64,000 bases of DNA from Alkalihalobacillus sp. AL-G. Lineage in GTDB: Bacteria; Bacillota; Bacilli; Bacillales; Fictibacillaceae. The notes beneath the pieces were generated by a model. That model was given only the letters and a program-made list of their open reading frames with translations, ran no database searches and was not told the DNA's origin. The translations under genes and the position numbers were made by a program. Location: the NCBI RefSeq assembly GCF_030643805.1, contig NZ_CP094656.1, positions 1,426,001 to 1,490,000 on the forward strand, written 5' to 3'. Positions 1 through 64,000 of this stretch are shown one piece after another. Within the stretch, counting starts at the first letter, position 1. Each line of letters begins with the position of its first letter.

Positions 1-232
1 AAACGGAAATGCAGATGCATTAATAGAGGACTACCCGGTAATTGGTTATGCAATCAAACAAAAAGACCTTGGACTTAAGATTGTTGGAGACCGTCTAAAT
101 GGTGACCAGTATGGAATCGCAGTTCTAAAAGGTGAAAATCAAGACCTGTTAGAAAAAATCAACAAAGGTCTTGCAGAACTTAAAGAAAATGGAAAATATG
201 ATGAAATCTTAAACACTTACCTCGGGGAATAA
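1..232 (+). CDS. Amino-acid ABC transporter substrate-binding protein, C-terminal part
   Basis: Open from the left edge of the window (first full codon at base 2) to a TAA at 230-232, so only about the last 76 residues are present. The segment resembles the C-terminal lobe of family 3 solute-binding proteins (GlnH/ArtP type), with a VIGYAIKQKD-like strand, the QYGIAVLKG turn and a final helix ending NGKYDEILNTYL. These extracytoplasmic lipoproteins bind polar amino acids and deliver them to the membrane permease. The permease and ATPase genes follow on the same strand, separated by a terminator. The ligand cannot be told from this fragment. Confidence 0.88.
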   Translation, partial: NGNADALIEDYPVIGYAIKQKDLGLKIVGDRLNGDQYGIAVLKGENQDLLEKINKGLAELKENGKYDEILNTYLGE

Positions 233-247
233 AACGTAGAACTTCTT

Positions 248-277
248 GAAAACGCGCGGTAGCGCGTTTTCTTTTTG
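248..277 (+). terminator. Intrinsic terminator after the binding-protein gene
   Basis: A 10-bp perfect stem (GAAAACGCGC / GCGCGTTTTC) with a GGTA loop is followed by TTTTT. It lies between the binding-protein gene and the permease gene, so it probably lowers expression of the two downstream genes relative to the binding protein, as is common for ABC importers. Confidence 0.85.
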
Positions 278-370
278 AAAGAAATCATATGTATTTTATG
301 AATAAAAGAAAGCTTAATATCAATTTTTTAAACAGAACAGTTTTTTCTTTTTTTGAAAGGAGTGGGACTT

Positions 371-1015
371 TTGGATACAATAATAGAAGCGTTACCCTAT
401 TTGCTTGAGGGATTGCAAGTTACGCTATATGTCTTTGTTATTGCTGTTCTAATCGGGTTTGTTATTGGTCTTGTGATGGCGTTATTCCGATTGGCGCCGA
501 TTAAAATCCTGAATTGGATTGCAAAAATCTTTATCGATGCGATTCGCGGAACACCGTTTATCGTTCAGTTGTTCTTCATTTATTTTGGACTGAATTCTTT
601 AGAATGGATTTCAATGAGTAACACTACTGCAGGTATTGTAACAGTTGCAATCAATGCAGGTGCTTACCTAGCTGAAATCATCCGTGCGGGAATCATGTCG
701 ATTGATAAAGGACAAACCGAAGCTGCACGTTCACTCGGTTTATCAGGTGGACAAAATATGCGTTTTATCGTTTTACCGCAGGCGTTCAGAAGAATGCTAC
801 CTGCGTTTACGAATCAATCGATCATCAGTTTGAAAGATACGTCCTTGCTATCAATCATCGGGATTGCTGATTTGACTCAGCAAGGTCAGATTCAAATGGC
901 TGTAACATATGAAGCGTTTAAAATCTGGTTTGCGGTCGGTGTCATTTACTTTATCATTATTTATCTCTTATCGATCCTTGCAAATTATTTAGAAAGGAGA
1001 TTTGAACTCCGATGA
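371..1015 (+). CDS. Amino-acid ABC transporter permease (His/Glu/Gln/Arg/opine type)
   Basis: A 214-residue polytopic membrane protein of the HisM/GlnP family. Membrane segments occur around residues 15-45, 50-75, 90-110 and 180-205. The EAA loop that contacts the ATPase is visible as [12 protein letters not shown] around residue 115, followed by [13 protein letters not shown] longer reading frame begins at a TTG at 353, but the AAAGGAG ribosome site at 356-362 sits 8 nt before the TTG at 371, so I take 371 as the start. The next gene overlaps the stop by 4 nt (ATGA), which implies translational coupling with the ATPase. Confidence 0.93.
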
Positions 1016-1740
1016 GTATAATACAAGTTAATAATCTAAAGAAATCCTTTGGGAAGTTAGAGGTTCTTAAGGATATAAATGCGGATGTAAAAGAGCAGGA
1101 AGTGGTTTGTGTCATCGGTCCTTCAGGTTCAGGTAAAAGTACATTTCTTCGATGCTTAAACCGGCTTGAAGAAATTACCGACGGCCACGTAATCATTAAT
1201 GGTCATGATATTACCGACAAAAATGTAAAAATCAATCAGGTTCGCCAGGAAGTAGGTATGGTGTTCCAGCAGTTCAACCTTTTTCCGCATAAAACTGTTC
1301 TTCAAAATATTACACTATCGCCGATGAAGGTGAAATCTCAATCAAAGACAGCGGCAAAGGAAAAAGCACTTGGATTGCTCGAGAAGGTTGGCTTAAGTGA
1401 GAAAGCAAACAGCTATCCTGGTGAATTGTCTGGTGGTCAAAAGCAGCGTGTCGCAATCGCTCGAGCACTTGCGATGGACCCGAAAATCATGCTGTTTGAC
1501 GAACCGACTTCCGCACTTGACCCAGAAATGGTCGGGGATGTCCTCGAGGTTATGAAACAGCTTGCTAAGGAAGGAATGACAATGGTCGTCGTTACTCACG
1601 AGATGGGATTTGCTCGTGAAGTAGGAGATCGCGTCATCTTCATGGATGGCGGTTTCATCGTTGAAGAAAACGTACCGAATGAGTTGTTCGGTAACCCTCA
1701 GCACGAACGGACAAAAGCCTTTTTAAGTAAGGTCTTATAA
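1012..1740 (+). CDS. Amino-acid ABC transporter ATP-binding protein
   Basis: 242 residues, the standard length for GlnQ/ArtM-type ATPases that power polar amino-acid uptake. Walker A (GPSGSGKST) is near residue 33, the Q-loop ([10 protein letters not shown]) near 85, the signature [15 protein letters not shown] near 138, Walker B with [12 protein letters not shown] near 162 and the switch His in VVTHEMGFA near 196. The start ATG overlaps the permease stop by 4 nt, and a strong terminator follows. The nearest family names are glnQ-like, but the substrate is not determined here, so no symbol is given. Confidence 0.95.
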
Positions 1741-1755
1741 AAATGAATGTCAGGT

Positions 1756-1788
1756 ACTACTCATTTCTCTGAGTAGTGCTTTTTTATT
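1756..1788 (+). terminator. Intrinsic terminator of the amino-acid ABC operon
   Basis: ACTACTCA pairs with TGAGTAGT around a short TTTCTC loop and is followed by GCTTTTTTA. It closes the transporter operon. Confidence 0.85.
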
Positions 1789-1917
1789 TGAATTTTTATA
1801 GCTTAAGACAAAACCTGTATACATCGATTGATTTTGCTAAAAATAACCTTAGCCAATGAATTCTTTGATTTTCACGGACAGCAGAAGAAAATTTACATAT
1901 ACAGGGAGAAATTTCAT

Positions 1918-3531
1918 ATGAACTTAGCAAATTATTTAACAATCATCAGCTTCTTTACGGCAATCGTGATTCTTATCGGATTGCTTATTGTAATTGTTTA
2001 TTTGTACTTTGTGGATCGGACACAAAAGGAACACCCCGTTCTACGTAATTATCCGATGGTAGGACGAGCAAGGTACTTTTTTGAAAATATAGGTCCGGAA
2101 TTACGTCAGTACCTTTTTAATAACGATAATGAAGGAAAGCCGTTTTCTCGGAATGACTATCAGCATATTGTCAGAAGTGCAAAGTATAAGCGAGATGTTA
2201 TCGGATATGGTTCCCAACGCGATTTTGACGCAAAAGGTTTCTATGTAAGAAATTCGATGTTTCCGAAGCTAACCGAAGAGTTGAAAATGGACAAAGATAC
2301 AAAGGTAACGACGAACCGCTATGTTCTCCTTAAGGAGCCTTTATTTACACAACGCGAGGAAAAATGGGAAGAAAATAGTTCATCTGCTTATTTGCTCGAT
2401 GATGAGGATGCCGTTGTGATCGGGAAAAATACGGCTGAACCTTTTAAAGTTAAAAGTCTTGTTGGCATGTCCGCAATGAGCTATGGTTCACTTGGAGACC
2501 ATGCGATCTCTGCTTTATCTGAAGGCTTGGGGATGGCAACAGGTACTTGGATGAATACAGGAGAGGGGGGGATTTCCTCCTATCACCTGAAAGGCGGTGT
2601 AGATATCATTATGCAGATCGGACCTGGTCTTTTTGGTGTTAGAGATAAGGAAGGAAATTTCTCATGGGATGCGTTAAAAGAAAAGAGTGAAATTCCACAG
2701 TTAAAGGCTTTTGAAGTTAAATTAGCCCAAGGAGCAAAAACGCGCGGTGGCCATATCGATGCTGAAAAAGTAACGCCTGAAATTGCAGAAATACGTTTGG
2801 TCGAACCATACAAATCAATTGATAGTCCGAATCGATTTAGAGAGTTTGGCGATTTGCCATCCTTGTTTGGTTTTATCGAACGGATAAGAGAGCATACGGG
2901 AAAGCCGGTTGGTATGAAGATTGTTGTCGGGAGCGCTGACGAGGCAGACGAGTTAGCACGCTATATGAAGGAAAGTGGAAAAGGTCCTGATTTTATTACG
3001 GTAGACGGTGGGGAAGGTGGAACAGGGGCTTCTTATCAAGAACTAGCAGACAGTGTCGGTTTGCCGATTAAAGCAGCATTACCATTAGTTGATTCTGCTC
3101 TTAGAAGGTATGGTGTCCGTGACCGCGTCAAGCTGATTGCTTCTGGTAAATTGTTTTCGCCTGATCGTGTTGCGATCGCACTTGCAATGGGAGCAGATCT
3201 CGTCAATATTGCTCGTGCATTTATGATTACGGTCGGCTGTATTCAGGCACTGCAATGTCACTCGAACTCTTGTCCAGTAGGTGTTGCTACATCTGATCCC
3301 AGCCTGCAGAATGGTCTCGTGATTGAGGAAAAGAAACATCGGGTCGCTAATTATGTCATCACATTGCGGAAGGGACTTTTCCGTATTTCAGCGGCTGCAG
3401 GCCTTGATTCCCCAATTCATTTTGAACGGAAACATGTCGTCTATAAAGATGAGAGAGGAGAAGTTATTCCTCTTGAAGACATTTACCAATCAATCATACA
3501 TCGTGCAAATAAGGAATCGACAGGTAGTTAA
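1918..3531 (+). CDS. yerD: FMN-binding glutamate synthase-family protein (YerD-like)
   Basis: 537 residues, similar in size and plan to B. subtilis YerD. An N-terminal membrane helix (about residues 8-30) precedes a soluble region that matches the FMN-binding central domain of glutamate synthase large subunits. Visible marks are a GEGG-containing segment near residue 215, the FMN/barrel segment ITVDGGEGGTGAS near 360, and the 3Fe-4S motif CIQALQCHSNSCPVG near 440. The glutaminase domain of full GltB is absent, so it cannot use glutamine by itself; its true substrate is unknown. The frame extends upstream to 1828, but the ATG at 1918 is preceded by AGGGAGAA and fits the helix start. Confidence 0.87.
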   Translation: MNLANYLTIISFFTAIVILIGLLIVIVYLYFVDRTQKEHPVLRNYPMVGRARYFFENIGPELRQYLFNNDNEGKPFSRNDYQHIVRSAKYKRDVIGYGSQRDFDAKGFYVRNSMFPKLTEELKMDKDTKVTTNRYVLLKEPLFTQREEKWEENSSSAYLLDDEDAVVIGKNTAEPFKVKSLVGMSAMSYGSLGDHAISALSEGLGMATGTWMNTGEGGISSYHLKGGVDIIMQIGPGLFGVRDKEGNFSWDALKEKSEIPQLKAFEVKLAQGAKTRGGHIDAEKVTPEIAEIRLVEPYKSIDSPNRFREFGDLPSLFGFIERIREHTGKPVGMKIVVGSADEADELARYMKESGKGPDFITVDGGEGGTGASYQELADSVGLPIKAALPLVDSALRRYGVRDRVKLIASGKLFSPDRVAIALAMGADLVNIARAFMITVGCIQALQCHSNSCPVGVATSDPSLQNGLVIEEKKHRVANYVITLRKGLFRISAAAGLDSPIHFERKHVVYKDERGEVIPLEDIYQSIIHRANKESTGS

Positions 3532-3564
3532 GTCACACTAAAAAGGAAAAAAATGAATGATATG

Positions 3565-3604
3565 AAACAGATAGTTCGATGTGGACTGTCTGTTTTGTTT
3601 TTTA
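3565..3604 (+). terminator. Intrinsic terminator after yerD
   Basis: AAACAGATAGTTC pairs with GACTGTCTGTTT (two weak positions) around GATGTG, followed by TGTTTTTTA. Confidence 0.75.
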
Positions 3605-3673
3605 AGGCTTATTGATTGAATAACTGCTAATTGGGGAAAGGAAAGGAAAACGAACCAAAAGGAGCTTTCAAAC

Positions 3674-4279
3674 ATGATTGATTTCATGATAGATATCCTA
3701 AAGAACTTCGGTATGTGGGGTTTGTTCACAAGTATGGCGGTTGAGGCTTCTTCATTACCGTTTCCGGGAGCAATCGTAAGCCTATTGTATGGTTATCTAT
3801 TGAATCCGTCTTGGCTGGATCTGATCAGTCTAGCGATTTTTGCAAGTGTGGTTTACACAATATTTAGTTTTATCCCATATTTAATCGGCTACATGCTTGA
3901 GGACAAGCTGAAGGAAAAATTGAATCGCAAGAATGTCGAAAAATCGCAGAAATATTTTCAAAAGTTCGGTCGTTGGACCATTGCAGTAGCAAGGCCGTTT
4001 GGAATCGGAAACTATTTGTCTTATGTAGCTGGCATCAGTAAAGTGAATCCTCCAATATTCGCTGCATTGACGTTTATCGGTATTCTTCCTATGACTTTCT
4101 TGATGCTATGGTTGGGAAGAAGCGGACATGTTGAATCGGTCCATAAATTTATGAGCCAATTTCAGACATTGTTTTGGCTTATCATAGGAATTTCCGTCAT
4201 CATTTATGTTGGATTTAAAATTAAGAAAAAGAAGCCTAGCCCAGGTTCAAAGTATGAAGAAGCCGAACAGAATAATTGA
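3674..4279 (+). CDS. DedA-family membrane protein
   Basis: 201 residues with four or more membrane segments. The DedA signatures are present: E-A-S-S-L-P-F-P-G near residue 24-32, and FGRWTIAVARPFGIGNYLSYVAG near residues 100-122, the conserved R/G-rich re-entrant loop. DedA proteins are thought to be proton-coupled lipid scramblases or flippases that recycle carriers such as undecaprenyl phosphate. The tail is lysine-rich and cytoplasmic. The ATG is preceded by AAAAGGAGC. It stands alone between terminators and a small ORF. Confidence 0.9.
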   Translation: MIDFMIDILKNFGMWGLFTSMAVEASSLPFPGAIVSLLYGYLLNPSWLDLISLAIFASVVYTIFSFIPYLIGYMLEDKLKEKLNRKNVEKSQKYFQKFGRWTIAVARPFGIGNYLSYVAGISKVNPPIFAALTFIGILPMTFLMLWLGRSGHVESVHKFMSQFQTLFWLIIGISVIIYVGFKIKKKKPSPGSKYEEAEQNN

Positions 4280-4391
4280 TTGACATGAAAATCCGCTCGA
4301 TGACAAAAAAAGGTCGAATGATGAAATCCCTTGATGCACCCCCACCCACGTATCGTCATAAATTAATAGTGAAGGGGAAGGAGGTGTCGAA

Positions 4392-4577
4392 ATGCAGGGG
4401 ATTCTCACGTACCTCGCTGCATTAATCGCTGGGTCTTTGTTGTTGGATTTATCACTTAAAGGAACATTTCTCGCAAGCTTCGGACCTGCTCTCAATATTA
4501 TTGGTGTTCTAACTGTAATTGTCTTTGCGGCTGTCCTCATTTACAAAGGACTGCGGCTGCTCATAGGAAAAGGTTAG
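4392..4577 (+). CDS. Small membrane protein of unknown function
   Basis: 61 residues with two predicted membrane helices (about 7-22 and 30-55) and a short basic tail. The start has one of the best ribosome sites in the region (GGAAGGAGGTG, 8 nt before the ATG), which is the main reason for calling it real. No family is recognised. Confidence 0.6.
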   Translation: MQGILTYLAALIAGSLLLDLSLKGTFLASFGPALNIIGVLTVIVFAAVLIYKGLRLLIGKG

Positions 4578-4641
4578 TAAAAACGTTGCAAAGTATACGA
4601 AAGGGGTTGACTCATACCGGTAGAGCCGACCCTTAATTAAA

Positions 4642-5805
4642 CTAAAACAGATAGACAAACATTGACGATAATATAGCTATCAGCCCGACGAATACATATC
4701 CCGGTGTCAAGAACAGCATCAGCACCCGCTTTTTGGCAATGCGCATCCGTTCTTTATCTGGCGAAAGTGCCGCTAATAGGGGGTTGGAAGTAACAATCCC
4801 CCAAATTGAATCCAACCATTTTTTCATAAACAACAGGAACAAAACGTACATTGTCCACTTCATCCAAACCGGGGGAAACAAAATAATGGCGGAAATCGAA
4901 ACACCCATGATTTGAAGGTAGCTCATCAAGTGAGAACCATTACGGAAAAAGGCTTTTATAAAGAGTTCGACGAGCCCATTTTCGACAGTCCGCAATGCAT
5001 AAATCCGTCCTGAATTTCGAAAAAGCCATGGTCTCTTCCTTGAGAATGGTATCGTTTTAGGGACGAATTCTGAAGACATCAATATGAATCGAACATATTT
5101 AAGCTTTTGTTTTCGATCATGATTGATATCAACAAGTGCTGTTGTATGTGTTGTAACCGAAGGAATGATTTGGATTAGTAAAAGCACAAGAAACACGAGG
5201 GTGGCTACTAGCAAGAGACTGATACTGTGCTCCACGAATCGTAGAGTTAGGATTACGATCACCACAGCCGCTGAACCAAACAATAGGAAGCTCATGGCCG
5301 CCTTTAGCCATTGGTTTGTAATGCCCTCGAATCTTTTATTTAACATAAGAATGAGCCATTTGCTTATACAATAAAAAAGGGATAGCATCGTAACCTCTAA
5401 CCATGAAAGCCCGTAATATCCAATCAAAAAAGGGGAAAGCCAGGCGAAAACTAACAACATACCGACACCTTGCAAAAGGATTGAATACAACATTGCCCAT
5501 TTTTTCAGATCAAAAATTACCTTCTTCTTCTGAAGCAAAAATAGCTGATCAGCGTCCTGTAAAAATGTACGGAAACCACCTGCCCAGCAAAAGAAGTACA
5601 AAAGGATGAACATCGCCGCTAACGGGATTCCTTCAATCCATTTTGGTGTATCGAGCCACCAGGACCTATATATTCCAATAAAGATTGCAATTCCAGGTAT
5701 AATTAGATAAAGGGCAATTGTCCAATCAACGACAGAATGAATTGCTTTTGTTTGAAATTTTACATCCTGCCAGCATCTTCCTAAAAAAAGGCTACGACCT
5801 GACAT
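4642..5805 (-). CDS. EcsB-family ABC transporter permease
   Basis: 387 residues with many membrane segments and the charged RRxxLxGRCWQDVKFQTKAI-like N-terminus of EcsB proteins (Pfam ABC_EcsB). In B. subtilis EcsAB affects secretion, sporulation, competence and the intramembrane protease RasP; the transported substrate is unclear. The reading frame runs to 5826, but GGAGGA lies 6 nt before the ATG at 5805, giving a 14-nt overlap with the ATPase gene and tight coupling. The HIT-protein gene that flanks the true ecs operon is not here, so this may be an Ecs paralogue; I give no symbol. Confidence 0.85.
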   Translation of the reverse strand: MSGRSLFLGRCWQDVKFQTKAIHSVVDWTIALYLIIPGIAIFIGIYRSWWLDTPKWIEGIPLAAMFILLYFFCWAGGFRTFLQDADQLFLLQKKKVIFDLKKWAMLYSILLQGVGMLLVFAWLSPFLIGYYGLSWLEVTMLSLFYCISKWLILMLNKRFEGITNQWLKAAMSFLLFGSAAVVIVILTLRFVEHSISLLLVATLVFLVLLLIQIIPSVTTHTTALVDINHDRKQKLKYVRFILMSSEFVPKTIPFSRKRPWLFRNSGRIYALRTVENGLVELFIKAFFRNGSHLMSYLQIMGVSISAIILFPPVWMKWTMYVLFLLFMKKWLDSIWGIVTSNPLLAALSPDKERMRIAKKRVLMLFLTPGYVFVGLIAILSSMFVYLF

Positions 5806-6505
5806 CCGTGTCCTCCGATAAAGCATTATAACAATCGAAAAGCGTACCGCCCTTGAGCCCTGAAAGGCTTTGAAGATCTTGTAATGTTCCTTGTGCGACG
5901 ATGGTCCCGCCTTTCATCAATAAGAATCGATCACAATGTTTTTCTGCCGTATCTAATACGTGGGTTGACATTAAAATTCCTGCACCACGTTGCTTTTCAA
6001 CCTGTATTTTATGTATGAAATCCTTCATCGCATTTGGGTCTAGCCCGATAAAAGGCTCGTCCACTATAAATAAATATGGTTGAATTAAAAATGCAAGAAT
6101 CAACATGACCTTTTGCTGCATTCCCTTTGAAAAGGTATTCGGTATCTCATGAATGACATGCTTTAGCTTAAAGGTTTTTAGAAGTTCCTCGGATCGCTTT
6201 TTTAAAACACTTTCATCGATCTCCATGACGGACGCAGCAAGGTCGATGTGTTCCCAGAGTGTCAGTTCATCGTAAAACGAAGGATGTTCAGGGACGTATG
6301 CATAATGCCCCGTTTCCACAAACTCGATTGATCCCTCCACACTTTTTAAGAAGCCAAGTATCGATTTGATCGTCGTGCTTTTCCCGGCTCCATTATCCCC
6401 GATCAATCCAACGAGTTCGCCTTTATGAATTGAAAAAGCCACATCGCTTAATATTCCTTTTTTATCATAGCCAGCCTTTTGGATATTGACCTTTAATAAT
6501 TCCAT
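5792..6505 (-). CDS. EcsA-like ABC transporter ATP-binding protein
   Basis: 237 residues. Walker A (GDNGAGKST) is near residue 37, a degenerate signature FSKGMQQKVMLIL near 124, Walker B with LFIVDEPFIGLDP near 147, and the switch His in MSTHVL near 179. This FSKGMQQK form is typical of EcsA-type exporters. The gene is first of a two-gene operon with the EcsB-like permease. The frame starts at a TTG (6508), but the ATG at 6505 is better spaced from GGAGGGGG. It is divergent from the GNAT gene at 6645. Confidence 0.9.
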   Translation of the reverse strand: MELLKVNIQKAGYDKKGILSDVAFSIHKGELVGLIGDNGAGKSTTIKSILGFLKSVEGSIEFVETGHYAYVPEHPSFYDELTLWEHIDLAASVMEIDESVLKKRSEELLKTFKLKHVIHEIPNTFSKGMQQKVMLILAFLIQPYLFIVDEPFIGLDPNAMKDFIHKIQVEKQRGAGILMSTHVLDTAEKHCDRFLLMKGGTIVAQGTLQDLQSLSGLKGGTLFDCYNALSEDTDVRS

Positions 6506-6644
6506 CAAAATCCCCCTCCACTTTTATATACGACCGTGCAATAAAAAGGTTTCTTTACGTTGCCGAAAATGAGTTATTAACAAGGAATCACGAGTGAAAA
6601 TAGAGAATTTAATAGAGTTGAAAAAATAGTACTGGAGGAGTTCC

Positions 6645-7472
6645 ATGCTGACAGATTCGCAATTAAAAGATATTGAGGAGCTTCAAGGTGTTTGTGAAGC
6701 CAAAGATCAAATCCAATTAAAGCTGAACTGGGAAATGCTTCACAACCGGGATAAAGAGGAAAGAAATGATTTTTTACATTATGAGGATGGGGAACTCGTT
6801 GCGTTTCTTGGTCTCTATGGTTTTGGTAACAAGGCTGAATTGTGTGGAATGGTCAGACCTGAATTTCGTAGAAAAGGAGTCTTCACAAAGCTTTTTAAAA
6901 AAGCCATAGAAGAAATACGGGAACGGAACTATAGCAACGTTCTATTAAATGCTCCAGCAGATTCTCAATCGGCTAAAGGTTTTTTAGAGACGATTCCTTG
7001 TGACTATTCGATCTCTGAATATCAAATGAAATGGTCTGAAACGGATTTGGCTGTTGATGAGAGTGTTAAATTAAGACATTCTACTCCCGACGATCTTGAA
7101 GCTGAAATCCAACTAGATGTACGTTGTTTTGGCTTTGATGTGGAAGGGGCGGACGGATTTAATAATCGTATTAAACATGAACCCTCACAAAAGCGTTATA
7201 TGATTGAGAGTGAAGGGAAGACGGTAGGGAAAATCCGAATCAGTAATTTGAATGAGGAAGCGTGGATTTATGGCTTTGCTATTTTTCCTGAATTCCAGGG
7301 GAAAGGAATTGGAAGGAAGGTATTAAAGAAAATAATTATCGAGGAACATCGAAATGGATATCCTGTCTTTCTCGAGGTCGAAGCTAAAAATGCTCATGCA
7401 TTGGGACTATATGAGTCCTGTGGCTTCAAGACGTTCCATACGCAAGATTACTATCAATATAAGCTTTTATAG
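6645..7472 (+). CDS. Tandem GNAT-family N-acetyltransferase
   Basis: 275 residues containing two GNAT folds. The first (about 1-140) has GMVRPEFRRKGVFTKLF as its acetyl-CoA loop; the second (about 145-275) has FAIFPEFQGKGIGRKVL followed by the usual C-terminal LEVEAKNAHALGLYESCGF. The second domain looks catalytically complete. The acceptor substrate is unknown. GGAGGAG lies 7 nt before the ATG. It is followed after 12 nt by the methyltransferase gene, so the two form a probable operon. Confidence 0.88.
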   Translation: MLTDSQLKDIEELQGVCEAKDQIQLKLNWEMLHNRDKEERNDFLHYEDGELVAFLGLYGFGNKAELCGMVRPEFRRKGVFTKLFKKAIEEIRERNYSNVLLNAPADSQSAKGFLETIPCDYSISEYQMKWSETDLAVDESVKLRHSTPDDLEAEIQLDVRCFGFDVEGADGFNNRIKHEPSQKRYMIESEGKTVGKIRISNLNEEAWIYGFAIFPEFQGKGIGRKVLKKIIIEEHRNGYPVFLEVEAKNAHALGLYESCGFKTFHTQDYYQYKLL

Positions 7473-7484
7473 AGGAGAGATATA

Positions 7485-8185
7485 ATGGCTCGGGAAACGA
7501 TTCAAAATATGGATGATGTTTTAAAGATGCTCGATTCGCTGCTTAGGGATGAAGGAGAATGGTGGAACGGTTTTTACGAAGATCGTAGCAAAGAAATCCC
7601 GTTCTTTGTGAACGTCCCTGATGAGAATTTGGTCGAGTATTTTGATAAAGGAATTTTTATCGATGGAAAGGTACTTGAGTTAGGCTGTGGACCAGGTCGA
7701 AATGCAATCTATTGTACAGAAAAAGGTTGTGAAGTGGATGCAGTAGATCTTTCGACGGAAGCGTTGGACTGGGGAAAAGAACGTGCTGACGAAAAGGGGT
7801 TGGATGTCAACTTCATTCATAGCAGCTTGTATGATTTAAATCATCAACCGGAATCGTATGACATCATTTATGATAGTGGTTGCTTCCATCATATCCCGCC
7901 ACACCGACGGTTCACTTATTTAGAACTGATCGAGAATGCCTTGAAATCGGGAGGGTATTTTGGACTTACTTGTTTTCGTCAGGAGGTATGGGCTCAGACA
8001 TGTCCGATTGGGAGGTGTACCGTGATAAAAGTATGAAAGGCGGGCTCGCGTTTACGGAAAAGAAGCTGGTGGAAATCTTTAATACGCTTGAGGTTGTAGA
8101 GATTCGGGAAATGCGTGAATTCAAGCAGCCTGCTCGTGTTTTTGGCGCTTCTTTTTTGTGGGCAGCACTTTTTAGAAAAAAATAA
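7485..8185 (+). pseudogene. Class I SAM-dependent methyltransferase, frameshifted
   Basis: The first 165 or so codons give a methyltransferase with the SAM-binding motif VLELGCGPGRNAIYCTEKG near residue 63 and DAVDLS near 85. In the run TGTTTTCG (7971-7978) the frame breaks: the original frame ends at a TGA near 8036 while the expected C-terminus (SSGGMGSDMSDWEVYRDKS..., to 8185) continues in another frame. Adding one T to the four-T run (7973-7976) restores a single protein of about 233 residues. This is either a real inactivating deletion or a sequencing error in a homopolymer. It sits 12 nt behind the GNAT gene. Confidence 0.85.
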
Positions 8186-8194
8186 AATAAGCAC

Positions 8195-8223
8195 TTTACA
8201 TACGAACGTTTGTTCTGTATACT
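8195..8223 (+). promoter_or_regulatory. LexA-box promoter
   Basis: A sigma-A promoter TTTACA (8195-8200), 17-nt spacer, TATACT (8218-8223). The spacer contains CGAACGTTTGTTCT (8203-8216), which has the GAAC-N4-GTTC core of the Gram-positive LexA (DinR) box. A LexA dimer here would block the promoter until DNA damage. A related sequence, GAACACTTTGTTC, recurs at 8253-8265 with a 5-nt spacer. Confidence 0.6.
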
Positions 8224-8229
8224 AGCTTT

Positions 8230-8312
8230 ATAGCGACCTCCGCTAAATCTGTTGAACACTTTGTTCTATATCTAGGGATGATCTTGACGTAGGTCATCCC
8301 GTCCCTTTTTCA
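8230..8312 (+). ncRNA. Candidate short SOS-controlled transcript
   Basis: A transcript from the LexA-box promoter would begin near 8230 and meet a terminator-like hairpin: GGGATGATC (8275-8283) pairs with GGTCATCCC (8292-8300) and is followed by GTCCCTTTTT. That predicts an RNA of roughly 80 nt with no credible ORF inside. It may be a small RNA, or an attenuated leader for the small broken ORF at 8366. Confidence 0.4.
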
Positions 8313-8365
8313 AAGGTCGAATTGAAAACATGATATATTATGGAAAAAGTGAGGTTTCACACTCA

Positions 8366-8594
8366 GTGGAAGAACATTTAGAATGATTTACGGAAGCAGA
8401 AGAATAAACGATTTGATCGGCTCGATGAAGACAGCAGGTTATTAAAGGAAGAAGTTTCTGTGGTTAAAGAAATAGTAACCAGTAATCTAACCGAGAATCG
8501 TAGTCATTTTAAGCACATAGAAACGAAGTTAAATGACCACGAAAAAAATTCGTTAATGCTGGTTCTAGAATATTTGTTTAAACATCCTCGATAA
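8366..8594 (+). pseudogene. Small charged coiled-coil ORF, apparently frameshifted
   Basis: From GTG 8366 the frame VEEHLE stops at TGA 8384; the overlapping frame from 8385 runs without a stop to TAA 8592-8594 and encodes about 69 residues (DLRKQKNKRFDRLDEDSRLL... to YLFKHPR). Removing one base at the junction joins them into a 75-residue, highly charged, heptad-like protein. I recognise no family. The location behind a LexA-box promoter suggests a former damage-inducible small protein, but this is inference. Confidence 0.4.
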
Positions 8595-8622
8595 CAAAAC
8601 GGTGCCCCGCAATGGAACACCG
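8595..8622 (-). terminator. Intrinsic terminator of the FAD oxidoreductase gene
   Basis: Read on the minus strand, CGGTGTTCC pairs with GGGGCACCG (two G-U pairs) and is followed by TTTTG. Confidence 0.65.
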
Positions 8623-8635
8623 CACCTTCTAAGTA

Positions 8636-9199
8636 TCATTTCAAAACGTCATGATCGACATACCGCTCGCCATTCAATTCACTTACGATATTGATCGCAA
8701 CCTTTGCGCCATCACCTGCAGTAACGATTGTATGCATTGTAACGCCTGCAACTGTACCGGCAGCCCAAATTCCTTCTTTGTTCGTTTTACCTTGCTGATC
8801 AACTTTTATAATGTTCTTGATTCGTGGTTCCGTTCCAGGGATAACTTCAACACCGATATTTTGTGCAACATCAACGAGCATTCCTGTTGCAAGAACAACG
8901 TGCTTTGCTTCAAACGAGTCACCGTCTTCAGTTACGACTGTATGAGTTCCGTTCGAGCTCCTCACATCGGTAACAGCTTTCTCAACCCACTCTGCACCAA
9001 ACTTTTCTGCTTGCTTTTTACCAATTGCAACCAAATCAGGACCGGAAATGCCTTCTGCACCGTAGTGGTTGTCGAGCCAAGCGCGTTTTGTGACACTTTT
9101 ACCATTGTCGATGACAAGCGTCTTTTTGTCTGCCTTACTAGTGAATAGAGCAGCACTCCCACCAGCTGGACCACCGCCAATGACTATAACGTCGTACAT
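8636..9199 (-). CDS. Short FAD-dependent oxidoreductase (thioredoxin-reductase-like fold)
   Basis: 187 residues. The N-terminal dinucleotide motif VIVIGGGPAGGSAAL and the C-terminal FAD segment GIWAAGTVAG...TAGDGAKVA match the pyridine nucleotide-disulfide reductase superfamily. It is much shorter than TrxB (about 315): the NADPH-binding domain and the CxxC redox pair are missing, so it cannot work as a classic thioredoxin reductase. Short proteins of this plan occur across Bacillaceae. GGGAGG lies 7 nt before the ATG, and a terminator follows. Function unknown. Confidence 0.82.
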   Translation of the reverse strand: MYDVIVIGGGPAGGSAALFTSKADKKTLVIDNGKSVTKRAWLDNHYGAEGISGPDLVAIGKKQAEKFGAEWVEKAVTDVRSSNGTHTVVTEDGDSFEAKHVVLATGMLVDVAQNIGVEVIPGTEPRIKNIIKVDQQGKTNKEGIWAAGTVAGVTMHTIVTAGDGAKVAINIVSELNGERYVDHDVLK

Positions 9200-9484
9200 A
9201 ATAATTCCTCCCTAGTAGATTGAGTTCGAAACACTTTCATGGTAAATACTACTAGACTTTTAGTAAAGGAATATGCTCGGCACCTTGATTGGAAGAAATT
9301 CTTATTTTAAGAGGAAAGATAGGATTATTAGTAAAATACTTGGGAAATGTGTCAAAAAATCAAGTGTAAAAACAGCTGTAAATATACTCCATTTTCCCAA
9401 TGTGGTTTTAAAGGATTTTCTGGTAGTGACATCTAATCTATTAAACTATGCGCGCGCAAACTAATCATATTGGGAGGAACTAAT

Positions 9485-10273
9485 TTGAAATTCAAAAAAG
9501 TGTTATTAACCCTGTCCCTTGGTCTTTCACTTGCACTTGTCCCGACGTTATCTTTTGCTCACGATGCTAGTCCGGCAGCTGCTCCCCAAATTGAGGTACT
9601 ACCCAAAGCAAAAACAAAGTTAAAGGAAAATAGTAAAAAGCCAGCAGTAGTAGAATCAGATACGACTGCAAAGATTTTGAACGAGAAGGGTAATGTGGTA
9701 GGTAAAAGAACCTTTAAAAGCAACAAAACGGATGACGCAGATTCGCAGGCAAGTATTGCTGCCACTAGAACTGTAACGGTTTTAGCGGTAGCAGACGAAG
9801 AATATCGTTCTGCATATGGCGACTGGCAAACTCGTATTCAAAACATTGTGGAATATGCAGATAATGCATTTAACCGTGATCACGCAATCGATTTCCAGGT
9901 TCACGCTTTGGCTGCCTGGAGCTCACAGGGCGGAAACAGTTCTCAAATCCTTCAAGACCTTGGCAGGGATTTTGATGGATTAGGATATGATTTTGTAGTT
10001 GGTTTCACTCGTGATTCAGCGTTTGATGCTGGAGGGATTGCCTATGTTTACGGTTCAGCACCTTACGGGAGTGCATTAAGTGTCAACCTTGATCAGGGAG
10101 TTACGAATACTTGGCATGCATCCCAGCATGAGTTCTCTCATAATTTCGGCCTAGGACATGATCCACAAGGTAGCGGGATCCGCTGTATCATGAACTATGA
10201 TTATTCTTATAGTGTCGATTACTGGCACCCAGAACATGACTCCCAAATTGAACAGAACGAATATTGGTATTAA
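9485..10273 (+). CDS. Secreted zinc metalloprotease, metzincin-like
   Basis: 262 residues beginning with a Sec signal peptide (MKFKKVLLTLSLGLSLALVP..., predicted cleavage after SFA near residue 25), then a propeptide-like Lys/Ala-rich stretch to about 95. The zinc site HEFSHNFGLGHD (near residue 215) fits HExxHxxGxxHD, and CIMNY about 13 residues later is a plausible Met-turn, so this is a metzincin-type protease. Start chosen at TTG 9485, 8 nt after GGGAGG; the frame opens earlier at 9470 but without a ribosome site. It is a single gene with its own terminator. Confidence 0.87.
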   Translation: MKFKKVLLTLSLGLSLALVPTLSFAHDASPAAAPQIEVLPKAKTKLKENSKKPAVVESDTTAKILNEKGNVVGKRTFKSNKTDDADSQASIAATRTVTVLAVADEEYRSAYGDWQTRIQNIVEYADNAFNRDHAIDFQVHALAAWSSQGGNSSQILQDLGRDFDGLGYDFVVGFTRDSAFDAGGIAYVYGSAPYGSALSVNLDQGVTNTWHASQHEFSHNFGLGHDPQGSGIRCIMNYDYSYSVDYWHPEHDSQIEQNEYWY

Positions 10274-10280
10274 AAATAAT

Positions 10281-10308
10281 AGAACCGGCTTCGGCTGGTT
10301 CTTTTTTT
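10281..10308 (+). terminator. Intrinsic terminator of the metalloprotease gene
   Basis: AGAACCGGC and GCTGGTTCT form a stem with a TTCG tetraloop, followed by seven T. Confidence 0.92.
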
Positions 10309-10315
10309 ATGCACA

Positions 10316-10639
10316 TTATGACTCACCAGTAATGAACTTAAGGCCTACTGCTGAACCAAGTACCATGAAAATAAATAAAATACGCATGGAGCTTTTTTCC
10401 TCACCATAAAAAATCATTCCGAGCATCGCTCCTCCAGATGCTCCGATCCCCGTCCAGATTGCGTATGCAGTACCCATTGGCAATGTTTTCATCGCTAATG
10501 ATAAAAACAGGAAACTTGCACCGAAACCAATGAGCAAATAAAATAATGATGTAAAATTACGATGTGTATGGAGGCGGTTGATCATTACGACCCCGGTCAT
10601 TTCAAATATCCCAGCTAAAATAAGATAAATCCAGCTCAT
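10316..10639 (-). CDS. ykkD: SMR-family exporter subunit (YkkD-like)
   Basis: 107 residues, four membrane helices, small multidrug resistance family. The conserved membrane-embedded Glu (GIFEMTGVV, near residue 12) and the GTAYAIWTGIG motif (near 57) are present. It overlaps the upstream ykkC-like gene by 4 nt (ATGA), and paired SMR genes form heteromeric exporters. The operon is preceded by a guanidine-I riboswitch, so the expected cargo is guanidinium or related cations. Confidence 0.88.
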   Translation of the reverse strand: MSWIYLILAGIFEMTGVVMINRLHTHRNFTSLFYLLIGFGASFLFLSLAMKTLPMGTAYAIWTGIGASGGAMLGMIFYGEEKSSMRILFIFMVLGSAVGLKFITGES

Positions 10640-10980
10640 TGTGACTTTGCTCCTTCTGTACCATTCTCTTTTGTTACAAATTTTAAACCAATAACGCCAG
10701 CTAGTAAGAAAACAATTAAAACAAGTTTTGCAATATTAAAGGGTTCTTCGAAAAAGAGTATCCCAGTAGTAATTGTTCCGACAGTCCCTAGTCCGACAAA
10801 TACTGAATAAACTGTACCTATTGGCAGGTGGCGTCCAGCCATGATCATGAGATAAAAGCTAATTAGAATGCTTACGATTGTTCCGCCCCACGTCCAGAAG
10901 CCATCAGCATGTTTAAGGCCAATCACCCAAAATACTTCAAAAAAGGCTGCAAAGAATACTTTAAACCATTCCTTGTTCAT
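10636..10980 (-). CDS. ykkC: SMR-family exporter subunit (YkkC-like)
   Basis: 114 residues, four membrane helices. The active-site Glu is in AAFFEVFWVIGLKHADGF (about residue 15), and GTVYSVFVGLGTVG (about 60) is the SMR signature. The frame starts at a GTG (10989), but the ATG at 10980 is 8 nt after GGAG and gives the YkkC-like length. It is the first gene behind the guanidine-I riboswitch and is translationally coupled to the second SMR gene. Confidence 0.88.
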   Translation of the reverse strand: MNKEWFKVFFAAFFEVFWVIGLKHADGFWTWGGTIVSILISFYLMIMAGRHLPIGTVYSVFVGLGTVGTITTGILFFEEPFNIAKLVLIVFLLAGVIGLKFVTKENGTEGAKSQ

Positions 10981-11002
10981 TAAACTCACTCCAATTTGTA
11001 TT

Positions 11003-11041
11003 AAAAAAAGCCCTAGAGATTATAATGAATCTCCCAGGCTT
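11003..11041 (-). terminator. Riboswitch expression-platform terminator
   Basis: On the minus strand AGCCTGGGAGATT pairs with AATCTCTAGGGCT, followed by seven T. The 5' arm is shared with the conserved 3' end of the aptamer, so guanidine binding would prevent its formation. Confidence 0.85.
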
Positions 11042-11122
11042 TTGTCCGTCCGTGTGCACAGTAAAATCACTGTGTGTTTTCTCTCGGACCAGACCAGCCT
11101 CAGGAGCTGCGGAACCCTAGAA
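11030..11122 (-). ncRNA. Guanidine-I (ykkC) riboswitch aptamer
   Basis: On the minus strand the conserved blocks of the ykkC class appear in order: CTAGGGTTCCG at the 5' end, CTGGTCCGAGAG (here with GGTCTGGTCCGAGAGA), a variable AC-rich hairpin, then ACGGAC..GGACAAAAGCC and CTGGGAGA. The class senses guanidine and turns on export genes. It lies directly before a terminator and the two SMR genes. Confidence 0.93.
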
Positions 11123-11183
11123 AACAATTTTAATCTATTCAATTTCCGAGTTTATTATTGCACAAAATAGAAGCAAATACAAC

Positions 11184-11217
11184 TGAGGGGAATTTGATCT
11201 GCATCAAATTAGCCTCT
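11184..11217 (-). terminator. Hairpin after the ArsR-type regulator gene
   Basis: AATTTGAT and ATCAAATT form a perfect stem around CTGC, extended by GAGG/CCTC. There is no clear T-run, so termination is uncertain. Confidence 0.4.
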
Positions 11218-11220
11218 CAT

Positions 11221-11901
11221 CTACAATTCGATGGAGAGGAGCTCTTTCAATTCGCTTTTCCCTGTAGAAGTAACCTCTATCGCTCGCGTTTTTGGAATCC
11301 GTTTGATCCAATTCCGGTCGAACATTGATTCAAGCAGTGCATTTCCGAGTGAACCTGCAAGGTGATGCTGTCGTTCACTCCAGTCAAGGCAGCAACGTGC
11401 AAATGACCTTCGTTTACTTTCATGAAAATCTATATCAATATCAAGGTTTTCGAAAAAATTTTCTCCTGTTTGTGTAACGATAAAGTCAAGTTCCATTTTC
11501 TCGATATAGCCTTTCTTACTTAAGGCATCTGTGACCTGAACGCCTACAAAACCAGCGAGATGATCATAACAGGTTCGTGCATATTCAATTTGCTTTCTCT
11601 CTCGTGCTTCGTTGAACGAATTTGGTTTCGATTGAGGTGATACTGAATACAGCGATTCAATCAGACACGCAACATCGTTGTTTGTCAGCTTATAGTATCG
11701 ATGACGTCCATGACGTTCAACTGAAACGATTCCTATTTCAAGCATCTTGTTTAAATGAAAACTTGCCGTCTGAGGTTTTATTTTGGCGAATAGGGCAAGT
11801 TCACTGGCGGGATGTGGTTTTCCGTCCATCAATAAATCGAGTATTGCAGCTCTAGACGCATCATTCAACAGCGAGACGATTTTAGTAAGGTCCGGGTTCA
11901 A
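11221..11901 (-). CDS. ArsR-family transcriptional regulator (YdfF-like)
   Basis: 226 residues. The N-terminal winged helix (about 5-85) carries SRAAILDLLMDGKPHPASELA and the recognition segment KIKPQTASFHLNKMLEIGIV. The long C-terminal region (about 90-226) is a ligand-type domain rather than a metal site; no CxC metal box is seen. The frame extends far upstream, but AAAGGAGG 8 nt before the TTG at 11901 marks the start. It is divergent from a flavin-reductase-like gene; the same pair (ydfE/ydfF) is adjacent in B. subtilis, which supports a regulator-target relation. Confidence 0.85.
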   Translation of the reverse strand: MNPDLTKIVSLLNDASRAAILDLLMDGKPHPASELALFAKIKPQTASFHLNKMLEIGIVSVERHGRHRYYKLTNNDVACLIESLYSVSPQSKPNSFNEARERKQIEYARTCYDHLAGFVGVQVTDALSKKGYIEKMELDFIVTQTGENFFENLDIDIDFHESKRRSFARCCLDWSERQHHLAGSLGNALLESMFDRNWIKRIPKTRAIEVTSTGKSELKELLSIEL

Positions 11902-11927
11902 ACTTATTTCCTCCTTTACATTCATAC

Positions 11928-11960
11928 TTCGATTATAATCGAAATGTGATTTCGATACAA
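11928..11960 (-). promoter_or_regulatory. Promoter and palindromic operator of the ArsR-type regulator
   Basis: On the minus strand TTGTAT (11960-11955), 17-nt spacer, TATAAT (11937-11932). A perfect 16-bp palindrome TTCGATTATAATCGAA (11928-11943) covers the -10 and a partial copy (ATTTCGAT) lies in the spacer. This is the expected place for autorepression and control of the divergent gene at 11983. Confidence 0.65.
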
Positions 11961-11982
11961 TATATCTAAAGGAGTTGGTTTG

Positions 11983-12594
11983 ATGAAAAAAGCTGTACAA
12001 ATACAAGAAATAAAGCCAAAGATATTATATTATGGAATGCCCGTGTTGTTGCTTGCCACATTAAACGAGGACGATTCCACGAATATTAGTCCAATGTCCT
12101 CCTCATGGGCGTTGGGTCATTATATCGTATTAGGTATCGGTGCAGGTGGGAAGGCTCTCGAAAATTTGAAACGACATCCGGAATGTGTGATCAACCTACC
12201 AGATCCAACTCTATGGGAAACAGTTGAAAAGCTCGCACATTATACAGGAAAAAGAGAAATTCCAGACTATAAACGAGACCTAGGTTTTACATTTGAAAAA
12301 GATAAATTTAAGGTGAGTGGACTAACGCCGTTGCGTTCAAAAACAGTCCAACCCGATCGAATTGAATCTTGCCCATTACAGATCGAAGCAAAGGTTAAAA
12401 ACATCCGGATACCTGGCTATTGTGAGGGATTAGCCATTGTGGAGACAGAGGCAATACACGTCCATGCGCATGAGCAAATTATTGTTGGCGAACGACATAT
12501 CAACCCAGAAAAGTGGAGCCCGCTGATTTATAATTTCCGACATTATTTTGGACTTGGAAAAGAAGTTGGAAAGACGTTCAGGGCAAAGACCTAA
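11983..12594 (+). CDS. Flavin reductase-like protein (YdfE-like)
   Basis: 203 residues with the FMN-binding split-barrel fold of flavin reductase/flavoredoxin proteins: an N-terminal P-x-x-L-L-A-T strand, TNISPMSSSWALG near residue 40, and later CPLQIEAKVKNI. Such proteins bind FMN and either reduce it or use it as cofactor. The ATG at 11983 is preferred over the TTG at 11980 on spacing from AAAGGAG. It is divergent from the ArsR-type regulator with a shared operator region. Substrate unknown. Confidence 0.83.
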   Translation: MKKAVQIQEIKPKILYYGMPVLLLATLNEDDSTNISPMSSSWALGHYIVLGIGAGGKALENLKRHPECVINLPDPTLWETVEKLAHYTGKREIPDYKRDLGFTFEKDKFKVSGLTPLRSKTVQPDRIESCPLQIEAKVKNIRIPGYCEGLAIVETEAIHVHAHEQIIVGERHINPEKWSPLIYNFRHYFGLGKEVGKTFRAKT

Positions 12595-12598
12595 AAAA

Positions 12599-12640
12599 GC
12601 GGGGATTGTCAGTTATTGAAAACCGCATCCCCGTTCCTCA
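12599..12640 (+). terminator. Hairpin terminator between convergent genes
   Basis: GCGGGGAT pairs with ATCCCCG across a long loop. It lies between the convergent genes ending at 12594 and 12643 and could serve both. Confidence 0.5.
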
Positions 12641-12642
12641 TA

Positions 12643-13089
12643 TTATTTTTGTCTTATCCAAACCATTTCAATGTGCGGTATGCCGTCTTCTAAAAACACA
12701 TCAGAGTTTTGTCGAAGTCCAAAAGCAGCGTAGTAATGCTCTAAGTGCGCTTGAGCTTCGATTTTGATTACCTGGGGATGGTATTCCGCTTCAATGAACT
12801 CCATTACCTTCTGAAGTAATTCGTTTCCGAGCCTTTTACCGCGATGGTTTTTATTGACGAGAACTCGACCGAACTTGATATAGTCTTGTTTATCGATTAC
12901 TCGAGCATAGGCTAGCAGTTCATTTTCTTCCATTTTAAAAATGTGAAAGACATTCGGGTTTAGATCATAGTCATCGATTTCTTGATAAGGGCAGTCTTGT
13001 TCAACGACGAACACCTTCACTCGTTCTTGAAAGATTGTAATGAGTTCTGTTTTTGTAAGTTCTTCTGTCGTACTGATTTTCCAGGGCAT
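12643..13089 (-). CDS. ElaA-type GNAT acetyltransferase
   Basis: 148 residues. Recognised as an ElaA-family member by FQERVKVFVVEQDCPYQEIDDYD near residue 25-47 and the acetyl-CoA loop GRVLVNKNHRGKRLGNELL near 75. The physiological acceptor of ElaA proteins is not established. AAAGGA precedes the ATG. Confidence 0.87.
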   Translation of the reverse strand: MPWKISTTEELTKTELITIFQERVKVFVVEQDCPYQEIDDYDLNPNVFHIFKMEENELLAYARVIDKQDYIKFGRVLVNKNHRGKRLGNELLQKVMEFIEAEYHPQVIKIEAQAHLEHYYAAFGLRQNSDVFLEDGIPHIEMVWIRQK

Positions 13090-13118
13090 AGTTCCGTTCC
13101 TTTCAGATTGTATGATTC

Positions 13119-13763
13119 TTAAACTGATTTTGCGATTTCTTTTTGATTGGGTTGATGTGAAAGACGATTAACCAATTTTCTGCTTCGTAAAAAGGTAGCT
13201 TGAAAAATCGGACTTTGAATGAATGTATAGATGAATGTGAAGACAAAGACCGGACCGCCGAGCAACCAGCCTATTACAAGTACGCCACTTTCCGTAATGA
13301 TTCGCACCCTACTGATCGAAAGTCCAGTTTTGTCGGAGATTGATAGCATGAATCCATCGCGCGGACCGGCACCAACTCCCGCTGAATTATAAACTCCACC
13401 ACCAATACCCATAAGCGTGATTCCAAGAAATAACACAAGAATGTCGAGTACCACGTTCAAACCAGTTGGTGGAAAAAAGTCAACAAATAAAAATAAATCA
13501 ATCATAACCCCGACAAAAAACGCATTTAAAAATGTACCGATACTTATGTAAGATCGATCAATGAGTAACGAACCGGCAACAAGTACACCACCGATGATCA
13601 CGGCCCATGAACCGATAGTGAGCCCAACCCTTTCAAACATAGCAATGTTCAACACATCCCACGGGTGCAAGCCAAGGTACTGAACTTTGATCGCAGTTGC
13701 AATGCCATAACTAAAAATAATGAGGCCGGCAAGAAAAAAGATGGGACGTATGGTTCGGCGCAT
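13119..13763 (-). CDS. YczE-like integral membrane protein
   Basis: 214 residues, about five membrane helices, with the conserved GLHPWDVLN (near residue 32) and NSAGVGAGPRDGFML (near 125) motifs of the YczE/YyaS family. B. subtilis YczE is required for antibiotic production but its biochemical role is unknown. The frame opens at 13883; I chose the ATG at 13763 because GGAAGAAGGA lies just before it and the length then matches YczE (about 215). Confidence 0.85.
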   Translation of the reverse strand: MRRTIRPIFFLAGLIIFSYGIATAIKVQYLGLHPWDVLNIAMFERVGLTIGSWAVIIGGVLVAGSLLIDRSYISIGTFLNAFFVGVMIDLFLFVDFFPPTGLNVVLDILVLFLGITLMGIGGGVYNSAGVGAGPRDGFMLSISDKTGLSISRVRIITESGVLVIGWLLGGPVFVFTFIYTFIQSPIFQATFLRSRKLVNRLSHQPNQKEIAKSV

Positions 13764-13943
13764 GTGTGTTCCTTCTTCCACTTGTATTTTAGCTTCATTA
13801 TAAAATGTTTGTAGCTTGGGTGGCAATGAAATGAACTTGTTAATCCTGAAAACTTGTACCGCCCCAAATATTGACAAAGGCACATTGGAACGAGATACTA
13901 CTTAAAATAGTTTCATAGTAAAGTACATATAGAGGTGGACGCA

Positions 13944-14858
13944 TTGGAAAATATGGTAAAGGTTAAACAACTGCTCGATTCATTGTTCAACATTATTGAG
14001 CTTGATAGGGACCCGGGATTCAGCAGGTTCATTCCACAAGTGTATGACCCGATTAAGGTTGATTGGACACAGTATTTTGAAGCAGATTTTTCGAAGCGCT
14101 TCAATGGTTTGATGATGAAAGGGAGCGATCAGATGAATACTGTTTTTCTCGCTGTTTTCCCAACGGATCAAGTATTGGAGTCTTTTATAAATGAGGCGTC
14201 AGAGGGGGATCTGCTTTTCCTGCATCATCCGTTAGTGATGGAGTGCGGAGATCCAAGAGGCGAGTGGGGGCGTGGTTTCGTTCCGATCCGTAAGAGCCTG
14301 TTACAGTCACTCAAAGATAAGAAACTTTCCGTTTATACATGCCATACCCCATTAGACTACCACCTCGAGATTAGTACGAATATGGCAATAGCGAATGTAA
14401 TGAATGCGCTAGTAATTGATCGTTTTATCTATGAAGAGGGTAAGTCGATCGGGTTAATTTGTGATGTTGAACCAATTGATACTGCTGGTTTAATAAAAAA
14501 GCTCGAGTCCATATTCGAGATTCCTTATGTAGATTTTGAAGGGGAACAACATAATTTCATTGACAGAATAGCAATTGTTGCAGGCTGCGGGGACAAAGTC
14601 GCTTTTATGAGGGAAGCGGAGTCTTTTGGAGTTCAGGCGTATGTAACGGGTGAGATTCATTGCCATATCGACAATGACTACGGTCGTGCGAAGTATAAAC
14701 AGATGATGGATTATGTTCCGGAAAGCACAATGTCATTGATTGGAGTGTCGCACTCAGCTTCAGAATACATGGTGATGCAGACACAAATGAAAAACTGGTT
14801 CACCGATAAAATGGATGTGAACGTTCGCTTACTCCCACAACATAAATGGTGGTTGTGA
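13944..14858 (+). CDS. Nif3-like dinuclear metal-centre protein (YqfO/DUF34 family)
   Basis: 304 residues. LLFLHHPL near residue 90 matches the HHP metal-ligand motif of Nif3 proteins, with VYTCHTPLDYH near 130 and a C-terminal VTGEIHCH near 235. Nif3-family proteins bind two metal ions; their general reaction is not settled. The pattern is divergent from the essential-type yqfO copy. Start taken at TTG 13944 (GAGGTGG is 5 nt upstream) rather than GTG 13935. No clear operon partner. Confidence 0.78.
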   Translation: MENMVKVKQLLDSLFNIIELDRDPGFSRFIPQVYDPIKVDWTQYFEADFSKRFNGLMMKGSDQMNTVFLAVFPTDQVLESFINEASEGDLLFLHHPLVMECGDPRGEWGRGFVPIRKSLLQSLKDKKLSVYTCHTPLDYHLEISTNMAIANVMNALVIDRFIYEEGKSIGLICDVEPIDTAGLIKKLESIFEIPYVDFEGEQHNFIDRIAIVAGCGDKVAFMREAESFGVQAYVTGEIHCHIDNDYGRAKYKQMMDYVPESTMSLIGVSHSASEYMVMQTQMKNWFTDKMDVNVRLLPQHKWWL

Positions 14859-14916
14859 GAATGATAGTTGTTCAGGCTTTTATAAAAAATGAGAATAAAG
14901 CATTAAGGAGAACAGT

Positions 14917-15702
14917 GTGAATCCAATAAATAATAATGAAATTCCGACTGCAATTCTAGCCACTGTTGGGAATATAACTAAAATGACCTTTCCGAAACAG
15001 GGGTGTACTTCGGATGTTGCAATTTTAGATGGATTACATGGGCAGTTTGTATTGAAAAGAGCGAAGATAGAACAATTTCGCACATGGCTGGCACGAGAAG
15101 TGTTTGTCTTGAACAGCTTGTCACAAACTGTACTTCCAGTTCCTAATGTATTTCGTTTTGTGGAAGAAAACAATCAGTCGTGGGTGCTAATGGAATTTTT
15201 CCAGGGACAAACGTTAAGGGACTATTTAGCGCGTGAACGAGATCCGGAGAACCGACACCAGGCCATTTTTAATTTTGGAAAAATCCTCACGACACTACAT
15301 GCCACCGAATGTCCAAACGAATTGAAGTCAGAAGAGTTGTGGCTAGATGAGTTGCTGGAAAGAGCACAGTACAATCTTGATCACTATCAAGTCGACGGTT
15401 CTCAGGAGTTACTAGACCAACTTATGAAGGACAAACCTGCACCGTATAAACAAACGTTAATACATGGAGATTTCACCATTGATAATGTTCTCGTGCATGA
15501 AGGGGAGATTATTGGAGTCATTGATTGGAGTGGAGGAGCATATGGTGATCCAAGATACGATGCTGCCCTTGCGATTCGCCCAAAACGCAATGCATTTGAA
15601 ACTGATGAGGATAAAGAATCTTTCTTTGAAGGATACGGCAAAAAATTTATCACCAAGCAAGACTATGAGTATTTCGAGAATGGCCTTTACGAATTTTTTT
15701 AA
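14917..15702 (+). CDS. Aminoglycoside phosphotransferase-family kinase
   Basis: 261 residues with the APH/choline-kinase fold. The catalytic loop LIHGDFTIDNVLV (HGDxxxxN, near residue 185) and the metal-binding VIDWSGGAYGDPRYDAAL (near 205) are intact. Family members phosphorylate aminoglycosides, macrolides or small metabolites; no specific substrate can be read here. GTG start, with AAGGAG 6 nt upstream. It is followed after 18 nt by a GNAT gene, a common pairing in small-molecule modification loci. Confidence 0.85.
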   Translation: MNPINNNEIPTAILATVGNITKMTFPKQGCTSDVAILDGLHGQFVLKRAKIEQFRTWLAREVFVLNSLSQTVLPVPNVFRFVEENNQSWVLMEFFQGQTLRDYLARERDPENRHQAIFNFGKILTTLHATECPNELKSEELWLDELLERAQYNLDHYQVDGSQELLDQLMKDKPAPYKQTLIHGDFTIDNVLVHEGEIIGVIDWSGGAYGDPRYDAALAIRPKRNAFETDEDKESFFEGYGKKFITKQDYEYFENGLYEFF

Positions 15703-15720
15703 AGGAAGAAGTGATTCCAG

Positions 15721-16176
15721 ATGACGACAATTAGGCCTGCTAGATTAGAAGAAGCACAATATTTAAGTGCTTTGGCATTGGAATCGAAAGTATGCTGGGA
15801 TTACAGCGAAGATTTTATCGACAGTTGTGTGGAAGACTTAACGATTAATGAGCAATACATAACAGACAATTACGTTTTTGTGCTCGAGGATCAAAGCAAT
15901 ATCATCGGATTTTTCAGTTTTAAAAAAGAACCAGAGAGATCCTGGCTCGATTTCCTCTATCTCCACCCTGTTTATATTGGAAGAGGGTATGGGAAAATCA
16001 TTTGGAACAATGTAGTTGAGAAAGCAAAACAGTTAAAAATCGAAACGTTCACCATCGACAGTGATCCAAACGCAAAACCCTTTTACGAAAAAATGGGTGC
16101 TGTACTGATTGGAGAAACCCCTTCGACTGCCATTGAGGGAAGAATGCTACCATTGCTGAAATTCGAAGTGAATTAA
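15721..16176 (+). CDS. GNAT-family N-acetyltransferase
   Basis: 151 residues. N-terminal TTIRPARLEEAQYLSAL and the acetyl-CoA loop LYLHPVYIGRGYGKIIW (near residue 80) followed by DPNAKPFYEKMGAV near 120 identify the fold. Likely co-transcribed with the APH-type kinase upstream (18-nt gap). Substrate unknown. Confidence 0.88.
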   Translation: MTTIRPARLEEAQYLSALALESKVCWDYSEDFIDSCVEDLTINEQYITDNYVFVLEDQSNIIGFFSFKKEPERSWLDFLYLHPVYIGRGYGKIIWNNVVEKAKQLKIETFTIDSDPNAKPFYEKMGAVLIGETPSTAIEGRMLPLLKFEVN

Positions 16177-16272
16177 TATTTCATTCACGAAATATTCAAT
16201 CTTATTAAATGTATGATCTTTCCAATAGGGTAAAATAAAGGTGATTAAAACTGGAATATTGGAGGGATTATC

Positions 16273-16635
16273 ATGAAAAAGTTCTTATTGATGTTTGTGA
16301 TTGTAGCACTATTGGCGGGATGTACGGATAAGTCAACAGTGAAGGATCTGAACATCGAGGAAATGTCCCAAGACGAACTAGCGAAGCAAAATGTTCAAGT
16401 ATGGCTGGAGCTTGAATCCAGACAAAAGAACAACCTTGCGATCGATGCTCTACATGAAGGCGGATTGACGAAAGCAGAATACCATGATCATTTTAGATTG
16501 GTGATCAAAGAGATGAATCGCTGGGCCTCAGAAAAAGGAAACGATGAGTTTACGATCGCAGAGGGTTTAAAAGCTAATGTTTTAAATGTCAAAAAATCAA
16601 TTGAACTTCTTAATTCTAAAGCTGAAGGGAATTAA
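16273..16635 (+). CDS. Small lipoprotein of unknown function
   Basis: 120 residues with a lipoprotein signal peptide ending in the lipobox LLAG-C (Cys 17). The mature part is charged and predicted helical (DLNIEEMSQDELAKQNVQVW...). No family recognised. GGAGG precedes the ATG by 7 nt. Confidence 0.75.
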   Translation: MKKFLLMFVIVALLAGCTDKSTVKDLNIEEMSQDELAKQNVQVWLELESRQKNNLAIDALHEGGLTKAEYHDHFRLVIKEMNRWASEKGNDEFTIAEGLKANVLNVKKSIELLNSKAEGN

Positions 16636-16769
16636 ATGAAATTAAGGAGGATATTGATACGAATTTCGAAATATTAATGTTCTGTCCTTAATTCTCAAAC
16701 AATCCATTACTAAGCTCAAAGCTATTGAATTAATATTCACCTTTATTTTCGAGTGTATCAATCTAATAA

Positions 16770-16973
16770 TTACAGAACGAATGAGGGGTGTCCTTTTATG
16801 GGATCGCCCCTTTCTTCTGTTTCTTCATATGTATCCATTTCAACATCGGTCACACCGTATCTGTTTATAGCCTCATTTACAACTACTTCTCGGTCTGTTT
16901 TCTTCATCTTAATCAATGCTACATTCATTGTTTCGTCTTCGTACTTAGTTGTTTCTCCGTGTACAAATCCCAT
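16770..16973 (-). CDS. Possible small hypothetical protein
   Basis: 67 residues, rich in Glu, Lys, Asp and Thr (MNVALIKMKKTDREVVV... near residue 16 on). Its composition is protein-like whereas the overlapping plus-strand frames are Ser/Phe/Val-rich complements, so this strand is the better candidate. The ribosome site is weak (AGAAGTG immediately before the ATG), so the true start may be the internal ATG near 16928. Nothing else is visible in 16636-17104. Confidence 0.4.
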   Translation of the reverse strand: MGFVHGETTKYEDETMNVALIKMKKTDREVVVNEAINRYGVTDVEMDTYEETEERGDPIKGHPSFVL

Positions 16974-17104
16974 TCACTTCTAAAGTAACTATATGTATAT
17001 GTTCTGTTTCACTCGATTCTAGACGGATTAACCAATATATGAATATTGAAAGTTAGCGGAGAGATACTAACCAAAGTTTAAAAAACAAGTATGGAGGTTG
17101 TGAC

Positions 17105-18739
17105 TTGAGAACAATGCGGAATTTATTCAAGAAAAGACTAATCATTGTAATTAGCTTATTTCTTATCTGTAATTTATTCCTTGTTGCATGTGGAGGAGAT
17201 AATGGCGGTGGTGGTGGAGCACCGGCACAAGAGATCAGCTTAAACATCAGTACAGAGCCATTCTCATTAAATCCGGGACTTGCAAACGACAGTACATCTG
17301 GAAGTGTATTGCTTCAAACATTCGAAGGATTGACGCGAATCGGAAAAGATGGAAAGCCTGTCAATGCAATGGCTGAAGAGGTTAAGGTCTCAGAGGATTT
17401 GAAAACATATACGTTCACTATTCGGGAGGAAGCGAAATGGTCGAATGGTGACCCAGTAACTGCAGAGGATTTTGAATATGCTTGGAAGTGGGCATTGGAC
17501 CCGAAAAACCAGTCACAATATGCTTATCAGCTCTATTACATCAAAAATGCCGAAGCAGCTAATGCCGGAAAAGGATCTGTTGATAACGTTGGGGTTACAG
17601 CGGTTGATGAAAAAACGTTGAAGGTAGAGCTTGAAAATCCAACACCATATTTCTTGGAATTAACAGCATTTTATACGTATTTTCCGGTAAATAGTAAAAT
17701 CGCGAAGGAAAATCCAAAATGGCACACCGATGCTGGGGAAAACTATACATCCAACGGTCCATTCACAATGACAAGTTGGGAACATAGCGATGAGATCATT
17801 CTCGAAAAGAACGAGGACTACTGGGATAAAGACGAAGTTACCCTCGAACGTATCGAAATGATCATGGTTAATGATCCAAATACAGAATTGAGTATGTTTG
17901 ATAATGGGGAGTTAGACTGGGCTGGATCACCAACAGGAGTATTGCCGATAGAAGCGATTCCGTCTCTCAGAGATTCCGGAAGATTAAATGTCGAGCCAAT
18001 TGCTGGCACGTACTGGTACAAATTCAACACAGAGAAAAAACCTTTCAACAACCCAAATATTCGTAAAGCTTTTGCGTATGCTATCGACCGTAAGGCAATC
18101 GTGAATAATGTCACAAAAGGTGGACAATTACCTGCAATGGCCGTCGTGCCGCCTACAATGATCGAAGAAAACGAAGAAGGTTTCTTCGAAGATGCCAACT
18201 TCCAAGAAGCAAAACGGTTACTGGAAAAGGGTCTTGCTGAAGAAGGATATGGAAGTGTCGATGATCTTCCGCCGATTACACTCTCTTATAATACCTCTGA
18301 TGCACATGCTAAAGTTGCCCAAGCGATTCAAGATATGTGGTTAAAGAACCTTGGGGTAAACGTAGAATTACAGAACGCTGAATGGAAGGTATTTATTTCT
18401 CAGTTGCATGGTGGCAACTATCAAATCGGCCGAATGGGATGGTTAGGAGATTTCAACGACCCAATCAACTTCTTGGAGCTTTATAAAGAGCTTGGTGGTA
18501 ACAATGACACAAGGTGGCATAACGATCGATTTGCAGCATTGTTAGAAAAATCTGCAACAGAAAAAGACCCTGATAAACGTTTACAGATTTTGAAAGATGC
18601 CGAAAAAATCATAATAGACGAAATGCCGATCGCACCCATTTACTTTTACACGAATACATGGGTTCAGAATGAAAATCTAAAGGGTGTTGTACTTTCTGGC
18701 TTGGGTGATGTGCAATTTAAATGGGCCCATATGGAGTAG
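17105..18739 (+). CDS. oppA: Oligopeptide ABC transporter substrate-binding lipoprotein
   Basis: 544 residues, family 5 solute-binding protein. A lipoprotein signal (LFLVA-C near residue 28) is followed by a Gly-rich linker and the typical N-terminal strand ISLNISTEPFSLNPG; the family signature VTAEDFEYAWKWALDP is near residue 120. It captures peptides outside the cell for the four-gene transporter that follows. TTG start at 17105, 7 nt after GGAGG. Gene order A-B-C-D-F matches opp operons, so oppA is used, though dpp/app-type specificity is not excluded. Confidence 0.9.
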   Translation: MRTMRNLFKKRLIIVISLFLICNLFLVACGGDNGGGGGAPAQEISLNISTEPFSLNPGLANDSTSGSVLLQTFEGLTRIGKDGKPVNAMAEEVKVSEDLKTYTFTIREEAKWSNGDPVTAEDFEYAWKWALDPKNQSQYAYQLYYIKNAEAANAGKGSVDNVGVTAVDEKTLKVELENPTPYFLELTAFYTYFPVNSKIAKENPKWHTDAGENYTSNGPFTMTSWEHSDEIILEKNEDYWDKDEVTLERIEMIMVNDPNTELSMFDNGELDWAGSPTGVLPIEAIPSLRDSGRLNVEPIAGTYWYKFNTEKKPFNNPNIRKAFAYAIDRKAIVNNVTKGGQLPAMAVVPPTMIEENEEGFFEDANFQEAKRLLEKGLAEEGYGSVDDLPPITLSYNTSDAHAKVAQAIQDMWLKNLGVNVELQNAEWKVFISQLHGGNYQIGRMGWLGDFNDPINFLELYKELGGNNDTRWHNDRFAALLEKSATEKDPDKRLQILKDAEKIIIDEMPIAPIYFYTNTWVQNENLKGVVLSGLGDVQFKWAHME

Positions 18740-18766
18740 TCATCCACTATTAAAGAACAAAATTTC

Positions 18767-18801
18767 CAAGGGTTGACCGGCTATGAAAGCATCAGCCCTT
18801 G
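18767..18801 (+). terminator. Intercistronic hairpin after oppA
   Basis: CAAGGGTTGA pairs with TCAGCCCTTG (one G-U). No T-run follows, so it more likely stabilises the oppA message or partly attenuates than terminates fully. Confidence 0.5.
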
Positions 18802-18865
18802 CTCAAAATATACCGACTAAGAATGTTGAAAAGTTGATAATGGAATCTGAGTAATGGAGGTGTAC

Positions 18866-19801
18866 ATGTTGTTTATTTTTATTATAAAACGCCTGCTATT
18901 TATGCTCTTATCGCTACTCATCATCATTACTGCCACATTTGGATTGATGAGAGCTGCACCTGGTGGTCCTTTTACAGGTGAAAAAGAACTTCCGCCTGCT
19001 ATTAAGGAGAACTTGAATGCCTTTTATGGCTTGGATCAACCGTGGTATATGCAGTACTTTGATTATCTTGTATCTATTGCTCAATGGGATTTTGGACCTT
19101 CCTTTACCTACAAAGGCCAAACCGTAAATGATTTCATCAATGACGGTTTCCCTGTTTCATTCTTGTTAGGAATGGAAGCTATCTTTATCGCCGTTGCAAT
19201 CGGAATATTGTTAGGTACGGTCGCAGCATTGAGGCACAACAGATGGCAAGACTATGGGGCGATGGTCATTGCTGTTCTCGGTATATCCGTACCAAGCTTT
19301 ATCATGGCTTCAATTTTACAATATTACCTGGCTATGAAATTAAATCTTTTCCCTGTTGCACGATGGGATACGTTTATGCACTCCGTTTTACCTGCACTTG
19401 CACTTGCCTCTACTCCGCTGGCATTCATTGCTCGTTTGACTCGTTCAAGCATGCTAGAAGTATTAAGCAATGATTATATAAAGACAGCGAAGTCAAAAGG
19501 ATTAAGTGGCCAAGTTATCGTTTGGCGCCATACGATTCGAAACGCATTAATGCCTGTTGTTTCTTATATGGGTCCACTCGTTTCAGCGATTTTGACCGGA
19601 AGTTTCGTTATCGAAAAAATTTTCGGCATCCCTGGACTAGGAATGCACTTTGTAACAAGTATTACAAACCGTGATTATACAGTCATCATGGGGGTCACTG
19701 TTTTTTTCAGTATTCTATTATTAGTTTCTATTCTCCTAGTTGACATAGCCTATGGTTTAATAGACCCGCGCATAGAGATAGCTGGTAAGAAGGGGGAGTA
19801 A
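18866..19801 (+). CDS. oppB: Oligopeptide ABC transporter permease OppB-like
   Basis: 311 residues, six membrane helices. N-terminal [21 protein letters not shown] and the EAA loop near residue 205 ([25 protein letters not shown]) are typical of DppB/OppB. The frame begins at ATG 18854, but GGAGGTG inside that stretch is the ribosome site for the ATG at 18866. Second gene of the operon; 3 nt separate it from oppC. Confidence 0.9.
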
Positions 19802-19804
19802 AGA

Positions 19805-20743
19805 ATGCAACATGAGCAGTTGAAAACCGAAGAGATTCCTAAGGATTATTTAACATTTGTTCAAGCTGGTGAAAATGAAGCAGAAAAAATCACCCGCCCA
19901 AGCATTTCATTTTGGCAGGACGTTTGGATGAGATTTCGTAAAAATAAGCTGGCGATGTCCGGAGTGGTGCTTTTATTTCTTCTTTTGATCGCGGCAATTA
20001 TCGGTCCGATGTTAACTCCCTATGATTATAGGACGACCAATTTACAAGGAACAAATCTGCCTCCGTCTGCTGAGCACTGGTTCGGTACTGATAATCTTGG
20101 ACGAGATATGTTTACACGCACTTGGGAAGGTGCACGTATCTCTTTATTTATAGGTTTTTCGGCAGCGATAATTGATTTGTTTATCGGTGTATTATGGGGA
20201 GGCGTTTCCGGATTTAAAGGTGGCAAGACAGACGAGGTGATGATGCGTGGAGCCGATATCTTATGGGCTGTCCCTTACTTATTGCTTGTCATTTTATTAA
20301 TGGTCGTACTCGAACCAGGACTGACCACCATGATTATTGCGATGACAATTACAGGATGGATTAACATGGCCCGTATTGTCCGTGGACAAGTCTTACAATT
20401 AAAAGGGCAAGAATTTGTCTTAGCCTCACAAACATTAGGAGCAACTACGAACCGAATTATGTTTCGCCACTTGATTCCGAATACGATGGGGCCAATTTTA
20501 ATCACAATGACATTAACCGTTCCGACCGCAATATTCACAGAGGCATTCTTAAGCTATCTTGGTCTTGGTGTTCCTGCACCATTAGCCAGTTGGGGCACAA
20601 TGGCAAGTGAGGGACTTCCGGCAATGAGGTATTTTCCATGGAGACTCTTTTTTCCGGCAACCTTTATTTGTTTAACAATCTTTGCATTTAATGTAATCGG
20701 TGATGGCATGCGAGACGCACTTGATCCGAAACTGCGTAAATAA
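19805..20743 (+). CDS. oppC: Oligopeptide ABC transporter permease OppC-like
   Basis: 312 residues. The N-terminal cytoplasmic region (about 1-45) is followed by the OppC-type helix VWMRFRKNKLAMSGVVLLFLLL and the periplasmic motif HWFGTDNLGRDMFTRTWEGAR near residue 95; the EAA-type loop LASQTLGATTNRIMFRHLIPN is near 205. It pairs with OppB to form the channel. Ribosome site AGAAGGGGG. Confidence 0.92.
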   Translation: MQHEQLKTEEIPKDYLTFVQAGENEAEKITRPSISFWQDVWMRFRKNKLAMSGVVLLFLLLIAAIIGPMLTPYDYRTTNLQGTNLPPSAEHWFGTDNLGRDMFTRTWEGARISLFIGFSAAIIDLFIGVLWGGVSGFKGGKTDEVMMRGADILWAVPYLLLVILLMVVLEPGLTTMIIAMTITGWINMARIVRGQVLQLKGQEFVLASQTLGATTNRIMFRHLIPNTMGPILITMTLTVPTAIFTEAFLSYLGLGVPAPLASWGTMASEGLPAMRYFPWRLFFPATFICLTIFAFNVIGDGMRDALDPKLRK

Positions 20744-20756
20744 GGATGTGAGATAG

Positions 20757-21824
20757 GTGGATAAAATACTTGAGGTCAAAGATTTGGAAATCTCATTCTA
20801 TACTCATGCCGGTGAAGTTAAAGCAGTTCGCGGCTTGAATTTCGATGTTAAAAAGGGCGAAACCCTAGCAATCGTTGGGGAGTCCGGATCTGGGAAAAGC
20901 GTAGCTACACAGTCGATTTTAAAGCTCATTCCAATGCCTCCAGGAAAGTTTGTTAATGGTTCAATTCTATTTCAGGGTGTTGACCTTGTTCCAAAAACAG
21001 ATGCAGAAATGGAAAAAATACGGGGTAATGACATCGGAATGATTTTTCAAGATCCAATGACATCGTTAAACCCAACTATGAAAATTGGTCGACAAATTAT
21101 AGAAGGTTTGATTAAACACCATAAAGTATCTCAGTCAGAAGCAAAAAAGCGTGCAATCCAGCTTCTTGATAAAGTTGGCATCCCGATGCCTGAGAAACGG
21201 GTTAACCAATACCCACATGAATTTTCAGGAGGGATGAGGCAGCGGGCCATGATTGCCATCGCATTAGCCACGAAACCTAAACTATTGATTGCAGATGAAC
21301 CGACAACTGCTTTGGACGTGACAATTCAAGCCCAAATCCTTGAATTGATGAAGGAGCTGCAATCGGAAATGGAGTCATCCATCATCTTTATCACACATGA
21401 TCTTGGGGTCGTTGCTAATGTTGCGGATCGAGTAGCGGTAATGTATGCCGGACAAATTATTGAAACTGGGACTGTAGATGAAATTTTTTATAATCCACAA
21501 CATCCATATACGTGGGGACTTCTAGCTTCAATGCCTGACCTTACCGCTGAGGATGAAAAGTTAACTGCTATTCCAGGTTCACCACCTGATCTGGTTAACC
21601 CGCCAAAAGGCGATGCATTTGCGATTAGAAGTCCATACGCAATGAAAATTGATTTTGAGATGGAACCCCCGATGTTTAAAGTTTCAGAAACTCATTATGC
21701 AAAAACGTGGCTTCTCCATAAAGACGCACCTAAAGTTGAGCCTCCAGAAGCTGTGAAAAAACGCATGATGATTTTTAAAGAAAAATCCATCGGCAAAGAA
21801 GGTGAGTTGCATGGAGAATTCTAA
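20757..21824 (+). CDS. oppD: Oligopeptide ABC transporter ATP-binding protein OppD-like
   Basis: 355 residues. Walker A ([13 protein letters not shown]) near residue 40, signature FSGGMRQRAMIAIALA near 158, Walker B (LLIADEPTTALD) near 177. The C-terminal oligopeptide/dipeptide-transporter extension (PYTWGLLASMPDL...PGSPPDLVNPPKG) is present, but the usual Cys-rich iron-sulfur segment of many OppD proteins is absent. GTG start. Its 3' end overlaps oppF by 14 nt. Confidence 0.92.
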   Translation: MDKILEVKDLEISFYTHAGEVKAVRGLNFDVKKGETLAIVGESGSGKSVATQSILKLIPMPPGKFVNGSILFQGVDLVPKTDAEMEKIRGNDIGMIFQDPMTSLNPTMKIGRQIIEGLIKHHKVSQSEAKKRAIQLLDKVGIPMPEKRVNQYPHEFSGGMRQRAMIAIALATKPKLLIADEPTTALDVTIQAQILELMKELQSEMESSIIFITHDLGVVANVADRVAVMYAGQIIETGTVDEIFYNPQHPYTWGLLASMPDLTAEDEKLTAIPGSPPDLVNPPKGDAFAIRSPYAMKIDFEMEPPMFKVSETHYAKTWLLHKDAPKVEPPEAVKKRMMIFKEKSIGKEGELHGEF

Positions 21825-22737
21825 AGAAAAACTCGTAGAAATCAAAAACCTTGTGAAATATTTTAATTCTAATAAGGGTGTTGTAAAAGCGGTAGACAAT
21901 GTCAACTTCGATATTTACAAGGGTGAAACGTTCGGTTTAGTCGGTGAATCTGGTTCCGGGAAATCAACTACTGGTCGAACTATCATTAAATTATATGAGG
22001 CAACCGGCGGGCAAGTCCTGTTCAGGGGTAATGATGTTCACGAACGAAAATCAAAGAAAGAGCTTCTTAAGTTAAACAGGAAGATGCAAATGATCTTTCA
22101 AGACCCTTATGCTTCTTTAAATCCGCGAATGATCGTTGCAGACATCATTGCAGAAGGAATTGACATCCATAACTTAGCAAAAAATAAGACGGAACGCATG
22201 GCGAAAGTTTATGAGCTACTTGAAACCGTCGGGTTAAATCGTGAGCATGCTAATCGTTATCCGCATGAATTTAGCGGTGGACAACGCCAGCGTATTGGGA
22301 TTGCCCGAGCCCTTGCAGTAGAACCTGAATTCATTATTGCAGATGAACCAATCTCTGCGCTTGACGTTTCGATCCAAGCCCAGGTCGTCAACTTAATGAA
22401 AGAACTTCAAAAAGAAAAAGGATTGACCTATCTTTTCATTGCCCACGACCTTTCAATGGTGAAATATATAAGCGATCGAATCGGAGTGATGTACAATGGT
22501 AAGATCGTAGAGCTGGCTACCAGTGAGGAACTTTATAAAAACCCGATACATCCGTATACGAAATCCCTGCTTTCAGCTATTCCACGGCCAGACCCGGACT
22601 ATGAAAGAGGCAGGAAACGGACACATTATGACCCAAAGGAATTCAATCCTAATAATGAAGAAAGCAAATTCCGTGAAATCGCTTCAGGTCACTGGGTAGC
22701 TTTTACAGAGAAAGAATATAGAGAGTACACAAGATAA
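21811..22737 (+). CDS. oppF: Oligopeptide ABC transporter ATP-binding protein OppF-like
   Basis: 308 residues. Walker A ([12 protein letters not shown]) near residue 47, signature [16 protein letters not shown] near 152, Walker B ([12 protein letters not shown]) near 172, and the C-terminal [16 protein letters not shown] motif. I prefer ATG 21811 (AAGGTGAG just upstream) to the GTG at 21802. Last gene of the operon, followed by a long perfect terminator. Confidence 0.93.
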
Positions 22738-22742
22738 AAAAA

Positions 22743-22783
22743 CCAAAAAACTGAGTGCGATTCATTGCCACTCAGTTTTTTGG
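22743..22783. terminator. Bidirectional terminator between oppF and the nuclease gene
   Basis: CCAAAAAACTGAGTG and CACTCAGTTTTTTGG form a perfect 15-bp stem. A-tract and T-tract flanks let it serve both converging genes. Confidence 0.95.
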
Positions 22784-22785
22784 CT

Positions 22786-23946
22786 TTACCTCCCCGGAAT
22801 CGGAATTCCCACATTCCAATCATTTACAGAATCTGTGTCGGTATTTACATCAAATCGGTAAATTGCTTCACCAGTTAGGGCGGTTATATTCCATCCTTGA
22901 GCATAGTTTTCATAAGCAACGAAATCCACTTCGTTTCCAGACGGATCTTGTAAGGAAAGCTGATCACCAGAATTGCCTAATGCTATTGTCATGCCAGAGA
23001 CATCTGGATTAAATCCGAATAAGTTATGGAATCCATTTGAATCTCGAGCAACGATTAAATATTGACTTGGAGCAATGGTCGTATTTGTTGAAAAAGTGAA
23101 TGTACTGTAATTGTCCTCTAAATGGTATCCGCTAAGGTCCACTGTTTGATCGGCTGCATTATATATCTCTATATATTCTTCGGTACTATCAGTTCCCTCT
23201 GTATCATAGTAGATTTCCTGAATGACTAGGTCTGCTTGGGCTCCTCCTGAACTTTCAGATGTATATCCTGCAGAAATTGCATCCGATTCAGTAAAAAAGT
23301 AGACTCTGTCTTCCAACGGGATTTGTTCGAAGTGAAGAGGGGTGACATACGTATCTGTATAATAATTTCCAACGTATTTGTCTGGTTGATCATTAAACAT
23401 ACGATCACGATATTCAAAAGGTAGTTCTTCGAGTGGGTTCATTGGATTCCAAATACCAATTTCACCATTCATAGCAGCTAACATAGCTTTTCGATAGGAC
23501 TCGAACTTCGAATTTTCAAATGGCCAAATAAAATAGGAAACTGCATGTCCAGTCTCAAGCATTAATCGATTGATTTCAGAATCCCCTAAAAATACATAGG
23601 CTAGCAATCTTCCAAAGCCATCTTTTTCTTCTTCGCCAGTAACCAATTCGATTCTTGTGCCACTCGGTAAAAGATTTTGTAAATATTTCTTTGCGTCATT
23701 CCCATGTGGATCGATTTGATTTCCTGGATCTTTTCCATTTGATACAAACGTTTCTGGTGTATCGATCCCCAGAAAACGAACTTCATCAGATCCTTTAACT
23801 GGACTTTTCAACATGATCGTGTCCCCGTCTTTTACATAATCCACAGTGGCTGAATAGGTTCCATTTGCCTTTACCATTTCTTTTGAGCTGCAACCCGTAA
23901 TGATTAGAAGCGAGATTAACATCCAAATTCCCAGTACTTTTTTCAA
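22786..23946 (-). CDS. Nuclease (TNase fold) with lamin-tail domain, lipoprotein
   Basis: 386 residues. The signal peptide ends in the lipobox IITG-C (Cys 19). A staphylococcal-nuclease domain follows (about 30-165): VDYVKDGDTI with the metal-site Asp pair, EVRFLGIDTPE with the catalytic Arg, and KDGFGRLLAYVF with the second Arg. A spacer of about 70 residues leads to a lamin-tail domain (about 240-360: IQEIYYDTEGT...EEYIEIYNAADQTVDLSGYHL). This is probably a surface-anchored nuclease for extracellular DNA or RNA use. It is single and convergent with the opp operon. Confidence 0.9.
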   Translation of the reverse strand: MKKVLGIWMLISLLIITGCSSKEMVKANGTYSATVDYVKDGDTIMLKSPVKGSDEVRFLGIDTPETFVSNGKDPGNQIDPHGNDAKKYLQNLLPSGTRIELVTGEEEKDGFGRLLAYVFLGDSEINRLMLETGHAVSYFIWPFENSKFESYRKAMLAAMNGEIGIWNPMNPLEELPFEYRDRMFNDQPDKYVGNYYTDTYVTPLHFEQIPLEDRVYFFTESDAISAGYTSESSGGAQADLVIQEIYYDTEGTDSTEEYIEIYNAADQTVDLSGYHLEDNYSTFTFSTNTTIAPSQYLIVARDSNGFHNLFGFNPDVSGMTIALGNSGDQLSLQDPSGNEVDFVAYENYAQGWNITALTGEAIYRFDVNTDTDSVNDWNVGIPIPGR

Positions 23947-24814
23947 AGCAAAAACCTCCTTATCGAATTGAAAGTTTTTGTTTCACATGGGCGACTTTAT
24001 TACTCGCTGGATGTAATTCATTGTTGGAAGAGCAAAAGAAAAAATTGATGGCTCTTGTAACTGGTAGTGTCGAGGACGTGACTAATTAAACAGATGATCG
24101 GAAAAATTTGAATAAGTTAAATATACCAAAACTATGTATTTTTGTATAAACGGTTATAAAAACTTAAAAGGTAAGTCCAGCCGCCTATTTTTACTAGTTT
24201 TTTTTGAAATAGATTGAAACTAGATTAGTTATTTGGTTCAAATGGTATGAATTGCGGCAATGCTCTGCCAGTTAAAAGGAGTCACTAGTTACCAAAGAAT
24301 CATTTTTTAATATGTTCTAGTTGTTTCCATTCCATTTTTGCACGAAATTAAGCTTATTGAGATAAGACATGAGGCGAATTCCAAAATACGGTCTAAAATA
24401 CCAATGTAATTCCGGAAATATCCACGAAACTCAGAAAATACAAAAAAACTCCAATCGAACAGATTCCATATAAAACTTACTAGACTCATACCCACGCTAC
24501 CTCAGTACGAAATAACCCCAAAAAACCAATAATGTACCATCTACTAATGAACAGAAGGGCTGGAGCCTTCTATTTTTCCTATTTTGAGGAGACAATATGC
24601 CCTCTAAAAAAGTTTTCAAGTCTATTTATTGCCGAAAATAAGGGTGCCTGACCCTATGAAATCTCAATAAATCCCGAAAGAGGGACAACTGTCTGTCATC
24701 CAAACAACCATTTTTACAAGAATTATGCGAATGGCTATATCTCCTTCACGGCATGGCACATATACTGCAGGGACAAGAGTACTCACAACAAAAATTATCA
24801 AGGAGGAAACTTAA
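23947..24814. other. Gene-free intergenic region with degenerate repeats
   Basis: About 870 bp with no ORF that has a start, ribosome site and protein-like composition. From 24300 to 24500 there are loosely repeated short units (AAAATAC at three places, CCGGAAATATCC, CGAAACTC). At 24641-24655 AGGGTGCCTGACCCT makes a small hairpin of the kind found in Bacillaceae intergenic elements. The last 100 bp carry the promoter region of the CotB-like gene, including CATATACTG (24757-24765), a partial sigma-K -10. Confidence 0.6.
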
Positions 24815-25612
24815 TTGAAAAACAGTACGTCTGTCGATAAAGTATCTGGATTAAAGGGTCAATGGATTAAGATCAACTTAGGAGGGCCGGAATCTCGAGC
24901 GGGTAAGCTACTAGCTATAAAAAAGGATTATTTAACAATCCAAACAAAAAAGGATGAGGTAATCTATTATCAGCTTGATCACATCAAGGGTGTTTCAATC
25001 AACGCCAACAACTATTGGTTAACGTCTCGGAAGGTAAAGCATCTTGATGAAGAATGCTTTGTCGATGTCCTGAGGCACTTCAAGCACAAGAAAGTTAAAA
25101 TCAACCGTGGTGGACCTGAGAGCATAGAAGGTGTCATGAATGAGATCTTTAAAGATCACATTGAGCTTACAGTCGGCGATGACATTGTGTTTCTATCAAT
25201 CTGGCACCTTAAGAGTGTAAGTGCAGCAGAATCTGCCAAGCATCATTCCAGTGGTAAAAAGTCATCTGGCAAAAAGGGCAAAGGCAAGAAAGACTCTGGA
25301 AAGAAAAGCTCAGGAAAGAAGAGTTCAGGAAAGAAAAGCTCAGACAGGAAAAGTTCTGGTAGGAAGTCTTCAGACCACAAATCTTCAGGCAAGAAGCGTT
25401 CAGACGGTAAGAAAAGGTCTTCAGACAAATGCTCAAAAGTATCGGATGCAGTGAAGGAAGCACATCGTTCTGGGTCTGACAAATATATGCACAATGACCC
25501 GTATGGTTCAAGCAAAAAGTCCAGAGACTCAAAAAGCAGTTCAAAAAGACGTTCAATGAGCCAAAGATCATTAACTAGCTTAGAGCGTAAAGGCTGGGTA
25601 AAGTTATCCTAG
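24815..25612 (+). CDS. CotB-like spore coat protein with Ser/Lys-rich tail
   Basis: 265 residues. Two copies of the CotB N-terminal repeat occur at about 12-60 and 88-135: each has a GGPES turn (INLGGPESRAG, INRGGPESIEG), a hydrophobic strand pair and HIKGVS/HLKSVS. Residues 140-255 are a low-complexity tail built on SSGKK, SSDRK and SSGRK units. B. subtilis CotB has three such repeats and a similar tail that is phosphorylated by CotH kinase in the outer coat; a cotH gene lies 3.3 kb downstream. TTG start, AAGGAGG upstream. Probably expressed late in the mother cell. Confidence 0.87.
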   Translation: MKNSTSVDKVSGLKGQWIKINLGGPESRAGKLLAIKKDYLTIQTKKDEVIYYQLDHIKGVSINANNYWLTSRKVKHLDEECFVDVLRHFKHKKVKINRGGPESIEGVMNEIFKDHIELTVGDDIVFLSIWHLKSVSAAESAKHHSSGKKSSGKKGKGKKDSGKKSSGKKSSGKKSSDRKSSGRKSSDHKSSGKKRSDGKKRSSDKCSKVSDAVKEAHRSGSDKYMHNDPYGSSKKSRDSKSSSKRRSMSQRSLTSLERKGWVKLS

Positions 25613-25705
25613 TTTCTCGATATAACGTGTGAAATTTACAGAATCAATTCTAAAAACTACTAATTAATTGAGTGCGCACTCGGATTTAGGAAAGGAGGAA
25701 CAGGA

Positions 25706-25882
25706 TTGCTTATTACACTATTCATCTTTGTTCAGGGCTATCTCCTATATATATTGTTAAAACCTTCGAAAGATACAAAACAGAATTACGAAGAAACGAA
25801 CCTATCACACCTTGAAATAGAGCGTAAACCAATTCACTTAGATTCCGCCTCCTTTAAATGCGAGGCGAAATCGAATGCTTGA
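25706..25882 (+). CDS. 58-residue membrane-anchored small protein
   Basis: TTG 25706 has an AAAGGAGG site 7 nt upstream and opens a 58-codon frame: one N-terminal membrane helix (LITLFIFVQGYLLYILL) then a hydrophilic charged tail. Its TGA (25880-25882) overlaps the ATG of the ArsB-like gene (25875) by 8 nt, so the two are probably translationally coupled. No family recognised; perhaps an accessory subunit of the transporter. Confidence 0.65.
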   Translation: MLITLFIFVQGYLLYILLKPSKDTKQNYEETNLSHLEIERKPIHLDSASFKCEAKSNA

Positions 25883-27233
25883 GCATCAAACTTTGATGAC
25901 AATAGCGATTTTTTCCCTAACCATTTTTATCATGGTATGGAAATCAGGCAAACTTAATGAAACGGTTCCAACTGTCATTGGGGCAGTACTATTTTTACTA
26001 ATGGGTGTCGTACCGCTAACAAATCTACTAGATATTTTTAATATGGTTAGCGGTCCGGCCATTACGATTCTTTCATCGATTGTAATGTCAATCGTTCTCG
26101 AGAGCATCGGTTTTTTTAACTGGGTTGCATATAACCTTGTCAATAAGGCAAAAGGCTCCGGCATAAGGTTGTTCATTTACGTAAATTTACTTTGTTATTT
26201 GATGACGCTCTTCTTTAATAATGATGGCAGCATTCTCATTACAACACCGATCATCATTAAGACCGTCAACATGCTAAACTTGAAAACCAAACAAAAAATC
26301 GCATTCCTCTTGCCGGGAGCCATTACTGCCACAACCTCAAGTGCTCCGATTGCAATTAGCAACATTGCTAACTTGATCGCGTTGGAAATAATCGGCCTTG
26401 ATCTTAATGGCTATGTTTCATTAATGTTTTTACCATCGATGCTTGGAATTTTGACCACAGTCATCCTCTTGTTCTTCTACTTTAAGAAGGATATTCCGAG
26501 AAAGCTTCCTGATTTACGTTTGACATTGAGGAACTTCGAAAAGAATTCCTACTCATTCCCTCATCCATTATCGAACCGGGAAGTAGGTACGAATGTAGAT
26601 TGGCCCATGTTTAAAATTTGTATGTTCATTATTGTATTGACGCGGGGAGCATTCTTCCTTTTAACACCACTTGGAATCCCATTAGAGGCAATTGCAATCT
26701 TAGGTGCTTTAGCTTTAATTGCAATTCGTTGGTACAAAAAGGGGACAGGGCTAAAGGATATCGTATTTCGAACACCGTGGCACATCCTCCTATTTGCTTT
26801 CAGCATGTACATTCTCGTATATGGACTGCAAAATATTGGACTAACCTCAATTCTCGTAGAAGAGCTCACACCGCTCATACAATCGGATCGACTTTACGCC
26901 ATTTTTACAATGGGTGGATTGTTGACGGTACTGTCTAACGTATTCAATAATTTACCCGCTGTCATGATTGGCACACTAACGTTAACGGAGATGGGATTGG
27001 ATCACCATACCCTTCAGGTCACCTATCTTGCTAACATTCTTGGTAGTGATATAGGGGCATTATTAACTCCAGCTGGTACACTAGCAACCTTGTTATGGAT
27101 GTTCATTTTGAAGGCTCATTCCATTCAGGTTAGTTGGAGCACTTATATAAAAGCAGCAATTGTTACGATTCCGTTCGGACTGTTTGTTAGTTTGCTTAGT
27201 CTCTATTTTTGGTCGAATTGGGTATTCAGTTAA
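25875..27233 (+). CDS. ArsB/SLC13-type (ion transporter superfamily) membrane transporter
   Basis: 452 residues, about eleven membrane segments. The GKLNETVPTVIGAVLFLLMG start, the LFFNNDGSILITTPI motif (near residue 115) and the second half FNNLPAVMIGTLTL and ILGSDIGALLTPAGTLATLLW (near 360-410) match the ArsB/YdfA-like arsenite or anion pump family. No arsR, arsC or arsA is nearby, and the setting among coat genes argues against simple arsenic resistance. Substrate unknown. Translationally coupled to the small ORF upstream. Confidence 0.83.
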   Translation: MLEHQTLMTIAIFSLTIFIMVWKSGKLNETVPTVIGAVLFLLMGVVPLTNLLDIFNMVSGPAITILSSIVMSIVLESIGFFNWVAYNLVNKAKGSGIRLFIYVNLLCYLMTLFFNNDGSILITTPIIIKTVNMLNLKTKQKIAFLLPGAITATTSSAPIAISNIANLIALEIIGLDLNGYVSLMFLPSMLGILTTVILLFFYFKKDIPRKLPDLRLTLRNFEKNSYSFPHPLSNREVGTNVDWPMFKICMFIIVLTRGAFFLLTPLGIPLEAIAILGALALIAIRWYKKGTGLKDIVFRTPWHILLFAFSMYILVYGLQNIGLTSILVEELTPLIQSDRLYAIFTMGGLLTVLSNVFNNLPAVMIGTLTLTEMGLDHHTLQVTYLANILGSDIGALLTPAGTLATLLWMFILKAHSIQVSWSTYIKAAIVTIPFGLFVSLLSLYFWSNWVFS

Positions 27234-27272
27234 TGCTAGAGTGTTTTGAACGTTAAGAAAGTATAAGGGGAA

Positions 27273-27335
27273 CTAAGGCAGCCGCCGGCAAGACTTCGCG
27301 TTAGCCAGGTTTTCTTTAAACTTGGCATCTAAAAA
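27273..27335 (+). repeat. CTAAGGC...CGTTAGCCA intergenic element, copy 1
   Basis: CTAAGGCAGCCGCCGGC, then CGTTAGCCAGGTTTTCTTT, ending in a hairpin GCCAGGTTT/AAACTTGGC. A diverged copy lies at 29444-29510. Both sit just upstream of a start codon (27352 and 29522). Confidence 0.5.
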
Positions 27336-27351
27336 GGGAGGGAGGATAACG

Positions 27352-28023
27352 TTGAGTGCGTTTGTAAAATTCATTGGAGAAAATGTAGAACTGACGACAA
27401 GTGGCAATATCAAGCTTTCAGGAATACTGATCGATACGGGCTCGAATATCATTGTGCTTTTTGACGGCAAGGATTTTCTGTACATTCCGTTAGTCCATGT
27501 CCATTTCATCAATTTTAATTGTGATAGTGACAGCGAAATCTTAAAGCCGGATGAAGTACCGATCGGGAATCAGCGAGAAACAATTTCACTTCGGAATATC
27601 TTAAACAACGCCAAGGGTGTTTTTACAGAAATCTTTGTGACGAGTAACCAATCGATCCATGGATATGTGACGAATGTCATGAACGATTACTTTGTATTTT
27701 TCTCACCTGTTCATAAAACCTTGTATGTTCCTTTACAGCATCTTAAATGGTTGAAGCCCTACAGTCAAAGCCATCGCCCCTATTCGCTGGATAACGAAGA
27801 GCTTCCTCTTATTCCGACGAATACCCCTTTATCGAGAACGTTTGAAGAGCAATGTAAACGAAATCTTGGTAAAGCAGCTGTCTTTGATCTAGGGAAGGAT
27901 CCGAATAAAATCGGGAAGCTTATTAAAATCGATAACGGGCAAATTGAGCTTGTATTAGCGCGAAACCAAACGATTTACACAAACCTGCAGCATGTGAAGA
28001 CGGTACATTTTCCGTCGTTATGA
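27352..28023 (+). CDS. CotB-domain repeat protein, probable spore coat protein
   Basis: 223 residues made of three diverged copies (about 3-55, 80-140, 160-220) of the CotB/Sm-like repeat: a variable strand region, then LYIPLVHVHFI, LYVPLQHLKWL and IYTNLQHVKTV. It lacks the Ser/Lys tail of the 24815 protein, so it has no obvious CotH phosphosites and may be a structural partner. TTG at 27352 is 6 nt after GGAGGGAGG. Genes on both sides (ArsB-like, CotH) place it in the coat cluster. Family call is by repeat pattern, so moderate certainty. Confidence 0.72.
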   Translation: MSAFVKFIGENVELTTSGNIKLSGILIDTGSNIIVLFDGKDFLYIPLVHVHFINFNCDSDSEILKPDEVPIGNQRETISLRNILNNAKGVFTEIFVTSNQSIHGYVTNVMNDYFVFFSPVHKTLYVPLQHLKWLKPYSQSHRPYSLDNEELPLIPTNTPLSRTFEEQCKRNLGKAAVFDLGKDPNKIGKLIKIDNGQIELVLARNQTIYTNLQHVKTVHFPSL

Positions 28024-28156
28024 GGAAGACATGTCTGGCTCCTGGTCAATAGCGAGTACTCTTGCTGGGAGTCATTCTTTTGCGCTTAAAAGTGCAACAA
28101 AGGCTCACCTTGAGGTCACCACTTTAGCGACCAAGATTCCTTTTTAAAAGGAGGGG

Positions 28157-29230
28157 TCACCTTAAATCCTGCAGGTGATTTCTTAAGTAATGATGGCGGT
28201 CATCGATAAATTTCAAGATGATTCCGGGTTCTCGGTCAAAATCATCAATAAACTTAGCTACATATGGATCTCTTAATACATGAGGCCTAAGCGTATTATG
28301 CATGACGTTGATTTTTTCATAGAGATTTTGCTTATTAAAATGATAGGTTAGAATTTCCTCGAATATTTTGGCGTATTGCTTTCGGAAAGTTGGTACATCT
28401 AATAGACGTGCAGTTAATGTATTGTAGCCTTCAATCGGAATGTAATCGAACTCCATTTCCTCCCCGTTGATATCCTGGCCCCAGGTTGCGTCATAATCCC
28501 AAGGAATCATTTCGAACAAGCCTGTGAAGCTGTTCCGATAAAGTGCATAATTGTGAATAAACCCGTCGAAGTTTTGTGTGCAGACAACACCGGCCAACCA
28601 ACGTAAATACTTATCAATATTAATGTAATCTAAAATTGCCCTTTCAAATTCGGTTTTTTTAAGGGTGTTAATTTTATAAATCAACTCTTGCAACGTTTTG
28701 TCGTCCCTAGAAGAGCCTTCTTTTCTGCTATAACCTGAATCGAATGAATCCTTTATGTCTTCATCAATTGGACTATGCAAGGAAAAGTTGGCATCATCGT
28801 TTTCGGCATAATAAATAGGGCCACTCGGCAGTTTTCTTCTTTTTAAAAAGTTTCGATCGACTGACTCCAGTTGTAAATAAACACCTTGATTCTCTTCATT
28901 GATGGAAAGAAGTACGTGCTTGGCTGTTGGTGATAATACGCCAATACTTGAAAAAAAATCAAGTGATAGCTTGTTCCGCATAAGTGATTTATCCATAAAC
29001 TCTGCATTGTAGTGGATTTCTTTAATTCCAGCTGTTATCTCAGGAAAGATGCAATGGTACGATTTTTTAGAGAATTCACGGACATGATTGCCACGATAAA
29101 GCAGATCAACATCGAACGTTTTGTCTTCGATTTGTAGTTCAGCTTCTACCGGCTTTTCCGACCAGATGTTCCTGTTCAGTTTTCGATATTGTTTGTCACT
29201 GATTAAAATTGAGAAGTGAGGAAGGTCCAT
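28157..29230 (-). CDS. cotH: Spore coat kinase CotH
   Basis: 357 residues (B. subtilis CotH is 362). CotH is an atypical protein kinase that phosphorylates Ser residues of CotB and CotG and is needed for outer-coat assembly. Visible motifs: LLYRGNHVREFSKKSYH near residue 45, MRNKLSLDFFSS near 85, YLQLESVDRNFLKRR near 118, NFDGFIHNYALYRN near 225, and the metal-binding IPWDYDATWGQD near 245. ATG 29230 follows AGGTGAACAACG. It is divergent from mhqR and convergent with the CotB-domain gene. Confidence 0.95.
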   Translation of the reverse strand: MDLPHFSILISDKQYRKLNRNIWSEKPVEAELQIEDKTFDVDLLYRGNHVREFSKKSYHCIFPEITAGIKEIHYNAEFMDKSLMRNKLSLDFFSSIGVLSPTAKHVLLSINEENQGVYLQLESVDRNFLKRRKLPSGPIYYAENDDANFSLHSPIDEDIKDSFDSGYSRKEGSSRDDKTLQELIYKINTLKKTEFERAILDYINIDKYLRWLAGVVCTQNFDGFIHNYALYRNSFTGLFEMIPWDYDATWGQDINGEEMEFDYIPIEGYNTLTARLLDVPTFRKQYAKIFEEILTYHFNKQNLYEKINVMHNTLRPHVLRDPYVAKFIDDFDREPGIILKFIDDRHHYLRNHLQDLR

Positions 29231-29290
29231 TCGTTGTTCACCTACATTTTTTAGAGTAGAATTTATATAATTTCAATATATGTGAATGGG

Positions 29291-29299
29291 TATTGTATG
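29291..29299 (-). promoter_or_regulatory. Candidate sigma-K -10 element upstream of cotH
   Basis: CATACAATA on the minus strand matches the sigma-K -10 consensus CATAnnnTA exactly, about 60 nt before the cotH start. The -35 (ATCA at 16 nt) is weak, so this is tentative. Confidence 0.4.
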
Positions 29300-29414
29300 T
29301 TCCAGAATTCATTTATGATGATGTGATAGTAAAAGGAAAAAGAGGGAAAATAAATACATCTAATCGGCCTTATAGGGGAATGCTATTGACAGATTTAAAA
29401 TATCTTGATAAGGT

Positions 29415-29434
29415 TTATCTTGAATTCAAGATAA
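29415..29434 (+). promoter_or_regulatory. MhqR operator 1, upstream of mhqR
   Basis: TTATCTTGAATTCAAGATAA is a perfect 20-bp palindrome matching the MhqR (YkvE) box, TATCTCGAAtTCGAGATA-like. An extra half site TATCTTGA lies at 29401-29408. Its place 88 nt before the mhqR start suggests autoregulation. Confidence 0.85.
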
Positions 29435-29443
29435 GTGGAATTT

Positions 29444-29510
29444 CTTAATAATGGCAGCTAAGGCGACCACCAGCACGTTGATCGGCGTTAGCCAAGTTTA
29501 CTTAAAAGGT
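29444..29510 (+). repeat. CTAAGGC...CGTTAGCCA intergenic element, copy 2
   Basis: GCTAAGGCGACCACCAGC then GGCGTTAGCCAAGTTTACTT, closely similar to the element at 27273. It lies between the MhqR box and the mhqR ribosome site. Confidence 0.5.
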
Positions 29511-29521
29511 ATGGGTAGCTT

Positions 29522-29965
29522 ATGAACAATAAAGAAACAAATACAACAAATTTATCCTTGAAAGCATTGATTGTTCTCTCGCGAACGAAACATGCGGTAA
29601 TGGAAAATGTAAAAAAAGATATCCAAAGCCATGGGTTAGGGACTACCGAGTTTGCGGTGTTGGAGCTTCTTTATCACAAAGGGGATCAACCGACCCAGCG
29701 TATTGGGGAGCAAATCCTGATTACTAGCGGAAGCATTACGTATGTTGTTGATAAGCTGGAGGCTAAGGGTTATCTTCAACGTAATCGATGTCCGAAAGAT
29801 CGTCGGGTCATCTATGCTCAAATAACGGATGAAGGAAGAGTGTTAATGGATAGCATCTTTCCAGAACACTCGAAAAAGATCGAATCGGTGTTTCAAAACC
29901 TCACTGATGAGGAAAAGGAAACACTAATCGTACTATTAAAGAAATTAGGGCTAGCACAAAACTAA
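29522..29965 (+). CDS. mhqR: MarR-family repressor MhqR
   Basis: 147 residues with the MarR winged helix: LGTTEFAVLELLYHKGDQPTQRIGE (helices 2-3), the recognition helix ILITSGSITYVVDKLEAKGYL near residue 68, and the wing RNRCPKDRRVIYAQIT near 90. In B. subtilis MhqR represses quinone and catechol detoxification genes. Identity is supported by two MhqR-type palindromes flanking the gene and by mhqD, flavin reductase, quinone reductase and dioxygenase genes downstream. Confidence 0.9.
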   Translation: MNNKETNTTNLSLKALIVLSRTKHAVMENVKKDIQSHGLGTTEFAVLELLYHKGDQPTQRIGEQILITSGSITYVVDKLEAKGYLQRNRCPKDRRVIYAQITDEGRVLMDSIFPEHSKKIESVFQNLTDEEKETLIVLLKKLGLAQN

Positions 29966-30061
29966 TTCGATTTAGCGCTTTTGCTGAATCGTAATTACTT
30001 GCGAGAATTGGTATAATATGTTAATGAAAGTTCTCGCTGTTTGTCCTTGTTTTTTCGACAA

Positions 30062-30081
30062 ATATCTTGAATTTAAGATAT
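30062..30081 (+). promoter_or_regulatory. MhqR operator 2, upstream of mhqD
   Basis: ATATCTTGAATTTAAGATAT is a near-perfect palindrome (one mismatched pair) of the same sequence as operator 1. It lies between mhqR and mhqD and would control the detoxification genes. Confidence 0.85.
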
Positions 30082-30187
30082 CAAAATTCAGGATAATATT
30101 TTTATAGAAAGGTTTTTAATGTATGAAGTAAACCGCTTAAAACCATCATATAACTGCAAATGTTGGACATTTAAAGGGGGACCAATT

Positions 30188-30805
30188 GTGAAGCATATTT
30201 TTCGAAAAGGAAACAATCAAAATGAAACGACCTTCCTGCTTTTACACGGCACAGGTGGAACGGAACAAGACTTATTGCCGATCGGCGAGATGATCGATGA
30301 CTCTGCCTCTGTATTAAGTGTACGAGGAAACGTCAGTGAAAATGGAATGCCACGTTTTTTTAAACGGTTATCAGAAGGCATTTTTGATGAAGAGGACTTA
30401 GTATTCCGGACTAAAGAATTAAATGAATTTCTCGAAAAAGCTGCTCGTGACAATGGATTTGACCGTGACCACGTAATAGCAGCCGGGTATTCGAATGGGG
30501 CGAACATAGCCGGGAGTCTGTTGTTTCATTATGAACGACCGATGAAAGGGGCGATTCTGTTTCACCCGATGGTACCGAGGCGTGGAATTGACCTGCCTGA
30601 TTTAACAGGGATTCCGGTCTTTATCGGTGCAGGGAAAAATGATCCCATCTGCAGACCCGAAGAAACAGAAGAGCTTGCCCAACTTTTAAAGGATGCAGGG
30701 GCTGACGTTACGGTTCATTGGGAAAACTTCGGTCACCAGTTAACCGGGCCGGAAGTAGAGGCTGCAGCAACCTGGTACAAAAACAATTTTAACCAAAAAG
30801 GATGA
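30188..30805 (+). CDS. mhqD: Carboxylesterase/hydrolase MhqD
   Basis: 205 residues, alpha/beta-hydrolase fold. LLLHGTGGTEQDLLP near residue 18 forms the oxyanion loop, AAGYSNGANIAGSLL near 98 is the nucleophile elbow (GxSxG; Ser in GYSNG), GAGKNDPICRPEETEEL carries the acidic residue and NFGHQL the His. MhqD belongs to the MhqR regulon and is induced by catechol and methylhydroquinone. The frame opens at 30119, but AAAGGGGG and the GTG at 30188 give the family N-terminus KHIFRKGN. Confidence 0.92.
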   Translation: MKHIFRKGNNQNETTFLLLHGTGGTEQDLLPIGEMIDDSASVLSVRGNVSENGMPRFFKRLSEGIFDEEDLVFRTKELNEFLEKAARDNGFDRDHVIAAGYSNGANIAGSLLFHYERPMKGAILFHPMVPRRGIDLPDLTGIPVFIGAGKNDPICRPEETEELAQLLKDAGADVTVHWENFGHQLTGPEVEAAATWYKNNFNQKG

Positions 30806-30809
30806 TTCG

Positions 30810-31421
30810 ATGAGATCGATTGATCCGAACACGCTAACGAGTCGTGATAACTACAAGTTTTTGACAGGGAGTATTATTCCACGTCCTGTAGCATTTGTAA
30901 CGACACTTTCAGAAAAGGGGGTGTTAAATGGAGCGCCGTTCAGTTACTTTAACATCGTTTCTTCAGATCCACCTATGATTTCAGTGTCGGTGCAACGGAA
31001 AAAAGGAAAGCAAAAAGACACCGCACGAAATGCCATTTTTAAAGGTGAATTCGTCGTTCATATTACTGATGAGTCCTATGTTGAACAAGTAAATAAAACG
31101 GCTGCGAGCTTACCATTTGACGAAAGTGAAGTAAAGGAAGCCGGACTTTCGCCAGTTAAAAGTAAAGTGGTGGTGGTTCCAGGTGTTAATGAGGCGAAAA
31201 TTCGATTTGAGTGCCGGTTGGAACATGCGATAGAGCTTGGCGGTGATGACGATGATTCAACCTGTGATTTATTGATAGGGAGAGTGGTTTCTTACCACAT
31301 TCTTGATGAGCTGTATGAGGAAGGTCGGATCGATGGATCACGACTGAAGCCTGTAAGCCGTCTGGCTGGTAATAACTACGCAAAGCTAGGTGAGGTGTTT
31401 TCTTTGAAGCGCCCAAAGTGA
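30810..31421 (+). CDS. Flavin reductase-family protein
   Basis: 203 residues, FMN-binding split barrel: YKFLTGSIIPRPVAFVTT near residue 18, NGAPFSYFNIVSSDPPMISV near 42, and the C-terminal SRLAGNNYAKLGEVF typical of the group. It starts 4 nt after mhqD, so they form one operon. The likely role is flavin-dependent reduction in quinone defence, inferred from context. Confidence 0.87.
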   Translation: MRSIDPNTLTSRDNYKFLTGSIIPRPVAFVTTLSEKGVLNGAPFSYFNIVSSDPPMISVSVQRKKGKQKDTARNAIFKGEFVVHITDESYVEQVNKTAASLPFDESEVKEAGLSPVKSKVVVVPGVNEAKIRFECRLEHAIELGGDDDDSTCDLLIGRVVSYHILDELYEEGRIDGSRLKPVSRLAGNNYAKLGEVFSLKRPK

Positions 31422-31460
31422 TGGACGACGCGGGTTGAACATAGTTATAAATCGGGTCTA

Positions 31461-31513
31461 TATTACTATGCGTGGCCGAATTATTTTGGTTTGCGGCCGA
31501 ATTATCGGGATCA
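31461..31513. repeat. Dispersed GCGTGGCCGAATTAT intergenic repeat, copy 1
   Basis: TTACTATGCGTGGCCGAATTATTTTGG followed by a second internal unit GCGGCCGAATTATCGG. A related copy lies at 59513-59558. It falls in the gap between the flavin reductase and quinone reductase genes. Confidence 0.6.
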
Positions 31514-31726
31514 GCAGTTGATACATGATGATCTGTAGTCAATACACCGAGTCCCATACTTTAAACTTCGGCTTAGACGCTCAAATCTCACTGCCCGACC
31601 ACTTTGAAACAATTTATTAGCTGAAAATAATCATTTATATCTTATTTCACACTAAAAGAATGGTGGGAAATGATAATGGGAATGTTAAGCAAATTGAAAC
31701 AACGATTAAAAAGGAGAGATGATTCA

Positions 31727-32338
31727 ATGAGTAACGTAAAACTAGCAGTAATTTATTATAGTTCAACAGGAACAAACTACAAGTTGGCAAAATGGGCAGA
31801 AGAAGCGGCGAAGGAAGCTGGAGCAGAGGTTAAAGTACTTAAAGTAGCTGAGACAGCACCTGAAAGCGCGATGGAATCCAACCCAGCATGGAAACAGCAT
31901 TATGAAGAAACAAAACACGTTCCTGAAGTTTCCTTAGATGATTTAGAATGGGCTGACGCATACATTTTCAGCGTACCGACACGGTTCGGTAACGTTCCGG
32001 CTCAGTTTAAAGCATTCATCGATACGACAGGTGGATTGTGGTTCAACGGGAAGCTTGCCAACAAAGTCGTCAGTGCGATGACGTCAGCACAAAATCCACA
32101 TGGTGGTCAGGAGGAAACAGTTCTTTCTCTATACACAACAATGTATCACTGGGGTGCGATCGTAGCGACACCTGGTTACACAGATACGTCCATTTTCGGA
32201 GCAGGTGGAAATCCTTATGGAACGAGTGTTTCTGTCGACCAAGACGGAAACATGATCGAAGATGTGGAACCAGCGGTTAAGCATCAAGCAAAGCGAACAG
32301 TCACGGTAGCTTCATGGGTGAAGCAAGGTCAGCAATAA
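31727..32338 (+). CDS. NAD(P)H:quinone oxidoreductase, WrbA/flavodoxin family
   Basis: 203 residues. The flavodoxin FMN loop VIYYSSTGTNYKLAKWA (near residue 8), VPTRFGNVPAQFKAFIDTTGGLW (near 75-97) and the WrbA-type MTSAQNPHGGQEETVLS (near 115) are present. The family reduces quinones by two electrons, avoiding semiquinone stress, which suits the MhqR cluster. The frame begins at ATG 31670, which would add a 19-residue basic extension; AAGGAG before ATG 31727 favours the shorter form. Confidence 0.88.
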   Translation: MSNVKLAVIYYSSTGTNYKLAKWAEEAAKEAGAEVKVLKVAETAPESAMESNPAWKQHYEETKHVPEVSLDDLEWADAYIFSVPTRFGNVPAQFKAFIDTTGGLWFNGKLANKVVSAMTSAQNPHGGQEETVLSLYTTMYHWGAIVATPGYTDTSIFGAGGNPYGTSVSVDQDGNMIEDVEPAVKHQAKRTVTVASWVKQGQQ

Positions 32339-32347
32339 TTGAAATCG

Positions 32348-32376
32348 GAGTGTGGGAGGAAACTTTCTCCCACATT
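32348..32376 (+). terminator. Hairpin between quinone reductase and dioxygenase genes
   Basis: TGTGGGAG pairs with CTCCCACA. T-rich but interrupted downstream sequence (ATTTCCATATTTACG), so termination is likely partial. Confidence 0.55.
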
Positions 32377-32411
32377 TCCATATTTACGTTTTTTGATAGG
32401 GGTGAAATTGT

Positions 32412-33386
32412 ATGCAACTAAAAGGAATTCATCACGTTTCCGCATTAACGGCTAAGGCACAGAAAAACCTGGACTTTTATACAGATACGCTTGGGATGCG
32501 TCTTGTGAAAAAGACCGTCAACCAGGATGATACGTCAGTTTATCACTTGTTTTATGGAGATGAAAAGGGAAACCCTGGGACAGAGCTAACGTTTTTCGAA
32601 ATCCCGATGATCGCACAAAATCATGAAGGTACGAACAGCATTTCCACAACCTCTCTTCGGGTACCGCATGATGAAGCATTGTCTTATTGGAAAAAACGTT
32701 TCGAGGAACGTGAAGTACCGCATGATGAGATCATCGAACGTGCAGGCCGGGCAACCATAGCGTTCAAGGATTTTGAAGGTCAGAGGCTTATGCTCGTTTC
32801 GGATGAAAACAATGAGGGTGTGGCCCCAGGTATCGCTTGGGATAAGAGTCCTATACCTCGCGAATACGGGATTCAGGGATTGGGTCCTATTTTTTTAACG
32901 GTACACAATCTTGCTCCTACGGTATCGGTTCTAACGGTACTTCTTGGTTTTGAAAAAGCAGGCAGCTATCCATCACCCGTAAGCGACGAACCGGATTTTC
33001 TGGTTTACAAAACAGGGGAAGGCGGAACAGGTGCTGAGGTTCACATTCAAGAGCGAAATGATATACCGCCAGAACGCCAAGGTAAAGGTGGCGTTCATCA
33101 TGTTGCATTCCGAGTTGAGGATGAAGATGAGCTTCATGAATGGATAAGTCGAATACACGAGGCTCGAGTTCCGAACTCTGGTTTTGTCGAGCGCTTTTAT
33201 TTCAAATCTCTGTATTTTCGTGAGCCGAACGGAATCTTGTTTGAGCTTGCTACAGATGGTCCAGGCTTTGATACCGATGAAGACATTGATCATCTCGGTG
33301 AGTCGTTGGCACTACCTCCATTTTTGGAAGACCAACGTGAAAGTATTGAAGCAAGGCTGAAGCCGATTTCACTAAAAAAGAAATAA
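32412..33386 (+). CDS. Ring-cleaving dioxygenase (MhqO/MhqE/MhqA family)
   Basis: 324 residues with two vicinal-oxygen-chelate (glyoxalase-like) modules. GIHHVSALTAKAQKNLDFYTDTLGMRLVKKTVNQDD opens module 1 (first metal His in HHVS); module 2 has GVHHVAFRVEDEDELHEW near residue 225 and FYFKSLYFREPNGILFELATD near 262 with the metal Glu. These enzymes are proposed extradiol dioxygenases of hydroquinones and catechols in the MhqR regulon. Which of mhqA, mhqE or mhqO it corresponds to cannot be told, so no symbol. Confidence 0.9.
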   Translation: MQLKGIHHVSALTAKAQKNLDFYTDTLGMRLVKKTVNQDDTSVYHLFYGDEKGNPGTELTFFEIPMIAQNHEGTNSISTTSLRVPHDEALSYWKKRFEEREVPHDEIIERAGRATIAFKDFEGQRLMLVSDENNEGVAPGIAWDKSPIPREYGIQGLGPIFLTVHNLAPTVSVLTVLLGFEKAGSYPSPVSDEPDFLVYKTGEGGTGAEVHIQERNDIPPERQGKGGVHHVAFRVEDEDELHEWISRIHEARVPNSGFVERFYFKSLYFREPNGILFELATDGPGFDTDEDIDHLGESLALPPFLEDQRESIEARLKPISLKKK

Positions 33387-33390
33387 TGAA

Positions 33391-33438
33391 AAAGAACCAG
33401 TCTATCCACGATAATTCGGAGGATCTGGTTCTTTCTTA
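33391..33438. terminator. Bidirectional terminator between convergent genes
   Basis: AAAGAACCAG and CTGGTTCTTT form a perfect 10-bp stem with a 24-nt loop, between the stop codons at 33386 and 33436. Confidence 0.75.
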
Positions 33439-33915
33439 ATTTAATGAAATGGAGTTCGCGATTTTTATCAGGTCATTTTTGTCCAAGTCCCTGGAACCAG
33501 AATAATCTAAAGCATATTCCAATCCATCTTTTCTCCAAGAAAGTTTCGGTGACGATGATTCTGTATAGTGGGCTATGATCCCGTTTTTGAGCGATCCTTT
33601 CTCATCCCAGCTTGAAACATTGTTCCACCCGATTTCTGTCGTGATCCAAAGGACAAGCTGATCCGCATTATTTTCATAGATGATTTTCACTCTGTCTGAG
33701 CCTATAATTTTTACGTAAGTTTCTTCTGCTTCGAACGGCAGTTCTTCAGGTGTGGAAATTTCAAATGGCAGTAGAAAGCTGGCAACCTTCGTAGACAAAC
33801 TTAAGCTCGAAACCAGTATACTAATAACAATATACAATGCTAAAATTGCAACCATCAATTTTAGAAATCTAGTTTTCACAATAGAGTATTTATAAAAGCT
33901 TTGTAAGAAAGTCAT
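33436..33915 (-). CDS. Membrane-anchored hypothetical protein, DUF4367-like C-terminus
   Basis: 159 residues: a short cytoplasmic start, one membrane helix (about 18-40) and an extracellular domain. The end of that domain (LSWRKDGLEYALDYSGSRDLDKNDLIKIANSI) resembles the C-terminus found in DUF4367 proteins and some anti-sigma-like proteins. No sigma factor gene is adjacent. GGAGGAGAGA precedes the ATG. Function unknown. Confidence 0.7.
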   Translation of the reverse strand: MTFLQSFYKYSIVKTRFLKLMVAILALYIVISILVSSLSLSTKVASFLLPFEISTPEELPFEAEETYVKIIGSDRVKIIYENNADQLVLWITTEIGWNNVSSWDEKGSLKNGIIAHYTESSSPKLSWRKDGLEYALDYSGSRDLDKNDLIKIANSISLN

Positions 33916-34066
33916 GTTCTCTCCTCCAATAAATCGAAACTCCTATAGATAAATCATATCATAATTTTCCATCTAGATACTTGAAAATTCCATCTAGCAG
34001 GATGTCTCACTATCGCTATCGAAATACATTATAAACAGATGATTCTTTAAAAGTTGGTGGATTTGA

Positions 34067-34444
34067 ATGAATGGAATAGATAGTGTGTTGGATTCTTACT
34101 TTGATGCTTGGAATCGTGCGTTTCAAAGTAAAAACGATACAGAGATCCGTGCGTTTTTATCAAAGGAATTCAAAGGACATTTCGGCCGTTCAGAAATGAC
34201 GGAAGCCTATACATATGATGCAGACTATGAGATTGTACCGATCCTCAACATGTACACAACAGCGGAAAAAAGCTTTGAAGTTCTCTCTTCAGCAAAACGA
34301 AACAGTGACCGGGAAATCGTCGTCATTGGAAATGAACAAAATTTAATCGATGGTGAGCTGAGCAAAGCAAAAAGTATGATGATTTGGCGTAACGAAAACA
34401 ACGAATGGAAGTTGTTAAGAGAATATATCGAACTGGAAAAATGA
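34067..34444 (+). CDS. NTF2-like (SnoaL/DUF4440-type) hypothetical protein
   Basis: 125 residues with the alpha+beta cone pattern of NTF2-like proteins: N-terminal helix SVLDSYFDAWNRAFQSKN, then strands ending in MMIWRNENNEWKLLREYIE. The closing motif matches that of the protein at 61344 (EWTLLRSYIE), so the two are probably paralogues. Function unknown. Weak ribosome site (TTGGTGG). Confidence 0.65.
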   Translation: MNGIDSVLDSYFDAWNRAFQSKNDTEIRAFLSKEFKGHFGRSEMTEAYTYDADYEIVPILNMYTTAEKSFEVLSSAKRNSDREIVVIGNEQNLIDGELSKAKSMMIWRNENNEWKLLREYIELEK

Positions 34445-34466
34445 TTGAATGGCAGTTTACAGAATC

Positions 34467-34495
34467 TTGACAACATGTTGATCCTGAACTAGGAT
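34467..34495 (+). promoter_or_regulatory. Promoter of the TRAP-type leader
   Basis: TTGACA (34467-34472), 17-nt spacer, TAGGAT (34490-34495). Transcription would start near 34502, about 18 nt before the first triplet of the array. Confidence 0.6.
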
Positions 34496-34519
34496 GTAAA
34501 TAATCTAGTTATTTGTGTT

Positions 34520-34561
34520 TAGTTGAGATGAGTTGAGTTAGAAGAGTTGAGACGAGAATAG
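34520..34561 (+). promoter_or_regulatory. TRAP-type (G/T)AG triplet array 1 in a leader RNA
   Basis: Nine triplets TAG, GAG, GAG, GAG, TAG, GAG, GAG, GAG, TAG start at 34520, 25, 30, 35, 39, 44, 49, 54 and 59. All spacers are 2 nt except one of 1 nt. This is the pattern bound by the trp RNA-binding attenuation protein (TRAP, mtrB) with tryptophan. The next element is an intrinsic terminator, and a fused anthranilate synthase gene lies 0.8 kb downstream. Confidence 0.75.
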
Positions 34562-34587
34562 TTGATTATATTGGTGAAAAACGAGGT

Positions 34588-34618
34588 TAACGTGGACCCT
34601 CTCCCGTTACTGTTTTTT
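34588..34618 (+). terminator. Attenuator-type terminator after TRAP array 1
   Basis: TAACG-GG pairs with CC-CGTTA (one bulged T) around ACCCTCT, followed by ACTGTTTTTT. Its position 27 nt after the triplet array fits trp-type attenuation. An antiterminator partner is not obvious by eye. Confidence 0.6.
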
Positions 34619-34671
34619 CCGATGCTATTATAACTTCCTCAGCTCTATCTTCTTTCAAAGGAGTGATAGAG

Positions 34672-35218
34672 ATGCCATTTCTATTGAATCATCAACGGTT
34701 CATTCCACCTTGAACGCCGAATACTTTTCTGATTTCCTACTGTATGATAAAGAACAAATGAGCGTCCAGTTTGAAGAGAACGTTATTTCGCCTTGAATAA
34801 ATCTGGTATTGACTATATGGAAATAGGATATAAAAACTCACCAAGATTCGAAGCCTCACAGGATATAGGTCCATGGAGATTTTGACCTGCACACACAGAA
34901 TAACTTACAGCTCGCTTTTTCTTACGCGATCCTTGCAGCAAGGAATGGCATCGAATTTTTGGATAGTTCGGTGTACGGAATGGGGAGAGCAGCAGGAAAT
35001 TGCCCGACTGAATTACTAGTTAGTATTTTCAGGGAAAGCATTATGACCTTGGGCCGATCTTGGAAATACTAGAAAACCAGTTCATCCCACCAAAAGAAAG
35101 AAAAGAATGGGGTTACGCTATCCCATTTACAATTTCAGGGCTACTGAATAAGCATCCAAAACCCGAAATGAAGTTACAAAAAAGTGTTGAAAAGAACCAA
35201 TTTCTCGATTTTTTATGA
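34672..35218 (+). pseudogene. Decayed aldolase (HMGL / 4-hydroxy-2-oxovalerate aldolase-like)
   Basis: AAAGGAGTGATAGAG precedes ATG 34672, but no frame stays open. Pieces in several frames are clearly aldolase-like: LNKSGIDYMEIGYKNSPRF (from about 34794), then HTQNNLQLAFSYAILAARNG and FLDSSVYGMGRAAGNCPTE (34890-35016), then DLGPILEILENQFIPPKE up to TGA 35216-35218. Frames change near 34793 and 35030, the N-terminal DCTLRDGG segment is missing, and about 100 codons are lost near 34885. It lies between the two TRAP-type arrays, so it was probably once part of that transcription unit. Confidence 0.72.
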
Positions 35219-35239
35219 TACGATTTCGAATTAATTAAC

Positions 35240-35282
35240 TAGAAGAGCTGAGGTAGATGAGATGAGTAGAGAAGAGTTAAAG
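35240..35282 (+). promoter_or_regulatory. TRAP-type (G/T)AG triplet array 2, upstream of trpE(G)
   Basis: TAG, GAG, GAG, TAG, GAG, GAG, GAG, GAG and AAG start at 35240, 45, 50, 54, 59, 64, 69, 74 and 80, with spacers of mostly 2 nt. The array ends 38 nt before the trpE(G) start. No terminator follows, so TRAP here would act on translation or RNA structure rather than by attenuation. Confidence 0.7.
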
Positions 35283-35320
35283 GGAAATTTGCAATTCCTT
35301 TCCAGACCTGGTGGTAGTTC

Positions 35321-37507
35321 ATGAGTATTTTGACACAGGTCCGAGAAAGAGTCGATACCACATCTTACACAACGTGTGGAGGAATTTATGTTTCAAGACA
35401 AAATAAGGAACTACGATATGAAACAGCTACGGACGGGATTCTAAAAGAAATAGATTATCGGAAGGGGGCACTGTTTTCTAGTCGATATCAGTACCCTGGC
35501 CGGTATTCTCGTTGGGATGTCGGGTTTTATAACCCAATGGTCGAATTGCGTTCACAGGGGAGAAAATTTGAATTTGATGCACTGAATGAACGAGGCGGTC
35601 TTCTTTTAACCCTACTATATGACAAATTGGAAGGGTTATCTGAAATCAGTTCATTAACGCTTGAAGGAAATACTATAAAAGGACAAGTGGTTTCTGATCA
35701 TCGGGTTTATGAAGAAGAAATGCGTAGTAAACTACCCTCCATTTTCACCGTCATACGAGCGGTCAAATCACTATTTGAATCCGAACAAGATGCTTTTCTC
35801 GGTTTATATGGAGCGTTTGGTTATGATCTGGTATTTCAATTTGAACCGATACCGTTGAAGCGTGATCGTACTCAAGATTCGAATGATCTAGTACTATTTA
35901 TTCCCGATGAATTAGTCGTCGTGGACCATGAATTACAAGCGGCTCATTTGCTATCCTACGAGTTTGTGATACCTTCGACTGGAAAAACGACCGAAGGGTT
36001 GGAGCGTTGTGGTAGGTATCAAAAGCCTAATTTAACAATGGAAAAACCACCACAAACGTTTCAAGCTGGGAGTTATGCTCATAAAGTGAACCTTGCCAAA
36101 GGAGCTTTCAAAAAGGGAGATCTATTTGAGGTAGTTCCGTCTCATTCGATCTTTGAAAAATGCGAGGAGTTCCCGTCAGAGGTCTTTACAACATTACAGA
36201 ACATAAATCCGAGCCCATATGGTTTTGTCATCAATCTCGGAAATGAGTTCCTTGTCGGGTCATCACCTGAAATGTATGTCCGGACGGAAGGAAGCAGAGT
36301 TGAGACATGTCCGATTTCAGGAACGATCAAACGTGGACGAAACGCAATTGAGGATGCTGAACAAATCCGCACATTATTAAATTCCGCTAAGGATGAAGAC
36401 GAATTGACGATGTGTACGGATGTAGATCGAAATGACAAGTCCCGAATCTGTAGACCAGGCTCTGTAAAGGTAATCGGGAGAAGACAAATTGAGCTCTATT
36501 CCCATTTGATTCATACGGTGGATCATGTTGAAGGTCTGTTGCGACCTGAATTCGATGCACTCGATGCATTTTTGACCCATATGTGGGCCGTTACGATTAC
36601 AGGTGCACCGAAAAAAGCGGCGATACGATGGATCGAAGAACAAGAGGCATCACCTAGGGGTTGGTATGGCGGAGCAGTCGGCTGGTTCAGCTTCAATGGA
36701 GATTTAAACACTGGATTGACATTAAGGACGATGAAGATCAAAAACGGTGTGGCTGAAATACGAGTTGGTGCCACCCTTTTAAACGATTCAATACCTGAAG
36801 CAGAGGAACAAGAGACACTAACGAAGGCTGCCGCATTGGTTCAATCCGTTCGGAAATCTACAATTCAAAAGGATTCTCGTGTTCAAGTTTACCGTGCAGG
36901 TGTTGGGAAAAAGGTGCTGTTGGTCGATCACGAGGATTCATTTGTCCACAGCTTGGCAGATTTTTTAAGACAAACAGGGGCCGAAGTGAAAACGTTAAGA
37001 GCTGATTTGGCAAGAAAAGTTCTTGGCCAGAATTGTTCATTCGACCTCGTTGTATTGTCACCTGGACCGGGAAAGCCTGAGGATTTCAGACTTACTCAAA
37101 CAATTGATATGTGTTTGGAAAACGAGCTGCCGATTTTTGGAGTTTGTTTAGGGTTCCAAGGAATTGTTGAGTATTTTGGCGGCAGCCTAAATGTACTGGC
37201 GATCCCTCAGCACGGAAAGCCGACAACCGTTCATGTAGAAAAATCAAATTCAGTATGGAGAAAGTTGCCTGAATCGTTTAAAGCGAGTCTCTATCATTCC
37301 CTGTTTGCTGAAACAATACCGGAATGTCTTGAGCTTATTGGAATCTCCGAACAAAAAGTACCGATGGCAATAAAACATAAGGAATTACCGATCTTAGGTC
37401 TGCAATTTCACCCGGAATCGATACTGACAAATATAAACGAAATCGGCTTGGAAATTATAAATAATGTAGTAGACCAAGTGACTTCAAGGACAACAATCCA
37501 GACCTAG
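35321..37507 (+). CDS. trpE(G): Fused anthranilate synthase TrpE(G)
   Basis: 728 residues. Residues 1-510 are the chorismate-using TrpE component (signatures PISGTIKRGRNAIEDAEQIR near 330, LTMCTDVDRNDKSRIC near 365, THMWAVTITGAPKKAAIRWI near 420, GWYGGAVGWFS near 445). Residues 525-725 are the TrpG glutamine amidotransferase with GVCLGFQG (nucleophile Cys 609) and QFHPES (His 697, Glu 699). It makes anthranilate from chorismate and glutamine. Fused forms are known in rhizobia and as phenazine PhzE; Bacillaceae normally have separate trpE and trpG. The TRAP-type arrays upstream point to tryptophan synthesis. Confidence 0.92.
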   Translation: MSILTQVRERVDTTSYTTCGGIYVSRQNKELRYETATDGILKEIDYRKGALFSSRYQYPGRYSRWDVGFYNPMVELRSQGRKFEFDALNERGGLLLTLLYDKLEGLSEISSLTLEGNTIKGQVVSDHRVYEEEMRSKLPSIFTVIRAVKSLFESEQDAFLGLYGAFGYDLVFQFEPIPLKRDRTQDSNDLVLFIPDELVVVDHELQAAHLLSYEFVIPSTGKTTEGLERCGRYQKPNLTMEKPPQTFQAGSYAHKVNLAKGAFKKGDLFEVVPSHSIFEKCEEFPSEVFTTLQNINPSPYGFVINLGNEFLVGSSPEMYVRTEGSRVETCPISGTIKRGRNAIEDAEQIRTLLNSAKDEDELTMCTDVDRNDKSRICRPGSVKVIGRRQIELYSHLIHTVDHVEGLLRPEFDALDAFLTHMWAVTITGAPKKAAIRWIEEQEASPRGWYGGAVGWFSFNGDLNTGLTLRTMKIKNGVAEIRVGATLLNDSIPEAEEQETLTKAAALVQSVRKSTIQKDSRVQVYRAGVGKKVLLVDHEDSFVHSLADFLRQTGAEVKTLRADLARKVLGQNCSFDLVVLSPGPGKPEDFRLTQTIDMCLENELPIFGVCLGFQGIVEYFGGSLNVLAIPQHGKPTTVHVEKSNSVWRKLPESFKASLYHSLFAETIPECLELIGISEQKVPMAIKHKELPILGLQFHPESILTNINEIGLEIINNVVDQVTSRTTIQT

Positions 37508-37512
37508 GTAAA

Positions 37513-37544
37513 GGAAAAACCACCGCGTTCAGCGCTGGTTTTCC
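37513..37544. terminator. Bidirectional terminator between trpE(G) and the next gene
   Basis: GGAAAAACCACCGCG and GCGCTGGTTTTCC form an imperfect stem around TTCA, between two convergent genes. Confidence 0.7.
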
Positions 37545-37849
37545 TCTGGTTCCTTTTCCTCCAGTAATTCTTTGATGTTTGTAATTGCCGATTCGAGGTT
37601 CATCTCGATTTGCGTCAGTAGATTAAGAGAAACATTATAGCTGGATTGTCTTTTCAAAAAATGAAACGTAGTCGGTTTATCGTATTTTAGAATGGTAACC
37701 ATTTCAACCAAAGGCAGCTCTTCATCAGGCTGTTTGGCACGCATCATTTTTAGAAAGAATTGATAAAACTTTTGTGCACTATCTAGGTCGTCAGGATATT
37801 TCGAAAGCATTTGTTGAAACTCATCTATCGACTTTCGGATATTGTCCAT
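37529..37849 (-). CDS. Conserved-looking hypothetical helical protein
   Basis: 106 residues, almost entirely helical and acidic (SIDEFQQMLSKYPDDLDSAQKFYQFFLKMM..., ending ELLEEKEPEENQR). No recognised domain, signal or membrane segment. GGAGGTG lies 6 nt before the ATG. Convergent with trpE(G). Confidence 0.65.
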   Translation of the reverse strand: MDNIRKSIDEFQQMLSKYPDDLDSAQKFYQFFLKMMRAKQPDEELPLVEMVTILKYDKPTTFHFLKRQSSYNVSLNLLTQIEMNLESAITNIKELLEEKEPEENQR

Positions 37850-38092
37850 GTTAACACCTCCGATAACCTTATATATCGGCTATCAATCCTTTATTTAAAG
37901 GGTGCAGGACATAAATAAACATTTTGACATATGCTAAACTAGCTGCAAGGTCAGATTATGGTTATGATTCTTTTCACTTTAACGCTAATCATTATTTGAA
38001 AATTTTAGTTAGAAAAAATATTGACACTACTTTATTGACGTGCTAAAATCCTAACTAATTTAATAAACCTAATTTAAGTGATTTTTTAATTA

Positions 38093-38253
38093 CTCTTATC
38101 AAGAGAGGCAGAGGGACTGGCCCGATGAAGCCCGGCAACCGTCAAACATTTGTTTGAAATGGTGCCAAATCCTACAAAGCGTAAAGCTTTGAGAGATGAG
38201 AGAGACAAATGCGTACATTTTGCCTCTCTGAATTCTCAGGGAGGCTTTTTTAA
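38093..38253 (+). ncRNA. SAM-I riboswitch (S-box) with terminator
   Basis: Canonical S-box blocks in order: CTCTTATCAAGAGAGGCAGA, GGGACTGGCCCGATGAAGCC, CGGCAACC, GGTGCCAAATCC, the AAAGC..GCTTT hairpin and AGATGAGAGAG. The terminator GCCTCTCTGA/TCAGGGAGGC plus TTTTTT (38222-38253) overlaps an alternative pairing with GAGAGACAAA. When SAM is abundant it switches off the metX-metY-hom operon. Confidence 0.96.
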
Positions 38254-38283
38254 TGGAAAAACGAGTGGGAATGGGGGAGTATA

Positions 38284-39411
38284 TTGGCCCAACAAACCTT
38301 TTATGAAACGGGAGCTGTAAAGATCGGCGACATGAATCTTGAATCTGGGAAAATGCTTTCAGAAGTAGAAATGGCCTTTGAACGTGCTGGACCAAAGGAT
38401 GCCCCAGTGATTCTCGTCTGTCACGCATTAACCGGCAACCAGTATACAGTCGGTAACCACGAACAAAAGGGCTGGTGGAAAGGACTTATTTTTGATGGTG
38501 GATATGTAGATACAAACCAATACCAAGTACTGACGTTCAATGTGCTTGGTGGGTGCGATGGTTCCACCGGTCCTACATCAATCAACCCAATCACCGGTCA
38601 ATCTTACAACGGAAAGTTTCCATTCATCACAGTGAAGGATATGGTCAAAGCTCAATATTTGGCACTTGAAAAGCTGGATATCCATCATTTGAAAGCGGTG
38701 ATCGGGGGTTCACTAGGTGGGATGCAGGTTCTCGAATGGGGCATTCAATTTCCTCAGGCGGTAGAAGTATTGTTCCCGCTTGCGGTCACACCATCGCTCA
38801 GTGATTTCGGGATCGCTTTCAACCATATTTCAAGGACCGCGATCCTTAATGACCCGAACTGGAACGATGGACATTATTCCAGGGAACAAATACCCGATAA
38901 AGGATTAGCGCTAGCAAGAATGATCGGCATGCTGACTTATCGAACTGATTCCTTGTTTGGTGAACGATTTCATCGTTCGGAATGTTTACGTGACGGAGAG
39001 CGACATCATAAGCCTTCATTTGAAATTGAATCTTATTTAAACTACCAGGGTGAAAAATTGACATCACGGTTTGATGCAAACAGCTATCTGTACCTTTTGA
39101 AAGCAATGGATTTGCACGATATTGGAAAAGGGAGAGCTGGTTGGAACGGAGCAATAAAAGAAATCAACGCACAGATTGTTGCAATCGGATTCAGCAACGA
39201 CTTGGTCTATCCTCCCGAAAAACTTCAACATTTTGTAATAGCTTGTGAGAATCATGATAAGTCAGCAGATTACTTTGAGGTTGAGACCCAATTCGGACAC
39301 GACGGTTTTCTCGTCGAGTTTGAAAAATGGGGCTATATTATCCGAAACAAACTGACCCAATTGGAATTGATCAGTAGTAATGCTTCTGAAATGAGAGCTT
39401 TAGAAAATTGA
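38284..39411 (+). CDS. metX: Homoserine O-acetyltransferase MetX
   Basis: 375 residues, alpha/beta hydrolase. It transfers acetyl from acetyl-CoA to homoserine, the first committed step to methionine. The nucleophile elbow GGSLGGMQVLEW (Ser 143), the entry motif ALTGNQYTVG, NDLVYPPEKL with the acidic residue and FGHDGFLVE with the His are all present. TTG start 38284 with GGGGGAG upstream. First gene after the S-box; metY and hom follow. Confidence 0.94.
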   Translation: MAQQTFYETGAVKIGDMNLESGKMLSEVEMAFERAGPKDAPVILVCHALTGNQYTVGNHEQKGWWKGLIFDGGYVDTNQYQVLTFNVLGGCDGSTGPTSINPITGQSYNGKFPFITVKDMVKAQYLALEKLDIHHLKAVIGGSLGGMQVLEWGIQFPQAVEVLFPLAVTPSLSDFGIAFNHISRTAILNDPNWNDGHYSREQIPDKGLALARMIGMLTYRTDSLFGERFHRSECLRDGERHHKPSFEIESYLNYQGEKLTSRFDANSYLYLLKAMDLHDIGKGRAGWNGAIKEINAQIVAIGFSNDLVYPPEKLQHFVIACENHDKSADYFEVETQFGHDGFLVEFEKWGYIIRNKLTQLELISSNASEMRALEN

Positions 39412-39457
39412 TATGCAAGACATCTAACTATTTTAATAAATCAAAGGAGTGAAGCGA

Positions 39458-40774
39458 ATGAGTGAGAAAAAGGAATTTCGTTTAGAAACAGTTGGTGTAC
39501 ATGGTGGACTTGAAGCAGATCCAGTGACAGGAGCGCGGGCACTTCCGATTTACCAATCCAACGCCTTTAAATTTGACAGTACCGAACATGCCGCCGACCT
39601 TTTTGGCTTAAAGGAGCAGGGTTATATTTACACACGAATCGGCAATCCCACTGTAAATGTGGTTGAGGAGCGGGTTGCACAGTTGGAGGGAGGCGTTGGT
39701 GCACTTGGCGTCGCAAGTGGTATGGCGGCGATTTCAACATCAATACTTAACCTTGCCAATGCCGGGGATGAAATCGTTTCAGCTTCAGCCTTATATGGCG
39801 GAACATACAATCTCTTTGCGACAACTCTGCCGAAATATGGAATCGCTACCCATTTTGTCGACCCGGTTGACCCTGAGAACTTTCGAAGCGCAATCACACC
39901 GAAAACGAAAGCGATTTTCGCTGAGACGATCGGAAATCCTGGATTGCACATCCTCGATATCGAAGCGGTGGCCCAGATCGCACATGAGGCAGGCATTCCG
40001 CTGATTATCGATAACACGTTTGCGACGCCTTACCTATGCAGACCGATCGATTTTGGTGCAGATATCGTCATTCACTCGGCAACGAAATGGCTTGGAGGGA
40101 ATGGAACGACGATGGGTGGAATCATCGTTGACGGCGGAAAATTCGACTGGAACTCACCGAAATTCCCTGGTTTTACAGAGCCTGACCATAGCTACCATGG
40201 TATTGTTTACGCTGAGGCTTTACCAGAACTTGCGTTTATCGTAAAAGCGAGAGTCCAGCTATTAAGAGATACTGGTGCATCGTTAAGCCCGTTTAACGCA
40301 TTCCAGATTGCTCTCGGCCTTGAAACGCTGCATGTCCGTTTGAAAGAACATGTGGCGAATACAAGGACGATCGTTTCTTATTTAGAAAACCATCCTGGAG
40401 TCGATTGGGTGCTTTACCCGGAACAACCGGAGCATCCATCTAATAAATTGGTGAAAAAATACTTGCCGAAAGGGGCTGGGTCGATTGTCGTTTTCGGTAT
40501 CAAAGGAGGTCGAGAAGCAGGGGCAGAAGTCATCAATAACGTCGAGCTCTGGTCTCATGTCGCGAATGTCGGTGATGCGAAAAGCTTGATCATACATCCG
40601 GCGAGCACGACCCATCAGCAGCTTAAAGCGGAGGATCTAGCAACTACAGGTGTGACCGACGATCTTGTCCGATTATCGGTTGGAATTGAACACATTGATG
40701 ATCTGGTTGAAGACTTGGAGGTGGCGATTAAAGCTGCAACCGGCCAAACCTCAAAGGTGAAACAGGTTAATTAG
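39458..40774 (+). CDS. metY: O-acetylhomoserine sulfhydrylase MetY
   Basis: 438 residues, Cys/Met-metabolism PLP enzyme. It makes homocysteine directly from O-acetylhomoserine and sulfide. Landmarks: RIGNPTVNVVEERVAQLEGG near residue 60, the PLP-binding SATKWLGGNGTTMGG (Lys near 210) and SLIIHPASTTHQQL near 375. The length of about 430 fits MetY rather than the shorter cystathionine gamma-synthases. ATG 39458 follows AAAGGAG; a GTG at 39449 is less likely. It lies 46 nt after metX. Confidence 0.94.
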   Translation: MSEKKEFRLETVGVHGGLEADPVTGARALPIYQSNAFKFDSTEHAADLFGLKEQGYIYTRIGNPTVNVVEERVAQLEGGVGALGVASGMAAISTSILNLANAGDEIVSASALYGGTYNLFATTLPKYGIATHFVDPVDPENFRSAITPKTKAIFAETIGNPGLHILDIEAVAQIAHEAGIPLIIDNTFATPYLCRPIDFGADIVIHSATKWLGGNGTTMGGIIVDGGKFDWNSPKFPGFTEPDHSYHGIVYAEALPELAFIVKARVQLLRDTGASLSPFNAFQIALGLETLHVRLKEHVANTRTIVSYLENHPGVDWVLYPEQPEHPSNKLVKKYLPKGAGSIVVFGIKGGREAGAEVINNVELWSHVANVGDAKSLIIHPASTTHQQLKAEDLATTGVTDDLVRLSVGIEHIDDLVEDLEVAIKAATGQTSKVKQVN

Positions 40775-40838
40775 ACTTACTCGCATTGGCACAAAAATGG
40801 TGGATTGAAAAGCAATTCTACAAAAAAGGAGGTAAACG

Positions 40839-42074
40839 GTGGAGACAATTAAAATTGCGCTTCTCGGTTTTGGAACGGTAGGCAGCGGCGTGTACGAAAT
40901 CATCCGATCTCATCAGGAGCGTCTAAGGACATTGCTAGGGAAAAACGTCGAGATTGTCGGAGTGCTCATCAATGACAAAACGAAAGAAAGACATATTGAC
41001 AAAGATATCCTTGTTACAACTGATATCGAACAAATTTTTGAAATTCCTGATGTTGAGGTCGTGATTGAAGCGATCGTCGGTGTGGAACCTGGGTTTACGT
41101 ATTTATCAAAAGCGATCGATAAAGGCTATCACATCATTACCGCGAATAAGGAATTGTTTGCACATAAAGGTCAACAGCTGAAGCAGAAAGCAGCTGATCG
41201 GGGTGTGCGGATTTCTTATGAAGCATCCGTCGCCGGAGGGATTCCGATCATCGGTACTCTCCGTCAACTTTTACAAGTGAATTCGGTCGTTCAAATTGAG
41301 GCGATTTTAAACGGTACATCGAATTTTATTCTAAGTGAAATTCGCGGTGAAGAAATCTCCTTTGAACATGCGCTCCAATCAGCCCAGCAAAATGGATTTG
41401 CTGAAGCAGATCCGTCTAATGACATCGACGGGCATGATGCCTTTTATAAAATCGTAATCCTGTTTGAATTGTTGTTCGGGAGACAGCCGAAATGGGAGTT
41501 GATAAGGAGAAAGGGAATCCGGAATATTCGATTGAATCATATCCGCCTCGCAGAATCATTTGGGTTCCGGATCAAGCATGTCGCCTCACTTTCGTATGAA
41601 AACGGTAGTGTAGAAATCAATGTTGAGCCAAATGTCGTACCAGAGGATCATCCGCTTTACTCCGTTGAAGGGGTTGACAATGCGGTCGTGCTCACAGGTG
41701 ATTTGATCGGTGAACTGAAACTTCAAGGTCCAGGTGCCGGGAAGCTGCCAACAGGCAGTGCCATTATCGAAGACTTAGTCAACATTTTTAATGCCGAGAA
41801 GCAACACAGACTTGTAAAAGATATCGATTTAAAAGCGGGCACGGCTAATGAATTCCAAACCTGGTTTGTGATTGGAAACGCAGTCGATCCATTTGATGGA
41901 TTAACCCTCTTTGAGAATTCAATCAACGATCAAGGAAAGTTTGTGACGGCTCGTTTAATTGAAGCAACAGAGGGGCAGGTTAAACAGTTATTAAACAAAA
42001 ACAGTGATCTGGTAATTTATCCATTCGCTGGGAAACCATCGCAACCGATCAAAAAAGCCTTCGTCTCAGCGTGA
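40839..42074 (+). CDS. hom: Homoserine dehydrogenase
   Basis: 411 residues. NAD(P)-binding LLGFGTVGSGVYEII at the N-terminus, TANKELFAHKG near residue 103, the catalytic region NGTSNFILSEI...GFAEADPSNDIDGHDAFYK near 160-205, and GPGAGKLPTGSAIIEDLV near 295. It reduces aspartate semialdehyde to homoserine, feeding MetX in the same operon. The C-terminal 70 residues are a short regulatory-type region, poorly matched to a classic ACT domain. GTG start after AAAGGAGG. Probably a methionine-dedicated copy because of the S-box. Confidence 0.93.
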   Translation: METIKIALLGFGTVGSGVYEIIRSHQERLRTLLGKNVEIVGVLINDKTKERHIDKDILVTTDIEQIFEIPDVEVVIEAIVGVEPGFTYLSKAIDKGYHIITANKELFAHKGQQLKQKAADRGVRISYEASVAGGIPIIGTLRQLLQVNSVVQIEAILNGTSNFILSEIRGEEISFEHALQSAQQNGFAEADPSNDIDGHDAFYKIVILFELLFGRQPKWELIRRKGIRNIRLNHIRLAESFGFRIKHVASLSYENGSVEINVEPNVVPEDHPLYSVEGVDNAVVLTGDLIGELKLQGPGAGKLPTGSAIIEDLVNIFNAEKQHRLVKDIDLKAGTANEFQTWFVIGNAVDPFDGLTLFENSINDQGKFVTARLIEATEGQVKQLLNKNSDLVIYPFAGKPSQPIKKAFVSA

Positions 42075-42080
42075 GTAAAG

Positions 42081-42121
42081 AAGGGGCTGACCAAATTACT
42101 TTTTGGTTCAGCCCCTCCTTC
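42081..42121. terminator. Bidirectional terminator after hom
   Basis: AGGGGCTGA-CCAAA pairs with TTTGGTTCAGCCCCT, between the convergent hom and DinB-like genes. Confidence 0.85.
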
Positions 42122-42124
42122 CTA

Positions 42125-42595
42125 CTAATCCCAAACATTTACTCGAGGTACGTGTGCGGTTCTAAGGTAGTCTAACAATTGTCCGGTATGTACTGATTCA
42201 TGATAGGCAATCCGTAGAAGCATGTCTCCTAATGTACGGATATAACCTACATCCGAGCGATCGATTTTAATCGTTTGCAAATCGTCTTCCTTACATGTTC
42301 GTACTGTTTCAATGAATTTTTCGCGATAAGGTTTTGCAAATTCTAGTTCTTTTTCGACCGATACGAGAGGGTGTTGGTCAAAGGGAGATTCATAGTCTGC
42401 AAGGCTACCACGATTCACGATTGCTAAATGATAGTAATGTTCACCATCCAACACATGCCTGACCATTTCTATACAACTTAATGCGTCTGAATCTGGCCGC
42501 CAACCGATAAGTCCGTCAGGTATAGTACTCCAAACCTTGATACTCCGTCTTCGCACTTCTTCTAAATTCAAAATGAGCAGATCGATAGATGACAT
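42125..42595 (-). CDS. DinB-family protein
   Basis: 156 residues, four-helix DinB/YfiT-like fold. The metal-ligand histidines are placed as expected: one in MVRHVLDGEHYYHL near residue 47 and a pair in AYHESVHTGQLLDYL near 130. Family members include thiol transferases for bacillithiol, though most are uncharacterised. No sign of DNA-damage control is seen here. Confidence 0.83.
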   Translation of the reverse strand: MSSIDLLILNLEEVRRRSIKVWSTIPDGLIGWRPDSDALSCIEMVRHVLDGEHYYHLAIVNRGSLADYESPFDQHPLVSVEKELEFAKPYREKFIETVRTCKEDDLQTIKIDRSDVGYIRTLGDMLLRIAYHESVHTGQLLDYLRTAHVPRVNVWD

Positions 42596-42657
42596 TCCAA
42601 AAACACCTCGCTTACTTAATTACTCCTATTATACACGGATATATGTTCTTGTTCTGA

Positions 42658-43284
42658 TTAAAATTCCTTCGCGTGGAATGGAAGAAATAGTTTCACACCC
42701 CGTTTATTGAAGGGGAGGAACTTCATATCAGCGATTAAATGCCCGATGTACCCAATGAGACACGTAATAAAAACCCCATCAATTGCAAATGTGTTTTCAA
42801 GCTGGTAAGCAATTACCCCGAAAAAGATAGCACCGACAATGGAATGCGTATAACTTCGATGCGGGACGACCGATGCGATGATTATGTAAATTCCGAGTAA
42901 AAACAGCCAGTTCACCGACAACGTCAGCCCGGAGATTAATATGCCAATTCCGGTTAGTGAAAGCATCAACCTTCGCTTAATGAAGGGAGAAACAATCGTT
43001 AACGCAAGCCCAATTACGACTCCGTACCATTTTTCAAATTCAGAACCTTCCATAAGGCTGATTATGATAGCTAGAACTCCGATAATTTGTGCAATGGCCC
43101 GAATGAACTTATATGAAAACGTCAGTGTGTTGCTTAGTTTTCCATCAAGATCAATATCAGGCAGTAATCCTGCCACCGCCCCGCATCCTATTAAAATTGC
43201 AGTGGAGGTCGGTTCCGCCTGAAAGGTGTTTGATGTAATCAACCCTGCTGTAGCTCCAAGCGTCATGTGTGCTGTGCCGTTCAA
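42658..43284 (-). CDS. YdjM-like membrane-bound metal-dependent hydrolase
   Basis: 208 residues with several membrane helices. The HxxxG...LPDID and HRSYTHS pattern (TAHMTLGATAG at the N-terminus, AGLLPDIDLDGKLS near residue 40, VVPHRSYTHSIVG near 140) marks the LexA-regulated YdjM / DUF457 family of putative membrane hydrolases. TTG start at 43284 after GGGGTGG. Function unknown. Confidence 0.85.
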   Translation of the reverse strand: MNGTAHMTLGATAGLITSNTFQAEPTSTAILIGCGAVAGLLPDIDLDGKLSNTLTFSYKFIRAIAQIIGVLAIIISLMEGSEFEKWYGVVIGLALTIVSPFIKRRLMLSLTGIGILISGLTLSVNWLFLLGIYIIIASVVPHRSYTHSIVGAIFFGVIAYQLENTFAIDGVFITCLIGYIGHLIADMKFLPFNKRGVKLFLPFHAKEF

Positions 43285-43407
43285 TCGAATCCACCCCTCA
43301 ATATACTCACATGAAAAAGTTTAGCATATCTTCAAATCTACTGACTATCAAATGATGATTTTCTCTTCTATAATAGGTATATAGGACTGAAAAGGGGGGA
43401 TTCACTC

Positions 43408-43665
43408 ATGTATCTATACTTAACAGTTGCCGTGATAGCAGTCGGAGTCATTTCATTGATCGGTACAGTTATCGTTGGGAAAAAAGTGAATAAAGAAGCA
43501 GAGGAATATAAAAACGCAGAGGATAAAACGGAGGCTGAGTTAAAGCGGTCACAGGATTATGAGAAAAGCTCGCTTAGCAAAAATTTACGGGTTTTGACGA
43601 CTATTTATGTTGTAACATTTATCCTCAGTATTATTGCGGTTGGGTTTTATATTATGAACAAATAA
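43408..43665 (+). CDS. Small two-helix membrane protein
   Basis: 85 residues. Membrane helices at about 4-24 and 62-82 flank a charged Glu/Lys-rich loop (NKEAEEYKNAEDKTEAELKRSQDYEK). GGGGGG precedes the ATG. No family recognised; a structured single gene with a weak hairpin (AAGAGTC/GACTCTT, 43683-43714) downstream. Confidence 0.7.
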   Translation: MYLYLTVAVIAVGVISLIGTVIVGKKVNKEAEEYKNAEDKTEAELKRSQDYEKSSLSKNLRVLTTIYVVTFILSIIAVGFYIMNK

Positions 43666-43796
43666 ATTTGGAAAAGCAGAAAGAGTCAAGATTGACTGTA
43701 AATCCCGACTCTTCGAATGATAGGTGGTTCATGAGGACAGTTAACGACCAAAAGATAGTGTAAGTGTCTTCATAAAATGATTATCCTCAAGATTTA

Positions 43797-45059
43797 TCAA
43801 ATGGCATTTCGACTTGTGATCAGCTTTCCTCTTGTTTCCTTCATTTGAATCGAAACACGTACCAAGAACACGCCGATCAGCGCAAACAAAACATATAGAA
43901 TCGCCATGCCTAGTCCGCCGATTGCTTCACCAACGATTATTCCTAAAGCTCCGAACAGTTTTCCAATTTGGAAGACGAAACCATTAAATGCCATATAAGC
44001 TCCACGTTTCGTATCGTCAACAATGTCCGCTAGAATTGATTGCCTCGTAGGAACGTACATTAATTCACCGACAGATAGGATCAGTACAGCAATCATCAGA
44101 ACAAGAAGATTATTCGAAAACGCAAGAATGCTATAGCCCAATCCAAAAAGGATAAAACCTAGATACATGACAGGCTGTTCCGGTTTATTGCGAATCCATT
44201 TTGCAGCAATCCCTGTAAACAATACGATGATGATCGTATTTTCAACGGTTAATAGACTTAACAGCTTAACACCGTCAATCATCAATTCAGAATCCCATAA
44301 AAATGAAAATGTTCGTGGAATGATTTCTTCTTCCAAACGAACTGCAATAAAATTATTTCGCTGGAACTCAATTGCTAAGATCGCAATTCCACCAAGGATG
44401 AACAATACAAACGGCAAATCTGTGATTACGGTTTTATAGCTTTGGAAAATCGGTTTCAGTCCATAAGCCTTCCTTGATGTTTTCTCTGGTTGGTACGTTT
44501 CATTTATCAATGCTGCTGTCATCCATAAGGTAACGAATGACATCGCCAGCAACGCAATCAACAATTCAAAAAAATGAGTTTGATAGAACCAACCTCCGAC
44601 GATCAACCCGAGCATGATCGACATATTGACCGCCCAATAATTGATTGCATACATGAATGCCCGAGTTTCTTTTGTACTGACATCGATTAGCATCGCTTCA
44701 GCAGCAGGGTTTACGAAGCCAGAAGCAATTCCGATGATTGTCATCATCGCGAAGGTAGTCCATGCTGAAGTGAACCACGGTGAATTCGCCAGTACCATCC
44801 CCGCAAATCCAATTACTTTCATCCATTCTCCTAGGACCATCATTCGTTTTCTTCCAACAATATCTGCAAGGTATCCGCCATATAACCCAGAAAAGAACTG
44901 AATTACAATACTAGTCATCAGTAAGATACCAGCCCACATAGCATTCAATGCATTCGTAAAGTAGATCGCCATAAATGGAAAAATCATTGAACCGATAATC
45001 CGGCTCATAAACGACGTATAAATTCGAATTCGGATATTCGGGTGCAGCTCTCTAAACAT
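43797..45059 (-). CDS. MFS transporter
   Basis: 420 residues, twelve membrane segments. The MFS motif A lies between helices 2 and 3 (GGYLADIVGRKRMMVLG near residue 65), and motif-like LADIVDDTKRGAYMAFNG lies near 330. Probably a drug or metabolite efflux protein. Divergent from the SgrR-type regulator, whose promoter region contains an inverted repeat shared by both genes, so it is the likely target of that regulator. Confidence 0.9.
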   Translation of the reverse strand: MFRELHPNIRIRIYTSFMSRIIGSMIFPFMAIYFTNALNAMWAGILLMTSIVIQFFSGLYGGYLADIVGRKRMMVLGEWMKVIGFAGMVLANSPWFTSAWTTFAMMTIIGIASGFVNPAAEAMLIDVSTKETRAFMYAINYWAVNMSIMLGLIVGGWFYQTHFFELLIALLAMSFVTLWMTAALINETYQPEKTSRKAYGLKPIFQSYKTVITDLPFVLFILGGIAILAIEFQRNNFIAVRLEEEIIPRTFSFLWDSELMIDGVKLLSLLTVENTIIIVLFTGIAAKWIRNKPEQPVMYLGFILFGLGYSILAFSNNLLVLMIAVLILSVGELMYVPTRQSILADIVDDTKRGAYMAFNGFVFQIGKLFGALGIIVGEAIGGLGMAILYVLFALIGVFLVRVSIQMKETRGKLITSRNAI

Positions 45060-45091
45060 TTTCTCTCACTCCCTCTACGTTATTTTGCCTT

Positions 45092-45142
45092 TTGTAAAAG
45101 GGGATAAAAAGGGTATAATGTGATTAAAAATGTCCCCTTTTA
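45092..45142 (+). promoter_or_regulatory. Promoter with inverted-repeat operator between MFS and SgrR-type genes
   Basis: TTGTAA (45092-45097), 16-nt spacer, TATAAT (45114-45119). Perfect 10-bp arms TAAAAGGGGA (45095-45104) and TCCCCTTTTA (45133-45142) bracket the -10 with a 28-bp gap, a likely regulator site. Confidence 0.6.
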
Positions 45143-45200
45143 GCAGTTGTTCAAGTGTGGACGACTTTTAAGGTATAGATTCTTTTAAAGAGGTGAGAGC

Positions 45201-46928
45201 GTGAAGGATTTATCTTATTTTCAAATGCGTGCTTTTCTTTATCCAAGGGAGCATGACAATCAGGTTGAACTAAAGCTAAGTGAGCTTGAACAAGTCTGGT
45301 TTTGTACACTGAAAAATGTAAAGCGGAAACTTCGAAAGTACGAAGAGGCAGGCTTTTATACTTATAATCCTGGGAAAGGAAGAGGGAACCCATCGAAACT
45401 TTTGTTCCGAAGATCCTTTCAACATGAGATCGAGGGTGCAGTTGACGAATATATTCGATATGATCAAATGGAAGCTTTGATGCAGCTGTTACAGCTGCCG
45501 ATTCCGAAATCATGGATCGCCAACGTCTCTGAAGATGTCCAGGCATTGTTTGGACTACAGTCTCCAAACAGTACAAAAGATGTACTGCGATCAATCATTA
45601 CGAGACCTCTGACGACACTTGATCCAGCTTTTACCTCAATTACATTCGAGAGCTACCTCTTACAACAGCTAGGGGATCCTTTGGTTCGATATGATCAAAT
45701 AAAGGATACGGTCAAGCCTCATCTTGCTCATCATTGGACTGTTGAAAATAATGAAAAGACCTGGACGTTTTATATTCGAAAAGGAGTACGGTTTCATCAT
45801 CAGCGTGTGTTGACAAGTGAAGATGTCCGTCATACATTTCAACGAATTCAAGATGCATCACCTCACAAATGGCTTTTAAAAGATGTTTCGAAAATGGAAT
45901 GCCCAGCACCTAACATGATCCGTTTTGAGCTTGATGAACCGAATCCTTTTTTCCTGCGTAATGTAAGTTGTCAGAACCTTGCTATCTTACCTGCTGATGT
46001 TCCGTTTGATGAAATGCAGTGGATTGGAACGGGACCATTTAGGCTAAAAGAGCGATCGAAAAGTAAGTTTGTTCTAGAGGCATTCGATCAATACTTTCTA
46101 GAACGTCCTTTACTTGATGATATTGAGTTTTGGCATGTCCCGATGGATCACGTACAAGCAGTCACCTTTCAAGTCGATGGTGTTGAAGATAGTGAATTTA
46201 TTCAGGAGAAGGAGGACGTAGAGATTGGCTTTCGTTTTCTCGCTTTTAATTTTAATCGGAAATCAATCGTACATCATCCATCATTCCGAAAAGCAATGTA
46301 TCAATTGTTAAATATGAAAAAAATGAGTTATGATTTGGGGCGCGAACCATTAGCTGAGTCTTCAAGTTATTTCCCTTGGAAATCTGATGCGCAGGAAAAA
46401 GATCCATCCATAATCCATGAACTGCTCAATGATGCTGGGTATGGTGGAGAAACGTTAACAGTTTATTCATTAGATTTTCCAAAGCCGATTGATGAAACAG
46501 TATGGTTTATCAAACAGGCGAAAATTTACGGAATTTCAATGCAGCATGAGACATTTCCTATAGAGGGTTTCTATTCGAATATCATTGAAAAAAATGCTGA
46601 TTTGGTTTTCATGGGAGAAGTGGCCTCAAATGATCATCACCTCTCCTTCCTTGGGGCGTTTTACAACGATGCATTACTTTTTAGACGTATGCTTAAAAGA
46701 GAGCATTTAACAACGATTGAAAGGCATTTGGATTTTATGAAACGTGAGGAAAGATTCAGTGAACGCGAACAGTGGATTGAAAGGATTGAGGAGTTCATTC
46801 GTAAAGAAAATCTTTTCATTTACATGTATCACCCGACAAAACGTCGTACTTTCCACCCGATGATAAAGGACATTCGCTTTGAATCATTTGGACATGTGGA
46901 CTTAAGAAAGCTTTGGATCCATACATAA
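45201..46928 (+). CDS. SgrR-family regulator (HTH plus solute-binding domain)
   Basis: 575 residues. An N-terminal winged-helix domain (about 1-110, VELKLSELEQVWFCTLKNVKRKLRKYEEAGF) is fused to a family 5 solute-binding domain (about 130-570, e.g. TWTFYIRKGVRFHHQRVLTSEDVRHTFQRI). No signal peptide, so the binding domain is a cytoplasmic ligand sensor as in E. coli SgrR. GTG start after AAAGAGGTG. Divergent from an MFS exporter that it probably controls; the ligand is unknown. Confidence 0.87.
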   Translation: MKDLSYFQMRAFLYPREHDNQVELKLSELEQVWFCTLKNVKRKLRKYEEAGFYTYNPGKGRGNPSKLLFRRSFQHEIEGAVDEYIRYDQMEALMQLLQLPIPKSWIANVSEDVQALFGLQSPNSTKDVLRSIITRPLTTLDPAFTSITFESYLLQQLGDPLVRYDQIKDTVKPHLAHHWTVENNEKTWTFYIRKGVRFHHQRVLTSEDVRHTFQRIQDASPHKWLLKDVSKMECPAPNMIRFELDEPNPFFLRNVSCQNLAILPADVPFDEMQWIGTGPFRLKERSKSKFVLEAFDQYFLERPLLDDIEFWHVPMDHVQAVTFQVDGVEDSEFIQEKEDVEIGFRFLAFNFNRKSIVHHPSFRKAMYQLLNMKKMSYDLGREPLAESSSYFPWKSDAQEKDPSIIHELLNDAGYGGETLTVYSLDFPKPIDETVWFIKQAKIYGISMQHETFPIEGFYSNIIEKNADLVFMGEVASNDHHLSFLGAFYNDALLFRRMLKREHLTTIERHLDFMKREERFSEREQWIERIEEFIRKENLFIYMYHPTKRRTFHPMIKDIRFESFGHVDLRKLWIHT

Positions 46929-46950
46929 ACACAAAGTAGAAATGTATCTT

Positions 46951-46990
46951 TTTACAATATTTGTTATCCGATGTTCACAAAGCATTTACA
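46951..46990 (+). promoter_or_regulatory. Candidate PhoP box upstream of the PhoX gene
   Basis: TTTACA (46951), TTCACA (46974) and TTTACA (46985) are spaced in multiples of about 11 bp, the PhoP binding pattern (TTHAHA direct repeats). However a terminator lies between this site and the gene. Confidence 0.45.
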
Positions 46991-47031
46991 TTCTAAATAA
47001 TAGATTGGGACTTTTATGGTGGTTTCCTCTT

Positions 47032-47058
47032 AAAAACTCGAGTCATTCGAGTTTTTTT
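47032..47058 (+). terminator. Intrinsic terminator after the SgrR-type gene
   Basis: AAAAACTCGA and TCGAGTTTTT form a perfect stem with a GTCAT loop, followed by TTT. Confidence 0.9.
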
Positions 47059-47216
47059 GTTCTTTTATAATGAAAAAAATACTAGATTCCAGAAGTTTTT
47101 TGAGGAACATTGTACTAATTTACTGCAATTCCGGCAAACTTAACGTCCGCTCAACACCAAGTTTACATCTCCACATTAACATGAAGGTTGTAAATACCAA
47201 AAAGGAGTGGATGAGA

Positions 47217-48848
47217 TTGTCAACGAAAATGGATCGGAAAAAATTCCTGACTTATGTAGGTACTGGGACGGTTGCACTTGCGGCTGCAAGTACCGGATTG
47301 GATGGAATCGCAGATAAAGTTGGTGCGAAAGGGAACTTCCATAAACCGATGAAAAAAACCCCGAAGTACGGACCATTAAAGTTCAAGCCGATTGAGCCTA
47401 CCAGCAAGGACGATCTTGTTTTACCAAAAGGTTATCAATACAACGTAATTGCAGCTTACGGTGATAAAATCAATCCGAAAGGCGAAACATTCGGGTATAA
47501 CAATGACTATACACTCTATTTTCCAATTAAAAGTGACATAAGCGAAGAACGCGGGCTTTTGTGGGTAAACCACGAATATGTAGAAGACTTGTTTGTTTTC
47601 GGTAAAAAAATAAAAGGAGACTATAACGCTTCTCAAATCCAGACGGTCCTTTACAATCAAGGTGGATCAATTATCGAAGTAGTAAATGGAAAAGGTGGTT
47701 GGGAGTTAGATCCGGCTTCAACTCATGCTAGACGTGTAACTGGTCTGACACCGATACAATTAACAGGTCCAGCAAAGAATTCTAAGGCTGTCGGAAATGT
47801 TTCAACTGTTCAAGGGACATTCGCAAATTGCTCCGGAGGTAAAACGCTTTGGAACACTCTTTTAACATGTGAAGAAAACTTTGAATATACCGCAGGTGCG
47901 GCAAATCTAAACGAAACACATTACGGATGGGCAGTCGAAGTCGACCCATTTGATGCGAATTTTGCAGTCCGTAAGCATACATCACTTGGCAGGTTCAATC
48001 ACGAAAATACATGTATGGGACTTGCTAAGAATGGACGAGTTGTCGTCTATATGGGCGACGATAAAAAGGATGCTTGTGTATACAAGTTTGTAAGTGAAGG
48101 GAAATTTGATCCCCATGCTGGTAAAAAGAATTCAAAACTGCTAGAAGCGGGAACATTGTACGTTGCGAGCTTCAAAAAAGGTGCCTGGTTGCCTCTTACA
48201 GTTGGAGCAGTAAGAGAAGCAGCTGCAGATGACAAGGAAGTGCTGGAAAAGTTCCAAGCGCAGGCGGATGTAGTAGTAAATGCACATGAAGCAGCAATCC
48301 TGATTGGCGGTACACCGACTGACCGTCCAGAAGACGTTGAAATCAGCCCATTTGACGGGACAATCTATGTGGCTCATACGAATAATGACCGACACGGAAA
48401 CATGCATGGTCATATTACTAGATTTTTTGAAAAAGATGATGACCACGGATCCCTTGAATTCCAATTTGCGATTTTTGCGGCAGGCGGGATCCAAAGCGGG
48501 TTCAGTGCACCTGATAACCTTACATTTGACGAGGACGGGAACCTGTGGACTGTTACCGATATTTCAAGCAGTAAGCTGAACACTACTATCTGGAAGCCAT
48601 TTGGTAATAACGGGATGTTCGTTATTCCCACTCATGGAAAAGAGCAAGGAGTTGCATTCCAGTTTGCTTCAGCACCAAACGAAGCAGAATTGACTGGACC
48701 TTGTTTCACACCGGATGAAAAAACTCTGTTCCTTTCAGTACAGCATCCAGGGGAAAACACCGAGAATCTTGCAAATCCGCATAGTGTTTGGCCACATCGT
48801 CGAGATAATATGCCGCGACCAGGCGTCGTAGCGATTACAGGATTTTAA
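47217..48848 (+). CDS. PhoX-family alkaline phosphatase, Tat substrate
   Basis: 543 residues. The N-terminal Tat-type signal KMDRKKFLTYVGTGTVALAA has RK where the twin arginine is expected. The body matches PhoX (DUF839), a Ca/Fe phosphatase: LLWVNHEYVED near residue 115, STHARRVTGLTPIQLTGPA near 165, GTFANCSGGKTLWNTLLTCEENF near 200, RFNHENTCMGLAKNGRVVVYMGDD near 260. TTG start at 47217, 9 nt after AAGGAG; ATG 47211 is an alternative. tatA and tatC follow directly, like phoD-tatAd-tatCd in B. subtilis, so this is a dedicated secretion unit. Confidence 0.9.
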   Translation: MSTKMDRKKFLTYVGTGTVALAAASTGLDGIADKVGAKGNFHKPMKKTPKYGPLKFKPIEPTSKDDLVLPKGYQYNVIAAYGDKINPKGETFGYNNDYTLYFPIKSDISEERGLLWVNHEYVEDLFVFGKKIKGDYNASQIQTVLYNQGGSIIEVVNGKGGWELDPASTHARRVTGLTPIQLTGPAKNSKAVGNVSTVQGTFANCSGGKTLWNTLLTCEENFEYTAGAANLNETHYGWAVEVDPFDANFAVRKHTSLGRFNHENTCMGLAKNGRVVVYMGDDKKDACVYKFVSEGKFDPHAGKKNSKLLEAGTLYVASFKKGAWLPLTVGAVREAAADDKEVLEKFQAQADVVVNAHEAAILIGGTPTDRPEDVEISPFDGTIYVAHTNNDRHGNMHGHITRFFEKDDDHGSLEFQFAIFAAGGIQSGFSAPDNLTFDEDGNLWTVTDISSSKLNTTIWKPFGNNGMFVIPTHGKEQGVAFQFASAPNEAELTGPCFTPDEKTLFLSVQHPGENTENLANPHSVWPHRRDNMPRPGVVAITGF

Positions 48849-48864
48849 GAGAGGAGAATGATTA

Positions 48865-49047
48865 ATGCCATTCAACATCGGAATTCCAGGATTGATTTTA
48901 ATCCTGATCATTGCGCTCGTGATCTTTGGTCCAGCAAAGCTTCCAGAAATCGGACGAGCATTCGGCAATACGCTTAAGGAATTTAAAAATGCTACAAAGG
49001 ATCTCGTATCCTCAAATGACGACAATGTAAAAGAAAAGAAAAATTGA
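48865..49047 (+). CDS. tatA: Sec-independent translocase subunit TatA
   Basis: 60 residues: one membrane helix (about 6-22), the [14 protein letters not shown] hinge and amphipathic helix, then a charged tail. In the two-component TatAC systems of Bacillus, TatA also does the TatB job. It starts 16 nt after the PhoX gene with AGAGGAGAA upstream. Confidence 0.95.
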
Positions 49048-49058
49048 ATGATGCGGGA

Positions 49059-49084
49059 GAAAAGAGGATACCCTCTTTTCTTCT
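49059..49084 (+). terminator. Intrinsic terminator between tatA and tatC
   Basis: GAAAAGAGG and CCTCTTTTC with an ATAC loop, followed by TTCTTTT. It likely keeps TatA more abundant than TatC. Confidence 0.8.
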
Positions 49085-49093
49085 TTTGCACGT

Positions 49094-49189
49094 TTAGAAA
49101 GTATAAAAATACTTTCTAGAGTACAAGTGCAAGGGCCTTTAGGGCTAAGGCTCTGCCCGTGCCAAGGGTTGGATTTGGCAAGTATTCTA
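49094..49189 (+). other. Structured tatA-tatC spacer
   Basis: TAGAAAGTAT and ATACTTTCTA form a perfect 10-bp stem (49095-49118). A GC-rich block follows (GGGCTAAGGCTCTGCCCGTG) with a second hairpin GCCAAG/TTTGGC (about 49160-49178). No ORF is convincing here. Confidence 0.5.
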
Positions 49190-49225
49190 TGTGAAATGTA
49201 TTTTGCGAAGAAGGGAGCTTTGATA

Positions 49226-49957
49226 ATGGATCAAGAGACAGAGTTGGTCGAACACCTTGATGAATTAAGGAAACGTGTTCTTATCGTTGGTACCAGCTTT
49301 CTTGCGTTCTTCATCTTGGGATTTGTATTTGTTGAGCAAATCTATCAGTGGTTAGTGAAGGACTTGGATTCAAAGCTCGCATTGTTGGGTCCAACCGATA
49401 TTTTGTGGATCTATTTTAAAATTGCAGGTGTTGTTGCAATGGCATTTACGATTCCAATGGCTGCTTATCATACTTGGAAATTTGTTTTACCTGCAATAGA
49501 AGAAAGGCAGCGTAAAGCTACGCTAATGTTGATTCCAGCATTATTCCTACTGTTTGTGTCGGGAATCGGTTTTGGGTATGCAATCGTATTTCCGACTGTT
49601 CTCAGCTTTTTACAAAAGATATCGAACGAAGGCTTCCAACTTTTTTATACGACGGAAAAATATTTCAATTTCTTGTTTCAAATGACCATTCCCTTTGGGT
49701 TGCTTTTCGAAATGCCCGTCGTCATCCTGTTCCTGACAGTGCTGGGAATCTTAAATCCGGCACGGCTGAAAAAGTCGCGAAAAATCTGTTATTTCGTATT
49801 CACTATATTGGCCGTCATGTTGACGCCTCCGGACTTTTTTTCTGATATTCTCGTACTTATGTGCTTAATCATCCTATTTGAGGTCAGCATTACGCTATCG
49901 GGATTCGTGTACCGTAAGAAAAACGAAAAAGCGAAAGCCTGGGACTTCACTAGTTAA
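49226..49957 (+). CDS. tatC: Sec-independent translocase subunit TatC
   Basis: 243 residues, six membrane helices. The conserved cytoplasmic start ELVEHLDELRKRVL binds the twin-arginine motif, and FLFQMTIPFGLLFEMPVVI near residue 155 is the periplasmic-side core. Length matches TatCd (242). The frame opens at 49127, but the ATG at 49226 behind GAAGGGAG gives the family N-terminus. With TatA and the PhoX-type substrate it forms a complete minimal Tat system. Confidence 0.94.
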   Translation: MDQETELVEHLDELRKRVLIVGTSFLAFFILGFVFVEQIYQWLVKDLDSKLALLGPTDILWIYFKIAGVVAMAFTIPMAAYHTWKFVLPAIEERQRKATLMLIPALFLLFVSGIGFGYAIVFPTVLSFLQKISNEGFQLFYTTEKYFNFLFQMTIPFGLLFEMPVVILFLTVLGILNPARLKKSRKICYFVFTILAVMLTPPDFFSDILVLMCLIILFEVSITLSGFVYRKKNEKAKAWDFTS

Positions 49958-50133
49958 CTCGAACAGATGGTGGAATGGACACACCATTCTCCCTCTGTTT
50001 TTTATAAACGTTTACTACGTACATACGTAAATCGAATTAGACAATAAAGTCAGTTTTATGTTTAATCCTCCAAAATGATATATAGATGTATACGGAGCAC
50101 TTGGTTTAACAATAAAAATCCCTGCTCCGCAGT

Positions 50134-50490
50134 TTAACCGCGTCTAGATTTGTGATTGAAAGCTGCCGGCTTCCTGAAAAAATCGAATGGGTTAGGTTTG
50201 TCAGGATTCTTGACATTTCTTTTGCGTTGCTGGGGTTGTAATACCCGTACTTTTTCATTTAGCTGTGGGTGATTTTGAGCGTTTGAATCATTCGATAAAT
50301 AATTTACGCCCCGCTCATCACCGAGAAGTTTATCTAGCTTGATCAGCATTTCTTCAAATTGTGTATCACTTAATTGACCAGATGCATTCATAAAACACGC
50401 ATATGCATAAGCTAGAGCCGATGTATCTACATTAACCTGAACATCTACATCTGAATTTCCGCCATAATGTACAGCTTCATTTCTATCCAA
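50134..50490 (-). CDS. Hypothetical protein beside coat-like gene
   Basis: 118 residues. The N-terminal half is structured (DVDVQVNVDTSALAYAYACF, then SDTQFEEMLIKLDKLLGDERG); the C-terminus is basic and Pro/Asn/Gln-rich (PQQRKRNVKNPDKPNPFDFFRK). No signal or membrane helix. TTG at 50490, 6 nt after GGAGGG, is the likely start although the frame opens at 50550. It sits downstream of the DHDCDC repeat gene on the same strand; the tail composition suits a spore coat protein, but that is inference. Confidence 0.6.
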   Translation of the reverse strand: MDRNEAVHYGGNSDVDVQVNVDTSALAYAYACFMNASGQLSDTQFEEMLIKLDKLLGDERGVNYLSNDSNAQNHPQLNEKVRVLQPQQRKRNVKNPDKPNPFDFFRKPAAFNHKSRRG

Positions 50491-50503
50491 GTAAAACCCT
50501 CCA

Positions 50504-50549
50504 TAAAAAAATTTGAAAAATGGGGTTGACCGATATGAGATCAGCCCCA
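50504..50549 (-). terminator. Hairpin terminator between the two minus-strand genes
   Basis: On the minus strand TGGGGCTGATC pairs with GGTCAACCCCA (two weak positions), followed by TTTTTCAAATTTTTTT. It lies just before the ribosome site of the 50490 gene, so that gene may depend on read-through. Confidence 0.65.
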
Positions 50550-50663
50550 TAGGTGTAATATTGATCCATGGTACAGTGTACTACATCCAAGTTGCTGTTT
50601 TTATTAAAGCTGGCTTGTATTAACCTTAATTACCTTAATTGCAATTTTTAAGAATTTTAACCA

Positions 50664-51236
50664 TTACCAAGTATTGAACCAGTCGTCATCATGGTGTTTT
50701 TTCTTTTTGCAATCCCAGCAGTCACAGTCATGGTCATGCTCTTTTTTCTTTTTGTTTTTTTTCTTCCCCGAGCTGTAATCAAATTTCTTCTCACTGGAGT
50801 ACCAGTCGTAACTAGAGTCATTATAGAATTTCTTTTTGTTTCCAGAGCTTTTTTTGCAATCGCAGTCATGGTCTCTTTTCTTGCCAGAGCTCTTTTTGCA
50901 ATCGCAGTCATGGTCTCTTTTCTTGCCAGAGCTCTTTTTGCAATCGCGGTCATGGTCTCTTTTCTTGCCAGAGCTTTTTTTGCAATCGCAGTCATGGTCT
51001 CTTTTCTTGCCAGAGCTTTTTTTGCGATCGCAGTCATGGTCTCTTTTCTTGCCAGAGCTATGCTTTTTCTTACCCGGACCATGATGTTTTTTCTTTGGAC
51101 CGTGATGTTTTTTCTTTTTCTTACCAGAGCTTCGTTTGCAATCACAGTCATGGTCATCCTTCTTGCCAGAGCTTTTTTTACAACCGCAGTCGTGATCTTT
51201 TCTGGAAAAAATATGCTCGATGTCTTTTCCCATCAT
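50664..51236 (-). CDS. CotG-like repeat protein with SSGKK and DHDCDC units
   Basis: 190 residues of low complexity. A 14-residue unit (RDHDCDCKKSSGKK, 42 bp) is repeated five times in tandem in the middle, with further diverged DHDCxC and SSGKK units on both sides, a KKHHGP pair near residue 45, and a Tyr/Trp/Asp-containing tail (SSYDWYSSEKKFDY...DDDWFNTW). Ser-Ser-Gly-Lys-Lys units are shared with the CotB-like protein at 24815 and resemble CotH substrates. The Asp/His/Cys clusters could bind metal or form cross-links. Excellent ribosome site (AAGGAGGTGAT) and a sigma-K-like promoter upstream. Confidence 0.75.
   Translation of the reverse strand: MMGKDIEHIFSRKDHDCGCKKSSGKKDDHDCDCKRSSGKKKKKHHGPKKKHHGPGKKKHSSGKKRDHDCDRKKSSGKKRDHDCDCKKSSGKKRDHDRDCKKSSGKKRDHDCDCKKSSGKKRDHDCDCKKSSGNKKKFYNDSSYDWYSSEKKFDYSSGKKKNKKKKEHDHDCDCWDCKKKKHHDDDWFNTW
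50836..51057. repeat. Tandem 42-bp coding repeats inside the coat-like gene
   Basis: Five near-identical 42-bp units (TTTTTGCAATCGCAGTCATG core, TCTCTTTTCTTGCCAGAGCT linker) in direct array, with single-base changes that swap Cys for Arg. The copy number is likely to vary between strains by slippage. Confidence 0.85.
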
Positions 51237-51264
51237 AAATCACCTCCTTCTCAAGGTGATACTA

Positions 51265-51294
51265 AATAATATGCCTGTAAGAACTCATTGGTGT
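51265..51294 (-). promoter_or_regulatory. Candidate sigma-K promoter of the CotG-like gene
   Basis: On the minus strand ACAC (51294-51291), 17-nt spacer, CATATTATT (51273-51265). This fits sigma-K (mACm, N16-17, CATAnnnTA) except for the final base, about 30 nt before the start codon. Confidence 0.55.
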
Positions 51295-51472
51295 GGACAA
51301 GTAAATCATAGATTGAAAATTGGCACATTTTTTGATTGTAAAGACATGGAAACTAGTGTAATGTATATGGAAATCTTTCTTATGTCTGAGTGTGAAACAG
51401 AACGAATTTATAAACTCGGAAGTAAAGTGCAAACTTCTTTGAGGTGAATTAATGTGCTAGGATGGTGATGAA

Positions 51473-51692
51473 ATGGAGGGAAATTTCCTTTATGGTAGTC
51501 ATATTAGATTAAGAGAATTTGAGGAAAAAGATTGGGTTGCTGTTCATTGCTATGCAATTGACAAGGTTAGTCGCTTCCAACGGTGGGGACCGAGCACACC
51601 CAAGCAATCTCGGGATTTTTGTGAGTGATATTTTAGTTGAGAAAAATGCAACCCCCTGGACACGGTATGCATTCGCTGTTATTAAAGAATGA
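51473..51692 (+). pseudogene. Truncated, frameshifted GNAT acetyltransferase
   Basis: ATG 51473 opens SHIRLREFEEKDWVAVHCYA...RWGPSTPKQSRDF, the N-terminal part of a RimJ-like GNAT, then stops at TGA 51628-51630; the continuation VEKNATPWTRYAFAVIKE is in another frame and stops at 51690-51692. The acetyl-CoA-binding half is absent. It is a remnant of about 70 residues placed just before the S66 peptidase gene. Confidence 0.7.
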
Positions 51693-51744
51693 ATGGGAAA
51701 AATAAATGAGTAGTTTGAAGGAACTTAGTGAAAGGGTGGTTGTT

Positions 51745-52770
51745 TTGTTATATCCGAAACCGTTAACAAAAGGCGACGTAATTGGCATTGTTGCTACTTC
51801 ATCAGGGGTGACTGGTGTATTTCGAAATAAACTGGACAATGCGATCAAGCAAATTGAGGATCTAGGCTATCAATGTTTGGAGAGTCCATCGGCCCGGTCT
51901 AACGAAAAATTAACGAGTGCTTCACCTAAACAAAGGGCAGAAGAGTTTTTGGAGCTTTACCATAACGATCAAGTAAAGGCGATTGTACCGCCGTGGGGAG
52001 GACATTTTCTCATGGATATGCTCCCGTATCTTGATTTTGAAGCACTTCGGAAAGTGCACCCTAAATGGGTACTAGGATTCTCTGATACTAGCACATTATT
52101 ATTTTCATTGACCTTAAAAGCTGGAGTTGCTTCTGCTCATGGACCGAATGCTTTGGATTTTGGAAGTTCTCCAGTTGATCCTTCAGTCCTTCAATCTTTA
52201 AGAGTTCTTGGCACTTCAACTGGAGAGCTTTTCGAGCAAACGAACCTTGACTCTTTTCAATCGGAGTGGTCGAAGGTAACTGAAGACGTTTTCCCTCCCT
52301 ACAATTTGACTGAAAAAGTGGAATGGAAGCTGCTTTCGGGTGAGACAGAAACAAATTTTAGTGGCAGATTGCTCGGAGGTTGTTTAGATACGATTTGCAA
52401 ATTGATCGGTACCCCGTACGCACCAGTTTCTCAGTTCCTCGAAAAGTATAAAGAGGACGGAGTGATTTGGTATCTAGAGAGTGACGATATGAATTCCACT
52501 GATATATACCGGACGCTATGGCAAATGAAAATGAATGGATGGTTTGAAAATTGCAGAGGGTTCTTGTTTGGAAGGCCTACCGGTTATGAGGATATAGGGG
52601 ATTTTATACTAGAAGATGCATATAAAAATCCACTATCAGATTCTAAAGTTCCGATTGTTTATGATGTAGATTTGGGTCACATGCCACCGCAATTAACGTT
52701 CATTAATGGCGCTTATGCAGAGGTTTCCTATGAAAATGGAAGAGGAAGGATAAAACAAACCTTTAAATAA
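51745..52770 (+). CDS. S66-family peptidase (LD-carboxypeptidase / MccF-like)
   Basis: 341 residues. The N-terminal PKPLTKGDVIGIVATSSG, VPPWGGHFLMDMLPYLDF near residue 88 and the nucleophile segment VLGFSDTSTLLFSL (Ser near 113) are family marks; the Glu is in WYLESDDMN near 248 and the His in DVDLGHMPPQLTF near 312. Members cut LD-bonds in murein peptides or hydrolyse microcin C-type toxins. TTG 51745 after AAAGGGTGG gives the usual N-terminus; ATG 51706 is the alternative start. Confidence 0.85.
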   Translation: MLYPKPLTKGDVIGIVATSSGVTGVFRNKLDNAIKQIEDLGYQCLESPSARSNEKLTSASPKQRAEEFLELYHNDQVKAIVPPWGGHFLMDMLPYLDFEALRKVHPKWVLGFSDTSTLLFSLTLKAGVASAHGPNALDFGSSPVDPSVLQSLRVLGTSTGELFEQTNLDSFQSEWSKVTEDVFPPYNLTEKVEWKLLSGETETNFSGRLLGGCLDTICKLIGTPYAPVSQFLEKYKEDGVIWYLESDDMNSTDIYRTLWQMKMNGWFENCRGFLFGRPTGYEDIGDFILEDAYKNPLSDSKVPIVYDVDLGHMPPQLTFINGAYAEVSYENGRGRIKQTFK

Positions 52771-52811
52771 TATGTATTAAAGCATGTTATTATATAAGAT
52801 TATCAAGCTCC

Positions 52812-52861
52812 AAAAAAAACGATTATATATCCCCAGGTGACTCAGGTTGCCCGGGGATAAT
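52812..52861 (-). terminator. Terminator of bioY
   Basis: On the minus strand TATCCCCGGG pairs with CCTGGGGATA; a TTTTTTTT run follows within about 10 nt. Confidence 0.7.
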
Positions 52862-52898
52862 AACGTTTAATGACAAAGCGGCCACTATTCGACTGTAA

Positions 52899-53480
52899 TT
52901 ACGCAGCTGGTTTATTTGAGAAAGAACGTGTAGATTTCGATAGTGTTCGGTACAAACGCGGCGCGATCAATCCAGCGCATACCGATAAGAGGATGTCTTT
53001 CGGTAGTGGAGCAAGCATCCAAGCCCATGCCATTTCATAAGTAAATCCTTCTGGAGCCGCAGCCCATAGTTTCATCGCAACATACATCCAGTTCGTTCCT
53101 ACTCCATAGTTAATCACCATTCCGACTAATGCCGCAACGATGAACATCTTCTTGCTGGACTTCGCCTCGATCATTTTTCCACATACATAAGCTACCAAAA
53201 TAAAAGATAAGATAAATCCGAATGTGGGCTTGAACGTCACGCCTAACCCGCCGGATAGCTGGGCGAAAACGGGTGCACCAGCCAATCCAATCATTGTGTA
53301 TACCGCCATTGAAATCGCACCGAGACGACTTCCGAGAATCAGACCAGCTAATATACAGAAAAAAGTTTGTAATGTAATCGGCACACTTCCAATAACAAGA
53401 AGGGAAGTCAGGTTGGCACCAATCGTCATCAGTGCTGCAAATACTGCTGCAAGAGTAATGTCAATCGTTTTGAGTTTCAT
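52899..53480 (-). CDS. bioY: Biotin transporter BioY
   Basis: 193 residues, six membrane helices, S component of an ECF transporter. ANLTSLLVIGSVPITLQTFFCILAGLILGSRLG near residues 22-54 and IGLAGAPVFAQLSGGLGV near 65 are BioY hallmarks. It takes up biotin with or without the shared ECF module. The frame opens at ATG 53486, but the second ATG at 53480 is better spaced (9 nt) from GGAGG. A BirA-like operator lies upstream. Confidence 0.93.
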   Translation of the reverse strand: MKLKTIDITLAAVFAALMTIGANLTSLLVIGSVPITLQTFFCILAGLILGSRLGAISMAVYTMIGLAGAPVFAQLSGGLGVTFKPTFGFILSFILVAYVCGKMIEAKSSKKMFIVAALVGMVINYGVGTNWMYVAMKLWAAAPEGFTYEMAWAWMLAPLPKDILLSVCAGLIAPRLYRTLSKSTRSFSNKPAA

Positions 53481-53537
53481 AATCATAAGCCTCCAATCAG
53501 TGTTGTCTATAAGAAGAATATCGGAAACTATGATTAT

Positions 53538-53568
53538 ATGTCAACTTAAATTTTAATAAGGTTAACAT
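53538..53568 (-). promoter_or_regulatory. BirA-like operator and promoter of bioY
   Basis: On the minus strand ATGTTAACCTT, 10 nt, AAGTTGACAT: an inverted repeat resembling the BirA operator. TTGACA in the second arm also forms a -35, with TATTCT 18 nt later as -10, so BirA with biotin would block transcription. Confidence 0.65.
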
Positions 53569-53690
53569 AAATATCTATCGATAACATAAAAACAATTCAC
53601 ATTCATTTATTATGTGTAAAAATATTTACAAAATGTTTTGGCAAGGTTGTGATAAACTAAATTCAGGATAAACTCGGAGGGGGCGCCACC

Positions 53691-54968
53691 ATGAGAGAAC
53701 AATCAATATTGGATTTACTTCAGAAAGAACTCGTTGTAGCTGTTGGTTGTACTGAGCCGGTCGCAATCGCACTAGCTTCAGCAACGGCCAAAAAATATAT
53801 TACCGATCAGGTTCAAAACGTAGAAGTTTTGGCGAGTGGGAACGTGATCAAAAATGCAAAGTCTGTTGGAATTCCAGGAACGAAGACAACTGGCTTAGAC
53901 TTTGCAGCAGCGCTCGGAATCGTTGCAGGTGATGCTTCAAAACAACTTGAGGTTTTGGCAGATGCAACTTCTAAGGATGAGGAAAATGCTCTCAAGCTCC
54001 TTTCTGAAAAAAAGGTAACGGTTTCGCTTGCAGATTCATCTACTAAACTCTTTATCGAAATCAAACTCTATGGTGAGAATGAGTATTCAAGAGTCATTAT
54101 TTCGGAAGATCACACGAATATCAGTTTAATTGAGGTAAATGGCGAAACTATCTATGAACAAGAGTCAGTAAGCAAAAAAAAGGATGATACCACCAATACA
54201 GACGAATCGTCGCTCACGATTGACTCGATTTTCGAATTTGTAAAAGAAGTAGATGTTAAACACTTGGCACTTGTTCAGAAAAGTATTGAGTTGAATTTCG
54301 CCATTGGGGAGGAAGGGCTTAAGAACGAGTATGGCCTCAATGTTGGCAAGACGATTCAGGAGAATGTCAAAAAAGGCATCCTTTCTGATGATCTGGTCAG
54401 TTATTCAATGTCATTAGCATCTGCAGGTTCTGATGCAAGGATGGCAGGTTCATTGAGTCCAGTAATGGCAAATTCGGGAAGTGGGAATCAAGGGATTGCA
54501 GTTACTTTACCGGTCGTAGCGGTTGGCAAAAAGCTCGGCGTCGATAAGGAAACGATGCTTCGAGCCGTGACGCTGAGTCATCTTATCACGATCCATATAA
54601 AGGAAAAGTTCGGCCGCCTGTCTGCATTGTGCGGGGTTACAGCGGCGGGCATGGGAGCGAGCGGAGCAATCGTCTATCTGCTTGGCGGTGAGCTTCCTCA
54701 CGTAAAAGCTGCTGTTCAAAATACGATCGGAAACGTATCTGGGATGATTTGCGATGGGGCGAAAGCCGGGTGCGCGATGAAGGTTTCAACGTGTACCAGT
54801 GCCGCCGTCCAATCAGCAATAATGGCTTTGAACAACAAGGAAATACAGTCGACTGATGGTTTTATCCATGACGATGTTGAAAAAAGTATTGAGAACTTTT
54901 GCAGGCTTGGAAACGAAGGTACAAATGAAACAGATAAGCTTGTGTTAAAAATGATGCTAGAAAAATAA
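53691..54968 (+). CDS. UPF0597 / CyuA-like L-cysteine desulfidase family protein
   Basis: 425 residues. E. coli YhaM (CyuA) and archaeal relatives are iron-sulfur L-cysteine desulfidases or serine dehydratase-like enzymes. Candidate cluster Cys residues: Cys 20 in AVGCTEPVAIAL, and later SALCGVTAAGMGAS, GMICDGAKAGCAMKVSTC near residues 305-365. An internal low-complexity stretch (SVSKKKDDTTNTDESS near 160-175) looks like an insertion in a linker. ATG start behind GGAGGGGG. Single gene. Confidence 0.85.
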   Translation: MREQSILDLLQKELVVAVGCTEPVAIALASATAKKYITDQVQNVEVLASGNVIKNAKSVGIPGTKTTGLDFAAALGIVAGDASKQLEVLADATSKDEENALKLLSEKKVTVSLADSSTKLFIEIKLYGENEYSRVIISEDHTNISLIEVNGETIYEQESVSKKKDDTTNTDESSLTIDSIFEFVKEVDVKHLALVQKSIELNFAIGEEGLKNEYGLNVGKTIQENVKKGILSDDLVSYSMSLASAGSDARMAGSLSPVMANSGSGNQGIAVTLPVVAVGKKLGVDKETMLRAVTLSHLITIHIKEKFGRLSALCGVTAAGMGASGAIVYLLGGELPHVKAAVQNTIGNVSGMICDGAKAGCAMKVSTCTSAAVQSAIMALNNKEIQSTDGFIHDDVEKSIENFCRLGNEGTNETDKLVLKMMLEK

Positions 54969-55002
54969 GAGGAGACGGATATCATCCGTTTCCTCTCATT
55001 TT

Positions 55003-55575
55003 CTATGTCCATTTGTCAAAGGCTTTCATTTCAAGCTTTTCAAGCTGTTGTAAAAGTTGATCGGCTTGATCCTCGATAATCGTTTGTTCGAGGTGTTCTT
55101 TTTGCACAAAACCTTCCGAATGCATATGAGTCAGCAATTCGTAAAGAGGATCGTAATAATGTTCGATATTGAACAGCCCAAGTGGCTTCGTATGATAGCC
55201 TAACTGGTTCCATGTCATTACTTCAAACATTTCTTCCATCGTTCCGATTCCGCCTGGCAGTGCAATGAACGCATCCGCTAATTCATACATTTTCGCCTTC
55301 CGTTCATGCATTGTATCAACGACAATCAAATCGGTCAGCTCCAAATGCTGAACACGATCATTGATCTTATGAGGGATGATTCCCGTCGCTTTGCCGTTAT
55401 TTGTCATGACTGCATGTGCGAGTACGCCCATCAGTCCTGAATTTCCGCCACCATAGACGAGTTCAATATCATTTTTCGCAAGCAATGCACCGAGTTGTTT
55501 TACATTCTTTTTATATGATTCACTTGAACCAAAGCTTGACCCGCAAAAAACACAAATTCGCTTGAATACGTTCAA
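55003..55575 (-). CDS. LOG-family protein (YvdD-like)
   Basis: 190 residues. VFCGSSFGSSESYKK near residue 9, YGGGNSGLMGVLA near 42 and the catalytic PGGIGTMEEMFEVMTW (PGGxGTxxE) near 108 identify the TIGR00730/LOG group, phosphoribohydrolases that release bases from nucleoside 5'-monophosphates. TTG start at 55575, 7 nt after AAGGAGGG. The Nudix gene 22 nt upstream is probably in the same operon, which suits nucleotide clean-up. Confidence 0.92.
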   Translation of the reverse strand: MNVFKRICVFCGSSFGSSESYKKNVKQLGALLAKNDIELVYGGGNSGLMGVLAHAVMTNNGKATGIIPHKINDRVQHLELTDLIVVDTMHERKAKMYELADAFIALPGGIGTMEEMFEVMTWNQLGYHTKPLGLFNIEHYYDPLYELLTHMHSEGFVQKEHLEQTIIEDQADQLLQQLEKLEMKAFDKWT

Positions 55576-55597
55576 AAAAATCCCTCCTTTTTCAAAT

Positions 55598-56086
55598 TCA
55601 GCCGACTTTTCGGATCACTTCTTTATGTGGTTTACTCTCGAAGTCTTTTAAATGGATTGAGATTTCAAACGTGCCATCTTCAAAGAATAGGGGAAGACGG
55701 CGTTTGAACCAGGATTGCATCGGCAGTTCGTATGCTTCATCTAAGGTGACCCACCGCAATTCTCCTTCTGGAGGCCTTTCAAGTAGCGTGCCATCAAATT
55801 TTGTCGTTAAATAATTAAAGACCATATAGCGATAATTTTCGTCTTGCAATATGTACTCGTCCACGCCTTTATAGCACAAATCCTTTGGTTCGACCTCAAG
55901 TCCCGTTTCTTCATAAACCTCACGGGCAGCCCCTTCAGCAAAGCTTTCACCGAGTTCGATTTTTCCGCCAGGTCCAAGATATCCTGGGAATCCATTTTCT
56001 TTCGGCCGGTTTAAAAGTAGGATACGTTCATTTTCGGTGTCATAAACAATAACCATTGATAAAATTGATGCATGTATCTTTTTCAA
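55598..56086 (-). CDS. Nudix hydrolase
   Basis: 162 residues. The full Nudix box is present: GPGGKIELGESFAEGAAREVYEETGLE (about residues 38-64). It looks like an 8-oxo-dGTP diphosphatase-type enzyme (RILLLNRPKENGFPGYLGPGG), but the substrate is unproven. AGGAGGAAT precedes the ATG. Co-oriented with the LOG gene. Confidence 0.92.
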   Translation of the reverse strand: MKKIHASILSMVIVYDTENERILLLNRPKENGFPGYLGPGGKIELGESFAEGAAREVYEETGLEVEPKDLCYKGVDEYILQDENYRYMVFNYLTTKFDGTLLERPPEGELRWVTLDEAYELPMQSWFKRRLPLFFEDGTFEISIHLKDFESKPHKEVIRKVG

Positions 56087-56246
56087 ATGATATTCCTCCT
56101 CTATTTCTACTGACCATTCTACATGATTATTCGTCTCGATTCGCTATTTTTAAAGTTAAGAATTCGTATCAGTCTTGAAAACTTATCAAAAGCCTTGTTG
56201 TTTTGATATAGTTAAGAAGAATAAATTCAAATGGAGGAATCAGAGT

Positions 56247-56813
56247 ATGCCATTATTAAATGAGATTCTAAACTATAATCATTCATTTGTAGAAGAAAAA
56301 AGTTATGAAGCCTATCAAACCACAAAATTTCCGGATAAGCGGATGGTTGTTGTTTCATGTATGGACACCCGGCTTGTTGAATTATTACCGAGAGCGATGA
56401 ACCTCCGAAATGGTGACTTTAAATTGATAAAAAATGCTGGGGCAGTCATTTCTCATCCTTTTGGAAGTGTGATGAGAAGTATTTTGGTCGCTGTCTATGA
56501 ACTTCAGGCAGATGAGGTTTTCGTAATCGGTCATCATCAATGTGGAATGAGCAGTGTTGATCCGACGAAACTAATCGAGAAATTTAAAGAAAGAGGCATT
56601 CCTGAAAATACGATTGATACACTGAAATACTCAGGTATTCAGATTGAAAAATGGTTGGAAGGCTTTGATAGTGTCGAGGAAAGTGTGGATAACAGCGTTG
56701 AAGTCGTCCGTCAACATCCATTGATGCCAGCTGATGTTCCAGTTCATGGACTTGTTATTTCTCCTGAAACAGGGAAACTCGATCTCGTTAAGGACGGTTA
56801 TAATGCAGAGTGA
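56247..56813 (+). CDS. Beta-class carbonic anhydrase (YtiB-like)
   Basis: 188 residues. Zinc and catalytic motifs are intact: VSCMDTRL (CxDxR, near residue 40) and VIGHHQCGM (HxxC, near 98). It interconverts CO2 and bicarbonate. The frame opens at 56175; ATG 56247 lies 9 nt after GGAGG and gives the YtiB-like N-terminus PLLNEIL. Its last 11 nt overlap the next gene. Confidence 0.93.
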   Translation: MPLLNEILNYNHSFVEEKSYEAYQTTKFPDKRMVVVSCMDTRLVELLPRAMNLRNGDFKLIKNAGAVISHPFGSVMRSILVAVYELQADEVFVIGHHQCGMSSVDPTKLIEKFKERGIPENTIDTLKYSGIQIEKWLEGFDSVEESVDNSVEVVRQHPLMPADVPVHGLVISPETGKLDLVKDGYNAE

Positions 56814-57411
56814 CGATGCGCAAAGAAAGGGGAATTCCTTTTTCATACGTACAGAAGCCCATTTTACACTTAATTTCCTAGTATATATTCACAACATATT
56901 TTTGAATCAACGTTCTTCAGAGGCGGATCGTTTTCCATATTGGTCATATGATGTAAAGTTCGTTGAAGAAGGGACTTTTCAGATCGCTTTTAACGAAAAA
57001 TGGAATTATCTGATCGGGCAATTAGCGGAACAACCAAAAAATGATCAACTCATTTTTTACGAAAATAGCGAGTTTTTTTATAAAGGGTTGTTTCAGGAAA
57101 CTAAGGAAAATGAAGCACAATTTATCGAGATTAAGCAGTCCTTTTTAATTTGGTGGAAGAGCTTTGCTGGTTGTTTTGTAATAGAACGGACAATTGATAA
57201 TCATTTGCATGAGAAGGTGTATCAAAGCCTGACCGCTGCAGTGATTCAATCCGGGAAAGAACTTAAAGGAGAATTACAGATTAGTCTCGTTTACGACAAA
57301 GTCCATTTTGCAGTTGAATCTGAACATTCCTATTTTGCAGTGCTTCCGATTTCGGATTTTTATTTAAGTAAAAACGATTTACTAGATCGTTTACAAAATT
57401 GTATCAATTAA
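56803..57411 (+). CDS. Hypothetical soluble protein
   Basis: 202 residues, rich in Phe, Trp and Glu (HFTLNFLVYIHNIFLNQ..., LIWWKSFAGCFVIERTIDNHL). No signal peptide or membrane helix. I recognise no family. ATG 56803 is 8 nt after AAGGA inside the carbonic anhydrase gene and overlaps its stop by 11 nt, so the two are translationally coupled. Confidence 0.72.
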   Translation: MQSDDAQRKGNSFFIRTEAHFTLNFLVYIHNIFLNQRSSEADRFPYWSYDVKFVEEGTFQIAFNEKWNYLIGQLAEQPKNDQLIFYENSEFFYKGLFQETKENEAQFIEIKQSFLIWWKSFAGCFVIERTIDNHLHEKVYQSLTAAVIQSGKELKGELQISLVYDKVHFAVESEHSYFAVLPISDFYLSKNDLLDRLQNCIN

Positions 57412-57417
57412 TGCTGT

Positions 57418-57453
57418 GGGCATAGCTCTTTTGGGAGTGTTGCCCTTTTTTAA
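57418..57453 (+). terminator. Terminator after the carbonic anhydrase operon
   Basis: GGGCAT pairs with GTTGCCC across a long loop, followed by TTTTTT. Confidence 0.6.
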
Positions 57454-57587
57454 TGGGAGTTAAAATAACAGGTTTATTCATTTGGGAAGTAATAGAAGGT
57501 GATAAAATACCAATGGCGAAAATAATAGAAGGTGAATTGATTTTAACCGATATAAAAAGAGGTTGTGTTAAATAGGAGGTACTAAAA

Positions 57588-57794
57588 ATGTATAGAAAAG
57601 GCTTAATCCGGTTGGGGTTGCTACTAGTCGGATCCATTTTTTTGTTTTTAGCAGTAGGAAATATATTAAAGACTAACGATGGATCAGTTTCATACTTTTT
57701 GAGTCTGATTTCAACACATCTTATTCTTTCAAAAAATGAGTGGATCATTGACTTTATAGAACTACTTTATGAAAACAGTAATAGGGAACAATAA
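57588..57794 (+). CDS. Small membrane protein
   Basis: 68 residues with one clear membrane helix (about 8-25, LGLLLVGSIFLFLAVGN) and a second hydrophobic stretch (SVSYFLSLISTHLIL). ATAGGAGGTACT lies 5 nt before the ATG, a strong start. No family recognised. Confidence 0.6.
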   Translation: MYRKGLIRLGLLLVGSIFLFLAVGNILKTNDGSVSYFLSLISTHLILSKNEWIIDFIELLYENSNREQ

Positions 57795-57882
57795 ATTTAG
57801 TAAATCAACAATATTGTTCGTCCTCCAAACGATAAAAAGAAGTTGTTTATAAGCTTCTGTTAAATAGTGAAAGGAGAACAAA

Positions 57883-58674
57883 ATGAATATCAACCTTAAA
57901 GGAAAGAACGCAGTTATAACAGGTTCTACCACTGGGATTGGATTTGCGATTGCAGAATCGCTCAGCTCTGCTGGTGCAAGTGTTTTAGTCAATGGTAAGT
58001 CTGAGATCAATGTAGAGGAAGCTGTGGATCAGTTGCAGGCGACAAATCCTACTGGAGAGGTTACAGGAGTTGTAGCGGACCTAGGCGATCCATCAGGTGT
58101 TCAAAAAGTGATTGAGCATTGGGCTGAAGCGGATATCCTTGTCAATAACCTCGGATTATTCGAAGTTAAGCCCTTTTTTGAAATAAGTGATGAGGACTGG
58201 GAGGAATACTTCCAGGTTAATGTAATGGCGGCAATTCGCTTAACTCGTCACTATGCAAAAAGAATGGTCGATAACGGGTGGGGAAGAGTTCTATTTAATT
58301 CCAGTACGGTTTCGGGTTTTTTTGAGGGTGAAATGGTTCATTTCGGAGCAACGAAAGCAGCGTTATTGGCGACCTCGCGCGGATTGGCAGAAAGCTTAGC
58401 TGGCACGGGGGTTACCGTTAATGCATTCCTTCCCGGTCCAACAAAAACCGAACGTGTCGGTGAGTTTGTTGAAGGTTTAGCTCGTGAATCTGATACAACC
58501 GTTAAGGAGATGGAAGAGAAGATGTTCGCTGGATTACCTTCTTCCCTTTTAAAAAGGTTCATTGAGCCGAGAGAGGTCGCGAACCTTGTAACTTTTCTTG
58601 CATCAGAGGAGGCATCGGCAATAACAGGTGCTGCAATGCGAGCAGACGGAGGAATCGTTCGCTCACTGCTTTAA
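57883..58674 (+). CDS. SDR-family oxidoreductase with substituted catalytic Tyr
   Basis: 263 residues, classical short-chain dehydrogenase size. Cofactor motif ITGSTTGIGFAIA (TGxxxGIG, residues 12-24), NNLG near 89, Ser 141 in FNSSTVSG, and Lys 158 are present, as is the C-terminal ADGGIVRSLL. The expected YxxxK Tyr is Phe 154 (VHFGATKAA, codon TTC), so proton relay by the usual mechanism is lost. It may bind rather than turn over its substrate, or use another residue. AAAGGAG precedes the ATG. Confidence 0.9.
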   Translation: MNINLKGKNAVITGSTTGIGFAIAESLSSAGASVLVNGKSEINVEEAVDQLQATNPTGEVTGVVADLGDPSGVQKVIEHWAEADILVNNLGLFEVKPFFEISDEDWEEYFQVNVMAAIRLTRHYAKRMVDNGWGRVLFNSSTVSGFFEGEMVHFGATKAALLATSRGLAESLAGTGVTVNAFLPGPTKTERVGEFVEGLARESDTTVKEMEEKMFAGLPSSLLKRFIEPREVANLVTFLASEEASAITGAAMRADGGIVRSLL

Positions 58675-58860
58675 AATCAAAATTTAAAGAATTACGGGAA
58701 GGCTTTTCTAATAATCATTGGTATTCCGGTCATGTCAGCAGTGTTATTGGATGCTTGCGGAGCGCTATAATCTAATTGTAAAAAATATTAAATCCTAAGC
58801 GTGTATAATTTCCTGAATTTTACTCAATCTAATTGTGAATAAACCTTAGGAGGTATACAC

Positions 58861-59427
58861 ATGAAAGGCAATTGGATAAAAAAGCAAACGAAGTTATTTG
58901 TATTGTCCGGAGTACTTCTTTTACCACTAGTTGCTTGTAATGCAAACGGTGGCGATAACGGGGATGCAGGAAACGGAGTGGAAACACAGGATTTAAATAA
59001 CGTTAATGAAAATGACAACGGTCTGATTGACGAAAATGGTAACGGGAATAACAATGCCAACGGGACCAACAACGGCAATGGAAATGACCGTTATGAAGTA
59101 GCCGATGATGCTGCTAAAAAGGTAGCCGACCTCCCTGAAGTAAGCGATGCCAACGTACTGGTAACAGATGAAAATGCTTACGTTGCAGCTCAACTTAGAA
59201 ATAATGAAGGTGGAGAAGGAGAAATTACACGAGAGATCAAACGTAAAATCTCTGAACAGGTGAAGGCAGTCGATCGGGATATCAACAATGTATACGTTTC
59301 AGCGAATCCGGATTTTGTAGACCGGGTCAATGATTATGTTACGCGTGTAGGACAAGGCGAACCGGTTGAAGGATTTGGCGAAGAATTTGGAGAAATGATC
59401 CAACGTATTTTCCCGAACGTGGAGTAA
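58861..59427 (+). CDS. YhcN/YlaJ-family sporulation/germination lipoprotein
   Basis: 188 residues. Lipobox LVA-C at Cys 27, then a Gly/Asn/Asp-rich linker (about 28-75, NGNGNNNANGTNNGNGND) and a YhcN/YlaJ domain (about 78-188: VADLPEVSDANVLVTDENAYVAAQL...YVSANPDFVDRVNDYV). Relatives sit on the spore inner membrane and help germination. AGGAGGTATACAC precedes the ATG; a perfect terminator follows. Confidence 0.92.
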   Translation: MKGNWIKKQTKLFVLSGVLLLPLVACNANGGDNGDAGNGVETQDLNNVNENDNGLIDENGNGNNNANGTNNGNGNDRYEVADDAAKKVADLPEVSDANVLVTDENAYVAAQLRNNEGGEGEITREIKRKISEQVKAVDRDINNVYVSANPDFVDRVNDYVTRVGQGEPVEGFGEEFGEMIQRIFPNVE

Positions 59428-59444
59428 ACATTCCATATTAAATG

Positions 59445-59482
59445 AAAAGCGAGTGATGTTATGATGCATCACTCGCTTTTTG
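59445..59482 (+). terminator. Terminator of the YhcN/YlaJ-family gene
   Basis: AAAAGCGAGTGATG and CATCACTCGCTTTT are perfect complements, with a short TTATGATG loop. Confidence 0.95.
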
Positions 59483-59512
59483 TTGTTTCAATATAGTGAG
59501 ATTCAGGACGTT

Positions 59513-59558
59513 TTTACTATGCGTGGGCGAATAATCGGATTCCGTGGCCGGATTATCC
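59513..59558. repeat. Dispersed GCGTGGCCGAATTAT intergenic repeat, copy 2
   Basis: TTTACTATGCGTGGGCGAAT then ATCGG and a second unit CGTGGCCGGATTAT. It matches the element at 31461-31513 in sequence and in having two internal units. Confidence 0.6.
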
Positions 59559-59621
59559 AATTAAAGGAAAGAATGAATGTCCAAAATGATGGGGTTCAGG
59601 TATAGTAATCTTACTTGTGGA

Positions 59622-59663
59622 TTAAAAAACCTGAGTAGAGCTCAAAAATGCTCTCCTCTCAGG
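59622..59663 (-). terminator. Terminator of the LLM oxidoreductase gene
   Basis: On the minus strand CCTGAG-GGAGAGC pairs with GCTCT-CTCAGG and is followed by TTTTTTAAT. Confidence 0.8.
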
Positions 59664-59666
59664 CTA

Positions 59667-60674
59667 TTATTTAAGTAGTTCTTTCGCAACAAGCTCGAAC
59701 GACTTCAATTTTTCCCCGAAATCATACGTGATGGTAACCAGCATGATTTCGTCTGTTTGATAATCATCACTTATTTGAAGCAGACGCTCCTTGACTTTAG
59801 TTGGTGTGCCAACGACCATCCGCTTTCGGTTTTCATGGATTCGTCGTTTATCATATGGACTATATTGATAGGCTGCGGCTTTCTCAGGGCTTGGTGTTCC
59901 GTTCGACCTCATTCCTTGTTCAATCATCAATAGTGATAAATCAATACTGGATGCGATCCGTTCGGCCTCATCCTCCGTTTCTGCACAAATCACAAAAACT
60001 GCTGCCATATTTTTCGGCTTGGATAAAAGTGTTGACGATCTAAAATGTTCCCGATAAAGCCGGGTATACTCCGGTCCGCCTTCTCCATTGATGAACTGGG
60101 CGAACGTGTAGGGCAGACCTTTTTCCGCAGCTAATAATGCACTAGATGGACTTGATCCCAAAACCCAAACGTCAGGACTTGTCTGAAGGTTTGGTGTCGC
60201 TTTTAACCCTGAAAAACGATGTCCCTTTTCAAGGTTATCGGACAAATAGCCGAGTAAGTCGTCGATTTGTTCTGGGAATTCCTCTACAGTTCTTTTAGAC
60301 TTCCCTTCATTCAAAGCCATCGTTGCGATCGGCATTCCACCTGGTGCTCTCCCTAATCCCAGGTCGATTCTTCCAGGATTCAGTCCTTCAAGCACTCTGA
60401 AATTTTCCGCTACTTTATACGGGCTGTAGTGAGGAAGCATGACCCCTCCTGAACCTACCCGGATTTCACTCGTACGTGAAGCCAAATGTGCAATTAATAC
60501 TTCTGGAGAAGAACCGGCTAAGCTATTCGTATCATGGTGCTCCGATACCCAAAAACGTTCAAATCCAAGTTCTTCCACGTATTGCGCAAGCTTCACTGTA
60601 TTGGATAGTGCTTCTTCTGATGTCATCCCTTCAGCAATCGGGGATTGATCAAGCACACTTAATTTTATAGTCAA
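59667..60674 (-). CDS. LLM-class flavin-dependent oxidoreductase
   Basis: 335 residues, luciferase-like monooxygenase fold of the MsnO8 type. LSVLDQSPIAEGMTSEEAL at the N-terminus, RFWVSEHHDTNSLAGSSPEVLIAHLA near 40, VGSGGVMLPHYSPYKVAENFRVLEGL near 75 and DLGLGRAPGG near 105 are the family marks. It is FMN-dependent; the substrate is unknown. TTG 60674 is the likely start, as ATG 60683 is too close to AAGGAG. Confidence 0.9.
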   Translation of the reverse strand: MTIKLSVLDQSPIAEGMTSEEALSNTVKLAQYVEELGFERFWVSEHHDTNSLAGSSPEVLIAHLASRTSEIRVGSGGVMLPHYSPYKVAENFRVLEGLNPGRIDLGLGRAPGGMPIATMALNEGKSKRTVEEFPEQIDDLLGYLSDNLEKGHRFSGLKATPNLQTSPDVWVLGSSPSSALLAAEKGLPYTFAQFINGEGGPEYTRLYREHFRSSTLLSKPKNMAAVFVICAETEDEAERIASSIDLSLLMIEQGMRSNGTPSPEKAAAYQYSPYDKRRIHENRKRMVVGTPTKVKERLLQISDDYQTDEIMLVTITYDFGEKLKSFELVAKELLK

Positions 60675-60832
60675 AAGGTACATCTCCTTATATAGAGTTT
60701 GTCTATTCCATTATTATCAAACTTGAAAATGAAAATGTCCATCAACTTGCATATGGTTTGAAAATATTCAAAGGATTGAAGATGGCAAATGGAGAAATTT
60801 AAAAGGGGGAAATAAGGAGAGGAAGAGGAACA

Positions 60833-61372
60833 ATGCAACAGCTTTATAAAATTCATATTATCGGCTCAGTAGGGAGCGGGAAGTCAACACTCGGTCGTAT
60901 TCTTTCAAATGAATTACATATTCCGCATTATGAGCTTGATAACATCGTTTGGAGACGTGGACCTGATGGAGATATTCGCAACACCCCAGAACAACGGGAT
61001 GAGCAGTTACATCAAATCGTCCAATCTGATAAATGGATTGTCGAAGGCGTTCATCACGAATGGGTCACAAGTAGTTTTGAACGTGCAGATCTGATCGTTT
61101 TCGTCGATATACCGGTATGGAAAAGGAACATTCGGATTTTGAAACGTTTCATTAAGCAGAGATTGAAGATTGAAAAAGCAAATTATAAACCAACGCTTCA
61201 TATGCTGATGAAGATGTACAAATGGAACTATCAATACGAATGCGATCATAAACCTGAAATTTTCACGAAGCTGCACCGTCACAATAATAAGCTAAAACTT
61301 GTACGGCAAAATGATTTGAATGCAATCATAGAAGGGGAGTTTTATGAACAACGAGCTATTAAAAAACTTTGA
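60833..61372 (+). CDS. P-loop kinase-like protein (FlaR / DNA topology modulation family)
   Basis: 179 residues with an N-terminal P-loop IIGSVGSGKSTLGRIL (residues 9-24), ELDNIVWRRGP near 40, WIVEGVHHEW near 70 and DLIVFVDIPVWKRNIRILKRFIKQRL near 90. This is the adenylate/shikimate-kinase-like FlaR group; true substrate unknown. Its 3' end overlaps the next gene by 29 nt. Confidence 0.87.
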   Translation: MQQLYKIHIIGSVGSGKSTLGRILSNELHIPHYELDNIVWRRGPDGDIRNTPEQRDEQLHQIVQSDKWIVEGVHHEWVTSSFERADLIVFVDIPVWKRNIRILKRFIKQRLKIEKANYKPTLHMLMKMYKWNYQYECDHKPEIFTKLHRHNNKLKLVRQNDLNAIIEGEFYEQRAIKKL

Positions 61373-61778
61373 TCAATTTTTTCAGAAGTATCAAACAAAT
61401 TGGGGAAACGGATTCTTGAGCGGAATAAGAGAAGTGCTTTCACCCGAATTTTCTGCCAGGGAGATTTATCGTTCTGAGGATAACTATAAGATACAGGACT
61501 ATGGTTACTCAGAATCAGTAGAGGGATGGAGGCAAGCATTTGACAATTTTTCAGATAAAAAGGTAGAGTGGCAGTTTGTAGAGGAAACAAAAATGCAGCT
61601 TAGGGATGATGAAGTGTTGGTCATGTTCTGGGTATGGCCGGTCATAAACGGTAAAGATCCACTAACGGCACATCTTTATACCAATACGTTTAAAAAACAG
61701 AAGGAGTGGACGTTACTTCGAAGCTATATTGAAGCAAGTGTACCAATTTCAGATAGGGGGAACGGAAATGTTATTTAA
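61344..61778 (+). CDS. NTF2-like hypothetical protein
   Basis: 144 residues, NTF2-like alpha+beta layout: helical start (LLKNFDQFFQKYQTNWGN), strands with VEWQFVEETKMQLRDDEVLVMFWVWP, and the end EWTLLRSYIEAS, which matches the 34067 protein (EWKLLREYIE). AGAAGGGGAG precedes the ATG, which overlaps the FlaR-like gene. Function unknown. Confidence 0.7.
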   Translation: MNNELLKNFDQFFQKYQTNWGNGFLSGIREVLSPEFSAREIYRSEDNYKIQDYGYSESVEGWRQAFDNFSDKKVEWQFVEETKMQLRDDEVLVMFWVWPVINGKDPLTAHLYTNTFKKQKEWTLLRSYIEASVPISDRGNGNVI

Positions 61779-62316
61779 AGGAGCTACCATAAACCTTCGA
61801 AAAATGTCTCAGCAAGACAAGGTTGATTACCAACGCTGGAATAACGATATGGAACTTGCGCCAATGGTCAATCCATTCATCGACCTCCAATCAGCGGAAG
61901 AGATTGACGAATATTTCCAGAACATACATGATAAGTCTCGTAAAAACTATATCATTGAGCATATTGTTGACGAAAAGGCGATTGGGTATTTAGGTCTATT
62001 CAATATCAATCACTATCATAAGAACACCGAATGTTATATAGCGGTTTGTGAAAAAAGCTACCATGGACAAGGGGTTGGATACGAGGCGATGCAGCTTTTG
62101 ATGGAATACGTTTTTCGAGAAATGAACATGCATAGACTAGCATTACGGGTTTTTGCTGAAAATGAACGGGCAATTCGGTTGTATGAAAAGCTCGGGTTCA
62201 AAAAAGAAGGATACTTTCGAGATACGAGATTCCATAACGGTGGGTGGCAAAGCTCATATATCATGGCAATCCTGCAGCATGAGTATCAATCGGATCGTAC
62301 TTCATCAAAGAATTAG
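61768..62316 (+). CDS. GNAT-family acetyltransferase (RimJ/RimL-like)
   Basis: 182 residues. INLRKMSQQDKVDYQRWNND at the start, the acetyl-CoA loop CEKSYHGQGVGYEAMQLLMEY near residue 95, and the closing LRVFAENERAIRLYEKLGFKKEGYFRD near 130. ATG 61768 has AGGGGG 7 nt upstream and overlaps the previous stop by 11 nt; the frame opens at 61729 but without a ribosome site. Third gene of a coupled operon with FlaR-like and NTF2-like proteins. Confidence 0.9.
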   Translation: MLFKGATINLRKMSQQDKVDYQRWNNDMELAPMVNPFIDLQSAEEIDEYFQNIHDKSRKNYIIEHIVDEKAIGYLGLFNINHYHKNTECYIAVCEKSYHGQGVGYEAMQLLMEYVFREMNMHRLALRVFAENERAIRLYEKLGFKKEGYFRDTRFHNGGWQSSYIMAILQHEYQSDRTSSKN

Positions 62317-62534
62317 GCTATTTAAAGTACGATATTTCGTTATTTTCCCCTAATGAAATGAACACTTCCCCACCCGGGAACTTTAATAAATCGATAATTT
62401 GGTTGAAATTTTAAAAAATTATACATTTTCAAATTATTATATGGTACGATTATCCTATCACGTGAAAAGGGGGTTGCAGGACGGTGTGCTTTCAACTTAG
62501 ACCTTCATAACTATCATTTTTTGGAGGGGAAGTT

Positions 62535-63122
62535 ATGACGAAAGAATATCGGACAGTACCGGAATATTTAATCAATGCTGACACGATGGTTATTTTGCCA
62601 CACTTCGATCAGCATGGAAACCTTTATTCAGTAGTTTGTGAGGTAGGCAGGCGATTTTATGTAAAACAAAAGCCTTGGGAGATTATCAATAACAGCTGTT
62701 TGTTCAATGGTTCAAGCTTCCAAGGACGGGTGGAAGGTGCGATCCACATTACAAAGTATAATCGAATGGTACCGATTATGATTTGCAACAGGCAAGGGAT
62801 CTACTTTTTTCCAACACAATCATCGAAAAGCGAGACGTGCATCTGGTTTGCCCATGATCATATAAAAGCCATCATCGCAATAGATTCAGAGTCTTGTGAA
62901 GTATTTTTAAGTAGTAGAATGCGTGTGCCGATCAATTCAACGAAAGCGGTTATTGAAACAAAGGTAAACCGAACTGCGCAGTATCGTCATCTAGTAAATC
63001 AACGTGAATCTTCCTGGCAACCACATCGTTTTCCATTGGATCTGAGTGATCATCAGCATTTGACTTTGGAAAGAAGCGGTGCTTATTCCTTTAATAAGAA
63101 AGATCCGGAATTCCAGCTCTAG
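62535..63122 (+). CDS. comK: Competence transcription factor ComK homologue
   Basis: 195 residues (B. subtilis ComK is 192). The alignable core is clear: FYVKQKPWEIINNSCLFNGSSFQGRVEG (about 52-79), MVPIMICNRQGIYFFPTQSS (about 85-105) and CIWFAHDHIKAI (about 112-123). ComK activates DNA-uptake genes by binding AAAA-N5-TTTT sites. The C-terminus is shorter in helices than B. subtilis ComK, so MecA-binding may differ. GGAGGGGAAG precedes the ATG. The upstream 200 bp are AT-rich, but I find no clean K-box pair. Confidence 0.9.
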   Translation: MTKEYRTVPEYLINADTMVILPHFDQHGNLYSVVCEVGRRFYVKQKPWEIINNSCLFNGSSFQGRVEGAIHITKYNRMVPIMICNRQGIYFFPTQSSKSETCIWFAHDHIKAIIAIDSESCEVFLSSRMRVPINSTKAVIETKVNRTAQYRHLVNQRESSWQPHRFPLDLSDHQHLTLERSGAYSFNKKDPEFQL

Positions 63123-63239
63123 ATGTTTTTCTATATGATCCTAAAGTGCTTTTTAACAATACATACATAACAGGGGTAGAGGGTTGGAATCGGTTGAAGG
63201 CTGGCGGAAGGAACCACCAGCATATCTAGAAGATACTAA

Positions 63240-63281
63240 ATGGCAGCTGTTAATTGCGACAGCTGTCATTCCATTTTTCAA
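63240..63281 (+). terminator. Terminator after comK
   Basis: AATGGCAGCTGT pairs with ACAGCTGTCATT (one mismatch) around TAATTGCG, followed by CCATTTTT. It lies about 120 nt after the comK stop. Confidence 0.65.
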
Positions 63282-63420
63282 AACTTGTCCAGAAAGAGAG
63301 GTTTTTTGGACAATCACATTCATTTTTTAGGATGAAGTGTCCATAAAAAGAGATTTGCGGGACAACCCCCCCTATATTTTAGGAGGATTTATCCTGAAGA
63401 ACTGATAGGAGGATAGTAAC

Positions 63421-63750
63421 ATGAAGGTGATCACCCTTTGCGGTTCAACCCGTTTCAAAAATGAATTTCGGAAGGTTGAGGAAGCATTGACGTTAGTAGG
63501 AAATGCTGTCATCAGTCTCGGTTTTTTCGATAAAAGTGACAACATTCCGATAACCAAGGCACAGGAGGAGATGTTCGCAGAAATCCATTTTAAGAAAATT
63601 GATTTAGCCGATGAAATTTTCGTCATTGATGTAAATGGATATATTGGTGAAAGTACTGCAAACGAAATCAAGTATGCAATACAGCATGGGAAAGCAGTTA
63701 GATATTATTCCAAAAGTAAGTTAGCACTTGAGGAGAAGAACAATTTGTAA
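63421..63750 (+). CDS. Nucleoside 2-deoxyribosyltransferase-like protein
   Basis: 109 residues. KVITLCGSTRFKNEFRKVEEAL at the start, EIHFKKIDLADEIFVIDVNGYIGESTANEIKYAIQHGK (about 55-92) match the small Rossmann-like nucleoside deoxyribosyltransferase / YtoQ-type superfamily, with the Glu in the GES turn as the possible catalytic acid. AGGAGG precedes the ATG. Substrate unknown. Confidence 0.75.
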   Translation: MKVITLCGSTRFKNEFRKVEEALTLVGNAVISLGFFDKSDNIPITKAQEEMFAEIHFKKIDLADEIFVIDVNGYIGESTANEIKYAIQHGKAVRYYSKSKLALEEKNNL

Positions 63751-63891
63751 CGAAATCTCATATTAAAACCACCTTTAAACGTGATTAACATTCCATGACT
63801 ACAATATTAGTTGTAGCTACATTTTCCGCATCGTTGTTCTAACTTTCCAGAGTAATGAATAGGTTGATTGATGTGAAGGAAGGTGTTTTGA

Positions 63892-64000
63892 ATGGAAAAA
63901 TATACAGTTGTAGAGTGGGAGACAAAAGGGGTTATGTTGTTCGGGAAAGAAAAGCGGAACTGGTATTTTAAGTGCCCGAACTGTTTCTGGAATCAGTCCG
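63892..64000 (+). CDS. Hypothetical protein with CxxC, cut by window edge
   Basis: ATG 63892 behind AAGGAAGGTG opens a frame that runs to the right edge (36 codons). FKCPNCFW contains a CxxC pair that may be half of a zinc ribbon. Too short to classify. Confidence 0.5.
   Translation, partial: MEKYTVVEWETKGVMLFGKEKRNWYFKCPNCFWNQS

Follow-up and report, generated by a model that had tools for sequence, protein, structure and literature searches.

A probably collapsed trp operon with two predicted TRAP sites and a leader ORF ending Pro-Pro-stop in Alkalihalobacillus sp. AL-G

The trpE(G) locus of the window, by which the whole 64,000-nucleotide stretch of Alkalihalobacillus sp. AL-G is meant, carries two predicted TRAP-type sites in series and, between them, a uORF ending in Pro-Pro-UGA and the relic of an aldolase gene. 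It is probably a collapsed trp operon that consists of leader, aldolase relic and trpE(G) and has retained both predicted TRAP sites. For the genus as a whole, we give about even chances to a relay, confined to this one genus, in which TRAP acts on a uORF of 13-15 codons, a ribosome stalled at its Pro-Pro-UGA opens the first trp gene, and trpE(G) answers to its own TRAP site at the other end of the operon. The whole analysis was computational; it shows the anatomy, the conservation and mtrB, and, by folding and comparison, the hairpins.

Results

TRAP is a textbook RNA switch that acts in B. subtilis through an attenuator and a translation block. The first predicted array (34520-34561, forward strand, as are all features below) consists of nine GAG/TAG triplets with spacers of 2,2,2,1,2,2,2,2 nt, and 33 of its 42 bases are kept in P. 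decolorationis. Array 2 (35240-35282) comprises eight GAG/TAG triplets at 35240-35276 with spacers of 2,2,1,2,2,2,2 nt and an extra AAG at 35280-35282. The preliminary description had listed nine triplets with near-constant 2-nt spacing, about nine more in a second array, and a trpE(G) start 38 nt beyond it, and counting recovered all three, with the ATG at 35321. With 9 and 8 (plus AAG) repeats, the arrays lie within the 7-11 (G/U)AG repeats with mostly 2-nt spacers that are typical of TRAP targets. At least seven triplets are stably bound by TRAP according to the available part of PMC4027176.

A six-triplet pattern restricted to GAG/TAG matched the 4.16-Mb genome twice, at arrays 1 and 2 only, whereas the reversed pattern used as a control gave no matches. 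Simulating the window 300 times on both strands with a first-order Markov model gave a longest chain of seven, reached once; outside the two arrays, the longest chain in the window is three. Chains admitting AAG and CAG do occur elsewhere in the window, such as the 11 triplets at 25301-25353, which would fit a reading of the clusters as chance purine-rich sequence. Nevertheless, a chance origin is extremely improbable and was rejected on the basis of the genome pattern search, the window simulations and the genus-wide cluster statistics, as the clusters stand at the same two genes across eight species and mtrB is present.

Triplet clusters were found in all 16 leaders before trpD and trpE(G) in the eight genus genomes, with 8-11 triplets per 60 nt before trpD and 6-10 before trpE(G). 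For each leader, between 0 and 13 of 2000 simulations attained such a count, although a stricter chain measure was less remarkable for the trpD leader of G002 (31/2000) and the trpE(G) leader of G003 (29/2000). The start of trpP, a known TRAP target, carries triplets in 8/8 genomes. The search for mtrB that had been proposed as a check was successful, both in the window genome, with 137.4 bits to PF02081, and in all eight genus genomes. Residues 2-67 of the 68 in MtrB match PDB TRAP chains with E-values of 1.2e-34 (single) and 5.4e-70 (doubled construct). Comparison with a sister species, likewise proposed, showed that both arrays are kept in P. decolorationis. The preliminary description knew of no earlier account of the tandem layout. 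Serial TRAP-type arrays are not unique, however: in the Syntrophomonadaceae loci L014 and L010, reading the sequence gave an array, a terminator-like hairpin and, at the trpD SD, a further array. No Pro-Pro-stop uORF turned up in six Syntrophomonadaceae trpD leaders when up to 450 nt were scanned in a simple way.

The TTGACA-N17-TAGGAT promoter reported before array 1 corresponds to a promoter-like sequence at 34467-34495 (TTGACA at 34467, a 17-nt gap, TAGGAT at 34490-34495). No other such site was found in 34400-35400, although shuffled sequence averages 2.3. Its hexamers and spacing are the same in P. decolorationis, with 20 of 30 bases identical. On the 3' side of array 1 lies a weak terminator-like hairpin with a U-run (34580-34618), in the place where an intrinsic terminator had been reported. 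The fold of 34562-34622 has -14.3 kcal/mol and a z of -1.63, a simple terminator scan of 34400-35400 detected none, and 24 of the 39 hairpin bases are as in P. decolorationis, the lowest share among the control elements.

A uORF of 13 codons and UGA (MPFLLNHQRFIPP) at 34672-34713 was overlooked in the preliminary description. Ten leader copies across the eight genomes contain such a uORF with SD, start and stop, and all of them end in Pro-Pro-UGA while the interior varies. Nine copies were found by a strict pattern that required a reading frame, so in-frame length was built into the search. The tenth, in the trpD leader of P. decolorationis, has a GTG start and an in-frame repeat insert; it is open for 168 codons and still ends in V-P-P-UGA, and the other two frames contain 13 and 4 stops. 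In the window species' own trpD leader, the C-terminus is FQPP, not FIPP.

The uORF is preceded by CCTCAG and hairpin I (34637-34671), of which 31 of 35 bases are kept in P. decolorationis; in the copies compared, hairpin I hardly varies. In constrained folds, CTCTATC (34643-34649) pairs with GATAGAG (34665-34671) and encloses the uORF SD, and there is complementarity as well between CTCAGCTC of this region and GAGUUGAG of array 1. The probability of hairpin I increased in 9/9 folds when the triplets were held unpaired (the tenth copy was not folded), and was higher on average in 9/9 when the array letters were shuffled. Other fold results speak against the proposed relay: hairpin I reaches a probability of just 0.25 in the trpE(G) copy of G002, the mean unpaired probability of the window uORF SD changes in the wrong direction, from 0.31 to 0.51, and that of the other eight folded copies shifts by at most 0.03. 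The SD is not more hidden in the folds because an inner CUCC/GGAG stem can persist.

In the trpD leaders, a second hairpin of 13 bp covers the trpD SD, and in 7/7 aligned leaders its first base is the second one past the uORF UGA. A ribosome at the uORF stop would therefore mask a strand controlling the next gene, and the uORF in these sister species is placed just where a paused ribosome could turn on that gene. Two pairs of hairpin II are changed on both sides, but covariation is thin, as these are 2 of 27 pairs and the same count was reached in 239/500 shuffles; further pair types were no more numerous than in any of 500 shuffles. Hairpin II is absent from both trpE(G) leader copies, in the window and in P. 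decolorationis, so the window uORF has no known output.

A covariance model, R1, built from seven trpD leaders, finds the three copies that were not used to build it: the window copy at 34637-34760 (49.7 bits) and the trpE(G) and trpD copies of P. decolorationis (58.9 and 35.9 bits). Among 34 family genomes, R1 matched in eight, all of one genus, and the idea that the uORF element is widespread was therefore rejected. A class-wide search, whose stricter filters lose weak matches, gave matches in 3/398 genomes. One is the window copy itself, and the other two score about 27 bits. The latter were judged false because their 3.1-kb loci lack matches to TrpD, TrpC, TrpE(G), AroB and AroF, and their alignments break the motif. 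Rfam gave no match at the leader in the window or in four loci, its one match in the four loci, Bacillaceae-1, being upstream of the leader.

The fused anthranilate synthase trpE(G) (35321-37507, 728 aa) has Anth_synt_I_N, Chorismate_bind and GATase domains and a probable SD, read from the sequence as GGTGG at 35310-35314. Array 2 ends 27 nt upstream of this SD without overlapping it, and no refolding is predicted for it in the window (0.25 both ways). In the array-versus-SD folds of the relatives, closure at trpE(G) was predicted strongly in G002, G004 and G005 and slightly in G001 and G007, and in G003 and G006 the array overlaps an SD-like stretch.

The dead aldolase gene described between the arrays was substantiated as an HMGL-like relic at 34775-35212. 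Its three tblastn pieces (34775-34882, 34887-35021 and 34982-35212) align with residues 28-63, 194-238 and 226-302 of the intact aldolase from a relative (L005:5010-5963, PF00682), and residues 64-193 are without a match. The relic is much shorter in P. decolorationis, and for this reason the whole-region alignment of the two species is lost past the uORF; array 2 and its counterpart were aligned separately from the rest of the region. Six of the eight genus genomes have trpD, trpC and trpE(G) in one run, and in three of these six the aldolase gene precedes trpE(G), which agrees with the earlier suggestion that it once belonged to the unit. The window species and P. decolorationis have trpD and trpC elsewhere with their own leader copy, in the window species adjoining aro genes. 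When 16 window ORFs were compared with L004, L005, L068 and L101-L103, trpE(G) alone gave matches; L101-L103 contain little flank.

Discussion

The two TRAP-type sites look like remnants of the control region of a larger operon. We infer that the ancestral order would have been promoter, array 1, terminator, uORF, trpD, trpC and further trp genes, array 2 and trpE(G), in some species with the aldolase just before array 2, and that the window locus collapsed from it. Two-tier control and a duplicated leader had been offered as alternatives, and both are partly right. The two-site layout is general in the genus, and array 1 would be the leader copy from a time at which the two sites were still separated by the aldolase and other trp genes. 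Array 2, however, need not have arisen by leader duplication, because triplet clusters stand just before trpE(G) in all eight genus genomes and also in L151, a genome of another genus.

Tryptophan-loaded TRAP on array 1 would favour termination. In transcripts that read through, it would free CTCAGCTCTATC and let hairpin I close over the uORF start, and TRAP on array 2 would repress trpE(G) translation. When TRAP is absent, array 1 could pair with CTCAGCTC and the uORF would be translated; a ribosome slowed at the Pro-Pro-UGA of a trpD leader would then cover the 5' arm of hairpin II and free the trpD SD. TRAP binding, ribosome delay and this direction of control are what we infer: TRAP would gate the uORF, and a ribosome slow to terminate would open trpD. 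In E. coli, a C-terminal Pro-Pro hampers termination (YbeL-PP, in the available part of PMC3834316), and by analogy the ten Pro-Pro-UGA ends are predicted to delay termination.

The delay may be superfluous. With a single base between the UGA and hairpin II in the aligned trpD leaders, the hairpin would be opened even by a ribosome that terminates normally, and plain translational coupling, in which any ribosome terminating at the uORF opens the trpD hairpin and Pro-Pro plays no arrest role, is a possible though less probable explanation than the relay. Coupling has no need for Pro-Pro, yet this ending persists in every copy despite the variable interior and the repeat insertion. The ending could also be kept as RNA, through an unseen structure or protein site, as CCACC(T/A)TGAA is nearly invariant at the DNA level. 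We consider this improbable given the synonymous variation in the Phe, Ile and last Pro codons and the retention of SD, start and stop in ten copies; the P. decolorationis insert, open in the uORF frame only, points the same way, although such repeats may be naturally so.

For the window alone, array 1, terminator and uORF might be a decaying relic without present function, leaving only array 2 to regulate trpE(G). Here the terminator is weak and poorly conserved, trpD and its hairpin are gone, and the next 500 nt or so are dead sequence. Such decay is nonetheless unlikely, since identity between the window and P. decolorationis is 79% in array 1, 89% in the uORF hairpin and 71% in the uORF, compared with 42% at fourfold sites of trpE(G) (104/245) and 48% in the 61 bases 3' of the uORF, and the sole promoter-like site found in 34400-35400 precedes array 1.

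The proposed relay has features in common with several known systems. In ermC-type attenuators, a ribosome on the leader opens a hairpin hiding the SD of the next gene, as proposed here; this case differs in that the operon is biosynthetic, no antibiotic is involved, the ribosome position is the stop codon, and the uORF start lies under a hairpin competing with a TRAP array. TnaC depends on an essential Trp residue and senses free tryptophan, and TnaC-like tryptophan sensing was ruled out because the nine short uORFs contain no Trp codon. TnaC, SpeFL and MsrDL share with the present leaders a short uORF, a ribosome held at its own stop and a downstream effect, as far as the available part of PMC10314930 covers them, whereas the output expected here is release of the trpD SD. 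The Salmonella mgtQ uORF, in the available part of PMC8092293, promotes mgtB translation via alternative RNA structures, but its peptide features, genes and signals differ. The B. subtilis trp leader, in the sections of PMC4347634 at hand, likewise has a triplet array, a terminator and a refolding in which a ribosome site further downstream becomes hidden; in the present leaders, however, the hidden SD belongs to the uORF, a second array precedes trpE(G), and trpE comes last, as a fusion with trpG. The same sections place TRAP translation sites near the starts of B. subtilis trpG (glutaminase function) and trpP, whereas here trpE and the trpG function form one fused gene and window array 2 stays clear of the SD.

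Predicted TRAP control is joined here with a conserved leader peptide ending Pro-Pro-stop, a combination not found in the literature searched. If true, an RNA-binding regulator would act by way of a ribosome. Since anti-TRAP is present in only 1/8 genus genomes, it may be speculated that the uORF gives a second signal, the role of anti-TRAP in B. subtilis.

Results

A chain search for GAG/TAG triplets recovered both TRAP-type arrays, with nine triplets in array 1 (34520-34561) and eight in array 2 (35240-35276), where an AAG serves as the ninth and extends the array to 35282. Chains in 300 simulated windows reached a maximum length of seven, and this only once. A stringent triplet pattern matched the entire 4,155,898-base genome twice, at these two arrays, and the reversed control not at all. 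The promoter hexamers TTGACA and TAGGAT, their 17-nt gap and the trpE(G) start codon also agree with the preliminary description. The terminator it placed after array 1 is doubtful, since its fold is only modest and a simple terminator scan gave no match; by reading, more distinct terminator-like hairpins with U-runs occupy the corresponding position in the relatives' trpD leaders. A further chain of 11 AAG/CAG/GAG-type triplets, mostly spaced by 2 nt, lies at 25301-25353 (+); AAG and CAG predominate in it, and it may represent a coding repeat and not a site for TRAP.

The gene for TRAP, mtrB, which the preliminary description proposed to look for, is present at G000:C1:2414846-2415049 in the genome of the window species and in all eight genomes of the genus, and 66 residues of its product match PDB TRAP chains. 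Anti-TRAP (PF15777) was found in only one of these eight genomes (G002), though mtrB occurs in all, and was not found in that of the window species. TRAP-type triplets also mark the start of trpP in 8/8 genomes (L117-L120, L123-L125, L128), four by pattern and four by reading; trpP of G001 was assigned to PF17099. The 728-aa trpE(G) product carries the domains Anth_synt_I_N, Chorismate_bind and GATase. The genome encodes three chorismate-binding enzymes, of which this is probably the sole anthranilate synthase, since we take the other two to be of the PabB and MenF types. TrpE(G) with at least 59% identity was found in all eight genus genomes and, within 34 family genomes, in one more (G026). 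Among the 80 matches listed, the closest named TrpE(G) outside come from Syntrophomonas/Syntrophomonadaceae (56-61%), Gelria (55%) and Paenibacillus (53-55%).

The preliminary description overlooked a small ORF (uORF) downstream of the terminator, at 34672-34713. In the leader copies, the terminator is followed by (C/A)CTCA(G/A)CTCTATC, an SD, and GATAGAG with the start codon. Nine short uORFs of 13-15 codons, all with a UGA stop, were found by one pattern, which itself demands an open frame: MPFLLNHQRFIPP in the window copy, MSFPIIQQRFIPP in the trpE(G) copy of P. decolorationis, MFTNSYPNCFQPP in the trpD copy of the window species, and six others ending in FIPP. The tenth copy, in the P. decolorationis trpD leader (L116, reverse strand 7527-8033), has a GTG start codon and, inside the uORF, an insert made of repeat copies. 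Despite the insert, its 168 codons are open and end in V-P-P-UGA, and the remaining two frames of this stretch contain 13 and 4 stops. This open frame is supportive but not decisive, as such repeats may naturally be open in one frame. C-terminal Pro-Pro impairs termination and arrested ribosomes in the E. coli contexts tested (PMC3834316).

RNAalifold predicted two hairpins for seven trpD leaders: hairpin I encloses the SD of the uORF, and hairpin II, of 13 bp, has the trpD SD in its 3' arm; both appeared in all four single folds made of these leaders (z -3.3 to -4.0). In hairpin II, two pairs are altered on both sides. None of 500 shuffles reaches the observed cells with two-sided changes or the observed covariation score, but 239 of 500 reach the number of two-sided pairs, and every shuffle equals or exceeds the further pair types. 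Hairpin I is conserved, with no covariation in the trpD leader alignment. The 5' arm of hairpin II begins at the second base past the uORF stop, and a ribosome holding UGA in its A site covers about ten bases downstream. A ribosome at the uORF UGA would thus cover the arm complementary to the trpD SD.

A link to TRAP is suggested by the complementarity of CTCAGCTC to the array stretch GAGUUGAG. When TRAP occupancy was imitated by holding the triplets unpaired in nine of the ten leader copies, the predicted probability of hairpin I rose in all nine: from 0.13 to 0.97 in the window, from 0.00 to 0.25 in the P. decolorationis trpE(G) copy, and from 0.00-0.85 to 0.99-1.00 in the seven others. Shuffling the array letters raised the mean free-state probability of hairpin I in 9/9 leaders, with 0-8 of the 60 shuffles per leader (none of the 30 for G007) at or below the native value. 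Counting against such refolding, the uORF SD stretch was not more hidden in the folds with unpaired triplets (its unpaired probability went from 0.31 to 0.51 in the window and changed by at most 0.03 elsewhere). The predicted refolding resembles that by TRAP in B. subtilis, but its target here would be the uORF.

Compared with P. decolorationis, identity in the window copy is 33/42 for array 1, 31/35 for the uORF hairpin and 30/42 for the uORF, against 29/61 in the 61 bases past the uORF and 104/245 at trpE(G) fourfold sites. The binomial p values, somewhat inflated by the choice of alignment, are 2e-6, 2e-8 and 1e-4 against the fourfold level, and 4e-5, 4e-7 and 1.5e-3 against 29/61. As its identity exceeds both levels, the window uORF seems to have been retained despite the loss of its trpD hairpin; one guess is that it protects the 5' end of the message.

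A covariance model (R1) built from the seven trpD leaders matched 8 of 34 family genomes, all in one genus. Seven of these supplied model rows, so that their trpD matches arise by construction; independent matches are confined to the window copy and the two copies of P. decolorationis. A search of 398 class genomes under stricter filters gave no credible match in the 397 other than that of the window species. In Syntrophomonadaceae trp leaders (L014:412-595, L010:277-655), reading showed two serial TRAP-type arrays with a terminator-like hairpin between them, the second array lying at the trpD SD. Other RNA elements comprise a SAM riboswitch (38093-38202, +, 100.6 bits) upstream of the ORF at 38284, presumably homoserine O-acetyltransferase (metX), a Guanidine-I riboswitch (11029-11131, -, 89.2 bits), and an Rfam Bacillaceae-1 RNA (L108:1149-1216, 68.7 bits) upstream of the G003 trp leader.

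Discussion

Neither serial TRAP sites nor a uORF linked to TRAP came up in the literature searched, including PMC4347634, PMC4027176, PMC8012679, PMC3834316, PMC10314930 and PMC8092293; since most subscription papers lay outside it, this is weak evidence of novelty.

Control of translation by array 2 is fairly supported by fold predictions at the genus level. Folds with the triplets held unpaired predict closure of the trpE(G) SD in G002 (0.43 to 0.01), G004 (0.58 to 0.07) and G005 (0.60 to 0.03), and a slight closure in G001 (0.24 to 0.14) and G007 (0.17 to 0.09). For G003 and G006, an SD-like stretch chosen by the analyst is overlapped by two triplets. For the window species such control is weakly supported, because its trpE(G) SD shows no predicted change (0.25).

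The tandem layout can be read from the operon of the relatives. In six of them, trpE(G) lies 2.7-3.7 kb downstream of trpD and trpC (TrpC was assigned by PF00218, whereas the TrpD, AroB and AroF labels come from reading neighbouring ORFs). The supposition that an aldolase once belonged to the unit, and now lies dead between the arrays, was borne out: three of the six (L100, L102, L103) carry an intact aldolase (PF00682) ahead of trpE(G), the other three gave no match, and three fragments are left in the window, where residues 64-193 have no match. In the window species, trpD and trpC are distant from trpE(G) and adjoin aroB and aroF; P. decolorationis has the same arrangement, and its locus shares neighbours with the window. 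From this operon order, the aldolase fragments and the displaced trpD and trpC, we interpret array 1 as the one belonging to the operon leader and array 2 as the one preceding trpE(G), today 678 nt apart.

Conservation of the triplets in relatives with trpE(G), by which the preliminary description would have its proposal judged, was observed as clusters in 8/8 trpD and 8/8 trpE(G) leaders, with 8-11 and 6-10 non-overlapping GAG/TAG per 60 nt, respectively. In 2000 simulations, the weakest clusters, in the G004 and G005 trpE(G) leaders, were matched 12 and 13 times; under a stricter chain measure, those of G002 trpD and G003 trpE(G) were matched 31 and 29 times. G026, from another genus, has 10 triplets per 60 nt upstream of trpE(G); its locus gave no TrpD match within the 16.5 kb examined and nothing above chance with R1. 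Since these triplets lie outside the genus, the pre-trpE(G) site is either older than the genus or one that travelled with trpE(G).
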